Of a stretch of 64,000 bases of DNA, positions 1 through 64,000 are shown piece by piece. The stretch is taken from assembly GCA_031283185.1 (NCBI GenBank), contig JAITCH010000009.1, forward strand, positions 127,190 through 191,189, written 5' to 3'. The first letter of the stretch is position 1. Every line of letters begins with the position of its first letter. The stretch comes from Rickettsiales bacterium (GTDB lineage Bacteria; Pseudomonadota; Alphaproteobacteria; Rs-D84). The position numbers and the translations under genes were made by a program. The notes beneath the pieces are model-generated. The model made no database searches. It was not told where the DNA came from and saw nothing but the letters and a program-made list of their open reading frames with translations.

Positions 1-41
1 ATGGTTATCCGCGCGCGGTTTCCATTTTTCAGAACAGGCTG

Positions 42-977
42 GTGTTTGCTGGGACGAGGACTCTGCCGAATTTTGTATGGATGTCCAAGACGGGCGAGGT
101 TTATGATTTTGAAGCCGGGACTGGTCTGGATAATGATGCGATTGTGGCGTCGCTTCCCGCGCCTGCGCTTCATACGATTTCATCGGTTATATCGGCGGAA
201 AACTTAGAGATTCTGACTGATATGGGCGAATGGAGCATCAAGGGCTCACCTGTTACGCCATCATCTTTCACGACCCGGAAACATACGAATATAGGGTCGA
301 AGTTGGATAGATTTTTACCGCCGCAAAGGGTGGACGGCGCGACAATTTTCATGTCGAAAACCGGATGCGAATTGCGAGAGTTAAAGTTGGATAATCTGAG
401 TGATACTTATAGTGCAGTTGACCTTGCGTCGTTGTCGCAGCATCTGATGAATGATCCGATTTCGATGACATATTCTCCGACTGAAAAACGATTGCTGATT
501 GTTATGGCGGACGGAACGATTTCGGCATTGACCAAGGATGATAATTTGGAAGTGCTCGGCTGGTCGCAGTATAAAACTGATGGCGAGTTTAGATATGTTG
601 TGATGTCTAATGATCGAATATATGCGGTTGTTAATCGGAATGGCGCGGCGAAGTTGGAAATGTTTGATCAATCGGTTTGGACGGACGGGCTTGCGAATTT
701 TGCATTTGTTCATCGGGTGGAATCGTGGCCGATATTTTCTGACGGGACGCCTGCGCGATCGTTAAGGATAACGAAGATGCAGATGCGATTTATTGATACG
801 ACAGCATTTACGATTCGTGTCGGACATAGCGAGCCTGAGATGATTTCATTAACGGACGCAGAGGTAGAAATAAATTCACTTGGCACGATAAAGAATTCCG
901 AATCGGTGTGGGAGTTAAGCGGCACGACGCCCCTGACATTAATTTCCCTAACGCTTTCCGGCCGCCTCACAATATAG
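42..977 (+). CDS. Phage tail / stabilization-like protein, C-terminal part (reading frame open to the window edge)
   Basis: Beta-rich protein without enzymatic motifs, immediately upstream of a terminase-portal cluster; resembles podovirus tail-tube/stabilization proteins. Start lies upstream of the window. Confidence 0.5.
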   Translation: MFAGTRTLPNFVWMSKTGEVYDFEAGTGLDNDAIVASLPAPALHTISSVISAENLEILTDMGEWSIKGSPVTPSSFTTRKHTNIGSKLDRFLPPQRVDGATIFMSKTGCELRELKLDNLSDTYSAVDLASLSQHLMNDPISMTYSPTEKRLLIVMADGTISALTKDDNLEVLGWSQYKTDGEFRYVVMSNDRIYAVVNRNGAAKLEMFDQSVWTDGLANFAFVHRVESWPIFSDGTPARSLRITKMQMRFIDTTAFTIRVGHSEPEMISLTDAEVEINSLGTIKNSESVWELSGTTPLTLISLTLSGRLTI

Positions 978-1063
978 CGGGGCGGGGTCTCCCTTAAATA
1001 GCGGGGTGGGGTCTCCCGACCCCACCCCGAACATTTTATCAACTTAACCCAAAAGGAAAAACC

Positions 1064-1429
1064 ATGTCTCAATACTCAAACGAAATAAATGCACTTCTAT
1101 CCATAGCGACAAAAAAGGACAAGAAAGAAATCAAATCCGAACGCGCAAAGATTATGGCGGAACTCGCGGAAACTAATGCGCGGCGTGATAATTTGGTAAA
1201 AAAGGCTTTGGGCGCAGCGCGCGCGCAAATGGGCGCATCTGGCGCATCGGATGATACGGCAAGCGCGCGGGCGGTGTTGAAAAGGCTAGCGGAAGAAACG
1301 GCGGAATCTGATGACAAAAAGATAGATGCGGCGAATGACAAATTAGCATCACTGACGAAGAAATATAAATCGCGCCGCAAAAATTTGCTAAGTAGCGCGC
1401 TTAAAAAATCAGCCTTGGCGGCATTGTGA
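1064..1429 (+). CDS. Small Lys/Ala-rich coiled-coil protein next to terminase, probably phage-derived
   Basis: 121 aa, start preceded by aaaaggaaaaacc; 1 nt before the terminase ORF. Confidence 0.5.
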   Translation: MSQYSNEINALLSIATKKDKKEIKSERAKIMAELAETNARRDNLVKKALGAARAQMGASGASDDTASARAVLKRLAEETAESDDKKIDAANDKLASLTKKYKSRRKNLLSSALKKSALAAL

Positions 1430-1430
1430 A

Positions 1431-2030
1431 ATGAAGCGCGAAAATTCCGCGCTTGAATTTATAGACGCGTGGAATGAATTGCTTGGGATGAAGACGCCGC
1501 GGCATCACGCGGATATGGCGCGATTTTTTGTGCGGACGATTTTCGGCGGCGGGCACCGCGGATTGATGATGTGTTTCAGACATTCGGGCAAGTCGTCTGT
1601 GGTGGGGATAATGACGGCGTGGCTGCTGACCGAAAGACCTGACGCACGCATTCTTATTTTGTCGGCGGAGCAAACACTTTCTTCTCGTATGGTGTCGCAT
1701 ATAAAGAATATCATAGAGAATCATCCCAAGTGCGAAGGGATGGTTCCGAATGTAAAAAAGGAATGGGCATCACATAAGATAACGATTGAACGACCCGTGG
1801 GGCCGCGCGAGCCATCGGTGATTTGCCAAGGGGTTCATGGGAACATTACTGGGATGAGGGCGGATTTAATTATATGTGATGATGTCGAAGTTCCGAACAC
1901 TTCAAACACGGCGCAGAAACGGGCGAATTTACGCGAAAGGCTTCGGGAATTAGATTTTATTTTATCACCTGGCGGGGCGATGTTATATCTCGGCACCCCC
2001 CATACAGCCGACACCATTTATCAAGTCTAA
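1431..2030 (+). CDS. Terminase large subunit, N-terminal ATPase half (split gene)
   Basis: Walker A-like FRHSGKSS, Walker B-like ADLIICDDVE, coupling-type motif GGAMLYLGTPHTADTIY; ORF ends inside a palindromic repeat. Confidence 0.8.
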   Translation: MKRENSALEFIDAWNELLGMKTPRHHADMARFFVRTIFGGGHRGLMMCFRHSGKSSVVGIMTAWLLTERPDARILILSAEQTLSSRMVSHIKNIIENHPKCEGMVPNVKKEWASHKITIERPVGPREPSVICQGVHGNITGMRADLIICDDVEVPNTSNTAQKRANLRERLRELDFILSPGGAMLYLGTPHTADTIYQV

Positions 2031-2060
2031 AAGTCCCCTTCGCCTGATGCAATCGCACAA

Positions 2061-2124
2061 AAGTCCCCTTCGCTGTCAAAGGGGTGTCGCGCCGTAGCGA
2101 AGCGTAGGCGGACGGGGTAGTGGT
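2061..2124. repeat. Two-hairpin palindromic repeat (agtccccttcgc..gaaggggtg[hairpin 2]ggggtagtggt) between terL N-half and dnaB
   Basis: Same family at many sites, e.g. 4713, 13521, 37554, 49951, 52881, 53313, 62139. Confidence 0.9.
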
Positions 2125-2151
2125 AAAAATTGGTCTTGCATTTTTTGACCT

Positions 2152-3723
2152 TTGGGCTATGATGCGGACACGATGACTCCTAATATGCAAAATCTTCCTG
2201 TTAATCCCGCGGCCGAGCAAGCCGTGCTCGCAGCGATTCTGATCAACAATCGCGCGCACGAACGCGTGTCGGATTTTCTGCGCCCCGAGCATTTTGCACA
2301 TCCCGCGCACGCGGAAATTTATCGCGTCATAGACAAGCAGATTTCCAAGGGTTTCCCGGCGCATAACATTACCATCCGCGATTATTTGGAACAAAAGGGC
2401 GCGCTGGACGAAGTTGGCGGCGCGGAATACTTAGACAAACTCGTGGGAATGGGTTCAGCGATTTTGGACATCACGCATTATGCGAACATTATTGTTAATA
2501 ACGCATTGCGCCGCCAGTTGATCGACATTGGGCAGACGGTAATGAATACGGCGGCAAGCGAAGATTTAGATTTGCCGGCGACCGCGCAGATAGAACAGGC
2601 AGAGCAAAAATTATTTGAACTTGCGAATACGGGCACGAATAGCGAACGGGCGTTGATGACGCTGAGCGACGCGCTGAAACAAACGCTCGAAGAAACTGAA
2701 AGTGCGATAAAGCAGGATGGACATTTATCGGGGCTTACGACTGGATTTACGGATATTGATAAACAGATTGGCGGATTACATCCATCGGATTTGGTGATAA
2801 TTGCTGGTCGTCCTGGTATGGGTAAGACGACGATTGCGATGAACATTGCATTTAATGCCGCGCTTGAAATTGCTAATAAAAAAGTTCCGCAGAAACTTTC
2901 CGGGGTGGTGGTGTTTTTCAGTTTGGAAATGAGTTCACCGCAACTTGCCGCGCGCGTGCTGAGCAGCGTTTCAGAAATCCCCAGCAGTTCAATGCGGAAC
3001 GGGACATTGAATGATACTGACTTGTTAACACTCGCCGAACATTCCAAGGAATTAGAAAGATTGCCGCTTGTGTTTGATGATACGCCGGGGATTTCTGTGC
3101 CGACGATAAGGACGCGCGCAAGGCGATTGCAACGGCAATATGAAAAATCGCATGGCGGAATTGCGCTGATTGTTATTGATTATATTCAGTTGCTGACGGC
3201 ACCTGGCGGCGCAAGGAATGATAATCGCGTGCAGGAACTTTCTGAAATGACACGCGGATTAAAGATACTGGCGAAAGAGTTGAATGTTCCTGTGGTCGCG
3301 CTGTCGCAATTGTCGCGCGCCGTGGAAAATCGGGATGATAAGCGTCCGATTTTATCTGACTTGCGCGAATCTGGATCTATTGAACAGGATGCGGATATAG
3401 TTGCGTTCACATATCGGCACGAATATTATTTACAGGGGCGCGATCCGGCGAACAAGGCGGGAATGAAGACGGCGACATTTGATCAGCAGAAAAGTTGGCA
3501 AGCTGCGATGGAAAAGTATAAGAACAAGGCGGAATTTATAATTGCGAAGCAAAGGCACGGCCCGATTGGCACGGTGCGATTGGGATATCACGGCGAATAT
3601 AGTCGGTTTGATGATTTACTGCCTGACGCGGGAAGATACGCGGACGAACCGGCATATAATCCTGCCGGGACACACTTGCCGTCTCCTGATTCCCCCACCC
3701 CCTCTTCCGACAATTTCGAATAA
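2152..3723 (+). CDS. dnaB: Replicative DNA helicase DnaB
   Basis: Full-length DnaB: NLPVNPAAEQAVLAAIL, GRPGMGKTTIAMNIA, IDYIQLL, SQLSRAVE, DLRESGSIEQDAD. True start probably ATG at 2173. Confidence 0.95.
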   Translation: MGYDADTMTPNMQNLPVNPAAEQAVLAAILINNRAHERVSDFLRPEHFAHPAHAEIYRVIDKQISKGFPAHNITIRDYLEQKGALDEVGGAEYLDKLVGMGSAILDITHYANIIVNNALRRQLIDIGQTVMNTAASEDLDLPATAQIEQAEQKLFELANTGTNSERALMTLSDALKQTLEETESAIKQDGHLSGLTTGFTDIDKQIGGLHPSDLVIIAGRPGMGKTTIAMNIAFNAALEIANKKVPQKLSGVVVFFSLEMSSPQLAARVLSSVSEIPSSSMRNGTLNDTDLLTLAEHSKELERLPLVFDDTPGISVPTIRTRARRLQRQYEKSHGGIALIVIDYIQLLTAPGGARNDNRVQELSEMTRGLKILAKELNVPVVALSQLSRAVENRDDKRPILSDLRESGSIEQDADIVAFTYRHEYYLQGRDPANKAGMKTATFDQQKSWQAAMEKYKNKAEFIIAKQRHGPIGTVRLGYHGEYSRFDDLLPDAGRYADEPAYNPAGTHLPSPDSPTPSSDNFE

Positions 3724-3804
3724 ACAATAAGTCATCCCGGTGCTTGACACCGGGATCTTGCCGATAAACAATAAGTCATCCCGGTGCTTGACACCGGGAT
3801 CTTG
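3724..3804. repeat. Tandem duplicate of RPE-like palindrome (acaataagtcatcccggtgcttgacaccgggatcttgc x2)
   Basis: 44-bp direct tandem duplication between dnaB and terL C-half. Confidence 0.95.
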
Positions 3805-3858
3805 CATTTAATTCCCCGCCAATGGTGGCGGGGTGGCACGAAGTGCCGGGGTGGTTAG

Positions 3859-4678
3859 AATGTCTTCACCTTTCCTCCGCAATTACACACTCTTAAAGAT
3901 CCCGATTGTGCTCCCGGATGGACAGCCTGCCTGGCCGGAATTGTTCCCCGAAAACGAAATAGAGCGCATCCGCGAAGTCGTAGGACACCGGCATTTTTCA
4001 TCACAGATGATGATGGAATTTGTCGCGCCGGAAAGGGCGCGTTTGGATCCGGCGTCGTTGATGGAGTATGAGTTAGAGTTTGACGCGCCGACTGCGAAAC
4101 TCGGGACGGATATTATAACGACGGGCTATTCGGCGTATTGGGATCCGAGTTCGGCGCGACAGAGCGCGGATGGCAGTGTTTGCGCGCTTGTGTTGTTTCA
4201 CGCGCCGACCAAGCGTGCATTTGTGCACGACATTTTGTTTCTAAAAGTCAGCGATAATGATTTGCATCCTATGGCGACGCAGGCGGAGATGATTTTGGAT
4301 TTTATGAGCAGATATAGGATAAGGCATCTTGGCATAGAGACGAACGGACTTGGGAACGCGTTGCCAGAGATTATGAGAGGGATCGCGGAAAAAAGGAAAC
4401 AGCCGCTAACGATAAATCGCATAGTCAGCCGCGAGAAAAAAGAGACGCGCATATTGAATGCGATAGAGCCGCTGTTATCAACAGGTCGTTTATTCGCGCA
4501 TCGCCGAGTTTTGGAAAGCGAGTTATCATCCGAGTTGTCTGATTGGACTGCGAGTGGGGCGAACAGGGATGACGGGATAGATGCTGTTGCTGGTGCGTTG
4601 CTTATGCAACCTGCGGCCACCCGGACACGCGCGCAGATTTTCAGCTCCCACACCGCCAACACCAATTTTAATATATAA
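3859..4678 (+). CDS. Terminase large subunit, C-terminal nuclease half (split gene)
   Basis: AYWDPSSARQSADGSV, IETNGLG and DDGIDAVAGAL fit the TerL nuclease acidic residues; begins with the segment expected just after GTPHTADTIY. Confidence 0.75.
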
Positions 4679-4844
4679 ATAAAAATTCCCTTCGCTTGAT
4701 ATAGTCGCACAAAAGTCCCCTTCGCTGGCGAAGGGGTGTCGCGCCGTAGCAAAGCGTAGGCGGACGGGGTAGTGGTTAATAACCTGTCGGCTCCGCCGAC
4801 ACCACCTCTTAACTTTCCACTCCAAATATGATATACTACTAACT

Positions 4845-5300
4845 ATGAAAAACGAAAGCGGAAGAACATTGATGGAAACCCTTGGCGTGCTGGCAATCAG
4901 CGGCATCCTTGCTGCGGCTGCGTTCCAGGCATATAGGGTTGTGCAGACGCGCCAGTCAAGATTCATTGCCGAGGATAATATCCGTTCGATTTCGACCAAT
5001 GCCAGGATTTTGTTTGCAGGCCGTCAGTCGTTCGAGAACATCTCGGCGGATTATATGATTCGCGCAGGCGGAATGAAGTCGGCATATATTGGCATTGGCG
5101 GCGACATACGGATGCAAAGCAACGCGCAGGAAAAATCATTTACGATTACGATACCTGAGATTACGGAATCGGATTGCGTGTATTTCACAATGCGAAAGTT
5201 TGATTTCGTAGATAGGGTTGGCGCGAATGGATATTATGAGACTTCGTCATCGTATTGCAAACCCGACTCCACCAATGAAATTTCATTTATTATAAAATAA
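4845..5300 (+). CDS. Type IV prepilin-like / pseudopilin protein
   Basis: N-terminus MKNESG^RTLMETLGVLAISGILAAAAFQAYR: prepilin peptidase site with Glu at +5 and a hydrophobic helix. Confidence 0.75.
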   Translation: MKNESGRTLMETLGVLAISGILAAAAFQAYRVVQTRQSRFIAEDNIRSISTNARILFAGRQSFENISADYMIRAGGMKSAYIGIGGDIRMQSNAQEKSFTITIPEITESDCVYFTMRKFDFVDRVGANGYYETSSSYCKPDSTNEISFIIK

Positions 5301-5313
5301 AAATCAATAATCT

Positions 5314-5465
5314 CAAAAAACATTAGGCGCATCGCGTTTGCGAGGATAAATCAATCAGAATCAAGGGAAGCCGAGGACGAAGTGTATTGTATATACATGC
5401 CGCAGGCTTCCCGCCGATAATCATTGATTTAGACCGCAAACGAAAAATGCGCCTTATGTTTTTTG
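5314..5465 (+). ncRNA. Structured element copy A
   Basis: CAAAAAACATTAGGCGCAT...ATGCGCCTTATGTTTTTTG terminal helix; inner helices GTTTGCG/CGCAAAC, AAATCAAT/ATTGATTT, GGGAAGCC/GGCTTCCC. Confidence 0.75.
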
Positions 5466-5485
5466 GCAACCAAAAGGACACAACA

Positions 5486-6892
5486 ATGGACATAAAAACC
5501 CTATATGCGAAAGCATCGCGCGAACGCGCCGATTGGCTTGCCCGCTGGCAGGCCTGCAAGAAATATACGCTGCCGGAAACTGATACGGAAAGCGCGCAAT
5601 TATTTGATTCAACAGCGGCGGACGCGGCGGAAATGCTGGCTGGCGCGATGTTCAGTATGATTACTCCGCCAGAATCGGATTGGCTGTGTTTAACGAATGA
5701 CGATCCCGAAAGTCTGGCGGAGCAAGCGGCGGAAAATGCAATTCGCATCCATCTTAACAACTCGAATTTTTATACGACCGCGCATCAGTGTTATTTAGAT
5801 TTGGTTGTGCTTGGGACTGCGTGTTTGTTATTTTCGGAAAATCCGATTGGATCGCAAAGCGCGTTTAATTTCCAATCGATTCCTATGAAGGACATTGCGA
5901 TTCTCCGCGATGCCAGCGATGCGGTGTCGGCTGTGTTTTATATTACATCGATGAGCGCGATGGAATTGGGCGCAAAGTATCCGGCGTTCACGCCGCCGAA
6001 AAGCGTAAAGGAAATTTGGAAGCAGAATCCTGAAACGCAAGTCCGCATAATTCAGTCGGTCATTAAATCTGGGACGGCGTGGGGTCTGACATCGTGGGCG
6101 GATTTAGAAGGTGAATTTGAGAACAATGTTTTAGAAAGGGGCGAATTCAAAACGAATCCGTTTGTGATTTGCCGGTGGTCTGCTGCGACTGGCGAGATGT
6201 ATGGCAGGGGTCCTGTTATGCGCGCGCTGCCGGATATAAAGACTGCGAATAAAGTTGTGGAATTGATACTTAAAAATGCAAGTATTTCGGTCGCGGGGAT
6301 TTGGCAGGCGGACGATGACGGGGTGATAAATCTGTCGAATATAAGTTTGACTCCGGGCGCGATTATTCCAAAGGCTGTTGGGTCAAACGGGCTTACGCCA
6401 CTCCGCAGCGGCGCGGATTTTGATGTATCGCAACTGGTGCTGAATGATTTGCGAATGCGGATAAAGACTGCGCTCCTCGCGGACAAATTGTCGTCGATGA
6501 CGGATAAAGAAATGACCGCGACCGAAGTAGTGGCTCGGAATATGGAAATGCTCAGGACGCTTGGCGCGGCGTATGGCAGATTGCTTTTTGAGATGATTAC
6601 GCCGCTGGTTGATCGGGGTCTGGGAATACTTTCCCGGCGCGGCGCGATTGATGACATCCGCATTGGTAAGCAGACTAAGTTAAGATGCACCTCACCGATT
6701 TCTAAATTAAGCGGAACGGAGCAAGCATCACAAATTCTAAATTGGATCGAGACGATTTCATCTGTTGGTATGTCCGATAGAATTAATACAGACGCAATGT
6801 TCACCTATCTTACTGATCTACTCCATATTCCCTCCCAGTTAATAAAAGTCCCCCTCAAAGGCGAAGGGGTGTCGCGCCGTAGCGAAGCGTAG
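5486..6892 (+). CDS. Phage portal / head-to-tail connector protein (podovirus type)
   Basis: MDIKTLYAKASRERADWLARWQACKKYTLPE..., MLAGAMFSMITPPESDWLCL, YGRGPVMRALPDIKTAN typical of T7-type head-tail connectors. Confidence 0.85.
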   Translation: MDIKTLYAKASRERADWLARWQACKKYTLPETDTESAQLFDSTAADAAEMLAGAMFSMITPPESDWLCLTNDDPESLAEQAAENAIRIHLNNSNFYTTAHQCYLDLVVLGTACLLFSENPIGSQSAFNFQSIPMKDIAILRDASDAVSAVFYITSMSAMELGAKYPAFTPPKSVKEIWKQNPETQVRIIQSVIKSGTAWGLTSWADLEGEFENNVLERGEFKTNPFVICRWSAATGEMYGRGPVMRALPDIKTANKVVELILKNASISVAGIWQADDDGVINLSNISLTPGAIIPKAVGSNGLTPLRSGADFDVSQLVLNDLRMRIKTALLADKLSSMTDKEMTATEVVARNMEMLRTLGAAYGRLLFEMITPLVDRGLGILSRRGAIDDIRIGKQTKLRCTSPISKLSGTEQASQILNWIETISSVGMSDRINTDAMFTYLTDLLHIPSQLIKVPLKGEGVSRRSEA

Positions 6893-6913
6893 GCGGACGG
6901 GGTAGTGGTAAAA

Positions 6914-7105
6914 ATGAATAAACTCTACACCCAGTGTTTCACGACGCCCGCGGGGCGGCAGGTGCTGCACCACCTTCGCACGATAACGATAGAGCGCGCG
7001 CTCGGCGCGAACGCGACAGAATCGGAACTCAGATCACTTGAAGCCCAACGCGCGCTTGTGCGCCAAATAGAAATTTGCACCGAGCGTGGCAAAAATGAAA
7101 ACTAG
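6914..7105 (+). CDS. Bbp19-like small phage protein
   Basis: CFTTPAGRQVLHHLRTITIE...EAQRALVRQIEICTERG pattern between portal and lysozyme. Confidence 0.55.
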   Translation: MNKLYTQCFTTPAGRQVLHHLRTITIERALGANATESELRSLEAQRALVRQIEICTERGKNEN

Positions 7106-7565
7106 CGAACGCGGCATCGCGCTGATAAAAAGACACGAAGGCCTGCGTCTCGGCAAATACCTCTGCCCCGCAGGCCGTCCGACAATCGGTTATGGTCATT
7201 TAATTTTGCCATCCGAAAACCTACAAACTATCACCGAATCCGAAGCGCATACACTGCTCACACGCGACCTTAACATTGCCGAAGATGCAATTACAAAACT
7301 CATAATTCGCCCGCTCACGCAGAATGAATTTGACGCATTGGTATCGCTTGTTTTCAATATCGGCGCGAACGCATTTCGTAGTTCCACATTGCTAAAATAT
7401 ATAAACGATAAAAATTATTGTAGTCCGACTTATCCGACGATAAAGGATGCTTGGCTTTCGTGGTGCCATATTAGTGGCATTAAAAATGAAGCTCTTCTCT
7501 CCCGCCGCCAATCCGAATGGTCATTATATATATTCCCTCCCCTAGCTCAAAAGTCCCCTTCTTAA
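7095..7565 (+). CDS. Phage-type lysozyme (GH24 endolysin)
   Basis: ERGIALIKRHEGLRLGKYLCPAGRPTIGYGHLI: catalytic E...D/T pattern of T4-type lysozymes. Confidence 0.9.
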   Translation: MKTSERGIALIKRHEGLRLGKYLCPAGRPTIGYGHLILPSENLQTITESEAHTLLTRDLNIAEDAITKLIIRPLTQNEFDALVSLVFNIGANAFRSSTLLKYINDKNYCSPTYPTIKDAWLSWCHISGIKNEALLSRRQSEWSLYIFPPLAQKSPS

Positions 7566-7644
7566 AGCGGGGCGGGATTTCCCAATCCCGCCCCGAACAT
7601 TTTATCACCTTTACTTTTTCTCTTTCTTATTTATAATACATCCC

Positions 7645-9618
7645 ATGAAAAAAATAATCATCCTTATTTGCGCTCTTCTCGCTCCACTATCCACTTTGGC
7701 TGCGCCTCGCGCGGACGCATTGGTATCGCGCGCATTTGATATGGGATTGGCGGACAAGCCCGAGTGGCGCGCTCTGCTCCATTATAATACGAATAAATCG
7801 GTAATTACGGATCCAGAGTTTTGGCTGTCTGAACAAGGCGCAACTGATCCGGCCAAAGAACTCGAAGCAACGATACGCGCATTTTTCGAGCCATCTCGTC
7901 CGACCCAGCGCATAGAGCGCGAGTTCAAGAACGGGTATAAAGCGACTATGCTGAAACAGCATCCGCTTTGTATGTTTCCTGCGCGCCTTGATTTCCTAGA
8001 AAGACATTTGGACACTTGGTTTCCGCGCCCAAGTTGCACGGATTACGAAATGTGGCGCGCGCGGATGGCTGGGGAATCGCTGTCGGTTATATTCGCGTCT
8101 AATACGCTGAACAATCCGTCAAGTATGTTCGGCCATACATTTATAAAGATTGATCAGGAAGGCAACGCGCTCGGCTCGCAAACCGTTAATTTCGCGGCGA
8201 TTACACCCGATAATGAAATGGGGCTGTTGTTTGCAATGCAAGGTTTTACAGGCGGCTATCCTGGGGTTTGGACATTCGCGCCATATTATGAAAAGATAAA
8301 AACTTATGGGACGATTGACAATCGGAACTTGCAAGAATTTCGGCTAAAAGTCCCGATGGAGCGAGTAGATTTTTTCAAGAAGCACTTGTGGGAATTGTCG
8401 TATATCTATGCTGATTATTATTTTCTAAATGTGAATTGTTCTGCTGCTGTTATAGATTTGCTGCGCGTTGTGAATCCATTGATCGAAGAAAATAATAGCG
8501 CAGCGATTTTCCCAACGAATGTGCTAAGGACTTTGCGGCCGATGATTGAAGAGGGGGCATTGCGCCCATCATTGCAAAATAAAATTGTGCATCGTTATAG
8601 ACAGATGACGGACGAAGAGCGTGCGGGCGCGAAAAAATTTACCGGCCTTGAAAGTTTGTCCGCACTTCCGCCGCAAAGCCAGTCGCGCGTTTTGGAATTA
8701 TTGTTTGATGCTAACCAGTATGATCTTGCGCACGGAAGAATTGGCGAAGAAGAAATGCGGACGAAGGGTTTTGAATTGCTGTCGTCTCGCCGCGCGGTGC
8801 GGATAAAGCCGCAGTGGGATGACGAGGTTCCGTTGGAACCGGCATATGACTCGCATAGGATAGTTTCTGCGTGGACAGGTGTCAATACGGACAGGTTTGG
8901 AACGCGCGCCACGGCGGGCTTTGCGCCGATTTATCATAGATTTATGGACGATGATTTTGGAATGAACAAGTGGTCAGAGATCAAGGCGTTTGACTTTGCG
9001 GCGTCTTTCGGCACCGATGGCTTTAATATGGAACACCTGACCTTTGTCAGTCTAAAATCAATGAATCCAGATATAGCGATGTTCAATAATTATTCTTGGG
9101 ATGCCAGCATTGGGGTGGAAAGTTTTATGAATTCTAAGACTTGGACACGGGATGGATATATTCCCACTCTGACCGCCTCCCTCGGCAAAAGTTATTATTT
9201 ATTTCCCTTTGCAAATAATAAAGTCCCCTTCGCTGGCGAAGGGGTGGACGGCGCAGCCGGACGGGGTAGTGGTGATAATAATAACGACCTCATCTACATA
9301 ATGCCAACGACCACCCTCAACACCCGCTTTCAGTCTCTTGGCCTCAAACTCGCCCTCGCCACCTATTTATTCCCCGCCAATGGTGGCGGGGTGGACGCGG
9401 AGCGGACGGGGTGGTTAGAACCCCCCACCTCCAAAAACCACTTATCCCTCTTTGCCAATTACGCAACTAACCAGTTCAGTTCTGCTGGCATATCGAATAC
9501 CTACGCATATTTTCTAACCCGAAATAGCCGTATAGAGGCGGCTGTTTCGGCAGAGTATTTTTACGAACTAAGCCGCTTGAATTATTCCGCCTCCCTCTCC
9601 CTCCAACAACACTTTTAA
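7645..9618 (+). CDS. DUF4105 (Lnb N-terminal periplasmic domain) protein with two in-frame palindromic repeat insertions
   Basis: Signal peptide; SVIFASNTLNNPSSMFGHTFIKID...; in-frame KVPFAGEGVDGAAGRGSGD and [19 protein letters not shown]. Confidence 0.8.
   Translation: MKKIIILICALLAPLSTLAAPRADALVSRAFDMGLADKPEWRALLHYNTNKSVITDPEFWLSEQGATDPAKELEATIRAFFEPSRPTQRIEREFKNGYKATMLKQHPLCMFPARLDFLERHLDTWFPRPSCTDYEMWRARMAGESLSVIFASNTLNNPSSMFGHTFIKIDQEGNALGSQTVNFAAITPDNEMGLLFAMQGFTGGYPGVWTFAPYYEKIKTYGTIDNRNLQEFRLKVPMERVDFFKKHLWELSYIYADYYFLNVNCSAAVIDLLRVVNPLIEENNSAAIFPTNVLRTLRPMIEEGALRPSLQNKIVHRYRQMTDEERAGAKKFTGLESLSALPPQSQSRVLELLFDANQYDLAHGRIGEEEMRTKGFELLSSRRAVRIKPQWDDEVPLEPAYDSHRIVSAWTGVNTDRFGTRATAGFAPIYHRFMDDDFGMNKWSEIKAFDFAASFGTDGFNMEHLTFVSLKSMNPDIAMFNNYSWDASIGVESFMNSKTWTRDGYIPTLTASLGKSYYLFPFANNKVPFAGEGVDGAAGRGSGDNNNDLIYIMPTTTLNTRFQSLGLKLALATYLFPANGGGVDAERTGWLEPPTSKNHLSLFANYATNQFSSAGISNTYAYFLTRNSRIEAAVSAEYFYELSRLNYSASLSLQQHF
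9221..9273. repeat. Two-hairpin palindrome inside a DUF4105 CDS, in frame
   Basis: Encodes KVPFAGEGVDGAAGRGSG. Confidence 0.9.
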
Positions 9619-9825
9619 CTTTCTCCACCTCTCCCCATCGTCATCCCGGCGAAGGCCGGGATATTTTGTCATAAGCGTCGCGTCCACTTATATATTCGCC
9701 GCACCCACCTACTCTACTCGTCATTCCCGCGGAGGCGGGAATCTCAAATTGTAAGCAATCCTTTCCCCTCTTGCATTTTTCGTCAAACGATGTCATAATT
9801 GCAAAAACCCAAGGAGTTTCCCTAA

Positions 9826-10890
9826 ATGCTTACATACATTCTCTCAGAACTCGGCATAAATTTTCTTCGTAGTGGCATGGGTCAGTTCATTGCGTCATTC
9901 GGGGTGGCATTTCTGATAATGTTGGCATTTGGCGGCGGGTTTATTCGGTATATGAAGCGCGTTCAGGGCAAGGGTCAGCCGATACGGACGGACGGGGTTC
10001 AGGCGCATTTGTCCAAAGCTGGGACACCGACGATGGGCGGCATTCTGATAATTCTTGCGATACTTGTATCCAGTTTGTTATTTATAGACTTATCTAATCC
10101 GATACCATATATAGCATTGGGCGCATTGACTGCATTTGGGGTGATTGGCTTTGCGGATGACTTGGGCAAGGTAAAGCAGTCTGACGCGTATGCAGGATTG
10201 GGGATGCGGACGCGATTGATAATTCAGTTTTTCTTGGCGGTCGCTCTTGCATTGGCGATTGATAATGTTATGCCTGCGTATGTGCCGGATCTCAGTTTGT
10301 TCTTGCCATTCCAAATGGTGTTGCCGTTGGGGATATTGTATTTTGTGTTTGCATATTTTGTGATTGCTGGGACTGCGAACGCGACGAACATCACGGATGG
10401 ATTGGATGGGATGCTGGCGAAGATTTTCCTGACTATTATGTTTGTTATGATGGTGGTGTTGGTTGCTGCGACCCGGTTGGACTTTTTGGTAATGGCTCCA
10501 TATTTGCCCGAGAATGCTGCGTTGTTCCCAGTGTTTGGCGCGGTTATGGGTGCGGTGCTTGGGTTCTTGTGGTTTAACGCGCCGCCTGCGATGATATTTA
10601 TGGGCGACACGGGCAGCCTCGCGCTCGGAGGTTTTCTCGGAACATCAGCGATGTTGATGAAAAGCGAGATTATAATGGGCGTAGCGTCATTAATGATGGT
10701 TGCGATATTGGGCAGTTCGTTCTTGCAGATATATTATTATAAATTAACTGGCGGCAAAAGGCTATTCAAGATGGCGCCCTTGCACCATCACTTTGAACTT
10801 TCCGGCGTAGCGGAGACGATGGTAGCGAACAGGTTTTGGATAATGACGATATTGTTTGCGGGGCTCAGCCTTGCGTTGCTAAGGGGATAA
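9826..10890 (+). CDS. mraY: Phospho-N-acetylmuramoyl-pentapeptide transferase
   Basis: HLSKAGTPTMGGILI, GFADDLGK, NATNITDGLDG, MAPLHHHFELSG. Confidence 0.97.
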   Translation: MLTYILSELGINFLRSGMGQFIASFGVAFLIMLAFGGGFIRYMKRVQGKGQPIRTDGVQAHLSKAGTPTMGGILIILAILVSSLLFIDLSNPIPYIALGALTAFGVIGFADDLGKVKQSDAYAGLGMRTRLIIQFFLAVALALAIDNVMPAYVPDLSLFLPFQMVLPLGILYFVFAYFVIAGTANATNITDGLDGMLAKIFLTIMFVMMVVLVAATRLDFLVMAPYLPENAALFPVFGAVMGAVLGFLWFNAPPAMIFMGDTGSLALGGFLGTSAMLMKSEIIMGVASLMMVAILGSSFLQIYYYKLTGGKRLFKMAPLHHHFELSGVAETMVANRFWIMTILFAGLSLALLRG

Positions 10891-10894
10891 CGCT

Positions 10895-12133
10895 ATGCGT
10901 TTCACCCGCCAGGATCCAAGTTTTCTGACGAAGTGGTTTTTCGAGATTGACCGCTCGGTTTTGGTGGCAGTGTTATTGTTGACCTTGGCTGGGTTGCTCA
11001 CATTGGTTCCTGCGGGAAGTAATTTACCTCCGCTATATTTTTTATTAAAGTTTTTACCACATTTATTTCTCGGTCTAACGGCACTCTTTATTTTTTCTAA
11101 TCTCAGTCCGAAATGGATTAAACGGATTTCGATTGTTCTTGGGATTGCGTTTGCGCTTTTAACTATCGCTACGATTTTGCCACCGATTAATCCTGACAAG
11201 GTTAAGGGGTCGTATAGGTTTCTAAAATTTTTGGGCATTATGCCGTCCGAGTTTCTGAAACCATTTTTTATTGTAATTACGGCGAGTTTTCTTGCCCACA
11301 TTTCACAATTTTCCCCCGCCCATTTCTTCTCAAATAAGAAATTATGGCACCTCCCATTCCTTGGCTCAAAAGTCCCCTTCGCTGGCGAAGGGGTGCCCGC
11401 AGGGCGGGGTAGTGGTAATAGAATGCCGGAAGGGATCTCCGAATCCCTTCCGGAACATTTTCTAAACACTTCCCAACCCTCTCCCCTCTTCACCTGGCCG
11501 CTTTACCTACTCTTCGCGCTTCCTCCACTCCTCGCAATGTTTTTGCAGCCGGACTTTGGGATGACGCTTATATATTGTGCTGTGTTTGCGTCGATGTTGT
11601 TTTTTGCGGGGACCAGTTGGAAGTCTATTGCTGCGTCGGTGCCTGTTGCGGCTGTTATTGGCGCGCTTGCATTTTTCACGATGCCGCATGTGCGGGCTCG
11701 GTTGCTTGGGCTCAGCGATCCGTTTCAAATTAACCGCGCGTTGGATTCGATCAGGAATGGGGGGATGTTTGGGCAACTGAGTAGCAGCTTCGTTAAATCC
11801 AACCTACCAGACGCGCATACGGATTTCGTGTTTGCATCGTTTTTGGAAGATTATGGTCTGGTCATTGGGTTGTTGCTGCTAGCACTTTTTTTCTGGTTAA
11901 TTTTTCATCTTCTTGATAGGATGAAGAAAAGCAAGGATACGGAGACCAAGTTGATATTGGGCGGGACGGCTGCGTTGCTTGGGACGCAGATGTTTCTGAA
12001 TATCGGGACGACATTGAACTTGGGATTTACCAAGGGGACGGTGCTGCCATTTATATCTTATGGCGGCAGTGCATATGTGGCGATGTGCATAATGATTGGG
12101 ATAGTGTTGTCCGTGCTAAGGAAGAACAATTAA
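10895..12133 (+). CDS. ftsW: Lipid II flippase/SEDS protein FtsW with in-frame repeat insertion
   Basis: SEDS motifs (FLQPDFGM, TDFVFASFLEDYGL, LPFISYGGSAYVAMC), downstream of mraY; insertion SKVPFAGEGVPAGRGSGNRMPEGISESLPEHFLNTSQ. Confidence 0.92.
   Translation: MRFTRQDPSFLTKWFFEIDRSVLVAVLLLTLAGLLTLVPAGSNLPPLYFLLKFLPHLFLGLTALFIFSNLSPKWIKRISIVLGIAFALLTIATILPPINPDKVKGSYRFLKFLGIMPSEFLKPFFIVITASFLAHISQFSPAHFFSNKKLWHLPFLGSKVPFAGEGVPAGRGSGNRMPEGISESLPEHFLNTSQPSPLFTWPLYLLFALPPLLAMFLQPDFGMTLIYCAVFASMLFFAGTSWKSIAASVPVAAVIGALAFFTMPHVRARLLGLSDPFQINRALDSIRNGGMFGQLSSSFVKSNLPDAHTDFVFASFLEDYGLVIGLLLLALFFWLIFHLLDRMKKSKDTETKLILGGTAALLGTQMFLNIGTTLNLGFTKGTVLPFISYGGSAYVAMCIMIGIVLSVLRKNN
11371..11467. repeat. 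Two adjacent palindromic elements inside ftsW, in frame
   Basis: agtccccttcgctggcgaagggg... plus gccggaagggatctccgaatcccttccggaacattttctaaacactt. Confidence 0.9.
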
Positions 12134-12318
12134 TTCCCCGCCAATGGTGGCGGGGTGTCGCGCCGTAGCAAAGCGTAGGCGGACGGGGTGGTGGTGATAA
12201 GTCATCCCGGGGCTTGACCCCGGGATCTCGCCGAATAAAATTCCCCGCCAATTGTGGCGGGGTGTCGCGCCGTAGCAAAGCGTAGGCGGACGGGGTGGTT
12301 AGAACAAGAGGTAATAAA

Positions 12319-13446
12319 ATGAAAATACTAATAGCGACAGGCGGGACAGGCGGCCATATAATGCCTGCGATGGCGGTTGCCAACGCACTAATAAATAAAG
12401 ATTTTCCTGCCCCCGGAACCGGGGGCGGGATGTCGGGCGAAGCCCGACAGGGTGGGGGGGTGGAACTCCTAATCACCACCGACTCCCGCGGCTACGACCT
12501 TGTGGCAAAGACCGCGCCGCACGGCGCGCAGATAATCCGCGTCTGGGCATCGGGCGTTGGGAACCGCGGCTTGTTCGGTAAATTGTTTGCATTGTCGAAA
12601 CTCGCCATTTCAGCGATAACACTTATTGTGAAGTTCATCAGCCGTAGGAATCGTCCCGACAGGATCGTGGCGTTTGGTGGATATTCGTCGGTTCCTGCTG
12701 TGCTGGCGGGAAGGATTCTTGGGGTGCCGACATTTCTGCATGAACAGAATGCGGCGGCCGGAAGGGCGAACGCATTGTCTGCGAGATTTGCGACAAAAAT
12801 TCTAACATCGTTTCCAGAGACGAGCGGCCTTCCAAAAAAGGCACGCGTAGAATTTACTGGACTTCCTACCCGCCCGGACTTTGTTCCAACCCTAATGTCA
12901 TCCCCCGGCTTGACCGGGGGATCTCGGCCGCTTACGCTTTTCATCACCGGCGGTTCACTTGGCGCGAAGATACTAATGGATGTGGTTCCGATGGCGGTTG
13001 CGCTTATCCCGAGTGCGATAAAAAAGAATTTGATGGTTGTGCAGCAGGTGGACGAAGCGCACCATCACGAGGTAGAAAAGTTTTATGCTGTGACGGGGAT
13101 AAAGCATCGGCTCGCGCCGTTCTTCAAGGATATGGCGCAGGAAATGAAAGATGCGAGTTTGGTAATTGGGCGCAGTGGCGCGAGCACCGTTGTAGAGTTG
13201 ATGACGATTGGCCGCCCGGCGATTTTGGTGCCGCTGAATATCAATCCTGATCAAGCGGCTAATGCGAGGGCGTTTGAGAAGATAGGTGGCGGGATAGTGA
13301 TAGAGCAAAAGAACTTCACGCCGAAACATTTATCTAAATTGCTAACGGAGTTGTTCTCGAATCCCGCGAGATTGGAAAAGATGAGTTTGCAAGCTCTCAC
13401 TCCCAATTCTGCAACTGAAAACATTCTTCACGCCATCCTAAATTAA
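12319..13446 (+). CDS. murG: UDP-GlcNAc:undecaprenyl-PP-MurNAc-pentapeptide transferase with two in-frame repeat insertions
   Basis: MKILIATGGTGGHIMPA, FGGYSSVPAVLAG, HEQNAAAGRAN, GRSGASTVVELMTIGRPAILVPL; insertions FPAPGTGGGMSGEARQGGG and SSPGLTGGSRPLT. Confidence 0.95.
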   Translation: MKILIATGGTGGHIMPAMAVANALINKDFPAPGTGGGMSGEARQGGGVELLITTDSRGYDLVAKTAPHGAQIIRVWASGVGNRGLFGKLFALSKLAISAITLIVKFISRRNRPDRIVAFGGYSSVPAVLAGRILGVPTFLHEQNAAAGRANALSARFATKILTSFPETSGLPKKARVEFTGLPTRPDFVPTLMSSPGLTGGSRPLTLFITGGSLGAKILMDVVPMAVALIPSAIKKNLMVVQQVDEAHHHEVEKFYAVTGIKHRLAPFFKDMAQEMKDASLVIGRSGASTVVELMTIGRPAILVPLNINPDQAANARAFEKIGGGIVIEQKNFTPKHLSKLLTELFSNPARLEKMSLQALTPNSATENILHAILN

Positions 13447-13750
13447 TAAGTCATTGCCCGGCTTGACCGGGCAATCTCGGCAAAATAAATTCCCCTCCAA
13501 GGTGGAGGGGTGTCGCGCTCAATAGTCCCCTTCGCTGGCGAAGGGGTGCCTGCGAAGCAGGCGGGGTAGTGGTCTAATAAGTCATCCCGGGGCTTGACCC
13601 CGGGATCTCGCCGAATAAAATTCCCCTTCAATTTTTGTCAGCCCCGCTTTTTTATCGTCATCCCGGCGGAGGCCGGGATATTTTGTAAGAGAATCGAAAC
13701 GGCACCGAATGGTACCGTCATCCCCGCGGAGGTCGGGATATATTGTAGGA

Positions 13751-13820
13751 GCCTCGCCCGGCTTTGCCGGGAGAGGAGGAAACCTCGGCGGCTGTGCCGC
13801 CAAAGGTTTCCGGTGAGGGC
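13751..13820. repeat. 70-bp three-way-junction element, copy 1
   Basis: GCCTC..GAGGGC outer stem, CCCGGCTTTGCCGGG arm, GGAAACCTcggcggctgtgccgccaAAGGTTTCC arm. Confidence 0.7.
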
Positions 13821-13974
13821 AGAAATTCCCATTCGTCTGCTCAATAGTCCCCTTCGCTGGCGAAGGGGTGCCGACAAAGTCGGCGGGGTAGTGGTAAAAA
13901 ATTCCCCGCCAATGGTGGCGGGGTGTCGCGCCGTAGCGAAGCGCAGGCGGACGGGGTGGTTAGATCCGAGTTAA

Positions 13975-14050
13975 TGGTGCCGCAAATAAGATTCGAACTT
14001 ACGACCCCCTCATTACGAATGAGGTGCTCTACCAGCTGAGCTATTGCGGC
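13975..14050 (-). tRNA. tRNA-Thr (anticodon CGT)
   Basis: Minus strand GCCGCAATAGCTCAGCTGGTAGAGCACCTCATTCGTAATGAGG...GTTCGAATC...TTGCGGCACCA; cloverleaf with encoded CCA. Confidence 0.95.
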
Positions 14051-14592
14051 ATTGCGGGCATTATAAGTGTCATCTATTGAAATGTAAAGTGAAGAATTCC
14101 CCTTTTGCCGGGCGGGAGTGGTCAACAATTAATTCCCCGCCAAGGTGGAGGGGTGTCGCGCCGTAGCAAAGCGAAGGCGGACGGGGTGGTTGGTGCTTGT
14201 TAATCGCACAAAATAAAGCGGGGCGGGGTCTCCTGACCCCGCCCCGAACATTTTCTCACCTTACCATTTGCACAACCTATTTATTCCCGTCATCCCCGCT
14301 CACACACTTCGTCATCCCGGCGGAGGCCGGGATATTTTGTCATAAGTGTCGCGTCCACCTATATATTCGCCGCACAAAGTCCCCTTCGCTGGCGAAGGGG
14401 TGCCGCGTAGCGGCGGGGTAGTGGTCAATAAAACCCAAACGGCACCTTCGGTGCCGTCATTCCCGCGAAGGCGGGAATCTCAAATTGTAAAAAATTGTCG
14501 GCAACGCCGACACATATAATTCTCCTCCTGGGGAGGAGTCCTCCCAAAGGGCGGGAGGTGGGACAAGAACCCCTCACAATCTTCTTGCTTTA

Positions 14593-16197
14593 TTATTCAC
14601 TTTCCTGATTGCCCGCAACCGCAACTTCCATTGCGGGTTTTTCCGGCGCACCGGCGCGTATCATAGCGTCGAGGTTTTCCAAACAAGCCTCAGCCTTGGG
14701 CATCAGGCCGTCTTCCAATACCCCCCCCCCCCGCAAGTCGTTGATTTCAGCCAATAATCCGTCGTGTTGAATGTTAAGTTCATTGTATCCCGTGCGTGTA
14801 AAATCCGCTCCATAAGTATTCAAAGCCAATTCACATTTTCCTAACCACGCAGTAATTTGCTCAGATTTTTCCTTTTTATCCAATTCCTCTTTTTCTTTTT
14901 TCTTCTGTTCAATTTTTTCATCACAATTATCCATTGCATTTATCAATCCCGGATAATACTCCTGAAAGGTTTCGCGTTTTATGCCTTCCGACCAAGAAAA
15001 ATCATCTTGATAATCCGCGTTGTTGCACCTTGCCAGTGCTGATCTTACTTGAATTCCTGCCTTGCAGGCTTCAATTTCCGCACCAATCGTATATGCCCCA
15101 AAAGAATTGTCTTCTATTATCGCTTGTAAATTTCCGCGTTCAATTTCGCCGATGTCATTGCCCTGGTCAACCCAAGAGCGGCATTGTTGTAGAACATTTT
15201 CGATTATCTTTCCTTGCCATTTAACTCCGTTTGATAATTTATAAAATTGATCTGCCTCTTCATTTGTCAGAACTTTACGGCTCCAAAGACCAATAAACAA
15301 CTCTCTATCCCAATCACTCATTTCCAATGTGGCAATTCTCACTGGTTGGTCGCCATATTCGGATGGATTTAAGACACACTCATTATCCATACCAACACAA
15401 CTACACATATTCATATTACCTTTCACGATTGGGTCTATTAAGTCTTTCCATTTCTTTTCAAATGTTTGTGTCCAAAAGATGTTGTAATTATCGCGTCCTA
15501 ATCTGTAAAAATTATCTGCGGCTTTTTCGACCTGTTCTCTATCCTGGTCGCCTACAAAGCATTTGGATGCTAGCAATTTATTTATGCTATCGTTTCCATC
15601 TTTGTAATTACTTTGTTGAAACAATTCCTCAATGCCTGCGTTTGCTTTTCCAAGCATACTTATAAACAGGACTTCGCCATTTTCCACTCGTTCTTTTTGT
15701 CTTGCTCGCATTGCTTCGATAGAGTTGTCAACTCCTTGTGCGAACATTGAATTAATTCGTTCTGACACGCGACTCATTTCTTGGGTTTGCCAGATAAAAT
15801 CTTCACAAATTTTTGGGTCTACTTTCAAGGCATTCATTCTTGCATTAATGTCTATATAGCGTGCGTTTGCAATTTGGTTTCCTTGTATGTATATTGATGT
15901 GGCTTTTGTAGATTTGCCGTCTACTATTATTATACTTGCCAGTGTAGGGAGAAGTTTTTGTGCGCCTAATTGTATATCTTTGTTTGCAAAGCAATTCCAT
16001 TGTGAAATATAGTCTATATCGTCGAGTATTTGGCTAAGTTCGCTGTCTATATTTGAGATTAGGTTGTTATTGTTAAAGTTGTTAAATGTTTCTACGATAT
16101 GTTCAATTTCTTGTTGGTTCAGTGCCTCTTCTGCCCTTGCACCGAATCCGATGACACTGACGCAGGCGACGACAAAAGACAAAATTCCAATTTTCAT
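14593..16197 (-). CDS. Secreted protein of unknown function with a G12 homopolymer in the coding strand
   Basis: Signal peptide MKIGILSFVVACVSVIGFGARAEE; 534 aa, multiple Cys; C12 on the + strand at 14721-14732. Confidence 0.7.
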   Translation of the reverse strand: MKIGILSFVVACVSVIGFGARAEEALNQQEIEHIVETFNNFNNNNLISNIDSELSQILDDIDYISQWNCFANKDIQLGAQKLLPTLASIIIVDGKSTKATSIYIQGNQIANARYIDINARMNALKVDPKICEDFIWQTQEMSRVSERINSMFAQGVDNSIEAMRARQKERVENGEVLFISMLGKANAGIEELFQQSNYKDGNDSINKLLASKCFVGDQDREQVEKAADNFYRLGRDNYNIFWTQTFEKKWKDLIDPIVKGNMNMCSCVGMDNECVLNPSEYGDQPVRIATLEMSDWDRELFIGLWSRKVLTNEEADQFYKLSNGVKWQGKIIENVLQQCRSWVDQGNDIGEIERGNLQAIIEDNSFGAYTIGAEIEACKAGIQVRSALARCNNADYQDDFSWSEGIKRETFQEYYPGLINAMDNCDEKIEQKKKEKEELDKKEKSEQITAWLGKCELALNTYGADFTRTGYNELNIQHDGLLAEINDLRGGGVLEDGLMPKAEACLENLDAMIRAGAPEKPAMEVAVAGNQESE

Positions 16198-16201
16198 TAA
16201 A

Positions 16202-16732
16202 TTAGTCTCCTGTTCTAAAACCGATTTTCCGCCGCGGTTTTTTCTCTTCTACCATTACGGCAATGCGGTCGATAATTTCGTTTATTTTCTTGGCGTGGGC
16301 GGAAAGGTGTCCGTTTGTGTTGTCGATGTGGAGCATCAAGACTTTTTCAAGGTCGCCCAGTTTCTTTTGTATTGGTTGTGCGATATAATTTCGCATAGCG
16401 ACAAAGGCCTTAACGATTGCGATATTCATTTGGATTGCTATCTTGGAAGAAAGGACGGATGACAGCATAATTATACCGTGTTCTGTAAAGGCGAATGGCA
16501 GGTATCTGCGCCCTCCCGCGTTTGAGGTCACAATTTGTGACCTCAAGTTGATGTATTCGGATTGGGTCAGTTGGAACATAAATTCTGCGGGAAATTTCTC
16601 TATGTTTCGTTTGATTGCTTGATTAAGCACTTTTGTTTGGACGCCATAAATAGCGGCGAGGTCATTGTCGATGATGACCTTTTGCCCACGAATTTCGTGA
16701 ATAATGTTTTTGATATTGATGACATCACTCAT
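16202..16732 (-). CDS. ORF6N domain protein
   Basis: IHEIRGQKVIIDNDLAAIYGVQTKVLNQAIKRNIEKFPAEFMFQLT and FAFTEHGIIMLSSVL. Confidence 0.85.
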   Translation of the reverse strand: MSDVINIKNIIHEIRGQKVIIDNDLAAIYGVQTKVLNQAIKRNIEKFPAEFMFQLTQSEYINLRSQIVTSNAGGRRYLPFAFTEHGIIMLSSVLSSKIAIQMNIAIVKAFVAMRNYIAQPIQKKLGDLEKVLMLHIDNTNGHLSAHAKKINEIIDRIAVMVEEKKPRRKIGFRTGD

Positions 16733-17014
16733 AAACTTATTCTCTCTTTGTAATCCCTGCCCCCTTTATGGGCGGGGCGGTTCGTCCGAATCAATTCCCC
16801 TCCTGTGAAGGGGTGCCCGAAGGGCGGGGTGGGTCTACCCTTATTATTCGCCGCACCCACCTACTCAACTCGTCATCCCGGCGCAGGCCGGGATATTTTG
16901 TCCTAAGCGTCGCGTCCACATATATCTTCGCCGCACCCACCTACTCAACTCGTCATCCCGGCGGCTTGTCGCGCCGTAGCGAAGCGTAGGCGGACGGCCG
17001 GGATATTTGCAAGA

Positions 17015-17084
17015 GCCTCGCCCGGCTTTGCCGGGAGAGGAGGATTTCTTACGGGCTTCGCCCGCTTAGAAATCCGGTGAGGGC
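17015..17084. repeat. 70-bp three-way-junction element, copy 2
   Basis: Same outer stem and first arm; second arm replaced by GGATTTCTtacgggcttcgcccgcttAGAAATCC. Confidence 0.7.
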
Positions 17085-17099
17085 AACCTGCCACTAAAT

Positions 17100-19445
17100 T
17101 TATTTTGTTGCTGCCCCACCTGCTTTTGCACGATTGCTTTCATTCACAACTTTTTCTAATGCGCCTCGAATAGTGGATTGTAGTGTTGTCATTTTATTCA
17201 GCATATTGCTGACGACATTATTGCAGTCTGATTCCTTAACATTAGAGTTTGCATCTTTACCACCGCCCAGTGTGGCATTTGCTTTACCGATCAGGGCCTT
17301 GCATTTTTCGATAGAGTCTTGGTCTGCGCGTGCCATTGGCGAGATATTTGCGATCAGCGATCCGATTTCGCCGATAAGGCAGTTGTAGACTTCCTCTGTA
17401 TTTCCTTGCAGACAAAGCAGTGCGGCTTCTGCGCGTCGTTGTTGGGCCGAGTTTTGCCCATTAGGGCTAGCGATACCTTCGGCCTCTTCTTTTTGGTGGT
17501 TCAGCACGGATTGTTGCACCATTGTTTTGACTTGTTTAGCGATGATGTTCAGCTTGTTGTATTGTGAATACATTTCTTTGGTTATATTGCTTGCTCTGCG
17601 ATGGATAAGGTCTTTATCTACTTGTTGCAGACTAATTCCCCCCCCGGAAAGAAGACAGCTGCCACTTGAATTTAATCCGTGCACGGATGAAAGGATAAAG
17701 TCTATATTGAATACGGCGTTTGTACCTGCAGTGCACATTCCTTCATCATCGGTTTTATTCAAACAGATTCTGTTTGCACCTGTTGTTGAACCGCCCTTGG
17801 CTGATATTTTCCCGAGAGAGCCTACACAACCCGGTGTAATCCATTGCAAATTACTGCCTGTTGTGCCGATATTTTCCTTTCTATCGACTTCCGCCAGTGC
17901 TTGCCTAAGCGGCTCAATATCTATTGCACCTGCGTTTGCCTTGCGGCGACCGAAGAATCCTGCGGATGTTGCGGAATCGGACATACAGCCCACGACGAAT
18001 CCGTCTGCACGCATACCTCCTCCTGGTGCACTTGGCGCGGCGAATTCTGCCATAATTTCGTCAGTGCCGTTAAGTGGTTTTATTAATTGGTTCAGGATTC
18101 TTCCTCTGTTTCCTTTTGGACTTCCGGCGGTATTGGCTTGTTTTTCATAACATAATCCGCCTGCTCCATTATGACCTCCGACACTGCTAGAACAGGTCTT
18201 TTCTGCGCGATAAAGTCCCCACCGACTGCACGCGGATTCAAGCAGCATATAAACATTGTTCAGGTCTGCCCCAAGTGCGAATCCCGTGTCGATTACATCC
18301 ATAATGCGGTCGCCGACTTCATCGAACGGCTGAAAAAATTGGTCAGAAAGTTCTTTGAATTTAGCGATGCGTTTCAGTTCTTTACGCGAACCGCAGTTCT
18401 CGCCTTTGTAATCGCAGCCTGCATATTCGGTTATGGTGTTCAAGGTTTTGTTCAGCACGGCGAGCGCGCCTTCCATTCTTTCAATCTCAGACATCAACGC
18501 GCCGGACGCTTGGTCGCGGGATAAGACTTCGGACACATTTCCAGACGACCCGCGAGATGCTTGTGCTGATTGCTGTTGCGCTTCAACCATTTGTTGCATC
18601 ATTTGTTGTTGTGCGGCGGCGGCCTCGGCTTGTTGTTGCGCCATTTGTTGTTGCATTTGCATCATCTGTTGTTGCATTGCTTCGGCCTGGGCGGAGTTGT
18701 TTGCGGCGGCGGCCGCGGCGGCAGAGGCCTTTGCTTGTTCGGACGCGACCTTTTGTTGCTTGGTTTCATTGGCCTTTAACAAATCAAGGGCGACGAGTCC
18801 CGGCAGATTTCCGAATTGCTGACAACCCAGGGACATTGCGGGCGAACCAAGGGCATCAAAGCACATACGAACTACGCCTTCGGCGGATCCTGCATCACCG
18901 CATACGGCGGACGAACATTTTGGTTGTGCGCAGCGGAGCAAAGCGGCGCGACAGGTAGAGTTGCTGACCCCGGCCTCGGCGAAGCAGTTTTTAAGTGTGG
19001 CAAAACACCGGGCGATTTCGCCGCCGGATGGATCCATAGCGATGATGCGTCCTTGTGCCAGCGCAGATTTGTCGATGTAGTTTGCGCATTCGTCAAACTT
19101 GTCGCATTGGGCTGCGGCGACGGCGGCGGATCGGTCGCCGCGGATGATATTGTTGTATGCGTTTTGGTCGATTACTTGACCACCTTTAATGCCGGTGAGG
19201 TTTCCGCCACCGCCCATAATAGCGGGTTGCGGCCCTGAAAGGGTAGAAGATGACGGCGCCCCGAATACGGCGAATGGCGCAAGGATTAATACGATTGTTA
19301 AAAGTCCCCTTCGCTGGCGAAGGGGTGTCACCAAAGGCGACGGGGTAGTGGTCTTAAATTCCCCGCCAATGGTGGCGTGGTGTCCGGCTTTGCCGGACGG
19401 GGTGGTTAGCTCTCCGAATTGTAAAAATTGCATAAATTTAATCAC
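17100..19445 (-). CDS. Large secreted Cys-rich protein with Gln-rich coiled coil; repeats inserted before the signal-peptide core
   Basis: 781 aa; (Q/A/M)-rich segment; N-terminus ...TTTPSPLVTPLRQRRGLLTIVLILAPFAVFGA includes repeat-encoded residues. Confidence 0.65.
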   Translation of the reverse strand: MIKFMQFLQFGELTTPSGKAGHHATIGGEFKTTTPSPLVTPLRQRRGLLTIVLILAPFAVFGAPSSSTLSGPQPAIMGGGGNLTGIKGGQVIDQNAYNNIIRGDRSAAVAAAQCDKFDECANYIDKSALAQGRIIAMDPSGGEIARCFATLKNCFAEAGVSNSTCRAALLRCAQPKCSSAVCGDAGSAEGVVRMCFDALGSPAMSLGCQQFGNLPGLVALDLLKANETKQQKVASEQAKASAAAAAAANNSAQAEAMQQQMMQMQQQMAQQQAEAAAAQQQMMQQMVEAQQQSAQASRGSSGNVSEVLSRDQASGALMSEIERMEGALAVLNKTLNTITEYAGCDYKGENCGSRKELKRIAKFKELSDQFFQPFDEVGDRIMDVIDTGFALGADLNNVYMLLESACSRWGLYRAEKTCSSSVGGHNGAGGLCYEKQANTAGSPKGNRGRILNQLIKPLNGTDEIMAEFAAPSAPGGGMRADGFVVGCMSDSATSAGFFGRRKANAGAIDIEPLRQALAEVDRKENIGTTGSNLQWITPGCVGSLGKISAKGGSTTGANRICLNKTDDEGMCTAGTNAVFNIDFILSSVHGLNSSGSCLLSGGGISLQQVDKDLIHRRASNITKEMYSQYNKLNIIAKQVKTMVQQSVLNHQKEEAEGIASPNGQNSAQQRRAEAALLCLQGNTEEVYNCLIGEIGSLIANISPMARADQDSIEKCKALIGKANATLGGGKDANSNVKESDCNNVVSNMLNKMTTLQSTIRGALEKVVNESNRAKAGGAATK

Positions 19446-19766
19446 TTTTCTCTCTTCTCTCTTATTATCAACTATTTTACCATATTTTTAAGCCTTTAAC
19501 AAACTATAATTCCCCTCTGCACAAAGTCTTCTTACTTTCTTTTGTCATTCCCGCGCCCGGGGTCCCCGCGAACTTGTTCGTGGGGTGGGGATGGCGGGAA
19601 TAGGACTAATAAGTGGTCGCCATAGGCGACTCAAAATAAATTCCCCTCCTGTGGAGGGGTGGACACAGATAATTCCTCGCCAATGGTGGCGGGAAATCCC
19701 TGCCCCCTTGAGGGGCGGGGCAAAAACCTCGGCGGCTTTGCCGCCAAAGGTTTTTGGGAGTGGGGG

Positions 19767-20240
19767 TCAGACTTCATACCTGCTCTTAAAATAATCGTGC
19801 ACTGCAACCTTACCTTCCAATATCTCTTTCAAATGCAAAATCACGCCATCCAATTCCGACACAATATAATTATTCGGAATGCGTATAACCTTATACCCGG
19901 CTTGCTCTAAAAAATCCGTCCGCTCGTTGTCATACTCTATGGTCTCCGCATGGGCATCGCCATCCAGTTCAATGATTAGATTCCTTTCCAAGCATACAAA
20001 ATCTACAAAGTATTTTCCTATTGGGTGTTGCCTGCGGAATTTTGCTCCGATTTGGTTTCGGTTTATTGCGTGCCAAAATTTGACCTCCACGGGGGATGAG
20101 TAAAGTCTTAGTTTTTTAGCAAGAGATATTTTGTTTGATTGGTTCAATTTAACCCCCACCCCCGGTCGCAAAAAGGCGACCGCCCCGCCCCTCAAGGGGG
20201 CAGGGATTTTTAATAATAAGTGCAGCAGGTCGCGGGGCAC
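19767..20240 (-). CDS. DUF559-type (VSR-like) endonuclease-fold protein; start uncertain because the N-terminus is repeat-derived
   Basis: SSPVEVKFWHAINRNQIGAKFRRQHPIGKYFVDFVCLERNLIIELDGDAH. Confidence 0.7.
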   Translation of the reverse strand: MPRDLLHLLLKIPAPLRGGAVAFLRPGVGVKLNQSNKISLAKKLRLYSSPVEVKFWHAINRNQIGAKFRRQHPIGKYFVDFVCLERNLIIELDGDAHAETIEYDNERTDFLEQAGYKVIRIPNNYIVSELDGVILHLKEILEGKVAVHDYFKSRYEV

Positions 20241-20458
20241 CCGCCATATGCAAAGCAGTCGCTGCGCGATTTATTTTTAGCGACATCAAAGTTGAGGCAC
20301 GCGCGCATATCATTGATATTATCGCTATCTTTGCAAGCCAAGACATCGTTCATAGCGAAACCGACTTGGGTATTTTTCCACCAGTAAGCGCGCGCATCGC
20401 CGCCTGTGCAAAGCATAGCGAATACGGAACCACCAAAAATTTTCCAAGCATTTTTCAT
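20210..20458 (-). CDS. Small secreted Cys-rich protein
   Basis: MKNAWKIFGGSVFAMLCTGGDARA signal peptide, six Cys. Confidence 0.45.
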   Translation of the reverse strand: MKNAWKIFGGSVFAMLCTGGDARAYWWKNTQVGFAMNDVLACKDSDNINDMRACLNFDVAKNKSRSDCFAYGGCPATCCTYY

Positions 20459-20643
20459 TTTTCAACTCTTCTTTTTTCTTTTGTCATTCCCGCTCACACC
20501 CTCCGTCATCCCCGCGGCTTGTCGCGCCGTAGCGAAGCGTAGGCGGAAGGCGGGAATAGGGCTCAATAGTCCCCTTCGCTGGCGAAGGGGTGTCGCGCCG
20601 TAGCGAAGCGTAGGCGGACGGGGTAGTGGTCTTTTAATTCCCC

Positions 20644-20750
20644 TCCGTTTGCGTGCGCCTAATCGTTTGCGCTTGCCTTGCGGGGGATGTTCGCCTGAAA
20701 CTCGTAAGATTTCTGCGTTGCCACTTGAAATCTAATTCGTTCCACGGCTC
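20644..20750 (-). mobile_element. ~107-bp non-autonomous insertion element, copy 1
   Basis: Inverted, roughly 90% identical copy of 56032-56140; flanked by aattcccc (20636-20643 and 20751-20758). Confidence 0.75.
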
Positions 20751-20862
20751 AATTCCCCGCCAATGGTGGCGGGGTGTCGCGCCGTAGCAAAGCGTAGGCG
20801 GACGGGGTGGTTGGTGCTTACCAACTCACCACCCCAGCCTCGCCCGGCCGTCCAATATCAAG

Positions 20863-20963
20863 GGAAGCCGAGGACGAAGTGTATTGTATATACATGCCGC
20901 AGGCTTCCCGCCGATAGTGGACGGAAATGGCACGCCGGGATGAAAAATTGGCCTTAACATTTT
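20863..20963 (+). repeat. Structured element, 5'-truncated/degenerate copy G
   Basis: atcaagggaagccgaggacgaagtgtattgtatatacatgccgcaggcttcccgccgata shared with copies A and D; 5' arm missing. Confidence 0.65.
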
Positions 20964-20975
20964 TATCCTTTTAAC

Positions 20976-23717
20976 TTAATTACACTTCCAACTCGTTGAC
21001 CCATTTGGCTGTGTCAGCGTAGTTTTATTGCATTGGTGTGTCATTGGAAATTGGCAAGTTCCTTTTTCTATGGTTTCGCGGTTATTATCTTTCAGCGCGT
21101 CGCCATTTTTATCTCTAACATTTCCACCTGCTAATATACAAGCCTTTTCGAATGCGGAAGCGCGCAGCCAGCAGCGGTTTCCGACCCAAGCGAATGCTGG
21201 GTTGCTGTCGCATTCGACTTTATTGGTTGGGTTAGCCTTGCATTCGCTGACGAGCGAGTCCCAAATGGTAGTGCCAAGGCGGTTGCAGTCTTCGGCGTTT
21301 GTAGGCTTTGGCACGCATCCGCCGCCAGCCCAGATATAGCCTTGGACTTTTTCGATGCAGTCCCATTGGTCGACGATGCAGGTGTTATTTTCTTTCAGCC
21401 AAGCTCCGCCATTTTCCTTGCAGTGTCGTTCTGTTGGGGCGTCGCAGACATAGCGGCCGTTGTTGTCCTTCATAAATTTGCCGGTGGCATCTTTTTTGAT
21501 GGTTGATCCGCGGGTGTAATTGCAATAGACCTCATAAGAAACGCAGTCTGGGCTGCCTTTCAGGAAGGCGTTTTTGAGTCGTTGTTCATCTTTGTTCAGT
21601 TCGCCGTCTTCTTTAACGCGCCAAAAGTGCCCGGCTTTCTCGCAAGAATTTCGGTCTGTTATGCAAATTTTTGGTCGACAAGAAACGGCGTTGATGGCGT
21701 TAGCGTTGTCGCCGCAGGTTTGGTCGCGGTTTTCCATAAATGCCGCGCCGGGCTTTTCCTCGCAAAGGTCGCGTTCCAGTTTAGTTTCCATATCGGCGAA
21801 TAAATTGGATAGCAGGTCGGATCCGTAAATTGCCTCGCAGGATTGTTGAATGGAACGACAGGCTTCATTGGCCATAACTTTGGATGTGGTGGAGACAGAT
21901 TTGACTGCATCGCCGCCTTCACCGCCTTGAACGGTTTTGATAACTTCGCCAGTTTCCGCAACACGGGAATTGCGGCAGTCGGTCAGTTCATCAAGGCAGT
22001 TTTGTTTAACGGATTCAACGGCGCGCGATTGCGCTTGAACGATTTCTATTAAAGCGCGATTTATGGCTTCCTTCCAAACGATTCCAGCCTCTTTCTGACA
22101 GGATTTCAAGGCGTCGATTAAGTTTTGTTTTCCATTTAACATTTGAACGAATTGTTGATTGCCCGGCATCTCGGCAAGTGTGCGCGATCCGTCGCCAAAT
22201 TCCATAAGACCGGTCAGGTCGGTAAAGCCGGTGGTGTAAATTGGCTTGCCTTTTTGGTCAATGTATTTGCCGGTGTAGTCCAGACAGCGAATCCAATCTT
22301 TCCCGCAGACAGCATCGCGTTGAAAATCTTCCAGTGTGTTTTCCAGGCATTCCACCGCGGACGCCGAATTGCGATTCTCAAAATCGTTAAGACGACGATT
22401 CATCATCTCAACATTTAATTGACGCACCTTGCCTTTAACTTCATCCATACCTTTGTTGACCGACGCCTGCAACTTTTGGCAATCGCCATCAATGGTCAGC
22501 GAATATGTTGAAACAATCATCGCCAGGTTTGTGCCCTTGCAAGTATCCTTCACCATCTGCTGACATTGTGCATTTGTGGACGAAAATAATGCCTTACCTT
22601 GAAGATTGGTGTTGACCGCGCCGTCAACGACTTCGGAATCACCCCACATATCGTCCAGATTGAAATTTCCACTGCTGAACGAAGGCTTTTGTTTTTGCAC
22701 GGCGGCCTTTTTCGGATTGACTAGATTTTCTAAAATCTCGTTAAGTTTTTGCGCGTTGGCACTGGTATCTTCGCCCGCGGCCTTTTCGCCTTCAGTTGCC
22801 GATGTTGCCGCCTTCGCTTGGTCGCCGGACATTTCAATAAAAGCCAGGTTCATAGTTGCAAAATTGTTTAACGCTTCTTTTGCATCTGAAATTGCTTTGT
22901 TCTGGGCATCCAGGTCAAGATATTTATCAGAGCAAATACATTTTTTATAAGTTTCATTTGCGACGGCGCAGAACATATCCATACATTCGGAATAGGCAGA
23001 GCGGCAGCCGGTAAAGCCTTCACCCAGCGCAGATCGTGCAATATGTCGTGCGCTTGCCGGACCAACTAACGGAGCCATTTGACTGCGCGCGGCCGAACGC
23101 GCACCTGACGCGCCACCACCACCAATCAACTTTCCCGCCCTGCTTAAATTACCAGTTGTTGCCGCATTCCTCGACCTAGAAGTCCCCTTCGCTGGCGAAG
23201 GGGTGCCCCGTAGGGGCGGGGTAGTGGTATTAAAATTCATCGCTGCCGCACGCGATTGCGCCGACCTACTCACACCCGATCTGTTGACATTCCCCGCCCC
23301 TAAATTATCAGTCATCCCGGTGCTTGACACCGGGATCTTGCCGCTTGATGCCGCCCCACCAACCGCACCAACTCTCGCCGCCGCACTGCGCGATACCACA
23401 TTACCATCCAAATCATTAGTCATTCCCCGGCTTGACCGGGGAATCTCGGCCGAATTTGTTGAACCGCGCGCCACAATATCCTGCGCCTCTTTTGACACAC
23501 CGCGCCCTTCGGAACGCGAGGTTGTGGAACTATCGCTGCCGGTTATATTGCCTGAATTGTTATCGTTGCGCCGAGAAGAGTCAGCGGACGCGCCGCCGGT
23601 AGCACCGATACGCCCTTCTGCCCCGCGCGTTTGAATATCGGCCGAGCCGACTGAAAAGACGGCGCATAAAGTGAATATGGCTAAAATTAGCCGAAAATTA
23701 AAAAATTTTCCTTCCAT
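20976..23717 (-). CDS. Very large secreted Cys-rich protein with several in-frame palindromic repeats
   Basis: 913 aa; FRLILAIFTLCAVFSVGSA signal; many Cys; in-frame EIPRSSRGMTNDL, KIPVSSTGMTDNL, TTTPPLRGTPSPAKGTS. Confidence 0.7.
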   Translation of the reverse strand: MEGKFFNFRLILAIFTLCAVFSVGSADIQTRGAEGRIGATGGASADSSRRNDNNSGNITGSDSSTTSRSEGRGVSKEAQDIVARGSTNSAEIPRSSRGMTNDLDGNVVSRSAAARVGAVGGAASSGKIPVSSTGMTDNLGAGNVNRSGVSRSAQSRAAAMNFNTTTPPLRGTPSPAKGTSRSRNAATTGNLSRAGKLIGGGGASGARSAARSQMAPLVGPASARHIARSALGEGFTGCRSAYSECMDMFCAVANETYKKCICSDKYLDLDAQNKAISDAKEALNNFATMNLAFIEMSGDQAKAATSATEGEKAAGEDTSANAQKLNEILENLVNPKKAAVQKQKPSFSSGNFNLDDMWGDSEVVDGAVNTNLQGKALFSSTNAQCQQMVKDTCKGTNLAMIVSTYSLTIDGDCQKLQASVNKGMDEVKGKVRQLNVEMMNRRLNDFENRNSASAVECLENTLEDFQRDAVCGKDWIRCLDYTGKYIDQKGKPIYTTGFTDLTGLMEFGDGSRTLAEMPGNQQFVQMLNGKQNLIDALKSCQKEAGIVWKEAINRALIEIVQAQSRAVESVKQNCLDELTDCRNSRVAETGEVIKTVQGGEGGDAVKSVSTTSKVMANEACRSIQQSCEAIYGSDLLSNLFADMETKLERDLCEEKPGAAFMENRDQTCGDNANAINAVSCRPKICITDRNSCEKAGHFWRVKEDGELNKDEQRLKNAFLKGSPDCVSYEVYCNYTRGSTIKKDATGKFMKDNNGRYVCDAPTERHCKENGGAWLKENNTCIVDQWDCIEKVQGYIWAGGGCVPKPTNAEDCNRLGTTIWDSLVSECKANPTNKVECDSNPAFAWVGNRCWLRASAFEKACILAGGNVRDKNGDALKDNNRETIEKGTCQFPMTHQCNKTTLTQPNGSTSWKCN

Positions 23718-24028
23718 AGTTCTAATTATAAACTTATTTCAAGTTTGCACCAAGCACTTTTTATCAAAAATTCCCCTCTCATGTGGAGGGGTGTCGCGCC
23801 GTAGCGAAGCGAAGGCGGACGGGGTGGTTGGTGCTTGTTAATCGCACAAAAGTCCCCTTCGCTGGCGAAGGGGTGTCGCGCCGTAGCGAAGCGTAGGCGG
23901 ACGGGGTAGTGGATAATTCCCCGCCAAAGGTTTCCGGCGAGGGCAACCAAGCGGGGTGGGGGATCTTGGGCCCCACCCCGAACATTTTATCATCTATGAG
24001 ATTCGCTCCATTTATGTTATAATCTGCT

Positions 24029-26020
24029 ATGAACATTAAACCTGTCCTTTTACCTTTTGTCGCCTTGATTATCGCACTTTCCGCGTCCCAAACCTTCGCC
24101 ACCGAAACCAATGAATGCCCAAATGGTCGATTGCCCGTTGAACTAAGCAAAATAACACCTCAACCAAAATCAGACGACAAAACACCACCCAAATCCGATC
24201 ACGACGAATATTGGTATTACATTGAAAAAAACCAAGATAAAAACATTAAATCCATGCAAGATCGCTTGAACATCGTTCGAACATATTGCGAGGACAAGTT
24301 AATACTTAGACAAGCAACCGTACCCGGACTTGCCAAGCCATGTTATGTGACTTGTCCGTCAAACGATAAAAAAACAAACAATTCATCCTTGAAAAACTCC
24401 ACAATCTCATCTGGCGTGGTCGCGTCTGACAAACCTGCGAAAAACCAATCGCCGTGGTGGACTTTAGCCCCCCCCCCTACACCCGCACCAACTCCTGCAC
24501 CTGTTGCACCTGTCGCATCAGCACCTGCCGCTGCACCTGCACCAGCACCCACCCCCGCACCTGCTCCGGCTGCTGTTGCCGTTGCCCCCCCTGTCGCTCC
24601 TCCCGCATCTCTCTCCATTAAAAAGAAAAACCCGCAACCTGCCGCTACTCCACCCACAGAACCTTGGCCTACTATTTACGATGATAATTGGGCAGATTTG
24701 CAAGGGGCTGATTCTACTACATATAGACCGATTAATATTCCGAAAACCGCCAATACCATACAAATCGGCTATGACAAATTTCCTTGTAAAGTAATTACTG
24801 GACAGCAATTAAGTCTCCGTGAGTCGCAAGAAAAATTGTGCGATGCTGACGGGGCTGAGTTAAACAAAGAAAAAATCCTATACATATATACTGGTTTATT
24901 TGCTTTTAATTCTACTAAGCGAAAAACATATTATATTGTTGGCAACCCTTCTTATGACGATTGCGAGCTTGCAAGTATCATTGCAGGACAAAAACCAATT
25001 AAGACTTGGATGAAACGGACAGAAGAATGTTTTTCAGGCTATCCGCCATCCTCCGACGAAAATCCAGAAAAGATATTTTGTTATAATAACAGACGCAAGC
25101 GTTCTGATGCAGCGAACGAAACTGAAAGGGCAAGTTGGATAAAATGCGAGAAATCAATTAAACTCGCCAAAATCACACAATCCTCAGAACAAACAGACAC
25201 TTATATTGTTGAACCAGACCCTGCCGAACCCGCCCCTCCACCCGCCCCACCTGCCCACCCCCAACCATTCAACGAAGCCGATTGCGTTGATAAATTATAT
25301 AATAACCTGGCACTTGATAAAAAATACGGGGAACTGGCATGTAAAAACCAAGATGTTCAAGCACAAATACAGCGAATAACAGACAAGTCAACACCGGAAG
25401 AGAAGGACGCAATATGGGAAATTATTAAAAACGACAATACACTTAAGACTAAACAATGCGTGGACAAATTCGCACAGGTGAATATATTTGCGGATCAAAC
25501 TAGCGAAGATTGCAAGCGCGGCGAAGTCCAACAGGCAGTCAAACAAGCCAAGATTATTGGCAACCAATTTGATCAAAAGGACGACGCCATCATAAGTGCG
25601 CTTATCCAAAAAAATCCACAAACCGCCGCCGCACTACCCCCTCCTTTGCCTGACGAAGACGCAAACAATTCCACCGCAGAAAATTCCCCTCCTGTGGAGG
25701 GGTCGCCTCAGGCGGGGGTGGGTCAAGAATTTGACACAGGCAAAGAGCCCGAATCCGAAACTCCAACCCTTGCGGATCTCTCTGCGTTCCAACTTGACGG
25801 CGCGAGTTGGCTGACAAAAACGGACGGCACGCTTAATACGAAACGCTTGCTCTTTGACGCAGGCGCAGGGGTCGCGCTTGGCGCGATTGGCGGATTTTTG
25901 ACGAATCACCTCGTCAAATCGGGTCAAATTGATAAAGGTTTCGAGGACATTCAGTGTAGTGTCGCGGGTCGTCCGATAATGAATTTTGATGATCGCGTCC
26001 GCATCTCCTCCACCAAATAA
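24029..26020 (+). CDS. Secreted Pro/Ala-rich protein with the LADLSAFQLD...VDKGF C-terminal domain
   Basis: Signal peptide MNIKPVLLPFVALIIALSASQTFAT; (AP)n linker; in-frame repeat NSPPVEGSPQAGVGQ; C-terminal domain shared with the ORF at 56763. Confidence 0.7.
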   Translation: MNIKPVLLPFVALIIALSASQTFATETNECPNGRLPVELSKITPQPKSDDKTPPKSDHDEYWYYIEKNQDKNIKSMQDRLNIVRTYCEDKLILRQATVPGLAKPCYVTCPSNDKKTNNSSLKNSTISSGVVASDKPAKNQSPWWTLAPPPTPAPTPAPVAPVASAPAAAPAPAPTPAPAPAAVAVAPPVAPPASLSIKKKNPQPAATPPTEPWPTIYDDNWADLQGADSTTYRPINIPKTANTIQIGYDKFPCKVITGQQLSLRESQEKLCDADGAELNKEKILYIYTGLFAFNSTKRKTYYIVGNPSYDDCELASIIAGQKPIKTWMKRTEECFSGYPPSSDENPEKIFCYNNRRKRSDAANETERASWIKCEKSIKLAKITQSSEQTDTYIVEPDPAEPAPPPAPPAHPQPFNEADCVDKLYNNLALDKKYGELACKNQDVQAQIQRITDKSTPEEKDAIWEIIKNDNTLKTKQCVDKFAQVNIFADQTSEDCKRGEVQQAVKQAKIIGNQFDQKDDAIISALIQKNPQTAAALPPPLPDEDANNSTAENSPPVEGSPQAGVGQEFDTGKEPESETPTLADLSAFQLDGASWLTKTDGTLNTKRLLFDAGAGVALGAIGGFLTNHLVKSGQIDKGFEDIQCSVAGRPIMNFDDRVRISSTK

Positions 26021-26146
26021 AATTCCCCGCCAAGGGTGGCGGGGTGTCCGGCTTTGCCGGACGGGGTGGTTCGACTTAGCGGGGTGGGGGTTTAATAAGT
26101 CATCCCCCGGCTTGACCGGGGGATCTCGGCCGCTTATAATCCTCTT

Positions 26147-26494
26147 ATGTCCACCCACTCCACCAATTACCGCAAAGGCCTGCTCGCCGAAACCATCGCC
26201 ACTGCATTCCTGCTGCTCAAAGGCTATACCATCCTGGAACGCCGTCGCCGCGGGGGCGGCAGCCTCGCGGAAATAGACATCATCGCACGGCGCGGCGACA
26301 CGATAGCGTTCATAGAGGTCAAAGCCCGCCGAACGATCGCGGACGGCTTGCTTGCAATCACACCGCATCAACAACAAAGGCTCCGCGCCGCGGCGGAACA
26401 ATACATTGCGAAATTCGCCCCAAACTTGAATGGCCGCTTTGATGTAATAGTGGTATGTAATTTCCTCCCCCACCATTTCCAAAATATGTTCTAA
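26147..26494 (+). CDS. yraN: UPF0102 YraN-like nuclease-fold protein
   Basis: GLLAETIATAFLLLKGYTILERRRRGGGSLAEIDIIARRGDTIAFIEVKAR. Confidence 0.9.
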   Translation: MSTHSTNYRKGLLAETIATAFLLLKGYTILERRRRGGGSLAEIDIIARRGDTIAFIEVKARRTIADGLLAITPHQQQRLRAAAEQYIAKFAPNLNGRFDVIVVCNFLPHHFQNMF

Positions 26495-26683
26495 ATAATC
26501 CCTGCCCCCTTTTTTGTCAGCCCCGCGCAGGCGGGGCTAGGGCTAAAAATCGCGGGCGCAGCCCGCCACCAAAACGGCACCGCAGGTGCCGTCATTCCCG
26601 CGAAGGCGGGAATCTCAAATTGTAAAATTCCACATATTAACTTTTCACTTTTAATTTTTAACTTTCTTTTTTATAATACCCCC

Positions 26684-27919
26684 ATGCAAAAACTAAAATC
26701 TGATTTTCTAAACGCATTATCCGAGCGCGGCCTTCTGCACCAATGCACGAACCTCCCGGGGCTAGACGCGCGCCTAACGAACGGCACGCCGGTGTCGGCA
26801 TACCTTGGGACTGACCCGACGGCAGACGCGCTTCATGTGGGACATTTGGCCAGTTTCGGGATGCTCAGACTCTTCGCAAAATTCGGCGGCCGTCCCGTAA
26901 TTCTGGTTGGCGGCGCGACCGGGATGATTGGGGATGCGGATAAATTGTCAGAGCGTCCAATGCTGGACGAAGCGACCCTCGCCAAAAATGTCGCCGGCCT
27001 CAAACGCGACCTCTCAAAACTTTTTAACTTCCAAAGCGGCGCGACGCTCGTCAACAACTATGACTGGTTCAAAGGCATTGGCTACATAGAATTTCTGCGC
27101 GATGTGGGCAGGCACTTCACGATAAACGAAATGCTGAAAAAGGAATCGGTCAAAATCCGATTGGAACGCGAATTACCGCTGTCATTTTTGGAATTCAATT
27201 ATTCATTGCTCCAAGCCTACGACTTCGTGCACCTGCACAAAGCGATGGGCGTGGACTTGCAAATGTTCGGCGCGGATCAGTGGGGCAATGTGGTGGCGGG
27301 CGTGAGTTTGGGGCGCAAGATGTTGGGCGCGGAATTGTTCGGACTCAGTTGCCCGCTGGTGGTTGATTCGCAGGGCAAGAAACTCGGCAAGTCGGATGGT
27401 AATGCGGTGTGGCTGGATGGCGATCGGACAAGCGACCTTGACTATTATCAATACTTCCGCAACACAAACGATGCTGATGTCGGCAAGATGCTCAGGATAT
27501 TTACGGACTTACCAATCAGCGAAATCTTAAAACTCGAAACCCTTTCTGGTTCTGAAATTAACGATGCGAAAAAAATCCTCGCAACGGAGGCGACCAAAAT
27601 AATCCGCGGCGAAAAATCCGCAGCAACCGCCGCGACTGCCGCTGAATCATTGTTCTCCGGCGGCGATGCAGGCGCGCCCGAGGTTTCAATCACAGCGACG
27701 CCCGACACCTCATTAATGGACATCATTGTATTATCCAATCTCGCTGAATCCAAATCCGAGGCGCGCCGACTAATTGAACAAGGCGGCATAACGATTAATC
27801 ACGATAAAAAGATCACCGACCCGAACACAAAATTATCCGACATCACAACCTCCACCGAACTCTTAATCCAAAAAGGCAAAAAAACCTTCATCAAAATCAA
27901 ATGTCATCCCGGTGCTTGA
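26684..27919 (+). CDS. tyrS: Tyrosyl-tRNA synthetase; last codons and stop lie in a repeat
   Basis: AYLGTDPTADALHVGH, GADQWGN, GKKLGKSDGNAVWL; C-terminus ...KCHPGA* from gtcatcccggtgcttgac. Confidence 0.96.
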   Translation: MQKLKSDFLNALSERGLLHQCTNLPGLDARLTNGTPVSAYLGTDPTADALHVGHLASFGMLRLFAKFGGRPVILVGGATGMIGDADKLSERPMLDEATLAKNVAGLKRDLSKLFNFQSGATLVNNYDWFKGIGYIEFLRDVGRHFTINEMLKKESVKIRLERELPLSFLEFNYSLLQAYDFVHLHKAMGVDLQMFGADQWGNVVAGVSLGRKMLGAELFGLSCPLVVDSQGKKLGKSDGNAVWLDGDRTSDLDYYQYFRNTNDADVGKMLRIFTDLPISEILKLETLSGSEINDAKKILATEATKIIRGEKSAATAATAAESLFSGGDAGAPEVSITATPDTSLMDIIVLSNLAESKSEARRLIEQGGITINHDKKITDPNTKLSDITTSTELLIQKGKKTFIKIKCHPGA

Positions 27920-27964
27920 CACCGGGATCTCGCCGAATAAAAAACCAAAAAGGAGAACCCAAAA

Positions 27965-28342
27965 ATGAAAAAAACACTTACATTAATAACTCTCGCAGCG
28001 TTGTGCGCGTGCGCGCCGCATTATTTACCGGACGAAGCTTTGGGCGGCCGGGTCTTAACTTGTGGCGGACATAAGATGACGGTGTTGTTGTTTGATGGCG
28101 CGGCGTGGATGGACAAGGGCGCGGGCTTTACGACTCGGATGAAACAGGTTGTTGCGGCGAGCGGCGCGAAGTATGAAGAGGTTGATCATAAGATAGAAGT
28201 TTTGTGGAACAAGGGCAGCGACTGGACATATTATGGACCACATAAACCGGGGATGGAGTGTAAGGTTATGAAAGAATATAGCCGCAAGCAAGCGCAAGAA
28301 ATGTATGACGCGCTTCCGTGCATCAAGGGCGACTGCGAATAA
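27965..28342 (+). CDS. Small putative lipoprotein
   Basis: MKKTLTLITLAALCACAPHYLP lipobox-like LCAC. Confidence 0.55.
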   Translation: MKKTLTLITLAALCACAPHYLPDEALGGRVLTCGGHKMTVLLFDGAAWMDKGAGFTTRMKQVVAASGAKYEEVDHKIEVLWNKGSDWTYYGPHKPGMECKVMKEYSRKQAQEMYDALPCIKGDCE

Positions 28343-28537
28343 CACCCATCGCACAAAGTCCCCTTCGCTGGCGAAACCATCTGTCGGCTTCGCCGCCGGG
28401 GTAGTGGTGATAAGTCATCCCGGGGCTTGACCCCGGGATCTCGCCGAATAAAATTCCCCGCCAATGGTGGCGGGGTGTCGCGCCGTAGCGAAGCGTAGGC
28501 GGACGGGGTGGTTAGAAAAACCAAAAAGGCTACATTA

Positions 28538-29479
28538 ATGATCTACACATTCGGACATCTTCATCCAGATACGGATTCCATAGTCGCATCGATTGCGTTT
28601 GCGGAATACTTGAACCAGCGCGGCGAACCGGCGACGGCTTGCGCGCTTGGCGCGCCGAATCCCGAAAGCGAATTTGTCCTTGATAAATTCGCGCTTCCCG
28701 CGCCCGAACGACTTGATACCGCGGCGGGGAAACAAGTAGCGATTGTGGACACATTTGATCCGGCGCAAATGCCGGGCGATCTGCACGATGCAACGATAAA
28801 GTATGCGGTTGACCATCATCAGTTGGCGGGATTGAAAACGCCTGCTCCGCTTTGGATAACGGCGCGTCCTTACGGCAGCACATCTACAATCATTACCGAA
28901 CTCTTCGTAGCGGAAAAATTAAAGTTATCACCGAATCTCGCGGGTGCATTGCTGTGCGCGATATTGTCGGATACGGTGCTGTTCAAATCGCCGACTACTA
29001 CACCTGCTGACAGGGCAGCGGCGGAAATGCTTGCATCGATTTCCGGCGCAGAGATTACTGAATTGGGGATGGAAATGCTCCGCGTAAAAAGCGACATATC
29101 GAATGAAACGGCATCTGCGCTTTTGAATCGGGACATGAAGGAATTTGACATAAACGAATTAAAACTTGCGATTGCACAGATAGAGTTGATAGATGCGGAG
29201 ATGGCGACGCCGTTTATTGCTGACTTGCAAACCGAGATGACGAATTTGATGAAGGCGAAAAAACTAGACGGCGTTATATTGCTGATTACGGACATTATGA
29301 AAGAAGGCTCATATATGTTAATTGCCGGCTCCCTAGATGAAAGAATTAAAAAACTATTCCCCTCCGAAATAGATAAGTCATCCTCCGGCTTGACCGGGGG
29401 ATCTCGGCCGCTTATTTGGATCCCCGGTTTATTAAGCCGCAAAAAGCAAGTCATCCCTGTCCTCACCGACCACCTCTAA
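28538..29479 (+). CDS. ppaC: Manganese-dependent inorganic pyrophosphatase (DHH family) with C-terminal in-frame repeat
   Basis: FGHLHPDTDSIVASIAFAEYL, VDHHQ; insertion SSSGLTGGSRPLIW. Confidence 0.88.
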   Translation: MIYTFGHLHPDTDSIVASIAFAEYLNQRGEPATACALGAPNPESEFVLDKFALPAPERLDTAAGKQVAIVDTFDPAQMPGDLHDATIKYAVDHHQLAGLKTPAPLWITARPYGSTSTIITELFVAEKLKLSPNLAGALLCAILSDTVLFKSPTTTPADRAAAEMLASISGAEITELGMEMLRVKSDISNETASALLNRDMKEFDINELKLAIAQIELIDAEMATPFIADLQTEMTNLMKAKKLDGVILLITDIMKEGSYMLIAGSLDERIKKLFPSEIDKSSSGLTGGSRPLIWIPGLLSRKKQVIPVLTDHL

Positions 29480-29636
29480 AAAAAGATTTTCCGCCCCTTT
29501 TCTTTTGTCAGCCCCGCGCAGGCGGGGCTAGGGCTTAAAATCGCGGGCATAGCCCGCCAAAATAAATAAGTCATTGCCCGGCTTGACCGGGCAATCTCGG
29601 CCGATTATAATACCCGAATAACCCACGGAGAAAACT

Positions 29637-30203
29637 ATGCCATTTGATATAACCGCAATTACGACCGAGGCCCAAACAAAAACCGCTGCGACCATAGAGG
29701 TGCTAAAAACTAATTTTGCGGGACTCCGCACTGGCCGCGCTAGTGTCCATCTTCTTGACCCGATCCGTGCCGAAGTTTATGGTGCGATGATGCCGCTTGA
29801 TCAGCTGGCGACGATTTCGACACCCGAAGCGCAGACAATTTCGATTTCGGTGTGGGATATGGATGCGGTGTCAAAGATTGAAAAAGCATTGCGCGAATCC
29901 TCGCTTGGCCTGAACCCGCAAACAAACGGAACATTGATTCGCTTGAATCTTCCACCGCTTACCGAAGAACGCCGGAAAGAGTTGGTCAAGGTTGCCGGAA
30001 ATTACGCCGAAGAAACGAAAATTTCGCTCCGTAATATCAGACACGATTTAATGGCGAAGATTAAACAGGCTGGAACGGACAAAGAAATTTCCGAAGACGA
30101 CCAACATAGATTTACGGACGACTTGCAAAAGATATTTGATGCAAAAACGGCCGAGGTTGACGCATTAACTTCCACGAAAGAAAAAGACATATTGAGCATA
30201 TAA
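29637..30203 (+). CDS. frr: Ribosome recycling factor
   Basis: LRTGRASVHLLDPI, INLPPLTEERRKELVK-like motif, NIRHDLM. Confidence 0.97.
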   Translation: MPFDITAITTEAQTKTAATIEVLKTNFAGLRTGRASVHLLDPIRAEVYGAMMPLDQLATISTPEAQTISISVWDMDAVSKIEKALRESSLGLNPQTNGTLIRLNLPPLTEERRKELVKVAGNYAEETKISLRNIRHDLMAKIKQAGTDKEISEDDQHRFTDDLQKIFDAKTAEVDALTSTKEKDILSI

Positions 30204-30967
30204 TGAAATTATTATCCAAATTATTCCCCGCCAATGGTGGCGGGGTGGCGGCAAAAGCCGCCGGAGTGGTTAGTGAAACCATCCCCGGCCACATAGCCTT
30301 CATAATGGACGGGAACGGCCGCTGGGCGCAGCGTAAGGGTTTGCCGCGGACGGCGGGGCACGCGGCGGCGAGCGCGAACTTGGAAAAATTGCTGGAACAT
30401 TTATTGGATCGCGGTGTTCATACTGTTACGATGTATTCGTTTTCTACGGAAAATTGGTCGCGTCCGAAACAGGAAGTAAATTTTCTTATGGGCTTAATGG
30501 CGCGCGAACTTAAACGCGTTAAAAAAAGTTGCGTGGAAAAAAATATCCGGGTGCGCGCGATTGGCAGACGCGATCGTATTCCGACCGCGCTGCTAAATGC
30601 GATTGAAGAAATAGAGTTGGCGACGATAGAGAACACGCGCGGGACGGCGTGCTTTGCGATTGATTACGGGGGTCAGGATGAAGTGCTTCGCGCCACACAG
30701 AATATGCTTGCGGACAAATTGGATCCTGACGAAATCACACCCGCAACATTTGATGAATACTTAGACACGGGCGATTTAACGCCGGTGGACTTAATGGTTC
30801 GCACAAGCGGCGAGCAACGCATATCAAATTTCTTATTATGGAAGGGCGCATATGCGGAAATAATGTTTGTAGATGAGATGTGGCCAGATTTAACGCCGAA
30901 AATTTTGGATCGGATCTTGGCGGAATTCGGGACTCGCACCCGCCGCTTTGGGGGATTAAAGAAATGA
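30203..30967 (+). CDS. uppS: Undecaprenyl diphosphate synthase with N-terminal in-frame repeat
   Basis: HIAFIMDGNGRWAQRKGLPRTAGH, YSFSTENWSRPKQEV, RTSGEQRISNFLLWKGAYAE; insertion [17 protein letters not shown]. Confidence 0.97.
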   Translation: MKLLSKLFPANGGGVAAKAAGVVSETIPGHIAFIMDGNGRWAQRKGLPRTAGHAAASANLEKLLEHLLDRGVHTVTMYSFSTENWSRPKQEVNFLMGLMARELKRVKKSCVEKNIRVRAIGRRDRIPTALLNAIEEIELATIENTRGTACFAIDYGGQDEVLRATQNMLADKLDPDEITPATFDEYLDTGDLTPVDLMVRTSGEQRISNFLLWKGAYAEIMFVDEMWPDLTPKILDRILAEFGTRTRRFGGLKK

Positions 30968-31728
30968 AATCAATTAAAAAATTCCCCTCCAATAATAAAG
31001 TCATCCCGGTGCTTGACACCGGGATCTCGCCAAATAAAATTCCCCTCTCATGTGGAGGGGTGCCGCGCCGTAGCAAAGCGAAGGCGGACGGGGTGGTTGG
31101 TGCGGGGACAAACACCGCCATTCGCATTCTCTCCTCTCTTGCCATCCTCGCAGCGATCTGCATCGCGGCGATCACCGGCGCGATTGGCATCCTCGCACTC
31201 GGCGCAGTGATAATCGCATTGATGATTTACGAGTGGTTAAAAATGACCCGCGGCAAACTCCCGCTCTTCACCACCCTGTTCGGCACGATCTGGCTGCTGT
31301 TAATGGCGACCTGCCTATTAATCCTCGCACCAAAAATATGGGTAATGTTAACGCTCCTTATAACAATCGTAGCGACCGATACAGGCGGCTGGTTTTTCGG
31401 CAGTCGGATGAAGACGGCAAAGTTGTTTCCTGATGTCTCGGCGGGCAAGACCTGGGGCGGACACATTGCAGGATTTATATGCGGCACGATTGCGTGTTTT
31501 GCGGCCGGGTCATTGGCGATGGATATGTTGACACCGCAGCTGATATGGATTGGCATGGGGATTGCGACCTTGGCGCAGTATGGCGATTTAACGGAATCTT
31601 ATTTCAAGCGCAGATGCGGGGTGAAAGATTCATCTAATTTGATACCTGGCCACGGCGGGTTTCTGGACAGGTTTGACGGCTGGCTTTACGCATTACCTCT
31701 AATGACATTAATATCAGAATTATTGTAA
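30964..31728 (+). CDS. cdsA: Phosphatidate cytidylyltransferase with two N-terminal in-frame repeats
   Basis: ATDTGGWFFGSRM...SAGKTWGGHIAGF, KRRCGVKDSSNLIPGHGGFLDRFDGW. Confidence 0.95.
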   Translation: MKSIKKFPSNNKVIPVLDTGISPNKIPLSCGGVPRRSKAKADGVVGAGTNTAIRILSSLAILAAICIAAITGAIGILALGAVIIALMIYEWLKMTRGKLPLFTTLFGTIWLLLMATCLLILAPKIWVMLTLLITIVATDTGGWFFGSRMKTAKLFPDVSAGKTWGGHIAGFICGTIACFAAGSLAMDMLTPQLIWIGMGIATLAQYGDLTESYFKRRCGVKDSSNLIPGHGGFLDRFDGWLYALPLMTLISELL

Positions 31729-31944
31729 TTTCCTTTGCTTAATGTAGTCGCACAAAAGTCCCCTTCGCTGGCGAAGGGGTGCCGCGTAGCGGCGGGGTAG
31801 TGGACGAAAATGCCACCTAAGCGGGGCGGGGTCTCCCTTAAATAGCGGGGTGGGGTCTCCTGACCCCACCCCGAACATTTTATCAACTTTACTTTACACG
31901 CCGAAATTTTTCCTTTATAATTCCCCAAAACAAAAGGAATTAAT

Positions 31945-32934
31945 ATGTTAAGTATAATTGGCTTGATAATAGTTTTAGGGCTGGTGATCTTCGTGCACGA
32001 ATTGGGACATTTTGCTGCGTGCCGTTGGGCCAAGGTCAAGGTCAAGGCGTTCTCGATTGGCTTTGGATTGGGCCGTCCGATTTTGCAGTGGAAGGACAAG
32101 AACAAGACGGAATGGCGGCTTGGCTGGATTCCGCTTGGCGGCTATGTTGATCCTGACGAAAAGGGTTTGAAAGCCGCGCCGCGCTATAAGCAGGCGGTAA
32201 TAATGGCTGCGGGGATTGTGCTGAATTTTGTGCTGGCGTGGTTGTTGTTTGTATTTTTATTTGCCGCAAGGCCGGAACCGATTGTGCGGCCGACGATTGG
32301 CGTGGTGGTGGAAAATTCATTGGCGCAAAGGGCGGGCGTGGAACCGGGCTGGACGATAAAAAAGATTAATGGCGAAAGGATTCCCGAATGGTCGGATTTA
32401 CTGCGCGTGAAAACATTGGCTGGGGGCGATGAAGTTGCGATAGAGTTTGACAATGGCAAGACGATAAATTTGATTGCGGACAAATCGTGGGGATTGACAC
32501 CGGCCGCGCCAAAAAATCCGCAGTATAAAAAGAGAACGGCGAAGAGTGTTTTATCTCGCGCGACGACAGAGGTTTGGACTCAGTCGAAATTGCTGTTTGT
32601 AGTGTTGAAACAGATAGTATCGGGCGAAAGGGATTCAAAGCAACTGGGAAGTTTTTTAACTATTGCAAAGATGTCCGGGGACGCGCTTGCGGCTGGCTTT
32701 TTTGCTCTGCTTGCGATGATAGCGGTGCTGAGTATTAATCTCGGTGTGATTAATTTGCTGCCGATTCCTGCATTGGACGGCGGACATTTGCTGTTTATTT
32801 TGTGCGAGGCTATTACGCGCCGCAAGTTAGGGGACAAAACGAAGAATTATATAATACTTTGCGGCTGGGCGGCTTTAATTGCCTTTATGGCTTTTGCGAT
32901 TAATAACGACCTCAACCGAGTCTTTGGAATATAA
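31945..32934 (+). CDS. rseP: Site-2 protease RseP
   Basis: FVHELGHFAACRWAKVKVKAFSIGFG, PDZ, NLLPIPALDGGH. Confidence 0.95.
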   Translation: MLSIIGLIIVLGLVIFVHELGHFAACRWAKVKVKAFSIGFGLGRPILQWKDKNKTEWRLGWIPLGGYVDPDEKGLKAAPRYKQAVIMAAGIVLNFVLAWLLFVFLFAARPEPIVRPTIGVVVENSLAQRAGVEPGWTIKKINGERIPEWSDLLRVKTLAGGDEVAIEFDNGKTINLIADKSWGLTPAAPKNPQYKKRTAKSVLSRATTEVWTQSKLLFVVLKQIVSGERDSKQLGSFLTIAKMSGDALAAGFFALLAMIAVLSINLGVINLLPIPALDGGHLLFILCEAITRRKLGDKTKNYIILCGWAALIAFMAFAINNDLNRVFGI

Positions 32935-32935
32935 T

Positions 32936-35338
32936 ATGGATAAATCAATATCATCCTGGCTCAAAAGTCCCCTTCGCTGGCGAAGGGGTGGCGGCGCAGC
33001 CGCCGGGGTAGTGGACAATAAAATTCCCCGCCAAGGGTGGCGGGGTGGACGCGAAGCGGACGGGGTGGTTCGACTTTTTTCATTGCTTCTCACATCTTCC
33101 ATCTTCCTTCTTACTTCCTTCCCATCCTTTGCCGCCAAAATCACCCGCATTGATGTCTCCGGCAACACCCGCCTTGATTCGGAAAGCATAATAATGATGC
33201 TCCCTGCCCGAACTGGCGATGATATCACGACTCCGCGCTTGAATAGCATAATCAAGGCCTTGCAGAAAAGCGGATATTTCGAGAATGTGGACGCGACTAT
33301 CAACGGCGCGACATTAAAAATCAGCGTTTCGGAAACACCGATTGTAGGCAGAATAACGGTAGAGGGCAATTCGGACATTTCAACGGAAGATATAAAGAAA
33401 GAAATCCGTTTGCAAGAACGCAGTCCGTTTTCGATTGCGGTTGTTGGCGCTGATGTGCAGAGGATTCTGACGATTTATCAGCGACAGGGCTTTTTCGAGA
33501 CCCGTGTAGAGCCGCAAAAGATCGCATCGGATAAAGGGCGCGTTGATGTGGTGTATAAGGTGTCCGAAGGTTGGAAAACCAAAATCCGCGAAATTAGTTT
33601 CGAAGGGAATAAAGAATTTTCCGATCGCACACTTCGCGGCGTAGTGCTCTCCAAAGAATATGCGTGGTGGAAGTTTATGGCCAGTTTTGATACATATGAT
33701 TCGGATCGCGTGGATTATGATATGCAACTTGTGCGGCAGTTCTACTTGAACAATGGATATGTCGATGTGAATGTTTCAAAGGTGTATGGCAGGCTTTCGG
33801 ACGATCGCCGTGATTTCAAGGTTCGGTTTAAAATTGAAGAAGGCAAAAGATACAAATTCGGCGCGGTGGAAATAGCAAATCCGTTTGACGATGTAGAGAT
33901 GAAGGATCTGCGTGAAGGATTGCAGACCGAGACGGGCGATTGGTATAGTCTGGAAAAGGTAGAGAATACGATTAATGCGCTGCGTTCAATAGTCGCGCAA
34001 AAGGGCTATGCGTTTATACAGGTGGATTTGGATCCAAAGAAAAACGATGTGTCGCTAACGATTGATCTAAATTTCAAGATAAAGAAAACGCAAAGGATGT
34101 ATCTGAACGAAGTTTCGATTTCCGGCAATTCGCGGACATTTGATTCGGTTATAAATCAGCATATGACGATGAAGCCAAAGGATCCGTTTTCATTGCAGAC
34201 GATTGAACAATCGCGTCAGCGGTTAATGCGGACACAATACTTCAAGTCTGTTGATATGGTTCCGACCCGGATTGAAGATACGAATTTGATGAATTTGGAT
34301 GTGCGCGTTCAGGAACAACCGACGGGCGAATTAAGCGGTGGTGTTGGATGGAGCAATGTTAATGGCTTTATGGTGGACGCTGGGATTACAGAGCGGAACT
34401 TTATGGGACGCGGACAGATTGTCAGTGTCAAGGCTCAGATAGCGCAGTTCCAGGATCAGGTTGCGTTCAGTTTTACCGAACCATTTTTGTTCGGCCGCGC
34501 GCTCAGCGGCGGCTTTGATGTGAATTATATGATTTACGATTATTCCAAATTAGGGTCATACGGATATAACCGGGATACGATGGGCGCATCGACAAGATTG
34601 GGCTGGATGCTGACGGATAACTGGACGCAGCAACTGCGGCTTTCTGGTATGTGGGATACGATTACGGATGTGGAGCAGCACGATTATGACGCGACACTTT
34701 ATACGATCGGGACAACATTGAGATACGATAAGAGAAATACGGATTTCAAGCAGAATACGCATAAGGGGATAGTGTCGACTATGACATTGGCGTATACGGG
34801 CTTCGGCGGAACAGAGGAATTTCTGCGCGAAGATTTTTCTCTTATTGGCTTGTATAATTTCTTAGAAAATCGCTGGCAGTTGAAATCTACATTGGACGCC
34901 GGATATATATATCCGTTGCGGAACGATTATGTTTCGCGTCCTTATAGATACTTTTTGGGCGGCGAGAATATGCGTGGCTTTGATAATGCGGGTATTGGAT
35001 CGCGGAGCATTTTGAATCGGAATTATGCCTTTGGCGGATTGTGGAAGATTAACGGGACGACGCAGTTAAACTTCCCGATATTTATACCGGATGAATATCA
35101 GGTAAAGGGATTTGTATTTGCGGATTATGGTGTGCTTGGGAAACCGCCGCGCAAAGATTGGAAGACATTGGGGGTAGTAGATAATTTCATTGATAATGAT
35201 CTGCGTGCGTCATACGGCTTTGGAATTTATTGGAATACACCGATGGGCCCGATAAATTTCAGTTGGGGCTATCCGATTTTGCGGAAGGACTACGATCACG
35301 AACGCCGGTTCTTATTATCCTTCGAAACCCAATTTTAA
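32936..35338 (+). CDS. bamA: Outer membrane assembly factor BamA, two repeats inserted before the signal peptide
   Basis: POTRA repeats, QQ-type barrel end ...LSFETQF; N-terminus LKSPLRWRRGGGAAAGVVDNKIPRQGWRGGREADGVV precedes signal LFSLLLTSSIFLLTSFPSFAA. Confidence 0.95.
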   Translation: MDKSISSWLKSPLRWRRGGGAAAGVVDNKIPRQGWRGGREADGVVRLFSLLLTSSIFLLTSFPSFAAKITRIDVSGNTRLDSESIIMMLPARTGDDITTPRLNSIIKALQKSGYFENVDATINGATLKISVSETPIVGRITVEGNSDISTEDIKKEIRLQERSPFSIAVVGADVQRILTIYQRQGFFETRVEPQKIASDKGRVDVVYKVSEGWKTKIREISFEGNKEFSDRTLRGVVLSKEYAWWKFMASFDTYDSDRVDYDMQLVRQFYLNNGYVDVNVSKVYGRLSDDRRDFKVRFKIEEGKRYKFGAVEIANPFDDVEMKDLREGLQTETGDWYSLEKVENTINALRSIVAQKGYAFIQVDLDPKKNDVSLTIDLNFKIKKTQRMYLNEVSISGNSRTFDSVINQHMTMKPKDPFSLQTIEQSRQRLMRTQYFKSVDMVPTRIEDTNLMNLDVRVQEQPTGELSGGVGWSNVNGFMVDAGITERNFMGRGQIVSVKAQIAQFQDQVAFSFTEPFLFGRALSGGFDVNYMIYDYSKLGSYGYNRDTMGASTRLGWMLTDNWTQQLRLSGMWDTITDVEQHDYDATLYTIGTTLRYDKRNTDFKQNTHKGIVSTMTLAYTGFGGTEEFLREDFSLIGLYNFLENRWQLKSTLDAGYIYPLRNDYVSRPYRYFLGGENMRGFDNAGIGSRSILNRNYAFGGLWKINGTTQLNFPIFIPDEYQVKGFVFADYGVLGKPPRKDWKTLGVVDNFIDNDLRASYGFGIYWNTPMGPINFSWGYPILRKDYDHERRFLLSFETQF
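32962..33067. repeat. Two palindromic elements inside the bamA 5' coding region
   Basis: aaaagtccccttcgctggcgaaggggtggcggcgcagccgccggggtagtgg and ttccccgccaagggtggcggggtggacgcgaagcggacggggtggtt. Confidence 0.9.
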
Positions 35339-35340
35339 TC

Positions 35341-35455
35341 GCACAATAGTCCCCTTCGCTTGTCGTAGTCGCACAATAGTCCCCTTCACTTGTCGTAGTC
35401 GCACAATAGTCCCCTTCGCTGGCGAAGGGGTGGCACGAAGTGCCGGGGTAGTGGT
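35341..35455. repeat. 30-bp direct repeat array (gcacaatagtccccttcgcttgtcgtagtc x2) leading into a full two-hairpin repeat
   Basis: Exact 30-bp period at 35341, 35371, 35401. Confidence 0.9.
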
Positions 35456-35568
35456 AATAAAGCCGAATAACTTTCCTGCCCCCGTTGCCGGGGGCGGGTG
35501 TCGGCTTTGCCGACGGGTGGGGGTAATTTCACATTGCACTCATCTATTTTTTCTTTTATAATCCTTCT

Positions 35569-36093
35569 ATGATAAACTCAGTCCTCACTTTCAATAAAGA
35601 CTTCGTGAAAAACGAATTGTATAAGCCATACATTTCGGATAAAACGCCGATAAAGAAGTTGGCGATTATATCTTGTATGGATACGCGCTTGACTGAACTC
35701 TTGCCCGCTGCGCTTGGCATTAAAAACGGGGAGGCAAAGATAATAAAGAACGCTGGCGCGATTGTGGCGCATCCTTACGGCTCAGCGATGCGGAGTCTGA
35801 TTGTTGCGATATATTCGCTGGGGGTTAAGGATATAATGGTCATTGGGCATAAAGATTGCGGAATGGAGAAATTGGATGTTCCGAATATAGTGAACAAGAT
35901 GAAGGCGTGCGGACTCAGCCCCGAGAAATGCGAAGTAGATTTGAATGAATGGCTTGGCGGGTTTGAAGATACCGAGACATCGATTCATCAAAGTGTGAAG
36001 TTGATTCGCAAGCATCCATTGATCCCAAGGGAAGTAGAGGTCCGTGGTTTTATAATGGATTTACCCTCCGCCCTTTTAACGGAAGTAAAATAA
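35569..36093 (+). CDS. Beta-carbonic anhydrase
   Basis: ISCMDTRLTELL, KNAGAIV, GHKDCGM. Confidence 0.92.
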   Translation: MINSVLTFNKDFVKNELYKPYISDKTPIKKLAIISCMDTRLTELLPAALGIKNGEAKIIKNAGAIVAHPYGSAMRSLIVAIYSLGVKDIMVIGHKDCGMEKLDVPNIVNKMKACGLSPEKCEVDLNEWLGGFEDTETSIHQSVKLIRKHPLIPREVEVRGFIMDLPSALLTEVK

Positions 36094-36450
36094 AAAAGAT
36101 TACCCCTTTCCTAGGCAGCGCAGAAAAAACCCTGCCCCCGCCGGGGTCCCCGCGAACTTCGTTCGTGGGGTGGCTTTGAGGGGCGGGGCGGTCGCTTTTA
36201 TGCGACCGGGGGTGGGGGTTTAATAATGTCATCCCGGGGCGACCCGTTGGGCCCCACCAGGCGAGCGAAGCGTAGCCAGTGGGAACGGGGGACCCCGGGA
36301 TCTCGCCGAATAAAAATTCCCCTCCTTTTCTTTTGTCATCCCCGCATTTATTTTATTGTCATCCCCGCGGCTTGTCGCGCCGTAGCGAAGCGTAGGCGGA
36401 AGGCGGGGATCTCAAATTGTAAAAAATCCCGCGCCAGCGGGTAATAATCT

Positions 36451-36609
36451 CAAAAAACATTAAGGGTGTCGCAACGCCGAGGAAAAATCATTCAGAACCG
36501 ATGAAAACCGGGGGCGAAGTTGGCTGGTTGCCAATGAGTGTGCCCCCGGCTTTCATCGGCTATCAAGGATTTAGCCCGGCGGGATGAAAAACACCCCTTA
36601 TGTTTTTTG
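36451..36609 (+). ncRNA. Structured element copy B
   Basis: CAAAAAACATTAAGGGTGT...ACACCCCTTATGTTTTTTG; CGCCG/CGGCG; CCGATGAAA.../...TTTCATCGG; CGGGGGC/GCCCCCG. Confidence 0.75.
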
Positions 36610-36627
36610 GCAATAGATTTTTTGTCC

Positions 36628-37416
36628 TTACTTCCCATTCCCAAAAAACTTTTCACGGATAAAGTCCTGCATCGTGAACACACCTATTCTTCCACGAATA
36701 AATTCGATGGCCTGAACCGCACCTTGCGCGAAGTGGCTGCGGCTGTCCGAGCGGTGGGATATTTCAATGCGTTGGTTGGCGTCTTCGAATGCGGCGGTGT
36801 GAGTGCCAAATACTTTGGAAAAACGCGATGATAAAATCTGTAATTGTTCAGGTTTAATTTTTCCTTCGGAATTTCCGACCAGCATTTCGGTTTTATTCGG
36901 CATATTTTTTATGATGGTTTTTGCCATTTCGACTGCTGTTCCGGACGGGCTGTCTGCTTTGTTTGTGTGGTGTTCTTCGACTATGTAAGAATCGAACCCG
37001 CCGATTTTTCCCAAAAATTCTGACAGGGCGTTCAGGGCGAAGTATGTTGCTTGCACGCCCAGGGAATAGTTGCCGGAATATATTAAACCTGTTCCTGCCC
37101 GTCCGACTTTATCTTTCACATATTGCAATTTTTCTGGGTCTGCGAACCAACCGGTTGTTCCGACTACGACCTGGTTGCGGTGTTTTGTGTATAGTTCGAT
37201 ATTTTCCATAAAGGCGTCTGGGAGGGTAAAGTCGACGATGATGGATTCTTGTGCGTGCCAAGGGTCGTTCATCAAAGTTCTTAACGCGGTCAGGTCGTGG
37301 TGCATAGAGGTAGAATCTTTATCAAAGACATTAACATTATAGCCTGCATTCCTTGCCTCGTTGATGAATGCTGTTCCCATTTTACCTGTTCCGACTGCGA
37401 TGATGCTCTTATCCAT
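36628..37416 (-). CDS. dapB: 4-hydroxy-tetrahydrodipicolinate reductase
   Basis: GTGKMGTAF, VVGTTGW, EEHHTNKADSPSGTA. Confidence 0.95.
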   Translation of the reverse strand: MDKSIIAVGTGKMGTAFINEARNAGYNVNVFDKDSTSMHHDLTALRTLMNDPWHAQESIIVDFTLPDAFMENIELYTKHRNQVVVGTTGWFADPEKLQYVKDKVGRAGTGLIYSGNYSLGVQATYFALNALSEFLGKIGGFDSYIVEEHHTNKADSPSGTAVEMAKTIIKNMPNKTEMLVGNSEGKIKPEQLQILSSRFSKVFGTHTAAFEDANQRIEISHRSDSRSHFAQGAVQAIEFIRGRIGVFTMQDFIREKFFGNGK

Positions 37417-37643
37417 AGTGTCCTCATTTTGTTTATTTTGTTTTTTATTTTGATATATTTTTGTATTTGGCATTTTTCAATTTATGAATAAATTATAAAC
37501 GAGAATTATTATTTGTCAACGAATAAATTCCCCCTTCGCTGGGCATCGCACAAAAGTCCCCTTCGCTGGCGAAGGGGTGTCGCGCCGTAGCGAAGCGTAG
37601 GCGGACGGGGTAGTGGTAAAAAAATTCCCCTGCTCCCAAGAAT

Positions 37644-37791
37644 GGGGGGCTAGCCCCCCTGTGGTCATCCTTGATATTGAAAGGATTGAGGTAAATCTAT
37701 ATGAAAAATGGGGGGCTAGCCCCCCAGAATTTCTCAATGCGGCGGGCGAAGAGCGGGTAAATCTATATGAAAAATGGGGGGCTAGCCCCCC
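37644..37791. repeat. Three perfect 16-bp palindromes GGGGGGCTAGCCCCCC with exact 66-bp periodicity
   Basis: Copies at 37644-37659, 37710-37725, 37776-37791; the last two also share ~20 upstream bases (gtaaatctatatgaaaaat). Confidence 0.95.
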
Positions 37792-37853
37792 AGATGGAGG
37801 ACAAGTCCCTGTATTTCGCTATGATTTACACATAAAGTCATAGAAAAAATATC

Positions 37854-39284
37854 CTATGCCCTGGCATCATTGCGCTTTCTGGGCCAATTTTCAAGTTTTA
37901 TTTCATAAAGTTTCTTGCGCAATTTCTGTCTTATAAAATTAAGATTGGCTCTCTTCTTCATATCAAATGTAGCATTGTTTATTTGCAGTTGTGGATTTGT
38001 TTTTTTCTCCGCCTCTTTTTCCGCTGCCTTTTTCGCTATAACCGATGAAAATTTTCCGCCACACTTTTTGCGAGCGCGTCTGTCAAGGGCAGTTTCAACC
38101 GGCACAGGGATTTCAACAATCTGAGAAATACGACTAATCCCGCCATCGTCTTTTTTCCCCTCAGCCCTCATCTCCATAAAGTTATAATCTTTGCGATTGC
38201 AAATCGCTGTAATTGCACGCATAAAATCGACCTTGGCGGCAACTTTATCTTTGTCTTTTTTTGGTAATTTTTCATATCCGTTTGCGTCATCGAAAAATGC
38301 TAATACCAGTTTGACTTTTTCGCACAAAACACTGATATAAGGCTTTGCTTGCTTGTCCAAAAAAATATGTGAATGCGCAACCATATCACGCAATTTTGAA
38401 TAATCTGATTTTTCATTATTTACAAACCCGCAGAAGTATCGCCGAAATATGGTTTGAATGCCCAATACAAAGTCAAACATTAACGCACATTCATGAAAGT
38501 CTGGAATACCGAACAATTCTTTTTTCTTTTCAGTTTTCACCATATTTTTGATAACCGACAGATTTGCCACTCCGATGAAAGCGTCCGACTTCATTCGGTG
38601 GAACTTTTCGCCAGTTTGCCGAATCTGATTTCGATTTTGCCTGAACTTGCGATTGGCATCGTTCGCATTTTTGCGCGCGGTCAAAGCATTGGTTTTAGTG
38701 GCATCATCCTTTATAAGGCCGATTATATGATTCATAAATTCACGCGGCAGGAATAGAAACAGGGAATACAGTGAATCCGCCAAATCAAATTTCTTTTCTA
38801 CCTTTTTACTTACATCGGAGTATCTGACATTATTTTTGTCTGGATGTTCGCACACTTGTCTTAATAAAAATATGTTTATCAAGTGCTTGCGCAGATTGCA
38901 GTATTTTTCTATTTCTGCAATAATCATCTTGTCGGATAAAAATTTTGCGAATTCATTATTATAACTTTTCATCGCATTATTAAGTTTTTCAATAAAATTA
39001 TTTGTTCCGAATACATCAAAAGGATATTGGATTTCGGAATCGCTGTTGAGTTCTTTCCCATTTGCAGAATAACATTTTTTTGCAATCGCGGCGCATTCGT
39101 CTGATTTGTCTTCGGAAATTGAGTTGCAAATGCTAGCGCACTTGTCTTTTTTTCCCCCGATAAAATTAAAGAACCAAAAGCATATTGCGGAATCCAAACG
39201 CGAAATAATTGTCAGAATATAAAATCTTGCGCCATCATAAAGCAGGGGCGTTATTTTCTGTGTCATGCCGCGCCCATCAACCAA
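37854..39284 (-). CDS. Unknown protein with HEPN-like RDxxxH motif, paired with the AAA ATPase
   Basis: 476 aa; ...SDYSKLRDMVAHSHIFLD (R299-H304); overlaps the upstream ATPase ORF by 22 bp. Confidence 0.55.
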   Translation of the reverse strand: MVDGRGMTQKITPLLYDGARFYILTIISRLDSAICFWFFNFIGGKKDKCASICNSISEDKSDECAAIAKKCYSANGKELNSDSEIQYPFDVFGTNNFIEKLNNAMKSYNNEFAKFLSDKMIIAEIEKYCNLRKHLINIFLLRQVCEHPDKNNVRYSDVSKKVEKKFDLADSLYSLFLFLPREFMNHIIGLIKDDATKTNALTARKNANDANRKFRQNRNQIRQTGEKFHRMKSDAFIGVANLSVIKNMVKTEKKKELFGIPDFHECALMFDFVLGIQTIFRRYFCGFVNNEKSDYSKLRDMVAHSHIFLDKQAKPYISVLCEKVKLVLAFFDDANGYEKLPKKDKDKVAAKVDFMRAITAICNRKDYNFMEMRAEGKKDDGGISRISQIVEIPVPVETALDRRARKKCGGKFSSVIAKKAAEKEAEKKTNPQLQINNATFDMKKRANLNFIRQKLRKKLYEIKLENWPRKRNDARA

Positions 39285-40537
39285 TTCAAGACATTCAGAC
39301 GCTTTATCCCATTCTGTCCGCCATTGCCCAAATCCATCGTCAATAAAAATTTGGGGTAATTGTCATTTATTTCTTCCAACGGAGCGTATTCCCTTTTCAG
39401 CGTTTCTTCATTGCCCAGGACTGACCAAGCGACTTGATAATACTCAATTACTCCACCCGGTTTCTGCGCAACAAAATCAACTTCTATTGTTTTATTTTCC
39501 CCACCCGCCCGTTTGGTTATTTTTCCAACTGATATATTATAGCCTCTTCGTAGCAATTCCAGATAAACTATGTTTTCCAATATATATCCGTCTGCATCTT
39601 TTTTATTGCCGATCAACATATATCTCAGCCCCATATCGACCAGATAATATTTATCAAGGGTTTGTAATGCCTTTTTGCCTTTGACATCATACCTACCTAC
39701 TTTATAAATAATATAACTATCGCAAAACGCCTTCAAATATGAATCAATTGTCGGCGTTGATATTGCTGTTCCATTACTTGTCATTGTGTTGGCTATATTA
39801 TTTGGCGAAGTTATATTCCCGATATTCCCGGACATAAACTTCATTATATTTTCAAGCACATTCAAGTTTATACTTATTCCCTTTTCTTTTTGGCGGTCGG
39901 ACACATCTTTTAATACTATTGTTGAATATATACCTTGCAAGAATTGAATGATTTTTGTGCCGTCCGGTTTGTTGTTTGATGCGCCCATAAAGTCCACTAC
40001 CGCTTGGGGAAATGATCCGAATTCGGTATATTGATTATATAAATCAGGTAGGAATTGCTTTGCATCTCCACTATTTATATAAGATACATATTCTTTGAAC
40101 GATAATGGCAATACATGGATTTCGACATACCGACCCGCCAAAGAAGTTGCCCATTCGCCGGATAACATTTTGGAATTAGATCCCGTCATATATAAATCTA
40201 CATTGTCTTTATCCAATAGCGAACGCGCCGTTTTTTGAAAATCTTTAACTTTTTGCACTTCATCCAAAAACACATAGTTCATTTCGCCTAGAACCAAGTG
40301 TTTTTTCACATGTTCGTAAAGGGTTTTGTAATTCAACAAATGTTCGTTATCGACATCTTCCAAGTTTATTGTTTGTATTTGGTGATCTCTTACCCCATTT
40401 TTACGCAAATCTTCCTGATATAAGGCGAATATGGTAGATTTACCGGAACGCCGAACACCAGATAATATCTTGCCTATTTTTTTATCCTTAAATGCCATCA
40501 ATTGCTGTATATATTCAGGCCTGTTTATCATTTTCAT
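39263..40537 (-). CDS. AAA_14 / DUF4143 family ATPase
   Basis: ILSGVRRSGKSTIFALY, YVFLDEVQKV, GSNSKMLSGEWATSLAGRYVEIHVLPLSFKEYV. Confidence 0.9.
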   Translation of the reverse strand: MKMINRPEYIQQLMAFKDKKIGKILSGVRRSGKSTIFALYQEDLRKNGVRDHQIQTINLEDVDNEHLLNYKTLYEHVKKHLVLGEMNYVFLDEVQKVKDFQKTARSLLDKDNVDLYMTGSNSKMLSGEWATSLAGRYVEIHVLPLSFKEYVSYINSGDAKQFLPDLYNQYTEFGSFPQAVVDFMGASNNKPDGTKIIQFLQGIYSTIVLKDVSDRQKEKGISINLNVLENIMKFMSGNIGNITSPNNIANTMTSNGTAISTPTIDSYLKAFCDSYIIYKVGRYDVKGKKALQTLDKYYLVDMGLRYMLIGNKKDADGYILENIVYLELLRRGYNISVGKITKRAGGENKTIEVDFVAQKPGGVIEYYQVAWSVLGNEETLKREYAPLEEINDNYPKFLLTMDLGNGGQNGIKRLNVLNWLMGAA

Positions 40538-40996
40538 ACCTCTTTTGGGGATAATTTAACATAAAAACCAACAAAAATCAACTAAATTATAAATAAATTT
40601 ACAAAACTATGCAAATAGTCAAAGTTTTATAAATGTAATTATAACAATATGCAATTTATATCATCGGGAATTGGAGCAAAGATTCCATTATAACTCTACC
40701 CAAATAAATTATTATTCCGCACATATTCACGGATATATAACACTCTGTCCCACCAGTTGTATCTTTTTAGATCCATTTTTTCTAATTATAACAAATGTTT
40801 ATTAGTTCTATTACGGCACACAAAGTGTGCCGTCATCCCCGCGGCTTGTCGCGCCGTAGCGAAGCGTAGGCGGAAGGCGGGGATGTATTGTATAATCCAT
40901 AACGCGTGCGGGAAAGCGAAGCGAACCGCCGATAATAATCCGTAAAAAATCCAGCGGCATCGCAACGACTTGATAAACCACCAAATAAATCTCGTG

Positions 40997-41035
40997 CAAA
41001 AAACATTAGGGGTGTCGCAACGGCGAGGAACAATC
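40997..41035 (+). repeat. Structured element, 5' fragment F, abutting copy C
   Basis: ctcgtgCAAAAAACATTAGGGGTGTCGCAACGGCGAGGAACAATC then a second ctcgtgCAAAAAA. Confidence 0.7.
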
Positions 41036-41045
41036 TAATCTCGTG

Positions 41046-41196
41046 CAAAAAATGTCTGGGCGGCCGCGATGCCGAGGATAGAACGCCGAGTAGCAAGGAA
41101 ACGCGACAACGGAGTATGTGCAAATACTTCTAGGAGCGTTTCCGCCGCTAATCGGCGTTATAGCCCGGCAGACGAAAAGCCGCCCGACATTTTTTG
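41046..41196 (+). ncRNA. Structured element copy C
   Basis: CAAAAAATGTCTGGGCGGC...GCCGCCCGACATTTTTTG; TGCCG/CGGCA; AACGCCGA/TCGGCGTT; GGAAACGC/GCGTTTCC. Confidence 0.75.
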
Positions 41197-41202
41197 TCCT
41201 TA

Positions 41203-44200
41203 TTACAACGCAAGCGTTTCCTGTTTCGGCCCTTCGGCTTCTATGGCTGCTGCGGCTGCTACTTCTTCGTCTTCTGCAACTTGGCGAATACGCCGCACAT
41301 AGGTGCCGGTGCCCAGCGGTATCAAACGCCCAACGATAAGGTTCTCGTTCAAGCCTTCCAGTTTATCGACTTGCCCACGAATTGCGGCATCGGTCAAGAC
41401 GCGCGTAACTTCTTGGAACGCGGCGTTGCTGATGAAACTATCGGAAGAGCGCGAGAGTTTCGAGATACCCATAATGCGATGCTTGTATAAAGCAGGCCGT
41501 CCGCCATTCGCCGCAACGCGCTTGTTTTCAGCGCGCAAAGTGCCGATATTGACTTCCTGTCCGGCGACAAAGGAGGTATCCATCGCGTCGATGATTTCGA
41601 CTTTCCGCATCATTTCGCGGATGATAATTTCGACATGCTTGTTGTTGATGGACACGCCCTGGCTGCGATAGACTTGCTGAATTTGTCCCAGCAAGAATGT
41701 CGCCAACGCTTTACGCCCCAGGATACGAAGGATATCTTCCGGCACGGGATCGCCGCCGACTATTTGCGATGCTTTTTTCACGATGTCGCCGTTCTGCACC
41801 AAGATTGAAAGACCTTTCGGAATGAGATATTCGACAGGTTTTTCTGTTGGGTCTTCTGGCAGGATGCGAACCATAATTTTGGTTTTATGTGAATCGTCGA
41901 TTTCGATTTCGCCGTCTATGTCGGCGAGGACGGCTGGGTTTTTCACATTGCGCGCTTCCAGCAATTCAACGACTCGTGGCAAGCCGCCGGTAATGTCGCT
42001 TGCGCGTTGCACATCAACAGGGATGCGCGCAAGGATGTCGCCGGCCTTGACCTGGTCGCCGTCTTGCACGCCGAGAAGTGCATAGATTGGCATCATATAT
42101 TCCAGTTTGTTTTTACCAAGCGATACGATTTCACCATTTGCATCAACGATTGCGATACCGGGCTTTAATGATTTTTTAGTGATATTTTTCCAGTTGATAA
42201 TTTTCTTAGTGCGCGCGCCGGTGGTGGCGTCTTCGTCCTCACGATAGGATACATTGTCGATCAGGTCGCGGAAGACGACCTTGCCATCTTTTTCAGCGAC
42301 GACGAGGTGGGAATAAGGATCGACTTCTGCGATCTTCGCACCTTTTTCGACTTGGGCTCCATCGCTTACTAGCAGTTCGGATAGGTGCGGCAGTTTAATT
42401 TTGTGAGAGCCTATTTTCACGAATGCTGCGCGTCCCATAACCATATTGCGTCCGCGCGTGTTGACTGCAATGCCTGCGTCGATGATTTCGACTTGACCTT
42501 TTTCTGGCGCGGTAATGAAGTGGTCTTCTCCGCCGCCGGTTGCGACTCCACCGACATGGAATGTGCGGAGTGTTAACTGAGTTCCCGGTTCACCGACTGC
42601 TTGCGCGGCGAGGACGCCGACGCCTTCACCGATTTGGACAGAGATGCCTTTGGACAGGTCGCCGCCATAGCATTTGGCGCACAGCCCTTCGGAATCGCAG
42701 CCGATTGCAGAGCGAACATTGATTTCTTTAATTCCCGCGGCGTCGATGGAGGCGGATATTGCGCGGGTGATAAGTTCGTTGCGTGCCACGATTAATTTGC
42801 CGGATTCGTCTTTAACATCTTCTGCTGCGACGCGTCCGAGGACAACTTTGCCAAGCGGCTGAACCATCACTGCGCCGTCCATAACGGGGCGTTCAGTTAC
42901 GAATTCTGTTGATCCGCAGTCTTCTTCTGTTATGACGACATTCTGCGCGAGCGAGACGAGACGGCGGGTCAAGTATCCTGCGTCAGCGGTTTTCATTGCG
43001 GTATCGGAAAGCCCTTTGCGCGATCCGTGGGTAGATGTAAAGTATTCGGACGCTTTCAATCCTTCCTTAAAGTTGGAAATGATCGGGACTTCAATGATGT
43101 CGTTGTTAGGCTTGGTCATAACGCCGCGCATACCGGCCAACTGCTGGATTTGGGTTTTGGAACCGCGCGCGCCGGAATCGGCCATCAAAGAGATAGAGTT
43201 CCAGTGTCCGGCGACATTGGATTCTTCCATTGCTTTGATGGAAAGCGAACCGACATTAGAAGTAGTCTTCTGCCACAGGTCGACGATTTTATTGTATCGT
43301 TCGCCGTTGGAAAGAAGTCCGTTTTGATATTGCGATTCTATGTCTTTTGCTTTCTTTTGGGCTTCTTCAATAATTTTTGCTTTGCCGGACGGGACGACGA
43401 TATCGTCTTGGCAGATGGATATGCCGGAACGAGCAGCCTGTTCAAAGCCAGTGTTTTTGAGTTGATCGGCAACGATGATCATATCCTTGTCGCCACAGAT
43501 TTCGTATGTGGCGGCGAGAAGTTCTTCAATTTTGCCCTTCTTCATAATTTGGTTGACCAGGTCAAATTTCATACCGGGTTTTTTCGGTAATAGTTCGCCC
43601 AAGATCATACGACCAGCGGTAGTTTTTATATTTTCTACTACTTTCTTGCCTTCCTTATCAAGGCTTGCGCGCCGCGCAACTATCGGGGTATGAAGGGTTA
43701 TGACTTCGCTCTGCAACGCCATTTTAATTTCATCCATTGTGGCAAAGCGGGGCGACTTTTCCGACCATTCGCCATTGACCAGCGAAATGTAATAAACGCC
43801 GAGGACCATATCTTGCGACGGGACTATGACTGGCGATCCGTCCGCCGGATGAAGGATATTGTTGGTGGCGAGCATCAGTGTGCGCGCTTCCAATTGCGCC
43901 TCTAACGAAATCGGAACATGAACGGCCATAGTGTCGCCGTCAAAGTCCGCGTTAAAGCCTTTACAGACCAACGGATGCAACTGAATTGCTTTTCCTTCAA
44001 TCAATATCGGCTCAAATGCCAACAAGGACAATTTATGCAAAGTCGGCGCACGATTGAGCAAGACTGGATGTTGATAAATAACTTTCTGTAAAATATCCCA
44101 AACGATTGGCTCTTGATTTTCGACCATCTTCTTTGCAGTCTTTAATGTGTTTGCTTGATCTTGCGCCAGCAGTTCTGCATAGACGAATAATCTAAACAAT

Positions 44201-45327
44201 TCCAAAGCCATAATTTTCGGCAAACCGACCTGATGCAATTTCAATGTCGGACCTGAAACGATGACGGAACGGCCGGAATAGTCAACGCGCTTTCCAAGTA
44301 AGTTCATACGAAAACGACCAGACTTTCCGCGCAAGGAATCGGATAAAGATTTCAACACATGCTTGTTCTGCGAAACCATTGGCCGTTGTTTGTGGCTGTT
44401 GTCAAACAAGGCATCGACGGCTTCTTGCAGCATACGCTTTTCGTTGCGAACGATGATGTCCGGCGCGCGCATATCAATCAGTCGTTTCAGACGATTATTT
44501 CTAATTATAACTCTGCGATATAAATCATTAAGATCCGAAGTCGCAACATGCCCTGCTTCTAATGGGACAAGCGGGCGAAGTTCCGGCGGCAAAACGGGCA
44601 GTATGTCCATAATCATCCAGGACGGGGACACGCCGGACGACATAAAGTTTTCAACCAGGCGGAGGTGTTTTTGCAAGTTGCGTTTTTTCATATCGGATTT
44701 AACTTCGGCGAGTTCGGTGCGAAGTCTCGCGCGTTCTTCGGTCAAATCAAGGGAAGCGATAATGTTGCGAATACCTTCTGCGCCGATTCCAACGCGGAAA
44801 GAGTCTGCGCCAAATTCTTCAACTTTGCTGTTGTATTCTTCTTCGGAGATAACATCATAAAGTTTCAGATCGGTCAGACCCGGTTCGGACACGATGTAGT
44901 TATCATAGGCGACAACTTGTTCTAATTTTTTCTGCGGCATATTGTTGAGCAGGACGGCGATTTTTCCCTCACGCATAAACCAGTTGTGCACGACTGGCGT
45001 CACAAGTTTGATATGACCCATGCGCTCACGACGAACGGAGGACGCCATCACTTCGACTTTGCAGCGTTCACAAACGACGCCGCGGAATTTTATGCGCTTA
45101 TATTTTCCGCAGGCGCATTCGTAGTCTTTTGTTGGTCCAAAAATTTCTTGGCAGAACAAGCCTTCTGGTTCTGGCTTCATGGAGTGGTAATCAATGGTAT
45201 CGGGCTTTTTGACTTCACCGAACGACCAGGACTTTATTTCGTCCGGGGAAGCGACGGTTATGCGTAAAGCGTCAAACGGATCGCTAGTTTCTATTTGTCC
45301 AAAGAACTTTTGTAACACATTCGCCAT
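41203..45327 (-). CDS. rpoC: RNA polymerase beta' subunit
   Basis: NADFDGDTMAVHVP and full-length RpoC. Confidence 0.99.
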   Translation of the reverse strand: MANVLQKFFGQIETSDPFDALRITVASPDEIKSWSFGEVKKPDTIDYHSMKPEPEGLFCQEIFGPTKDYECACGKYKRIKFRGVVCERCKVEVMASSVRRERMGHIKLVTPVVHNWFMREGKIAVLLNNMPQKKLEQVVAYDNYIVSEPGLTDLKLYDVISEEEYNSKVEEFGADSFRVGIGAEGIRNIIASLDLTEERARLRTELAEVKSDMKKRNLQKHLRLVENFMSSGVSPSWMIMDILPVLPPELRPLVPLEAGHVATSDLNDLYRRVIIRNNRLKRLIDMRAPDIIVRNEKRMLQEAVDALFDNSHKQRPMVSQNKHVLKSLSDSLRGKSGRFRMNLLGKRVDYSGRSVIVSGPTLKLHQVGLPKIMALELFRLFVYAELLAQDQANTLKTAKKMVENQEPIVWDILQKVIYQHPVLLNRAPTLHKLSLLAFEPILIEGKAIQLHPLVCKGFNADFDGDTMAVHVPISLEAQLEARTLMLATNNILHPADGSPVIVPSQDMVLGVYYISLVNGEWSEKSPRFATMDEIKMALQSEVITLHTPIVARRASLDKEGKKVVENIKTTAGRMILGELLPKKPGMKFDLVNQIMKKGKIEELLAATYEICGDKDMIIVADQLKNTGFEQAARSGISICQDDIVVPSGKAKIIEEAQKKAKDIESQYQNGLLSNGERYNKIVDLWQKTTSNVGSLSIKAMEESNVAGHWNSISLMADSGARGSKTQIQQLAGMRGVMTKPNNDIIEVPIISNFKEGLKASEYFTSTHGSRKGLSDTAMKTADAGYLTRRLVSLAQNVVITEEDCGSTEFVTERPVMDGAVMVQPLGKVVLGRVAAEDVKDESGKLIVARNELITRAISASIDAAGIKEINVRSAIGCDSEGLCAKCYGGDLSKGISVQIGEGVGVLAAQAVGEPGTQLTLRTFHVGGVATGGGEDHFITAPEKGQVEIIDAGIAVNTRGRNMVMGRAAFVKIGSHKIKLPHLSELLVSDGAQVEKGAKIAEVDPYSHLVVAEKDGKVVFRDLIDNVSYREDEDATTGARTKKIINWKNITKKSLKPGIAIVDANGEIVSLGKNKLEYMMPIYALLGVQDGDQVKAGDILARIPVDVQRASDITGGLPRVVELLEARNVKNPAVLADIDGEIEIDDSHKTKIMVRILPEDPTEKPVEYLIPKGLSILVQNGDIVKKASQIVGGDPVPEDILRILGRKALATFLLGQIQQVYRSQGVSINNKHVEIIIREMMRKVEIIDAMDTSFVAGQEVNIGTLRAENKRVAANGGRPALYKHRIMGISKLSRSSDSFISNAAFQEVTRVLTDAAIRGQVDKLEGLNENLIVGRLIPLGTGTYVRRIRQVAEDEEVAAAAAIEAEGPKQETLAL

Positions 45328-45659
45328 TTTTTACTCCTTTTTAAGTTCCCCTCCATTGGAGGGGTGTCGCGCCGTAGCAAAGCGTAGGCGGACGGGGTGG
45401 TCGGCTTTGCCGACCGGGGTGGTTCGTCTTTTATAATTCCCCGACTACTAAGTCCCCTTCGCTGGCGAAGGGGTGTCGCGCCGTAGCAAAGCGTAGGCGG
45501 ACGGGGTAGTGGTCAATAATCTGTCGCGTAGCGACTCCTTATTATTCCCCTCCATTGGAGGGGTGCCCGAAGGGCGGGGTGGTTTAGCCACCTTTCCTAA
45601 CAGACAGCCTTTTCTTTTCTCGTCATCCCGGCGGATCACCGCCAGGATTTTTTGTCTTT

Positions 45660-48600
45660 TTACTCCACTTCTGCACTGCTTTCCATAGCAGTTTCATTCG
45701 TTACTCCGCTGTGCTTCATCGTCAAACTCAGCCCTATTGCACGCAGTTCCCGTGTCAAGACATTAAAGCCCTCAGGGATCCCAGTCTTGATGTCGGTTGA
45801 CCCGGAAATCACGGCCTCATACATTTTGTTGCGGCCTGTTATGTCGTCGGACTTCACGGTTAACATTTCTTTCAAGATATGCGCCGCGCCGTGTGCTTCG
45901 AGTGCCCAAGTTTCCATTTCACCGAATCTCTGACCACCCATATTGGAACGACCCGACAAAGGCTGCTGAGTGATAAGCGTGTAATGCCCGGTTGAGCGCG
46001 CGTGAATTTTTTCATCGACCAAGTGCTTCAACTTCATCATATACATAACACCGACCGTTGTTGGGCGACCGAACCTTTCACCAGTTATGCCGTCATACAG
46101 ATATTGTTGACCTGACTTGTCGACACCGGCGAGTTCCAATGTCTGCCGGATTTCCTCGTCGGTTGCTCCGTCGAATGAAGGTGTTGCCATTGGCACGCCG
46201 GACTTCAATGCCTCGCCTTGCGCGACTATTTCTGCATTGGTCATTTTCTCGACTTTTTCCAATATGTCGGCTTGACCTTTGTAGATTTTTTTCAGTTTGA
46301 CTCTCAGGTCTTCGTTGGTTGCGCGCTTGGCTTTTATTTCATTCATAATCTTTTCGATTTGAAGTCCCAAACCACGCGCGGCCGCACCAAGGTGCGTTTC
46401 CAAAATCTGACCGATATTCATACGCGAAGGCACGCCGAGCGGGTTAAGAACGATGTCGACTGGTGTTCCATCGGCCATATGCGGCATAGATTCGATCGGG
46501 ACGACGCGCGAAACGATACCCTTGTTTCCGTGGCGTCCGACCATCTTGTCGCCGGGTTGAAGTTTCATTTTGTGCGCGATATAGATTTTGACTTCTTTCA
46601 AGACACCGGCCGTCAGCGAGTTTCCTTCCTGGATTTTGCCGATTGATTTATCGGCGCGATCGTCCATATCTTTCAAGGCTGCGTTCAGTTGATCTTTATA
46701 TGCATCAACTTTATCTTGCGCGTCTTTGTCTTTGACGACTATTTTTTTGATGTCGCCAAGTTTGATTGCTTCGATAATTTCGTCTGACACTTTTTTACCA
46801 ACGAATGGCTTAACGGACGCGCCGCCTGCTGTTATGGCGATACCGCGCATAATGGGCAGCACTTGGGCTTTAAAACCTTTTTCCAAGACTTCGCGTTCCA
46901 CTTCACGATCTTTGTTGACCTTTGCGATTTTCTGCATTTCGATCATTTGGGTGCGTTCGTCTTTTTGGACGCCGTGCCGTGTCAAGATCTCAACGCCCAC
47001 GACAACACCTTCTTCCCCAGGAGAGAGCCTAAGGGATGTGTCGCGGACATTAAGTGCTTTTTCTCCGAATATGGCTCGGAGCAATTCTTCTTCTGGCGTA
47101 GGCGAAGATTCGGCTTTTGGCGATACTTTACCGACCAGGATGTCGCCGGCTTTAACATGTGCGCCAATATAGATTATTCCAGATTCGTCCAAGTTGCGAA
47201 GCGCGTGCTCACCGACATTTGGTATATCGCGTGTGAAGACTTCCTGACCAAGTTGGGTATCTTTCGCGCGCACTTCTTTTTCGTAAATGCGAACGGAAGT
47301 GAATACATCAGCGCGAGAGATGCGCTCAGACATAACGATCGCGTCTTCGTAATTGTATCCGCGCCAAGGCATAAATGCGACGAGCACATTGCGCCCGATG
47401 GCAAGTTCGCCGTTGTCGGTGCAGGCTCCGTCAGCGATAAAGTCGCCGGCTTTAATTTTATCACCGACTTTGACGAGCGGGCGTTGATGGATTAACTTAT
47501 CCATATTGGATCGCTTGAATTTCTTCAATGCGTGGATTTCGACGCCTGTTACTTCACCCTTTGCGTTTGTGCATTTGATGACGATGCGTTCGGCGTCAAC
47601 CATTTCGACTACGCCTGGATTTTTTGCAATGACGGCGGTTTTGGAATCGCGTGCGAGGACGCCTTCAATTCCTGTGCCGACTAATGGTGTTTCAGTGCGG
47701 ATTAACGGCACGCCTTGCTTCTGCATATTGGAACCCATCAACGCGCGGTTGGCGTCGTCGTTTTCGATGAATGGGATAAGGCCGGATGCGACCGATATAA
47801 ATTGTTTTGTGGACACATCGATGAAGTCGATTTCTTCACGCGGCACCATAACGAACTCTTCATTGTGGCGTGCGACGACTAACTCTTCGGTTATTTTGCC
47901 ATTGCCGGATGGGTCAAGTTTCGTGTTGCCTTGCGCGATTTTATGTTGCTTTTCTTCATCGGCGGTTAGATAGACTACTTCGTCGGTTGCCTTGCCGTCT
48001 TTCACAACATAATATGGGGTTTCGATAAAGCCATATTTGTTCACGCGGGCATACATTGCGAAGTAATTGATAAGACCGATGTTCTGACCTTCTGGTGTCT
48101 GAATCGGGCAGATGCGACCATAGTATGTTGGGTGCACATCTCGGACATCCAAACCGGCGCGTTCGCGGTTAAGTCCATCAGGACCCAAGGCGGATACGAG
48201 GCGTTTGTGTTCCATTTCAGCGAGGGGGTTTCCTTGATCCAACAATTGCGACAATGGGGACGAACCAAAGAATTCAGAAATCGCAGCAACCAGTTGGCGT
48301 GCGTTTATGATGTCTTGCGGGGACATAGATGCGACATTCGGCGCGGCGAGTTGGTCGCGGACGAATCGTTCAATGCGAGACATACCGACGCGAACTTGGT
48401 CAGACATTAATTCACCGACCGTGCGAACGCGGCGATTGGCAAGGTGATCCATATCGTCGATTTTATCTTTGCCATCGCAGATCATTGCGAGCGTTGCGAT
48501 AACGCGAACTATGTCGGCTTTGGTCAGCAGACGATCTTTTTCCAAATCGGCGGGCTCGGCCACGCGAAGGCGCGCATTCATTTTGAAACGACCGACTTCG

Positions 48601-49850
48601 GACAGGTCATAGAAATTTTTATCAAATCCATAGTGCGAAAAAAGGTTTGCGGACGCCTCAACCGTCGGCCGTTCACCCGGACGCATTACATCGTATATGC
48701 TCAGCAATGCATTATCGCGGTTTTGATTTTTATCTTCTGCGATTGTGTTGCGAAGATGCGCGCCGTAATAGAAACGATCGATACCAATCATAGATATTTT
48801 TTTGATGTTTAATTTTTCAATATCTTTCAGAACGGATTCGGTAATTTCCGCACAGGGCGCGTGAACTGCCTCGCCGTCTTTTGTGGTTATTGGGTTGAAC
48901 AGATATTCGCCAAGTAAGTTTTCTTTTGCGATTAAAAACTCTTTGGAAATTTGTTCTAACTTGATAATTTTTCTGGTGTTCAGGTTTTCTGATTTGGTGG
49001 CCAAGACTCGTCCATTTTTCGGATCGATTAAATCATATGATAAACGGAATTGTCCTAATGCTTTAAGATTTTCGAATTCACCAATGAAGTGATCTTTTTC
49101 GACGCGAAGTTCGACTGGCTTGTAGTAGATGGATAAAATTTCTTGGTCGGACATTCCGCGGATAGAGGTATCTTTTGGGTCGGCGATGAATTTTGCTTCA
49201 TCTTCTTTTGTCGGCAAACAGCGAAGGAATGTGGACAGCAAAAATTTACGGCGGCGATCAATGCGAACATACATAATGTTGCGTATTTCGTCTATGTCGA
49301 TCCAGGAACCGCGTTCTGGGATGATGCGGGCTGAATGCTCTTTGCGATCGTTGGCAACGCCTGCGGCCTCTTCTTCGCCGAAGACTACACCACGAGAGCG
49401 ATGGATTTGTGAAACGATGACGCGTTCAACGCCATTGAAGATAAAGGTGCCGGTTTCGGTCATAAGGGGTATGTCGCCCATAAATACTTCTTGGTCGCGT
49501 ATGTCGCGGAGAGTTTTTTCGTTGGTCTCCGGATTGATGTCCCATAGAGTCATACGCAACTTTAATTTCAAGCGAGTTGCATATGTCAAATTTCTAATAA
49601 TGCACTCGTCAATAGTGTAGACTGGTTCTTCTAGGTTATAGCCGAGGAATGATAATTCGGATACGCCGTTGGCGTCTACGATTGGGAACACATTGTTAAA
49701 GACGGCTTGGAGACCTTTATTGATGCGATCGCTTGGCTTAACATCGGCCTGTGCGAAGTCTTTATATGATTGGATTTGAGTATTCATCAAATCGGGCAGA
49801 GGTAGATTGATGTAGCTGTGCGCGAAAGATTTTCTAAATTTCATAACCAT
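45660..49850 (-). CDS. rpoB: RNA polymerase beta subunit
   Basis: Full-length RpoB, GLQIEKI..., ETWALEAHGAAHILKEML. Confidence 0.99.
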   Translation of the reverse strand: MVMKFRKSFAHSYINLPLPDLMNTQIQSYKDFAQADVKPSDRINKGLQAVFNNVFPIVDANGVSELSFLGYNLEEPVYTIDECIIRNLTYATRLKLKLRMTLWDINPETNEKTLRDIRDQEVFMGDIPLMTETGTFIFNGVERVIVSQIHRSRGVVFGEEEAAGVANDRKEHSARIIPERGSWIDIDEIRNIMYVRIDRRRKFLLSTFLRCLPTKEDEAKFIADPKDTSIRGMSDQEILSIYYKPVELRVEKDHFIGEFENLKALGQFRLSYDLIDPKNGRVLATKSENLNTRKIIKLEQISKEFLIAKENLLGEYLFNPITTKDGEAVHAPCAEITESVLKDIEKLNIKKISMIGIDRFYYGAHLRNTIAEDKNQNRDNALLSIYDVMRPGERPTVEASANLFSHYGFDKNFYDLSEVGRFKMNARLRVAEPADLEKDRLLTKADIVRVIATLAMICDGKDKIDDMDHLANRRVRTVGELMSDQVRVGMSRIERFVRDQLAAPNVASMSPQDIINARQLVAAISEFFGSSPLSQLLDQGNPLAEMEHKRLVSALGPDGLNRERAGLDVRDVHPTYYGRICPIQTPEGQNIGLINYFAMYARVNKYGFIETPYYVVKDGKATDEVVYLTADEEKQHKIAQGNTKLDPSGNGKITEELVVARHNEEFVMVPREEIDFIDVSTKQFISVASGLIPFIENDDANRALMGSNMQKQGVPLIRTETPLVGTGIEGVLARDSKTAVIAKNPGVVEMVDAERIVIKCTNAKGEVTGVEIHALKKFKRSNMDKLIHQRPLVKVGDKIKAGDFIADGACTDNGELAIGRNVLVAFMPWRGYNYEDAIVMSERISRADVFTSVRIYEKEVRAKDTQLGQEVFTRDIPNVGEHALRNLDESGIIYIGAHVKAGDILVGKVSPKAESSPTPEEELLRAIFGEKALNVRDTSLRLSPGEEGVVVGVEILTRHGVQKDERTQMIEMQKIAKVNKDREVEREVLEKGFKAQVLPIMRGIAITAGGASVKPFVGKKVSDEIIEAIKLGDIKKIVVKDKDAQDKVDAYKDQLNAALKDMDDRADKSIGKIQEGNSLTAGVLKEVKIYIAHKMKLQPGDKMVGRHGNKGIVSRVVPIESMPHMADGTPVDIVLNPLGVPSRMNIGQILETHLGAAARGLGLQIEKIMNEIKAKRATNEDLRVKLKKIYKGQADILEKVEKMTNAEIVAQGEALKSGVPMATPSFDGATDEEIRQTLELAGVDKSGQQYLYDGITGERFGRPTTVGVMYMMKLKHLVDEKIHARSTGHYTLITQQPLSGRSNMGGQRFGEMETWALEAHGAAHILKEMLTVKSDDITGRNKMYEAVISGSTDIKTGIPEGFNVLTRELRAIGLSLTMKHSGVTNETAMESSAEVE

Positions 49851-50135
49851 TTTTTACCTCTTTTTCTTTTATTGTCATTCCCGCGAAGGCGGGAATCTCA
49901 AATTGTAATTAGCCTTTTTTAATTCCCCTCCCTTGGCATTTTCACCAAAGTCCCCTTCGCTGGCGAAGGGGTGTCGCGCCGTAGCGAAGCGTAGGCGGAC
50001 GGGGTGGTTAGACCCTTTTTTCCTGCCCCCGCCCGGGGTCCCTGCGAACTTCGTTCGTGAGGTGGGGTTCTCGGGGGCGGGTGTCCGGCTCTGCCGGACG
50101 GGTGGGGGTAATTTCCCCACCCACCATACTTTTTC

Positions 50136-50504
50136 TTACTTCACTTCTACTTTCGCACCAGCGGCTTCGAGTTGAGCCTTCAATGCTTCGGCCTCTTCTT
50201 TCTTGACGCCGTCTTTAACTTGTTTCGGTGCGGATTCGACGAATGTCTTGGACTCGATGAGACCGAGGCCAGTTATTGCGCGCACTTCTTTAATGACGGA
50301 AGTCTTGTTCGGACCAACTTCTTTCAAGATGACTTCGAAAGTATCTTTTTCAGCTGCGGCCGGACCTGCTGCTGCCGGGCCTGCTGCTACGGCTGCTGCG
50401 GCGGAGACGCCCCAAGTTTCTTCCAATTTCTTGGATAGTTCGACGGCTTCCAAGACGGAAAGTTTGCTAAGTTCTTCGACCAGTTTTTCGATATTTGCTG
50501 ACAT
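50136..50504 (-). CDS. rplL: Ribosomal protein L7/L12
   Basis: [51 protein letters not shown]. Confidence 0.98.
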
Positions 50505-50594
50505 TTTATTTTCCTTTTTTTCTTCTAATTCCCCGCCAATGGTGGCGGGGTGTCGCGCCGTAGCGAAGCGTAGGCGGACGGGGTGGTTAGTTAA

Positions 50595-51068
50595 TTATTT
50601 CTTTCCATACTCTGCTGAAACCCGAGCCAAGCGCGAACCCGGTTCGACCAGGATGCGTGCGATGGTGCCACGAATTTCGTTGAGGGACGGAAGAAGTGAT
50701 AGTCTTTTGATACCTGCGGCATCTAATAGTTCGGAGTCCATAAATCCACCGACCAGCACGAGTTTTTCGTGTGATTCTGCAAATTTAGCGAGAACTTTTG
50801 TAACGGCGAGCGGGTCGCTTGCGAAAGCGACTGCTGTTGGTTTTTTCAAGTATTCGTTGACAGGTTCGAACTGCGAAGATTTAAGTGCGATGTTCAAGAG
50901 GCGGTTTTTAACGACGCGGAACATAGAGGTTATTCCATGTAGGCCGCGGCGCAGTTCTTCGGTTTCTTTAACGGTGAGGCCGTTATTGCGAACGACGAAG
51001 AGACCTTTTGCGGATTGCACTTGACTTTGTAGTGTGCCGACAAGATTTTCTTTTTCTTGGCGTTTCAT
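50595..51068 (-). CDS. rplJ: Ribosomal protein L10
   Basis: GLFVVRNNGLTVKETEELRRGL, VKNRLLNIAL; position in rpl-rpo cluster. Confidence 0.95.
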   Translation of the reverse strand: MKRQEKENLVGTLQSQVQSAKGLFVVRNNGLTVKETEELRRGLHGITSMFRVVKNRLLNIALKSSQFEPVNEYLKKPTAVAFASDPLAVTKVLAKFAESHEKLVLVGGFMDSELLDAAGIKRLSLLPSLNEIRGTIARILVEPGSRLARVSAEYGKK

Positions 51069-51511
51069 ACCATTCTCCACTTTTTCGTTTTCATTTCCCA
51101 GTTATTTTCCACGGCTTTTTCAATCTGTCATTCCCGCGAAGGCGGGAATCTCAAATTGTAATCAGCCTTTTTAGTTCCCCTCCATTGGAGGGGTGCCCGA
51201 AGGGCGGGGTGGTTTAGCCACCTTCACACGATCGATACTTTTTCCCAACTGGGTGTTTAACCTGTCCCTAAGTTTATATTTGCTCCCTCCTTTTTATCCC
51301 TGCCCCCCAGAGGGGCGGGGCAACCGCAAAGCGGTCGGGGGTGGGGGTTAATAAATTCTTATTGTCTTGGCCAGAAATTAAGATTTTCATCGGCTTATTC
51401 TTTTAGACTTTTTTGTCAGCCTCGCGCAGGCGGGGCTAGGGCTTAAAATCGCGGGCGAAGCCCGCCAATTTTAATAAGTCATTCCCCGGCTTGACCGGGG
51501 AATCCCGGCCG

Positions 51512-51590
51512 CTTAGGGCTAAGCTTCAAAAAATCACTGGCTGTCTTAGACAGGCTCGGAGCGACTTCGGCGTATGCCCAACCCACTCCA
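51512..51590 (-). promoter_or_regulatory. Possible L10 (rplJ) leader structure
   Basis: Minus-strand GCCTGTCTAAGACAGCCAGTG...CTTAGCCCTAAG between rplA and rplJ resembles the L10 leader kink-turn region; unverified by covariance model. Confidence 0.35.
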
Positions 51591-51720
51591 AATTTTTCTT
51601 TTTCCTTTTTTTTGTTTCACTTGGCATTCTCACCAAAGTCCCCTTCGCTGGCGAAGGGGTGTCGCGCCGTAGCGAAGCGTAGGCGGACGGGGTGGTTGGT
51701 GCTTACCTTTCGCTCCACCC

Positions 51721-52401
51721 TTATTGCAACGCCTTCACATCCAACTTCAACCCCGGCCCTTGGGTGGTAGACACAGCCGCAGTCAAAATATAGTTTCCTT
51801 TTGAAGTCGCCGGCTTTGCTTTTTTGAGCGCATCAATCAAAGCGTTGGCATTTTCGACCAGCGCAGGTGTTTTGAAGGACGCTTTCCCAAAGCCTGCGTG
51901 AATGATGCCGGATTTTTCCGCGCGATATTCAATTTGACCGGCTTTCGCCAACTCAATGGCTTTCGCAGGATCGCTTGCGACCGTTCCTAATTTGGGGTTA
52001 GGCATCATACCTTTGGGCCCCAAGATCTTTGCGATCTTGGAAAGTTGCGGCATAATGTCGGGGGTTGCGATGGCGATGTCAAAGCCCAAGAATCCACCGG
52101 CGACTTTGTCGATAAGGTCTGTATCGCCGACAAAGTCTGCGCCTGCTTTTTTGGCCTCAGATTGCTTGTCTTTGGTGAAGACGGCGACTTTAATTTTTTT
52201 GCCAGTGCCGTGCGGGAGAGATACCATACCGCGAATGTTCTGATCGGCTTTCGTTACATCAACGCCGAGTTTGATAGCGATGTCAAATGTCTCGTCGAAC
52301 TTCTTGGATACAAAGCCTTTCAGTGTATCAATTGCGCTTGTCAAATCGTAAAGTTTTTCGGCATCCAATTTCACGCGGCCTTTTATTTTTTTAGTAATCA
52401 T
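51721..52401 (-). CDS. rplA: Ribosomal protein L1
   Basis: DVTKADQNIRGMVSLPHGTGKKIKV, GPKGMMPNPKLGTV. Confidence 0.98.
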   Translation of the reverse strand: MITKKIKGRVKLDAEKLYDLTSAIDTLKGFVSKKFDETFDIAIKLGVDVTKADQNIRGMVSLPHGTGKKIKVAVFTKDKQSEAKKAGADFVGDTDLIDKVAGGFLGFDIAIATPDIMPQLSKIAKILGPKGMMPNPKLGTVASDPAKAIELAKAGQIEYRAEKSGIIHAGFGKASFKTPALVENANALIDALKKAKPATSKGNYILTAAVSTTQGPGLKLDVKALQ

Positions 52402-52404
52402 AAT

Positions 52405-52836
52405 TTAGGCCTCCTCTGCTTTGATACCCATAGAGCGGGCTTGTCCGGCGACTATACGCATAGCGGATTCGACGGAAGTGCAGTTCAGGTCTGCCATTTT
52501 CTGTTCGGCTACTTTGCGAAGGTCGGCCTGGGATATTTTTGCGACTATGTCTAGACCCGGCTTTTTGGAACCTTGTTTTAGGTTGATGACTTTTTTAATA
52601 AGATAACTGACTGGCGGCAGACGCATAATGAATTCAAAGCTGCGATCTGTGTAGACTGTTATTACGACGGGGATCGGCATACCTTTTTCTTTGTCTTTGG
52701 TAGCATCGTTGAATTGCTTGCAGAATTCGGCGATGTTGACACCTTTTGCACCCAGTGCCGGACCTATCGGGGGCGCGGGGTTGGCCGCACCTGCTGGCAC
52801 GGTGAGCTTAACGAAGCCCTTTATTTCTTTTGCCAT
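52405..52836 (-). CDS. rplK: Ribosomal protein L11
   Basis: MAKEIKGFVKLTVPAGAANPAPPIGPALGAKGVNIAEFCKQFN. Confidence 0.98.
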   Translation of the reverse strand: MAKEIKGFVKLTVPAGAANPAPPIGPALGAKGVNIAEFCKQFNDATKDKEKGMPIPVVITVYTDRSFEFIMRLPPVSYLIKKVINLKQGSKKPGLDIVAKISQADLRKVAEQKMADLNCTSVESAMRIVAGQARSMGIKAEEA

Positions 52837-53419
52837 TTTCTTAACTCCTTTATATCTAGTTTTCCATTCACCCGGGCTCTTAGTCCCCTTCGCTGGCGAA
52901 GGGGTGTCGCGCCGTAGCGAAGCGTAGGCGGACGGGGTAGTGGTAATAAGTTGTCGGCCTTGCCGACTCCTCATTAGTTCCCCTCCATTGGAGGGGTGCC
53001 CGAAGGGCGGGGTGGTTTAGCCACTTTTGTCCTTTGGCATTTGAGTTCTCCGTGGTTCAGTGTTGGCACCACCTTCCACAGACTTTTTAGCAGCCGGGCT
53101 TAATTACCCAGAGCCATTTTATCACCTTATTCCTAAGGCGAATCTTTTTCTCCAATCTGTCATTCCCGCGAAGGCGGGAATCTCAAATTGTATTTATCCT
53201 TTTTATCCCTGCCCCCTTGAGGGACGGGATGTCGCCTTTGGCGACAGGGTGGGGGTAATTATTCAATCACTCCAACCCCAAATCTTTTTTCACTCGTCAT
53301 CCCGACTACTAAGTCCCCTTCGCTGGCGAAGGGGTGTCGCGCCGTAGCGAAGCGTAGGCGGACGGGGTAGTGGTCAATAAGTTGTCGGCTCCGCCGACAC
53401 ATTACTTTTACCTTTTCTC

Positions 53420-53959
53420 TTAGACTCTTTCCACCTGCCCGTATTCCAGGTCGACTTGCGTTTCGCGCCCAAAGACGAGAATTGCGACACGCATACGATG
53501 GCGCAGGTCGTCAGCCTCGGCGACTACACCATTGAAGTTCGCAAACGGCCCATCGATCACATGAACTTCCTGCCCGACTTCATAGGTCGCGTCGATGTTG
53601 ACCGCACCCTCTTCCATCTGGCGGCGAAGATGTTTAACTTCCTCTTCCGGGACGGGGATCGGCTTGTCGCGTTGCCCCAGGAACATTACGACACCGGGCG
53701 TGCTTTTAACGAGAGAGAATGTTTCGTCATTCATCACCATCTGGATAACGATGTATCCCGGGAAGAATTTCTTTTCACTGGTAACGCGCTTGCCGCGTTT
53801 AACTTCGACTACTTCACGAGTTGGGATAAGGATTTCGCCGAAGTGAGCGTTTAATTTTTTAGCATTGATTCGGTCGTGTATTTCGGAAACGGTTTTGATC
53901 TCCGCGTTAGAGCGAACATTAACTATGAACCATTGAAATTTATTTTCGATATTTTCCAT
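53420..53959 (-). CDS. nusG: Transcription termination/antitermination factor NusG
   Basis: FFPGYIVIQMVMND, EVGQEVHVIDGPFANFNGVV. Confidence 0.98.
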   Translation of the reverse strand: MENIENKFQWFIVNVRSNAEIKTVSEIHDRINAKKLNAHFGEILIPTREVVEVKRGKRVTSEKKFFPGYIVIQMVMNDETFSLVKSTPGVVMFLGQRDKPIPVPEEEVKHLRRQMEEGAVNIDATYEVGQEVHVIDGPFANFNGVVAEADDLRHRMRVAILVFGRETQVDLEYGQVERV

Positions 53960-54038
53960 TTTTCATCCCGTTGTGCCTGCGACTTAAATTATAAGTCATT
54001 CCCCGGCTTGACCGGGGAATCCCGGCCTTATTTTCATC

Positions 54039-54233
54039 TTACCTAAACACGACACCTACTAACCTATTCAACACGCTGTCTGTTATAAAGAAGTATAACG
54101 CGAGCAAGGCTGCGAATATAGCGATGATGATGACGGAGCGGACGACGATATCTTTGGAAGGCCAAGTGATGTGCCAAGCTTCCGCGCGTGCATCTGCTAT
54201 AAAGTTGAAAAATTCCTTAATTTGACTCGCCAT
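54039..54233 (-). CDS. secE: Preprotein translocase SecE
   Basis: 64 aa, ARAEAWHITWPSKDIVVRSVIIIAIFAALLALYF. Confidence 0.95.
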   Translation of the reverse strand: MASQIKEFFNFIADARAEAWHITWPSKDIVVRSVIIIAIFAALLALYFFITDSVLNRLVGVVFR

Positions 54234-54371
54234 ATTTATCCTTTAATTCCCCTTTTGTCATTCCCGCGCAGGCGTGAATAGGGCTAAAAATCGCGGGCGA
54301 AGCCCGCAAAAACTAATGTCATCCCGTGGCTTGACCACGGGATCTCGCCACTGATTTCAGCCTATATTCAA

Positions 54372-54394
54372 TGGCAGGGGCGAGAGGAATCGAA
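54372..54394 (-). repeat. Duplicated tRNA-Trp 3' end fragment
   Basis: tggcaggggcgagaggaatcgaa identical to 54486-54508. Confidence 0.9.
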
Positions 54395-54485
54395 GTTCCC
54401 GCCGCCAAGCACTTGATAAGCCGCGTTATTAGCGGCGAATCCTAGTGCGCCCAAGGGAACCCGAGGGTTCCGCACGCCGAGTGTG

Positions 54486-54561
54486 TGGCAGGGGCGAGAG
54501 GAATCGAACCCCCGACACATGGTTTTGGAGACCATTGCTCTACCAACTGAGCTACACCCCT
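54486..54561 (-). tRNA. tRNA-Trp (anticodon CCA)
   Basis: Minus strand AGGGGTGTAGCTCAGTTGGTAGAGCAATGGTCTCCAAAACCATGTGTCGGGGGTTCGATTCCTCTCGCCCCTGCCA. Confidence 0.97.
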
Positions 54562-55013
54562 AGACTCTTGTGAATTTGACTTTGTCCGCCTAGGGTATAA
54601 TAGAGCGAATCGGAATGCAAGCAAAAAATCTCATATATAAGCAAAAATATTTTTTATTTATTTTATAAACGGAAGCGGGCGGGGGTTAATAAAGCGGGTG
54701 GGGGTCTCCCGACCCCCACCCGAACATTTTATCACCTTATTATTACCGCACCCACCTACCCCCATCGTCATCCCCAAGTTTTTTTGTCATTCCCGCGAAG
54801 GCGGGAATATTTGTAATAAGTCATTCCCCGGCTTGACCGGGGAATCCCGGCAAAATAAAATTCCCCTCCAAGTTGGAGGGGTGCCTCGGCTCTGCCGAGG
54901 CGGGGTGGTTGAGTTTTTGTTAATCGCACAAAGTCCCCTTCGCTGGCGAAGGGGTGGCACGAAGTGCCGGGGTAGTGGTCATAGTCCCGCGTTAGCGGGT
55001 AATAAATCTCGTG

Positions 55014-55166
55014 CAAAAAATCTTAGCGAAACCGCGACATCGAGGATAAATCGGTCAGAATCAAGGGAAGCCGAGGACAGAGCGTATTGTATATACACGC
55101 CGCAGGCTTCCCGCCGATAATCATTGATTTAGCCCGATGGCCGAAAAGTTTCGCTTAGATTTTTTG
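55014..55166 (+). ncRNA. Structured element copy D
   Basis: CAAAAAATCTTAGCGAAAC...GTTTCGCTTAGATTTTTTG; CATCG/CGATG; AAATCGGT/ATTGATTT (with G-U pairs); GGGAAGCC/GGCTTCCC. Confidence 0.75.
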
Positions 55167-55173
55167 ACCTTAC

Positions 55174-55917
55174 TTATTCGTGCGTGTGGGCTTGGCGATA
55201 TTGGCGCGCATACATAGCCACTAGGGAATCCTGTTGAGCAATCAAGGCCGCAGAATCGGGTTCTTTGGGCAAGGCGGCGTCTTTGAGAAGTTGTTCGCGT
55301 TTGAATTCCCAGTCGCAGACACACCAACCGATTACGCATACTCCGCCTATGAATAGCAAGGCCCATCCGGTTACATTATGATCCCATTGTCTGGCGATTT
55401 TGGGATTTTTCCGGGATGAGCGAGTGGGTTTCACATTAAGTTTTTTTGCCAGTTTGGCGATTTTCTTGTTCTGTGCTTTGATAAGTTTCGCGCCGTTGGG
55501 AAGTGGTTTTTTGACCGGGTTGCATTCTTCATCGCAGATTTTGGCTAATTTTTCAGTCTGACGATCGAGTTTGGCTTTGGCGGCCGCGCCGTTGTCTTTT
55601 ACTGGGCGATAGCCAAGGCGCGCGAAGAGGCGGGCGATCCAGTTGTTCTGGGCTATGATAAAGTTGGCATCGGCGGCTTTTTCTGCATCGGTTGCCGGTG
55701 TGGCGGCAGGGACCAAAGGCTCACAGGCTTCTATAAGGTCGGCGGTCTGTTTGTCAAGTTTTTCCTTACTCATTTTTGCTTTGATACCACCGATTGGGGT
55801 TTTCAAAAAACCCGGCATAATTTTCTCATCATATACGGCGGCAAGTTTATTAGTTTGCTCGTTATATTCACCCAAGGTCATTGGGTTTCCGTAGTTTTTT
55901 TGGTTCATCGGGTCCAT
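55174..55917 (-). CDS. Single-pass membrane protein of unknown function with internally repeated Lys-rich motifs
   Basis: 247 aa; repeated KLDKQTADLIEACEP / KLDRQTEKLAKICDE; one TM segment. Confidence 0.6.
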   Translation of the reverse strand: MDPMNQKNYGNPMTLGEYNEQTNKLAAVYDEKIMPGFLKTPIGGIKAKMSKEKLDKQTADLIEACEPLVPAATPATDAEKAADANFIIAQNNWIARLFARLGYRPVKDNGAAAKAKLDRQTEKLAKICDEECNPVKKPLPNGAKLIKAQNKKIAKLAKKLNVKPTRSSRKNPKIARQWDHNVTGWALLFIGGVCVIGWCVCDWEFKREQLLKDAALPKEPDSAALIAQQDSLVAMYARQYRQAHTHE

Positions 55918-56031
55918 AGTTTATCTCCTTATTTTCCCTTGTTTTCCTGCCCCTTTCCGGGGATTGAAACCACTTTTTTCCTACCACCCGTAGCCTGGGC
56001 GTTGGGTGGTCATTCCCGCGAAGGCGGGAAT

Positions 56032-56140
56032 TGAGCCGTAGAACTAGTTAGATTTCAAGTGGCAACGCAGAAATCTTACGAGTTCAAGGCGAACATCCCC
56101 CGAAAGGCAAGCGCAAACATTTCAGCGCACACTAACGAAG
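56032..56140 (+). mobile_element. ~107-bp non-autonomous insertion element, copy 2
   Basis: Interrupts the common cattcccgcgaaggcgggaat|ctcaaattgta repeat; flanked by gggaat (56026-56031 and 56141-56146). Confidence 0.8.
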
Positions 56141-56762
56141 GGGAATCTCAAATTGTATATTTCCTCATATAACTCCCCCACTTGCGGGGGAGTCCAAAAA
56201 TCGTAAAACGATTTTTGGGTGGGGGCATCGTTGCTTGACGCACACCTTTTTTTGATGTTCTCGGATGCGATTATACCCCTCCCCTGCATTTTGTCAAGTT
56301 TTATTTTATTACTATTAATAATAAGTCATCCCCCGACTTGATCGGGGGATCTCGGCCGAAAAAATTTCCCTCCAAGGTGGAGGGGTGTCGCGCCGTAGCA
56401 AAGCGTAGGCGGACGGGGTAGTGGTCATAAGTCATCCCGGGGCTTGACCCCGGGATCTCGCCGAATAAAATTCCCCGCCAATGGTGGCGGGGTCGGCTTT
56501 GCCGGGGGTGGTTAGAATCCCTGCCCCCTTGAGGGGCGGGGTTGGGGTGGGGGTTAAAAAAGCGGGGTGGGGTCTCCCGACCCCACCCCGAACATTTTAT
56601 CACCTTATTATTCGCCGCACCCACCTACCCCCATCGTCATCCCCGCGGCTTGTCGCGCCGTAGCGAAGCGTAGGCGGACGGGGTGGTTAGACCCTGCCCC
56701 CGGAATCGGGGGCGGGTGTCGCCAAAGGCGACGGGTGGGGGTAATTTGTAATGTGGAAAACC

Positions 56763-58868
56763 TCAAAACTTCGCCCCTATACTAAAACTATCTCCCCACC
56801 CGCTGGTTTCTTGCCCTGCGACTTTGCATCGCACAGCATCAAATCCCTTGTCTACTTGGGAGTTTTTAACGATAGCATTGGTGACAAAGCCCCCGAGGGC
56901 ACCGACTGCTACGCCACCGAGGGCGTCGAACCCAAGGCGTTTCCAATTTACCCCACCATCAGTTTTGGTCATCCAACTCGCCTTATCCAATTGAAACGCC
57001 GACAAATCCGCAAGGGTTATTTTAGACTGCTCATCAAATTTTCTAATTTCAACACCGAACCCTTCTTGCGAAGAAACATCTTTAATAGGATTGTCTGAAA
57101 TTGCGAAACATTTATCCAATGCGACATTAAGTGTAGCCGATGTCTCCCCTGCATAAAAAGCGCATATACAATCTTTAGTTTCACACGCGCCACTAATTTG
57201 ATCAGTTTCAGAAGAAATTGAGATATTATATTTTTTAAGTATTCCTGGCCATTCCGTCTTGCATTTATTTTTTGCGCTTGCATCATTATAATGCTTTTCG
57301 CAATCAAATTTTATTCCGTCATTTTTCCCTAGATTATCAGGCTTTGGCGCATCCCCCCCCCCACCACCATTAACCTTGCAATCATCCGGGATTGTTATTT
57401 TGTTATACTGATCCTTAATTTCAGTTTCATTATCTCTTATATTTACAACATTTATAAGTGTTGTAAATTTTTCATCGGCGCAAATTGCATTACTGATGCA
57501 GTTTGCATCATACTTTGAATCTTTTACTATATCCGCGTCTTTTATAAACTCTCGACAATAATTACGAAATCCTGATCGATCATTAAGTCTTGCTCCAACA
57601 AGTGCTTTATTGGCCGCGTTATAATAATTATCCGTATTTCCAGATTGCATTGCTTTCATAACATCATCGTTTTCGCATACCTTGAGCGATATGTATGCCG
57701 GATAGTTTTTATCAAAACAGAGTTGTTTTGTTTTTGCTAATTTATCGGCTGGATTAACGCAAGCGAATACTTTTTCAGGAAATGCTTTCGTTAAATTTCC
57801 CTCAGCCTCATTATATGCTTTCACCGCATCACATTTATTTTCATTAAGCACTCTATTAAATATTCTTTCTTGCCCATTTGGTTGAAAACTTATGATTCTA
57901 CCTTTTCTGGGGTCATTATTCTTTATATTATTTTTCCATTCGGTATTTTTTTCGCAAAAAGTAGCAGGAGAAAGAAGTCCTTTGAACAAGTCATCATATA
58001 TGTCCGCACAATCACCACATATTGCTTTTTGATTTCTTACTTGTTTTCCATCAGAGCATTTATTTTTTGGCGTGCAATGATACGCAATGAATGAAGCATC
58101 AGTCAGATTTTTTTGGATATATTCAATTGTAACACATGTTTTTTTATTATTCCAAGTATTACTATCAATATAAAAAACAGAATTAAGAAGCACACCGCCC
58201 GCGGGAGCGATTGATCCATCGGCAAAACACAACATATCTTTTTTTATTGGCGCGCTTATTTTTTTACTATATTCATTTTTTTCTCGTCGGCAAATTACTT
58301 CTGAATTTTCATTACAAGTTGTTGCCTCCTTTCCTTCGCTCAAAACATTTTCTAAATTGCTAATGGCAACACACAAATCATTTTTTGTTTTCCATTTTTT
58401 ATCATTATTTTGTCTATCGTAACTAGCAAATATTTCTTTAAAATCTTTTTTACTAAAAAAATAATAAGGTTTATCGCTACCAAAATAAAGAACGCTATAT
58501 CCACCATGAGGCTTTCCTTGCCGGTTGCAACCAGTTAACTCTCCCGGGGCTTCTTGTTGCATTTTCTGAAATTTAATATTGCATTCTTCATTTGTATCAG
58601 TGCTCTCATATACAGGTTTTGGCGCAGGATTTGGCTCGGGTGCCGGGGCAACAAATTTACCTTGGTCATTACAAACAAAAGCTTGTTTGCGATCTTCGCT
58701 ATAAAAAGTGTCATTATTTTTACCATTAACAAACACCACTTTTTTATTATTGGAATTAATACAAGTTGTTATTGATCCAAGGGCTAAATATCTATTTTCT
58801 TTCACACAACACTTAATTTCTGTTTGATTGTCCCAGCATCTACCTCTTCCTTGTTCCTTTTGCGACAT
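56763..58868 (-). CDS. Large Cys-rich protein, main ORF; probably the body of a gene starting at 59221
   Basis: 701 aa; shares C-terminal domain with 24029-26020; reading frame open upstream to the A8 tract at 59028-59035. Confidence 0.65.
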   Translation of the reverse strand: MSQKEQGRGRCWDNQTEIKCCVKENRYLALGSITTCINSNNKKVVFVNGKNNDTFYSEDRKQAFVCNDQGKFVAPAPEPNPAPKPVYESTDTNEECNIKFQKMQQEAPGELTGCNRQGKPHGGYSVLYFGSDKPYYFFSKKDFKEIFASYDRQNNDKKWKTKNDLCVAISNLENVLSEGKEATTCNENSEVICRREKNEYSKKISAPIKKDMLCFADGSIAPAGGVLLNSVFYIDSNTWNNKKTCVTIEYIQKNLTDASFIAYHCTPKNKCSDGKQVRNQKAICGDCADIYDDLFKGLLSPATFCEKNTEWKNNIKNNDPRKGRIISFQPNGQERIFNRVLNENKCDAVKAYNEAEGNLTKAFPEKVFACVNPADKLAKTKQLCFDKNYPAYISLKVCENDDVMKAMQSGNTDNYYNAANKALVGARLNDRSGFRNYCREFIKDADIVKDSKYDANCISNAICADEKFTTLINVVNIRDNETEIKDQYNKITIPDDCKVNGGGGGDAPKPDNLGKNDGIKFDCEKHYNDASAKNKCKTEWPGILKKYNISISSETDQISGACETKDCICAFYAGETSATLNVALDKCFAISDNPIKDVSSQEGFGVEIRKFDEQSKITLADLSAFQLDKASWMTKTDGGVNWKRLGFDALGGVAVGALGGFVTNAIVKNSQVDKGFDAVRCKVAGQETSGWGDSFSIGAKF

Positions 58869-59005
58869 AATGTCATCATAAGCTATCTGACAAATATTTT
58901 TGGTGGCAACATGTTGGCCCTGTGAAGATACAAGCGACTTATTCCACTTTCCATTTGAACAATTATTTTCATCCTCAAATTCTGCATTGCTAAAGAACTC
59001 TATAC

Positions 59006-59221
59006 TTACACCTTTATTATTTGTGCATTTTTTTTAGACAGAGCATTAAGTTCTGCGGGGCTTATGCAACATCTCGCATTAACATTATTAGAATTAAAAT
59101 AACGGCAGATTTCATCTGTTTTAATATTTTCATATTTATCGGTGCAGTTATCAGCAAAAACATTCGCGCAAGGCAGAGCAAACGCGGTCAAAGCGATCAA
59201 AATAAATCGGGTAGCATTCAT
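59006..59221 (-). CDS. Signal-peptide-bearing N-terminal fragment (71 aa) in the other frame relative to 56763-58868
   Basis: MNATRFILIALTAFALPCANVFADNCTDKYENIKTDEICRYF...; frame shifts at TCTAAAAAAAATGC. Confidence 0.6.
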   Translation of the reverse strand: MNATRFILIALTAFALPCANVFADNCTDKYENIKTDEICRYFNSNNVNARCCISPAELNALSKKNAQIIKV

Positions 59222-59477
59222 GCATATATTATATCATAAATTTCCACCGAAAAAAAGCCCCGTCATAATCCCTGCCCCCTTGAGGGGCGGGGCGGTCGGC
59301 TTTGCCGACCGGGGGTGGGGGCATAAAATGACGGCGTAAAATCTCCGCTATCCAGCAGTGGTTTTACGCCGCTGATTGCATTATATATGAAACCTGAATT
59401 ACATCAAGCAAAAAACCTTCTCCCGCCTTCACTTTCCACCATATATATGATAAACTATGTAAAAAAGGAATCGCGCG

Positions 59478-60017
59478 ATGGCGGATGAAAAAAAGGTCGA
59501 GCTACCAAAAACTTTTACAGGCGAGGTTCGTTTTGCGATGCTCGCGCTTGCGGCGATTGTTATTGCGGCGGTGTTTGGCGTGTCCATTTACCCGACGACC
59601 AGCTTGCATACATATCTGCCAGCGGACAAGGCGGCGCAGGCGCTTTATGTCTGTCCAGCGGCGATTGACGCATTGACCCAGGTATCGAAATTCATGCAAA
59701 TGTATCGTAAGCAGTTTGCGATGGCGATTGCATTTTTCTTGGTTTTTGGCGGGTTTATGGCGATGTGGAATCTGTATCAAAATTTATTAAAGGACAAATT
59801 GGATCGCAAATCGTGGGATTGGTTTCTAAAATTCATGCTGCCGTTTATGGTTGTGGTGTTGATTGCGTGGCGGCTGTTGTTGTATACGCCGAATCATTTT
59901 CGTGAAGTTCGGGTTGCTGGGTCGGCGAGTCATTTTGTATTGTGCGAGGCTTCGGTTCCTGGCAGTCGTCCGGTGCTTGGGGACAAGGTATCTACGGCGA
60001 GGCGCGATAATCCTTGA
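59478..60017 (+). CDS. Two-TM membrane protein, unknown
   Basis: MADEKKVELPKTFTGEVRFAMLALAAIVIAAVFGVSIY...FAMAIAFFLVFGGFMAMW. Confidence 0.6.
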   Translation: MADEKKVELPKTFTGEVRFAMLALAAIVIAAVFGVSIYPTTSLHTYLPADKAAQALYVCPAAIDALTQVSKFMQMYRKQFAMAIAFFLVFGGFMAMWNLYQNLLKDKLDRKSWDWFLKFMLPFMVVVLIAWRLLLYTPNHFREVRVAGSASHFVLCEASVPGSRPVLGDKVSTARRDNP

Positions 60018-60099
60018 CTTAGTGCGGACGAATCGTTAAAATCCAAGGGTGCGATTGAAAAATTAGCATGATAAAATAAAACAACAAGGAGAAACTCTA

Positions 60100-60372
60100 A
60101 TGAACAAATACGAATTGATTGATGCTTTGGCGAATGATGCTGGTGTGACCAAGACGGTTGCGGCAGAGGTTTTAGAATCGTTTATCACCAATGTTACGAA
60201 AGTGTTGAAAAAGAAGGGCGAAGTGCGTTTGGTTGGTTTTGGCACATTCACGACTTCGAAGAGAAAGGCGACGACAGGTCGCAATCCTCGGACTGGTGCT
60301 GCGATAAAGATTGCTGCATCGACGCAGCCGAAGTTCAAAGCGGGCAAAGCGCTGAAAGACGCATTGAATTAA
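60100..60372 (+). CDS. DNA-binding protein HU
   Basis: MNKYELIDALANDAGVTK..., GFGTFTTSKRKATTGRNPRTGAAIKI. Confidence 0.97.
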   Translation: MNKYELIDALANDAGVTKTVAAEVLESFITNVTKVLKKKGEVRLVGFGTFTTSKRKATTGRNPRTGAAIKIAASTQPKFKAGKALKDALN

Positions 60373-60397
60373 GTTATTTGGTTTTTTACCAAGATTG

Positions 60398-60425
60398 CAC
60401 GCGGGTTCTCCCCGCGTGTTTTTTT
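60398..60425 (+). terminator. Rho-independent terminator of the HU gene
   Basis: cacgcggg-ttctc-cccgcgtg followed by T7. Confidence 0.9.
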
Positions 60426-60958
60426 ATAACGGAGTAGTGGTTGAGTTATAGCGGGGTGGGGGATCTTGGGCCCCACCCCGAACATTTTCTAATCGTCATT
60501 CCCGCGGCTTGTCGCGCCGTAGCGAAGCGTAGGCGGACGGGGTGGTTGGTGCTTGTTAATCGCACAATAGTCCCCTTCGCTGGCGAAGGGGTGGACGGCG
60601 AAGCCGGACGGGGTAGTGGTAATAAAATTCCCCGCCAATGGCGAAAGGGTGTCGCGCCGTAGCAAAGCGTAGGCGGACGGGGTAGTGGTGATAAGTCATC
60701 CCGGGGCTTGACCCCGGGATCTCGCCAAATAAAAGTCCCCTTCGCTGGCGAAGGGGTGCCCCGTAGGGGCGGGGTAGTGGTAATAAAACGCGCCACAACC
60801 TTTCGGCTGTGGCGCACTCCCTACCTTCCCTTCCGGGAATCTTTCAGCCCCTCTTCTTTTTTGTCATTCCCGCGCAGGCGGGAATAGGGCTTAAAATCGC
60901 GGGCGCAGCCCGCAAAAAAACAAGTCATCCCCCGACTTGATCGGGGGATCTCGGCTTA

Positions 60959-61294
60959 TTAAGCGACTTTTTCTTTTCTTTCGTCGGTATCCACTGATGC
61001 GGCATCGAGCGATTTTTTAGCCTCTGCGAAAACCATTGCTTTAACGCGCATAGCCAAAGATTCGTCATCGAGCGTTTCGACGAGCGGCTCAAAGTCATTG
61101 CGTTTAATCTGCAAGGCGACATATGCTCCGACGAGCGCGTCGCGGGACAGATTATCCAGGCTTTCGACCTTACCTGATTGGAGTTGATTTTTAAGGCTGT
61201 CTAGACGGCCGTCGGAATCAACCCAGGCGACATTGTCCAAAACTTGGTCGAGAGCGGCCATAATTTTTACAATGCTAGTGGTGTTTTGTGCCAT
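60959..61294 (-). CDS. Small conserved-looking cytoplasmic protein, unknown
   Basis: 111 aa ORF with good start context. Confidence 0.5.
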   Translation of the reverse strand: MAQNTTSIVKIMAALDQVLDNVAWVDSDGRLDSLKNQLQSGKVESLDNLSRDALVGAYVALQIKRNDFEPLVETLDDESLAMRVKAMVFAEAKKSLDAASVDTDERKEKVA

Positions 61295-61657
61295 TGTTTC
61301 CCCCTTTTTTTGTTTCTCTGCCCGAATCGTATCAATTTACCGAATCGGCAGTCAAGTAAAAAATGCAATTTTATTAAAAAAAGATTTCAATTTGTTTGGG
61401 ATGACTATTTAATCCCATAGGAACCCATAAAAAAACTACATTTTGTCATTGACACCCACGCCCATCAGTTCTAGAATGCGTTAAATTCCCCTTCGCTAGC
61501 CGCGTGGCTAGCACCAAAGTCCCCTTCGCTGGCGAAGGGGTGGACTGCGAAGCAGGACGGGGTAGTGGTAATAAAAATCCCCTCCAAGGTGGAGGGGTGT
61601 CGCGCCGTAGCGAAGCGTAGGCGGACGGGGTGGTTGAGCCCAATCAAAAGGTAAAGA

Positions 61658-62101
61658 ATGTCATTATTTTTATCATCCTTTACAAACCATATAGACACAA
61701 AGGGCCGCCTTTCTGTGCCGGCGACATTCCGCGCTGCATTGAATGGGGATGCATTCGCCGGAGTGGTCTTGTTCCGCTCATTTACCAACAAATGCATCGA
61801 AGGCTTTTCTATGAGCCGCATGGAAAAGATGGCGGACGCTACGGATAATCTCGGGGCTTTTGATAAAACCCAAGACGATCTTACGGCGATGTTGTTTGCG
61901 GACGCGCGCCCATTGAATTTTGATGTCAGCGGCCGGGTGGTTATACCCGAAGATTTGTTAAAACACGCGGATATTACGGACGAGGCTGTTTTTGTTGGCC
62001 GCGGCAAAAGTTTTCAGATTTGGAATCCGACAGAGTTCGCCCAAACTCAAACCTCTGCCCTAACCCGCTTACAATCCTCCCACCCCACCTTAAAATTATA
62101 A
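61658..62101 (+). CDS. mraZ: Division/cell wall cluster transcriptional regulator MraZ
   Basis: HIDTKGRLSVPATFRAAL, DVSGRVVIPEDLLKHADI. Confidence 0.93.
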   Translation: MSLFLSSFTNHIDTKGRLSVPATFRAALNGDAFAGVVLFRSFTNKCIEGFSMSRMEKMADATDNLGAFDKTQDDLTAMLFADARPLNFDVSGRVVIPEDLLKHADITDEAVFVGRGKSFQIWNPTEFAQTQTSALTRLQSSHPTLKL

Positions 62102-62308
62102 CCGCACCAAATTCCCCTTTGCTTGATGTAGTCGCACAAAAGTCCCCTTCGCTGGCGAAGGGGTGTCGCGCCGTAGCGAAGCGTAGGCGGACGGGGTAGT
62201 GGTAATGAAACGACACCAAAGGTGTCGTCATCCCCGCCTCCCCACCCGTCATCCCGGCGAAGGCCGGGATATTTTGTAAAAAATCCCGCGCCAGCGGGTA
62301 ATAAAGTG

Positions 62309-62462
62309 CAAAAAATCTTAGCGACATCGCAATGCCGAGGATAGAACCCCGAGTAGTCGTGAAAAAACGAGGACGGAGTATGCGTGGATACTTCTAGGAG
62401 TTTTTTCACGGCCAATCGGGGTTATAGACCGGCAGGATGAAAAATGTTGCTTAGATTTTTTG
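62309..62462 (+). ncRNA. Structured element copy E
   Basis: CAAAAAATCTTAGCGACAT...ATGTTGCTTAGATTTTTTG; TGCCG/CGGCA; AACCCCGA/TCGGGGTT; CGTGAAAAAAC/GTTTTTTCACG. Confidence 0.75.
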
Positions 62463-62495
62463 ACTATTTCCAATTTTTCATTTATAATGCTTACT

Positions 62496-63776
62496 ATGTT
62501 AAAACTCCGAAATCGTTTATTGGGTCTGCTCCCTCGCCAATTATGGCGCGACGCTCTGCAACTTTGCCGCACCAAGTGGCTTGATATGTCGCCGCGTGCG
62601 CGGATAATTACGCTTATTGGCGCGACTGCATTGATGTTGACCACGCCTGCGATTTTTATAGTGCGTCATTTTGCGGACACTTGGACATTAGAGGTATGCC
62701 CAGAATATAATGTGCCGGTTCGCGCTGGCGATACGCTTGCGGCGTTGCTCAGTAATTACGAAGTCCCCAGCGCAGAGATCGCCCAAATCGACAAAACTCT
62801 CCGCAAAGACGCAAAGTTTCGGTCTCTTTCTGCGACCAAAGATACGCTTCAAATTTGGAAGCAGCCTGATTCTCCGGCGGAAAGGATAGTGTTAAATTGC
62901 GGCCCGTGGCGGCAGATACATTTGACGCGAAATCCTGCGGCGGGGACATGGGATGCCAAGATTTATGAGACTCAGCCCGAGGTTCGACTGGTAAAGAAAA
63001 GCGGGGTTATCAAGTCGGGGGATTCATTTTATACAGCGGGGTCCAGGACGAATATCCCACCTGCGATATTGATAGCGATGTATGACTTGTTCAGCTTTGA
63101 AATTGACTTCGAGCGCGATGTTCGTGCTGGGCAAAAGTTCCATGTGCTGTATGAAGAATTTTACCAGAATGGGAAGTTGATGAGTCCCGGCAACATTTTA
63201 TTCGCCGAATTTGATACGCTCAGAGGGAATACGCGGATGTATAGGTTTACTGGTTCGGATAACAGGACGGGCTATTATGGAGCGACTGGACTCGGAGCCA
63301 TCAAATCGTTAAAGAGAACACCGATAAATAATGCCAAGGTTACCAGTTCATTTTCGATGGGAAGAAAGCACCCGGTTCTTGGATTTACAAGGGCGCATAG
63401 GGGCGTGGACTTCCGCGCATCGACTGGGACGCCGATTCCGGCGAGCGGCGCGGGAAGGGTTGTGCGAAGGGGCTATGACGGGGGATACGGGAATTTCATA
63501 CAATTAAAGCACGGGGGCAGTTTTGAGACGCTTTATGGACATATGTCTCGTTTTGCGCCTGGGGTGAATGTGGGGACTTATGTGAGGCAGGGGCAGACGA
63601 TTGGCTATGTTGGATCGACGGGACTTTCTACGGGACCACATCTGCATTATGAAATTATACAAAATGGGATGAAAGTTAATCCGATGAGTGTAAAGTTGCC
63701 TGCGATAAATAATTTGGCTGGTAAGGACTTGGAAAATTTCTTAATTGAACGCGCCCGCCTCGACTCCCTCCTCTAA
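62496..63776 (+). CDS. M23 family metallopeptidase (murein endopeptidase)
   Basis: HRGVDFRASTGTPIPASGAGRVV, GHMSRFAPG, GSTGLSTGPHLHYEI. Confidence 0.95.
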   Translation: MLKLRNRLLGLLPRQLWRDALQLCRTKWLDMSPRARIITLIGATALMLTTPAIFIVRHFADTWTLEVCPEYNVPVRAGDTLAALLSNYEVPSAEIAQIDKTLRKDAKFRSLSATKDTLQIWKQPDSPAERIVLNCGPWRQIHLTRNPAAGTWDAKIYETQPEVRLVKKSGVIKSGDSFYTAGSRTNIPPAILIAMYDLFSFEIDFERDVRAGQKFHVLYEEFYQNGKLMSPGNILFAEFDTLRGNTRMYRFTGSDNRTGYYGATGLGAIKSLKRTPINNAKVTSSFSMGRKHPVLGFTRAHRGVDFRASTGTPIPASGAGRVVRRGYDGGYGNFIQLKHGGSFETLYGHMSRFAPGVNVGTYVRQGQTIGYVGSTGLSTGPHLHYEIIQNGMKVNPMSVKLPAINNLAGKDLENFLIERARLDSLL

Positions 63777-64000
63777 CCCCCTTCGTTTGATGTAGTCGCA
63801 CCAAATTCCCCTTCGCTGGCGAAGGGGTGGACTGCGAAGCAGGACGGGGTAGTGGTAATAAAATTCCCCGCCAATGGTGGCGGGGTGTCGCGCCGTAGCG
63901 AAGCGTAGGCGGACGGGGTAGTGGTTTAACAAGTCATCCCGGTGCTTGACACCGGGATCTCGCCGAAAAAAATCCCCGCCAATGGTGGCGGGGTGTCGCG

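Follow-up and report, generated by a model that had tools for sequence, protein, structure and literature searches.

The 64,000-nucleotide stretch of DNA analysed here (the window) contains a dispersed hairpin repeat of ~153 nt with the ends CAAAAAA...TTTTTTG, and its copies in the window are 151-160 nt long. We suggest that this element is probably a non-autonomous mobile hairpin repeat that is tied to the lagging-strand template and settles beside stop codons. The window has six copies, five full and one degenerate, all on the + strand (Table 1), and ~70 copies are present in the whole genome, a 930-kb assembly (15 contigs, 97% complete) of a small, termite-gut-type bacterium.

Table 1. Copies of the element, remnants and associated features; positions are those of the window.
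Feature	Position	Strand	Remarks
Copy C, full	41045-41196	+	covariance-model score 164.9 bits; 6 nt between 3' end and rpoC stop
rpoC gene	41203-45327	-	
Full copy between a pilin-like stop (5300) and an ATG (5486)	5313-5465	+	151.5 bits
Copy B, full (subtype with a long apex), preceding the dapB stop	36450-36609	+	114.8 bits
3' remnant (GATTTTTTGTCCTTA) left by an older copy, in the gap from copy B to the dapB stop	36616-36630	+	overlaps the stop codon
Copy D, full	55013-55166	+	144.6 bits; 7 nt between 3' end and stop of gene 55174-55917
Sixth copy, full	62308-62462	+	159.3 bits
Copy G, degenerate	20816-20965	+	61.8 bits; 10 nt between 3' end and stop of the 913-aa gene
Two 5' remnants (CGTAAAAAATCCAGCGGCATCGCAACG..., GTGCAAAAAACATTAGGGGTGTCGCAACGGCGAGG) left by older copies, upstream of copy C	40940-41044	+	
		

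An earlier, sequence-only reading had placed the window copies close to gene ends. The distances that it gave for copies C (6 nt), D (7 nt) and B (18 nt) are borne out by the coordinates, and those for copy G (~12 nt) and for the copy behind the pilin-like stop (13 nt) were essentially right, being 10 nt and 12 nt here. The latter copy ends 20 nt before an ATG that has an AAAGGA ribosome site. At window positions 62457-62485, the 3' end of the sixth copy forms TTGACT-N17-TATAAT, a sigma-70 promoter-like sequence for the right-hand gene.

The proximity to gene ends extends genome-wide, with the correction that it is specifically the 3' end of the element that adjoins genes. With gene ends taken from a simple purpose-made gene caller instead of a standard annotation, the 3' edge lies a median of 7 nt from the next gene and the 5' edge a median of 120 nt from a gene, and the corresponding medians in the sister species G002 are 6 nt and 69 nt. 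The 3' end falls within 10 nt of a gene in 38/60 intergenic copies versus 8.3 ± 2.1 expected, and in 27/42 copies of G002 versus 10.1 ± 2.3 expected, these expectations being for random placement in the same gaps, a null that is internal to occupied gaps because the examination covered stretches around copies. Two control repeat families, D7 and D15, have 1/35 and 1/43 copies within 10 nt of a gene. Of 102 cases, 70 have a convergent stop as their 3' neighbour and 32 a start (p = 0.0002). The strand selected for folding runs antisense to the gene that it adjoins. Where the distance is larger (17-23 nt), this is in some cases because the 3' remnant of an older copy occupies the stop, and at copy B the 18-nt gap to the dapB stop is filled by such a remnant, GATTTTTTGTCCTTA. 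In six copies of this genome the called gene end lies 10-20 nt inside the element, which therefore appears to supply the stop.

The element is a strongly covarying hairpin. For copy C, the z-score of the fold is -10.9 for the + strand and -10.0 for the - strand. Among 22 copies aligned by sequence alone, 24 of the 35 consensus pairs show changes on both sides. Both-side-changed cells number 138 versus 46 in shuffles, and this signal was destroyed in a control in which the pairing partner was slid by 1-3 columns. G.T cells outnumber A.C cells (164 versus 35) in 118 distinct copies from two genomes, a contrast that is partly circular because the alignment was fitted to a model whose scores may favour G.T over A.C; the sequence-only alignment and single-sequence folds point the same way. 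Under DNA parameters, the + strand forms the more stable fold in 111/115 copies. The G.T excess and the stability of the + strand point to the fold of that strand as most likely the selected one.

A MITE would be expected to have a target-site duplication and terminal inverted repeats conserved in sequence. At its ends, the element conserves the terminal CAA...TTG, and the remainder of the terminal helix covaries, keeping its pairing while its sequence changes, also in copies in which the T-run is lost (GGGTTTTG, GGATTTG). T6G is present at 97-100% per column in aligned copies, with A6 at the opposite end and a few variants without the run. The conserved flanks read AATAATC.CGTG-CAAAAAA...TTTTTTG-WC(C/A)TT(A), and the internal loop, GAGGAUAGAA/UUAUAGACC, is near-invariant. 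The strong covariation and the near-invariant loop might also reflect a multicopy structured RNA, trans-acting or ribozyme-like, with the loop as its functional core, and the same core occurs in several copies in a Clostridia MAG. However, an RNA function leaves the replication-locked orientation described below unexplained, and no Rfam family matches the element at the gathering score or at E<=10; we consider this reading quite improbable.

Orientation is uniform on each contig (C5, 11+; C8, 12-; C13, 9+; C14, 5-; C15, 5+) and is broken only on C4, by 2 of its 19 copies. The direction of the element agrees with the sign of the local GC3 skew for 61/70 copies in this genome and for 49/49 in G002. 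Six of the nine copies that run against the skew sign lie at near-zero skew (absolute <0.05), and the other three are in a mixed segment of C4. Of the two odd copies on C4, the one at 80.9 kb borders a segment of inverted skew (~81-109 kb) and the one at 91.7 kb is within it. This segment (C4:81000-109000), whose GC3 skew is opposite to that of the rest of the contig, is apparently an inversion and carries copies in both orientations. On C15, the only 16S rRNA gene runs in the direction of the element. From the GC skew, with the G-rich strand taken as leading, and from the 16S gene, we infer that the folded strand is the lagging-strand template.

The intergenic regions of the window (1-64000) and of contigs C2, C5, C8 and C11-C14 are also dense with other palindromic families (for example AGTCCCCTTCGCTGGCGAAGGGGTG, GTCATTCCCGCGAAGGCGGGAAT, D1 core), which keep one orientation per contig, and C4, C9 and C3 have few other palindromic repeats. 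On the repeat-dense contigs, the other families, including the D7 type, are co-oriented with the element without exception.

The single + orientation that had been reported for the window copies is confirmed by the covariance-model matches there, all of which are +, and a genome-wide check for random position and orientation did not find randomness: adjacency to stops and single orientation both hold. The terminator or stabiliser role that had been suggested does not explain this pattern, since orientation follows replication and not the gene. Several features of the element would fit selection at gene ends for a dedicated bidirectional intrinsic terminator or mRNA 3'-end stabiliser. Such a role is possible because A6 and U6 flank the GC stem on both strands, and a GC stem followed by a U-run is a sequence feature of intrinsic terminators. 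The position of the 3' edge at stop codons would agree with it, as would the finding that a simple hairpin with a T-run lies within 90 nt in only 14/266 element-free genes of this genome. However, the strand under selection runs antisense to the gene beside it, orthologous stops do not conserve the element, 19/60 copies precede starts, and some copies keep the terminal helix and lose the U-run, as does the ...GGATTTG variant at C15:168780, in which the covarying terminal helix is retained. A dedicated function of this kind thus appears unlikely, and bidirectional termination for the neighbouring gene may plausibly be a by-product. A general replacement of ordinary A/T-flanked terminators by the element is not supported, because simple hairpins with a T-run are rare after element-free genes, in G002 (14/195) as in this genome.

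Comparison with G002 indicates that the copies are not fixed features of their loci. Across 119 reciprocal best pairs, the element is at the stop only in this genome in 20 pairs and only in G002 in 13, and it is at both orthologous stops in 3 pairs, where 3.1 are expected by chance. Orthologous stops thus share the element no more often than by chance, so that copies turn over and the element does not belong to particular genes as a conserved component. In aligned orthologous gene ends, the position of the stop is the same whether or not the element is present. In one pair, both stops have TGACAAAAAATCC, where G002 has a short simple hairpin and this genome has the full element. Remnants are found around full copies, 5' remnants upstream and 3' remnants downstream and sometimes both (window 40940-41044; C13:11367, C13:12883 and C8:23480), as if the interior of older copies had given way to newer copies. 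If the element were a KOPS-like polar DNA signal for replication or segregation, maintained by selection, this would account for the co-orientation of the repeat families of this genome with replication, but turnover between sister species, rarity outside one genus and a preference for gene ends would all be unexpected of such a signal, and we regard it as highly unlikely.

We propose a model for the mobile hairpin repeat. When it serves as the lagging-strand template, the + strand would fold as single-stranded DNA. Insertion or copying would take place in a single orientation relative to the replication fork, and would place the 3' edge at or just past a stop codon and, less often, just before a start. 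The model presumes active transposition via a single-stranded DNA intermediate, and targeting and harmlessness may together account for the survival of copies at stop codons; selection against copies that point or lie otherwise could have a part in both patterns. The fold, the preferred strand, the skew-locked orientation in two genomes, the position of the 3' edge, the turnover and the remnants are the observed parts of this model. Against it, inspection of the flanks by eye recognised no target-site duplication, and no transposition event was seen directly. Because several unrelated repeat families share the orientation, it is possible that a general replication-linked process acts on all hairpins, instead of one transposase.

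The element has a narrow distribution. Three sister species carry 36 (G001), 64 (G002) and 29 (G003) copies, and each of 37 other relatives has 0-1 match; these genomes are draft MAGs, and some copies at contig ends may have been counted twice. Matching coordinates identify G002 and G003 as the 'Rickettsiales bacterium' MAGs Cyl330_bin36 and Coa324_bin6, and we take these isolate names to denote termite-gut samples. The same 119 nt of the element is present at the end of C8 and at the start of C13, and the assembly therefore breaks at these repeats. In 85,462 genomes, a scan that may leave out the genome studied here, the exact gapped pattern of the core was found only in two of the sister MAGs and in one Clostridia MAG, the chicken-gut Candidatus Protoclostridium stercorigallinarum. 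The latter has 8 exact core copies, in which the internal loop is the same, the interior is branched and an outer stem is present, and the outer sequence is different. Its core-bearing contigs may be mis-binned, and the core pattern was absent from 150 relatives of this MAG. A search of a phage collection gave no match to the element. A plasmid collection gave one 34-nt Streptomyces match, which lacks the core motif and was judged to be due to chance, and one 40-nt Rhizobium match (E=5). The single match in IMG/VR lies mostly within a coding frame and was judged probably to be due to chance.

No mobiliser was identified for the element. In this genome, a search for reverse transcriptases found none, and no integron integrase scored over the cut-off, TIGR02249 matching only below it, at Xer-like genes. 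The genome encodes two Xer-type recombinases and one RAYT-like Y1 protein with HIH and YIHNNP motifs, the latter on C7 (C7:22095-22295) in a 167-aa open frame beside GGGGTCTCCTGACCCC repeats. The open frame just upstream presumably encodes a ShlB/FhaC-type secretion protein and is apparently cut short.

An integron attC-like recombination site would share with the element the position after stops, the folded strand and the co-orientation. The integrase search, with Xer-type matches only, mostly refutes this reading, the element has no R-box-like consensus, and fixed chromosomal genes, rpoC for instance, are among its neighbours, so that an attC-like site is extremely unlikely. The RAYT-like protein raises the question of a REP/REPIN-type repeat moved by this Y1 HUH protein, as the RAYT/Y1 class acts on hairpin single-stranded DNA (PMC6006769). 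However, no Y1 protein was detected in the three sister species with their 29-64 copies, the element is far longer than the 21-65-nt REPs, and the RAYT locus is flanked by other repeats and not by the element; this assignment is very doubtful.

It is tempting to speculate further that the element represents a new class of single-strand mobile hairpin, with the GAGGAUAGAAC/GUUAUAGACC loop, present in Alphaproteobacteria and in a Clostridia MAG, site-specific at stops on the lagging-strand template and moved by an enzyme still to be found or by the replication machinery itself. We offer this only tentatively and think it rather less than probable. The almost complete coupling of orientation to replication, in a genus whose sister genomes have no detectable Y1 protein, makes the spread of small hairpin repeats and their settling at gene ends directly testable, and the occurrence of the loop motif in a distant phylum is suggestive of a novel recognition factor. 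The repeats can also be used to orient the contigs of such genomes.

Several known systems resemble the element in part. Rickettsia palindromic elements (RPEs) are likewise palindromic dispersed repeats of ~150 nt in a small-genome alphaproteobacterium. RPE insertions are often in frame within genes (PMC10969869), whereas the element is mostly intergenic, beside stops, with a replication-locked orientation and a covarying hairpin. IS200/IS605 elements are biased in orientation to the lagging-strand template (PMC5371812; PMC6006769) and, like the element, have a hairpin on this template and an orientation that follows replication (PMC5371812). The element differs from them in that one long hairpin spans its whole length, with no TnpA detected in the sister species and no recognised target tetranucleotide. 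REP/REPIN sequences with their RAYTs are also dispersed extragenic palindromes with a proposed single-strand mobilisation. Besides being longer, the element has no linked RAYT and lacks the GT[AG]G foot of the 21-65-nt REP hairpin, its boundaries being AATAATC.CGTG/CAAAAAA...TTTTTTG/WCCTTA over ~153 nt. Integron attC sites, in one-orientation arrays, also fold as a single strand, which is antisense to the gene and directly follows its stop. The element differs from them in having no R-box-like consensus, and no integron integrase over the cut-off was found in its genome. ERIC, Correia (CREE), RUP and SPRITE are short intergenic palindromes, some terminator-like and some nesting mutually (PMC10969869). 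The element resembles them in being a short intergenic palindrome. The terminal repeats of these families are kept by sequence, whereas the terminal helix of the element retains its pairing while its sequence changes.
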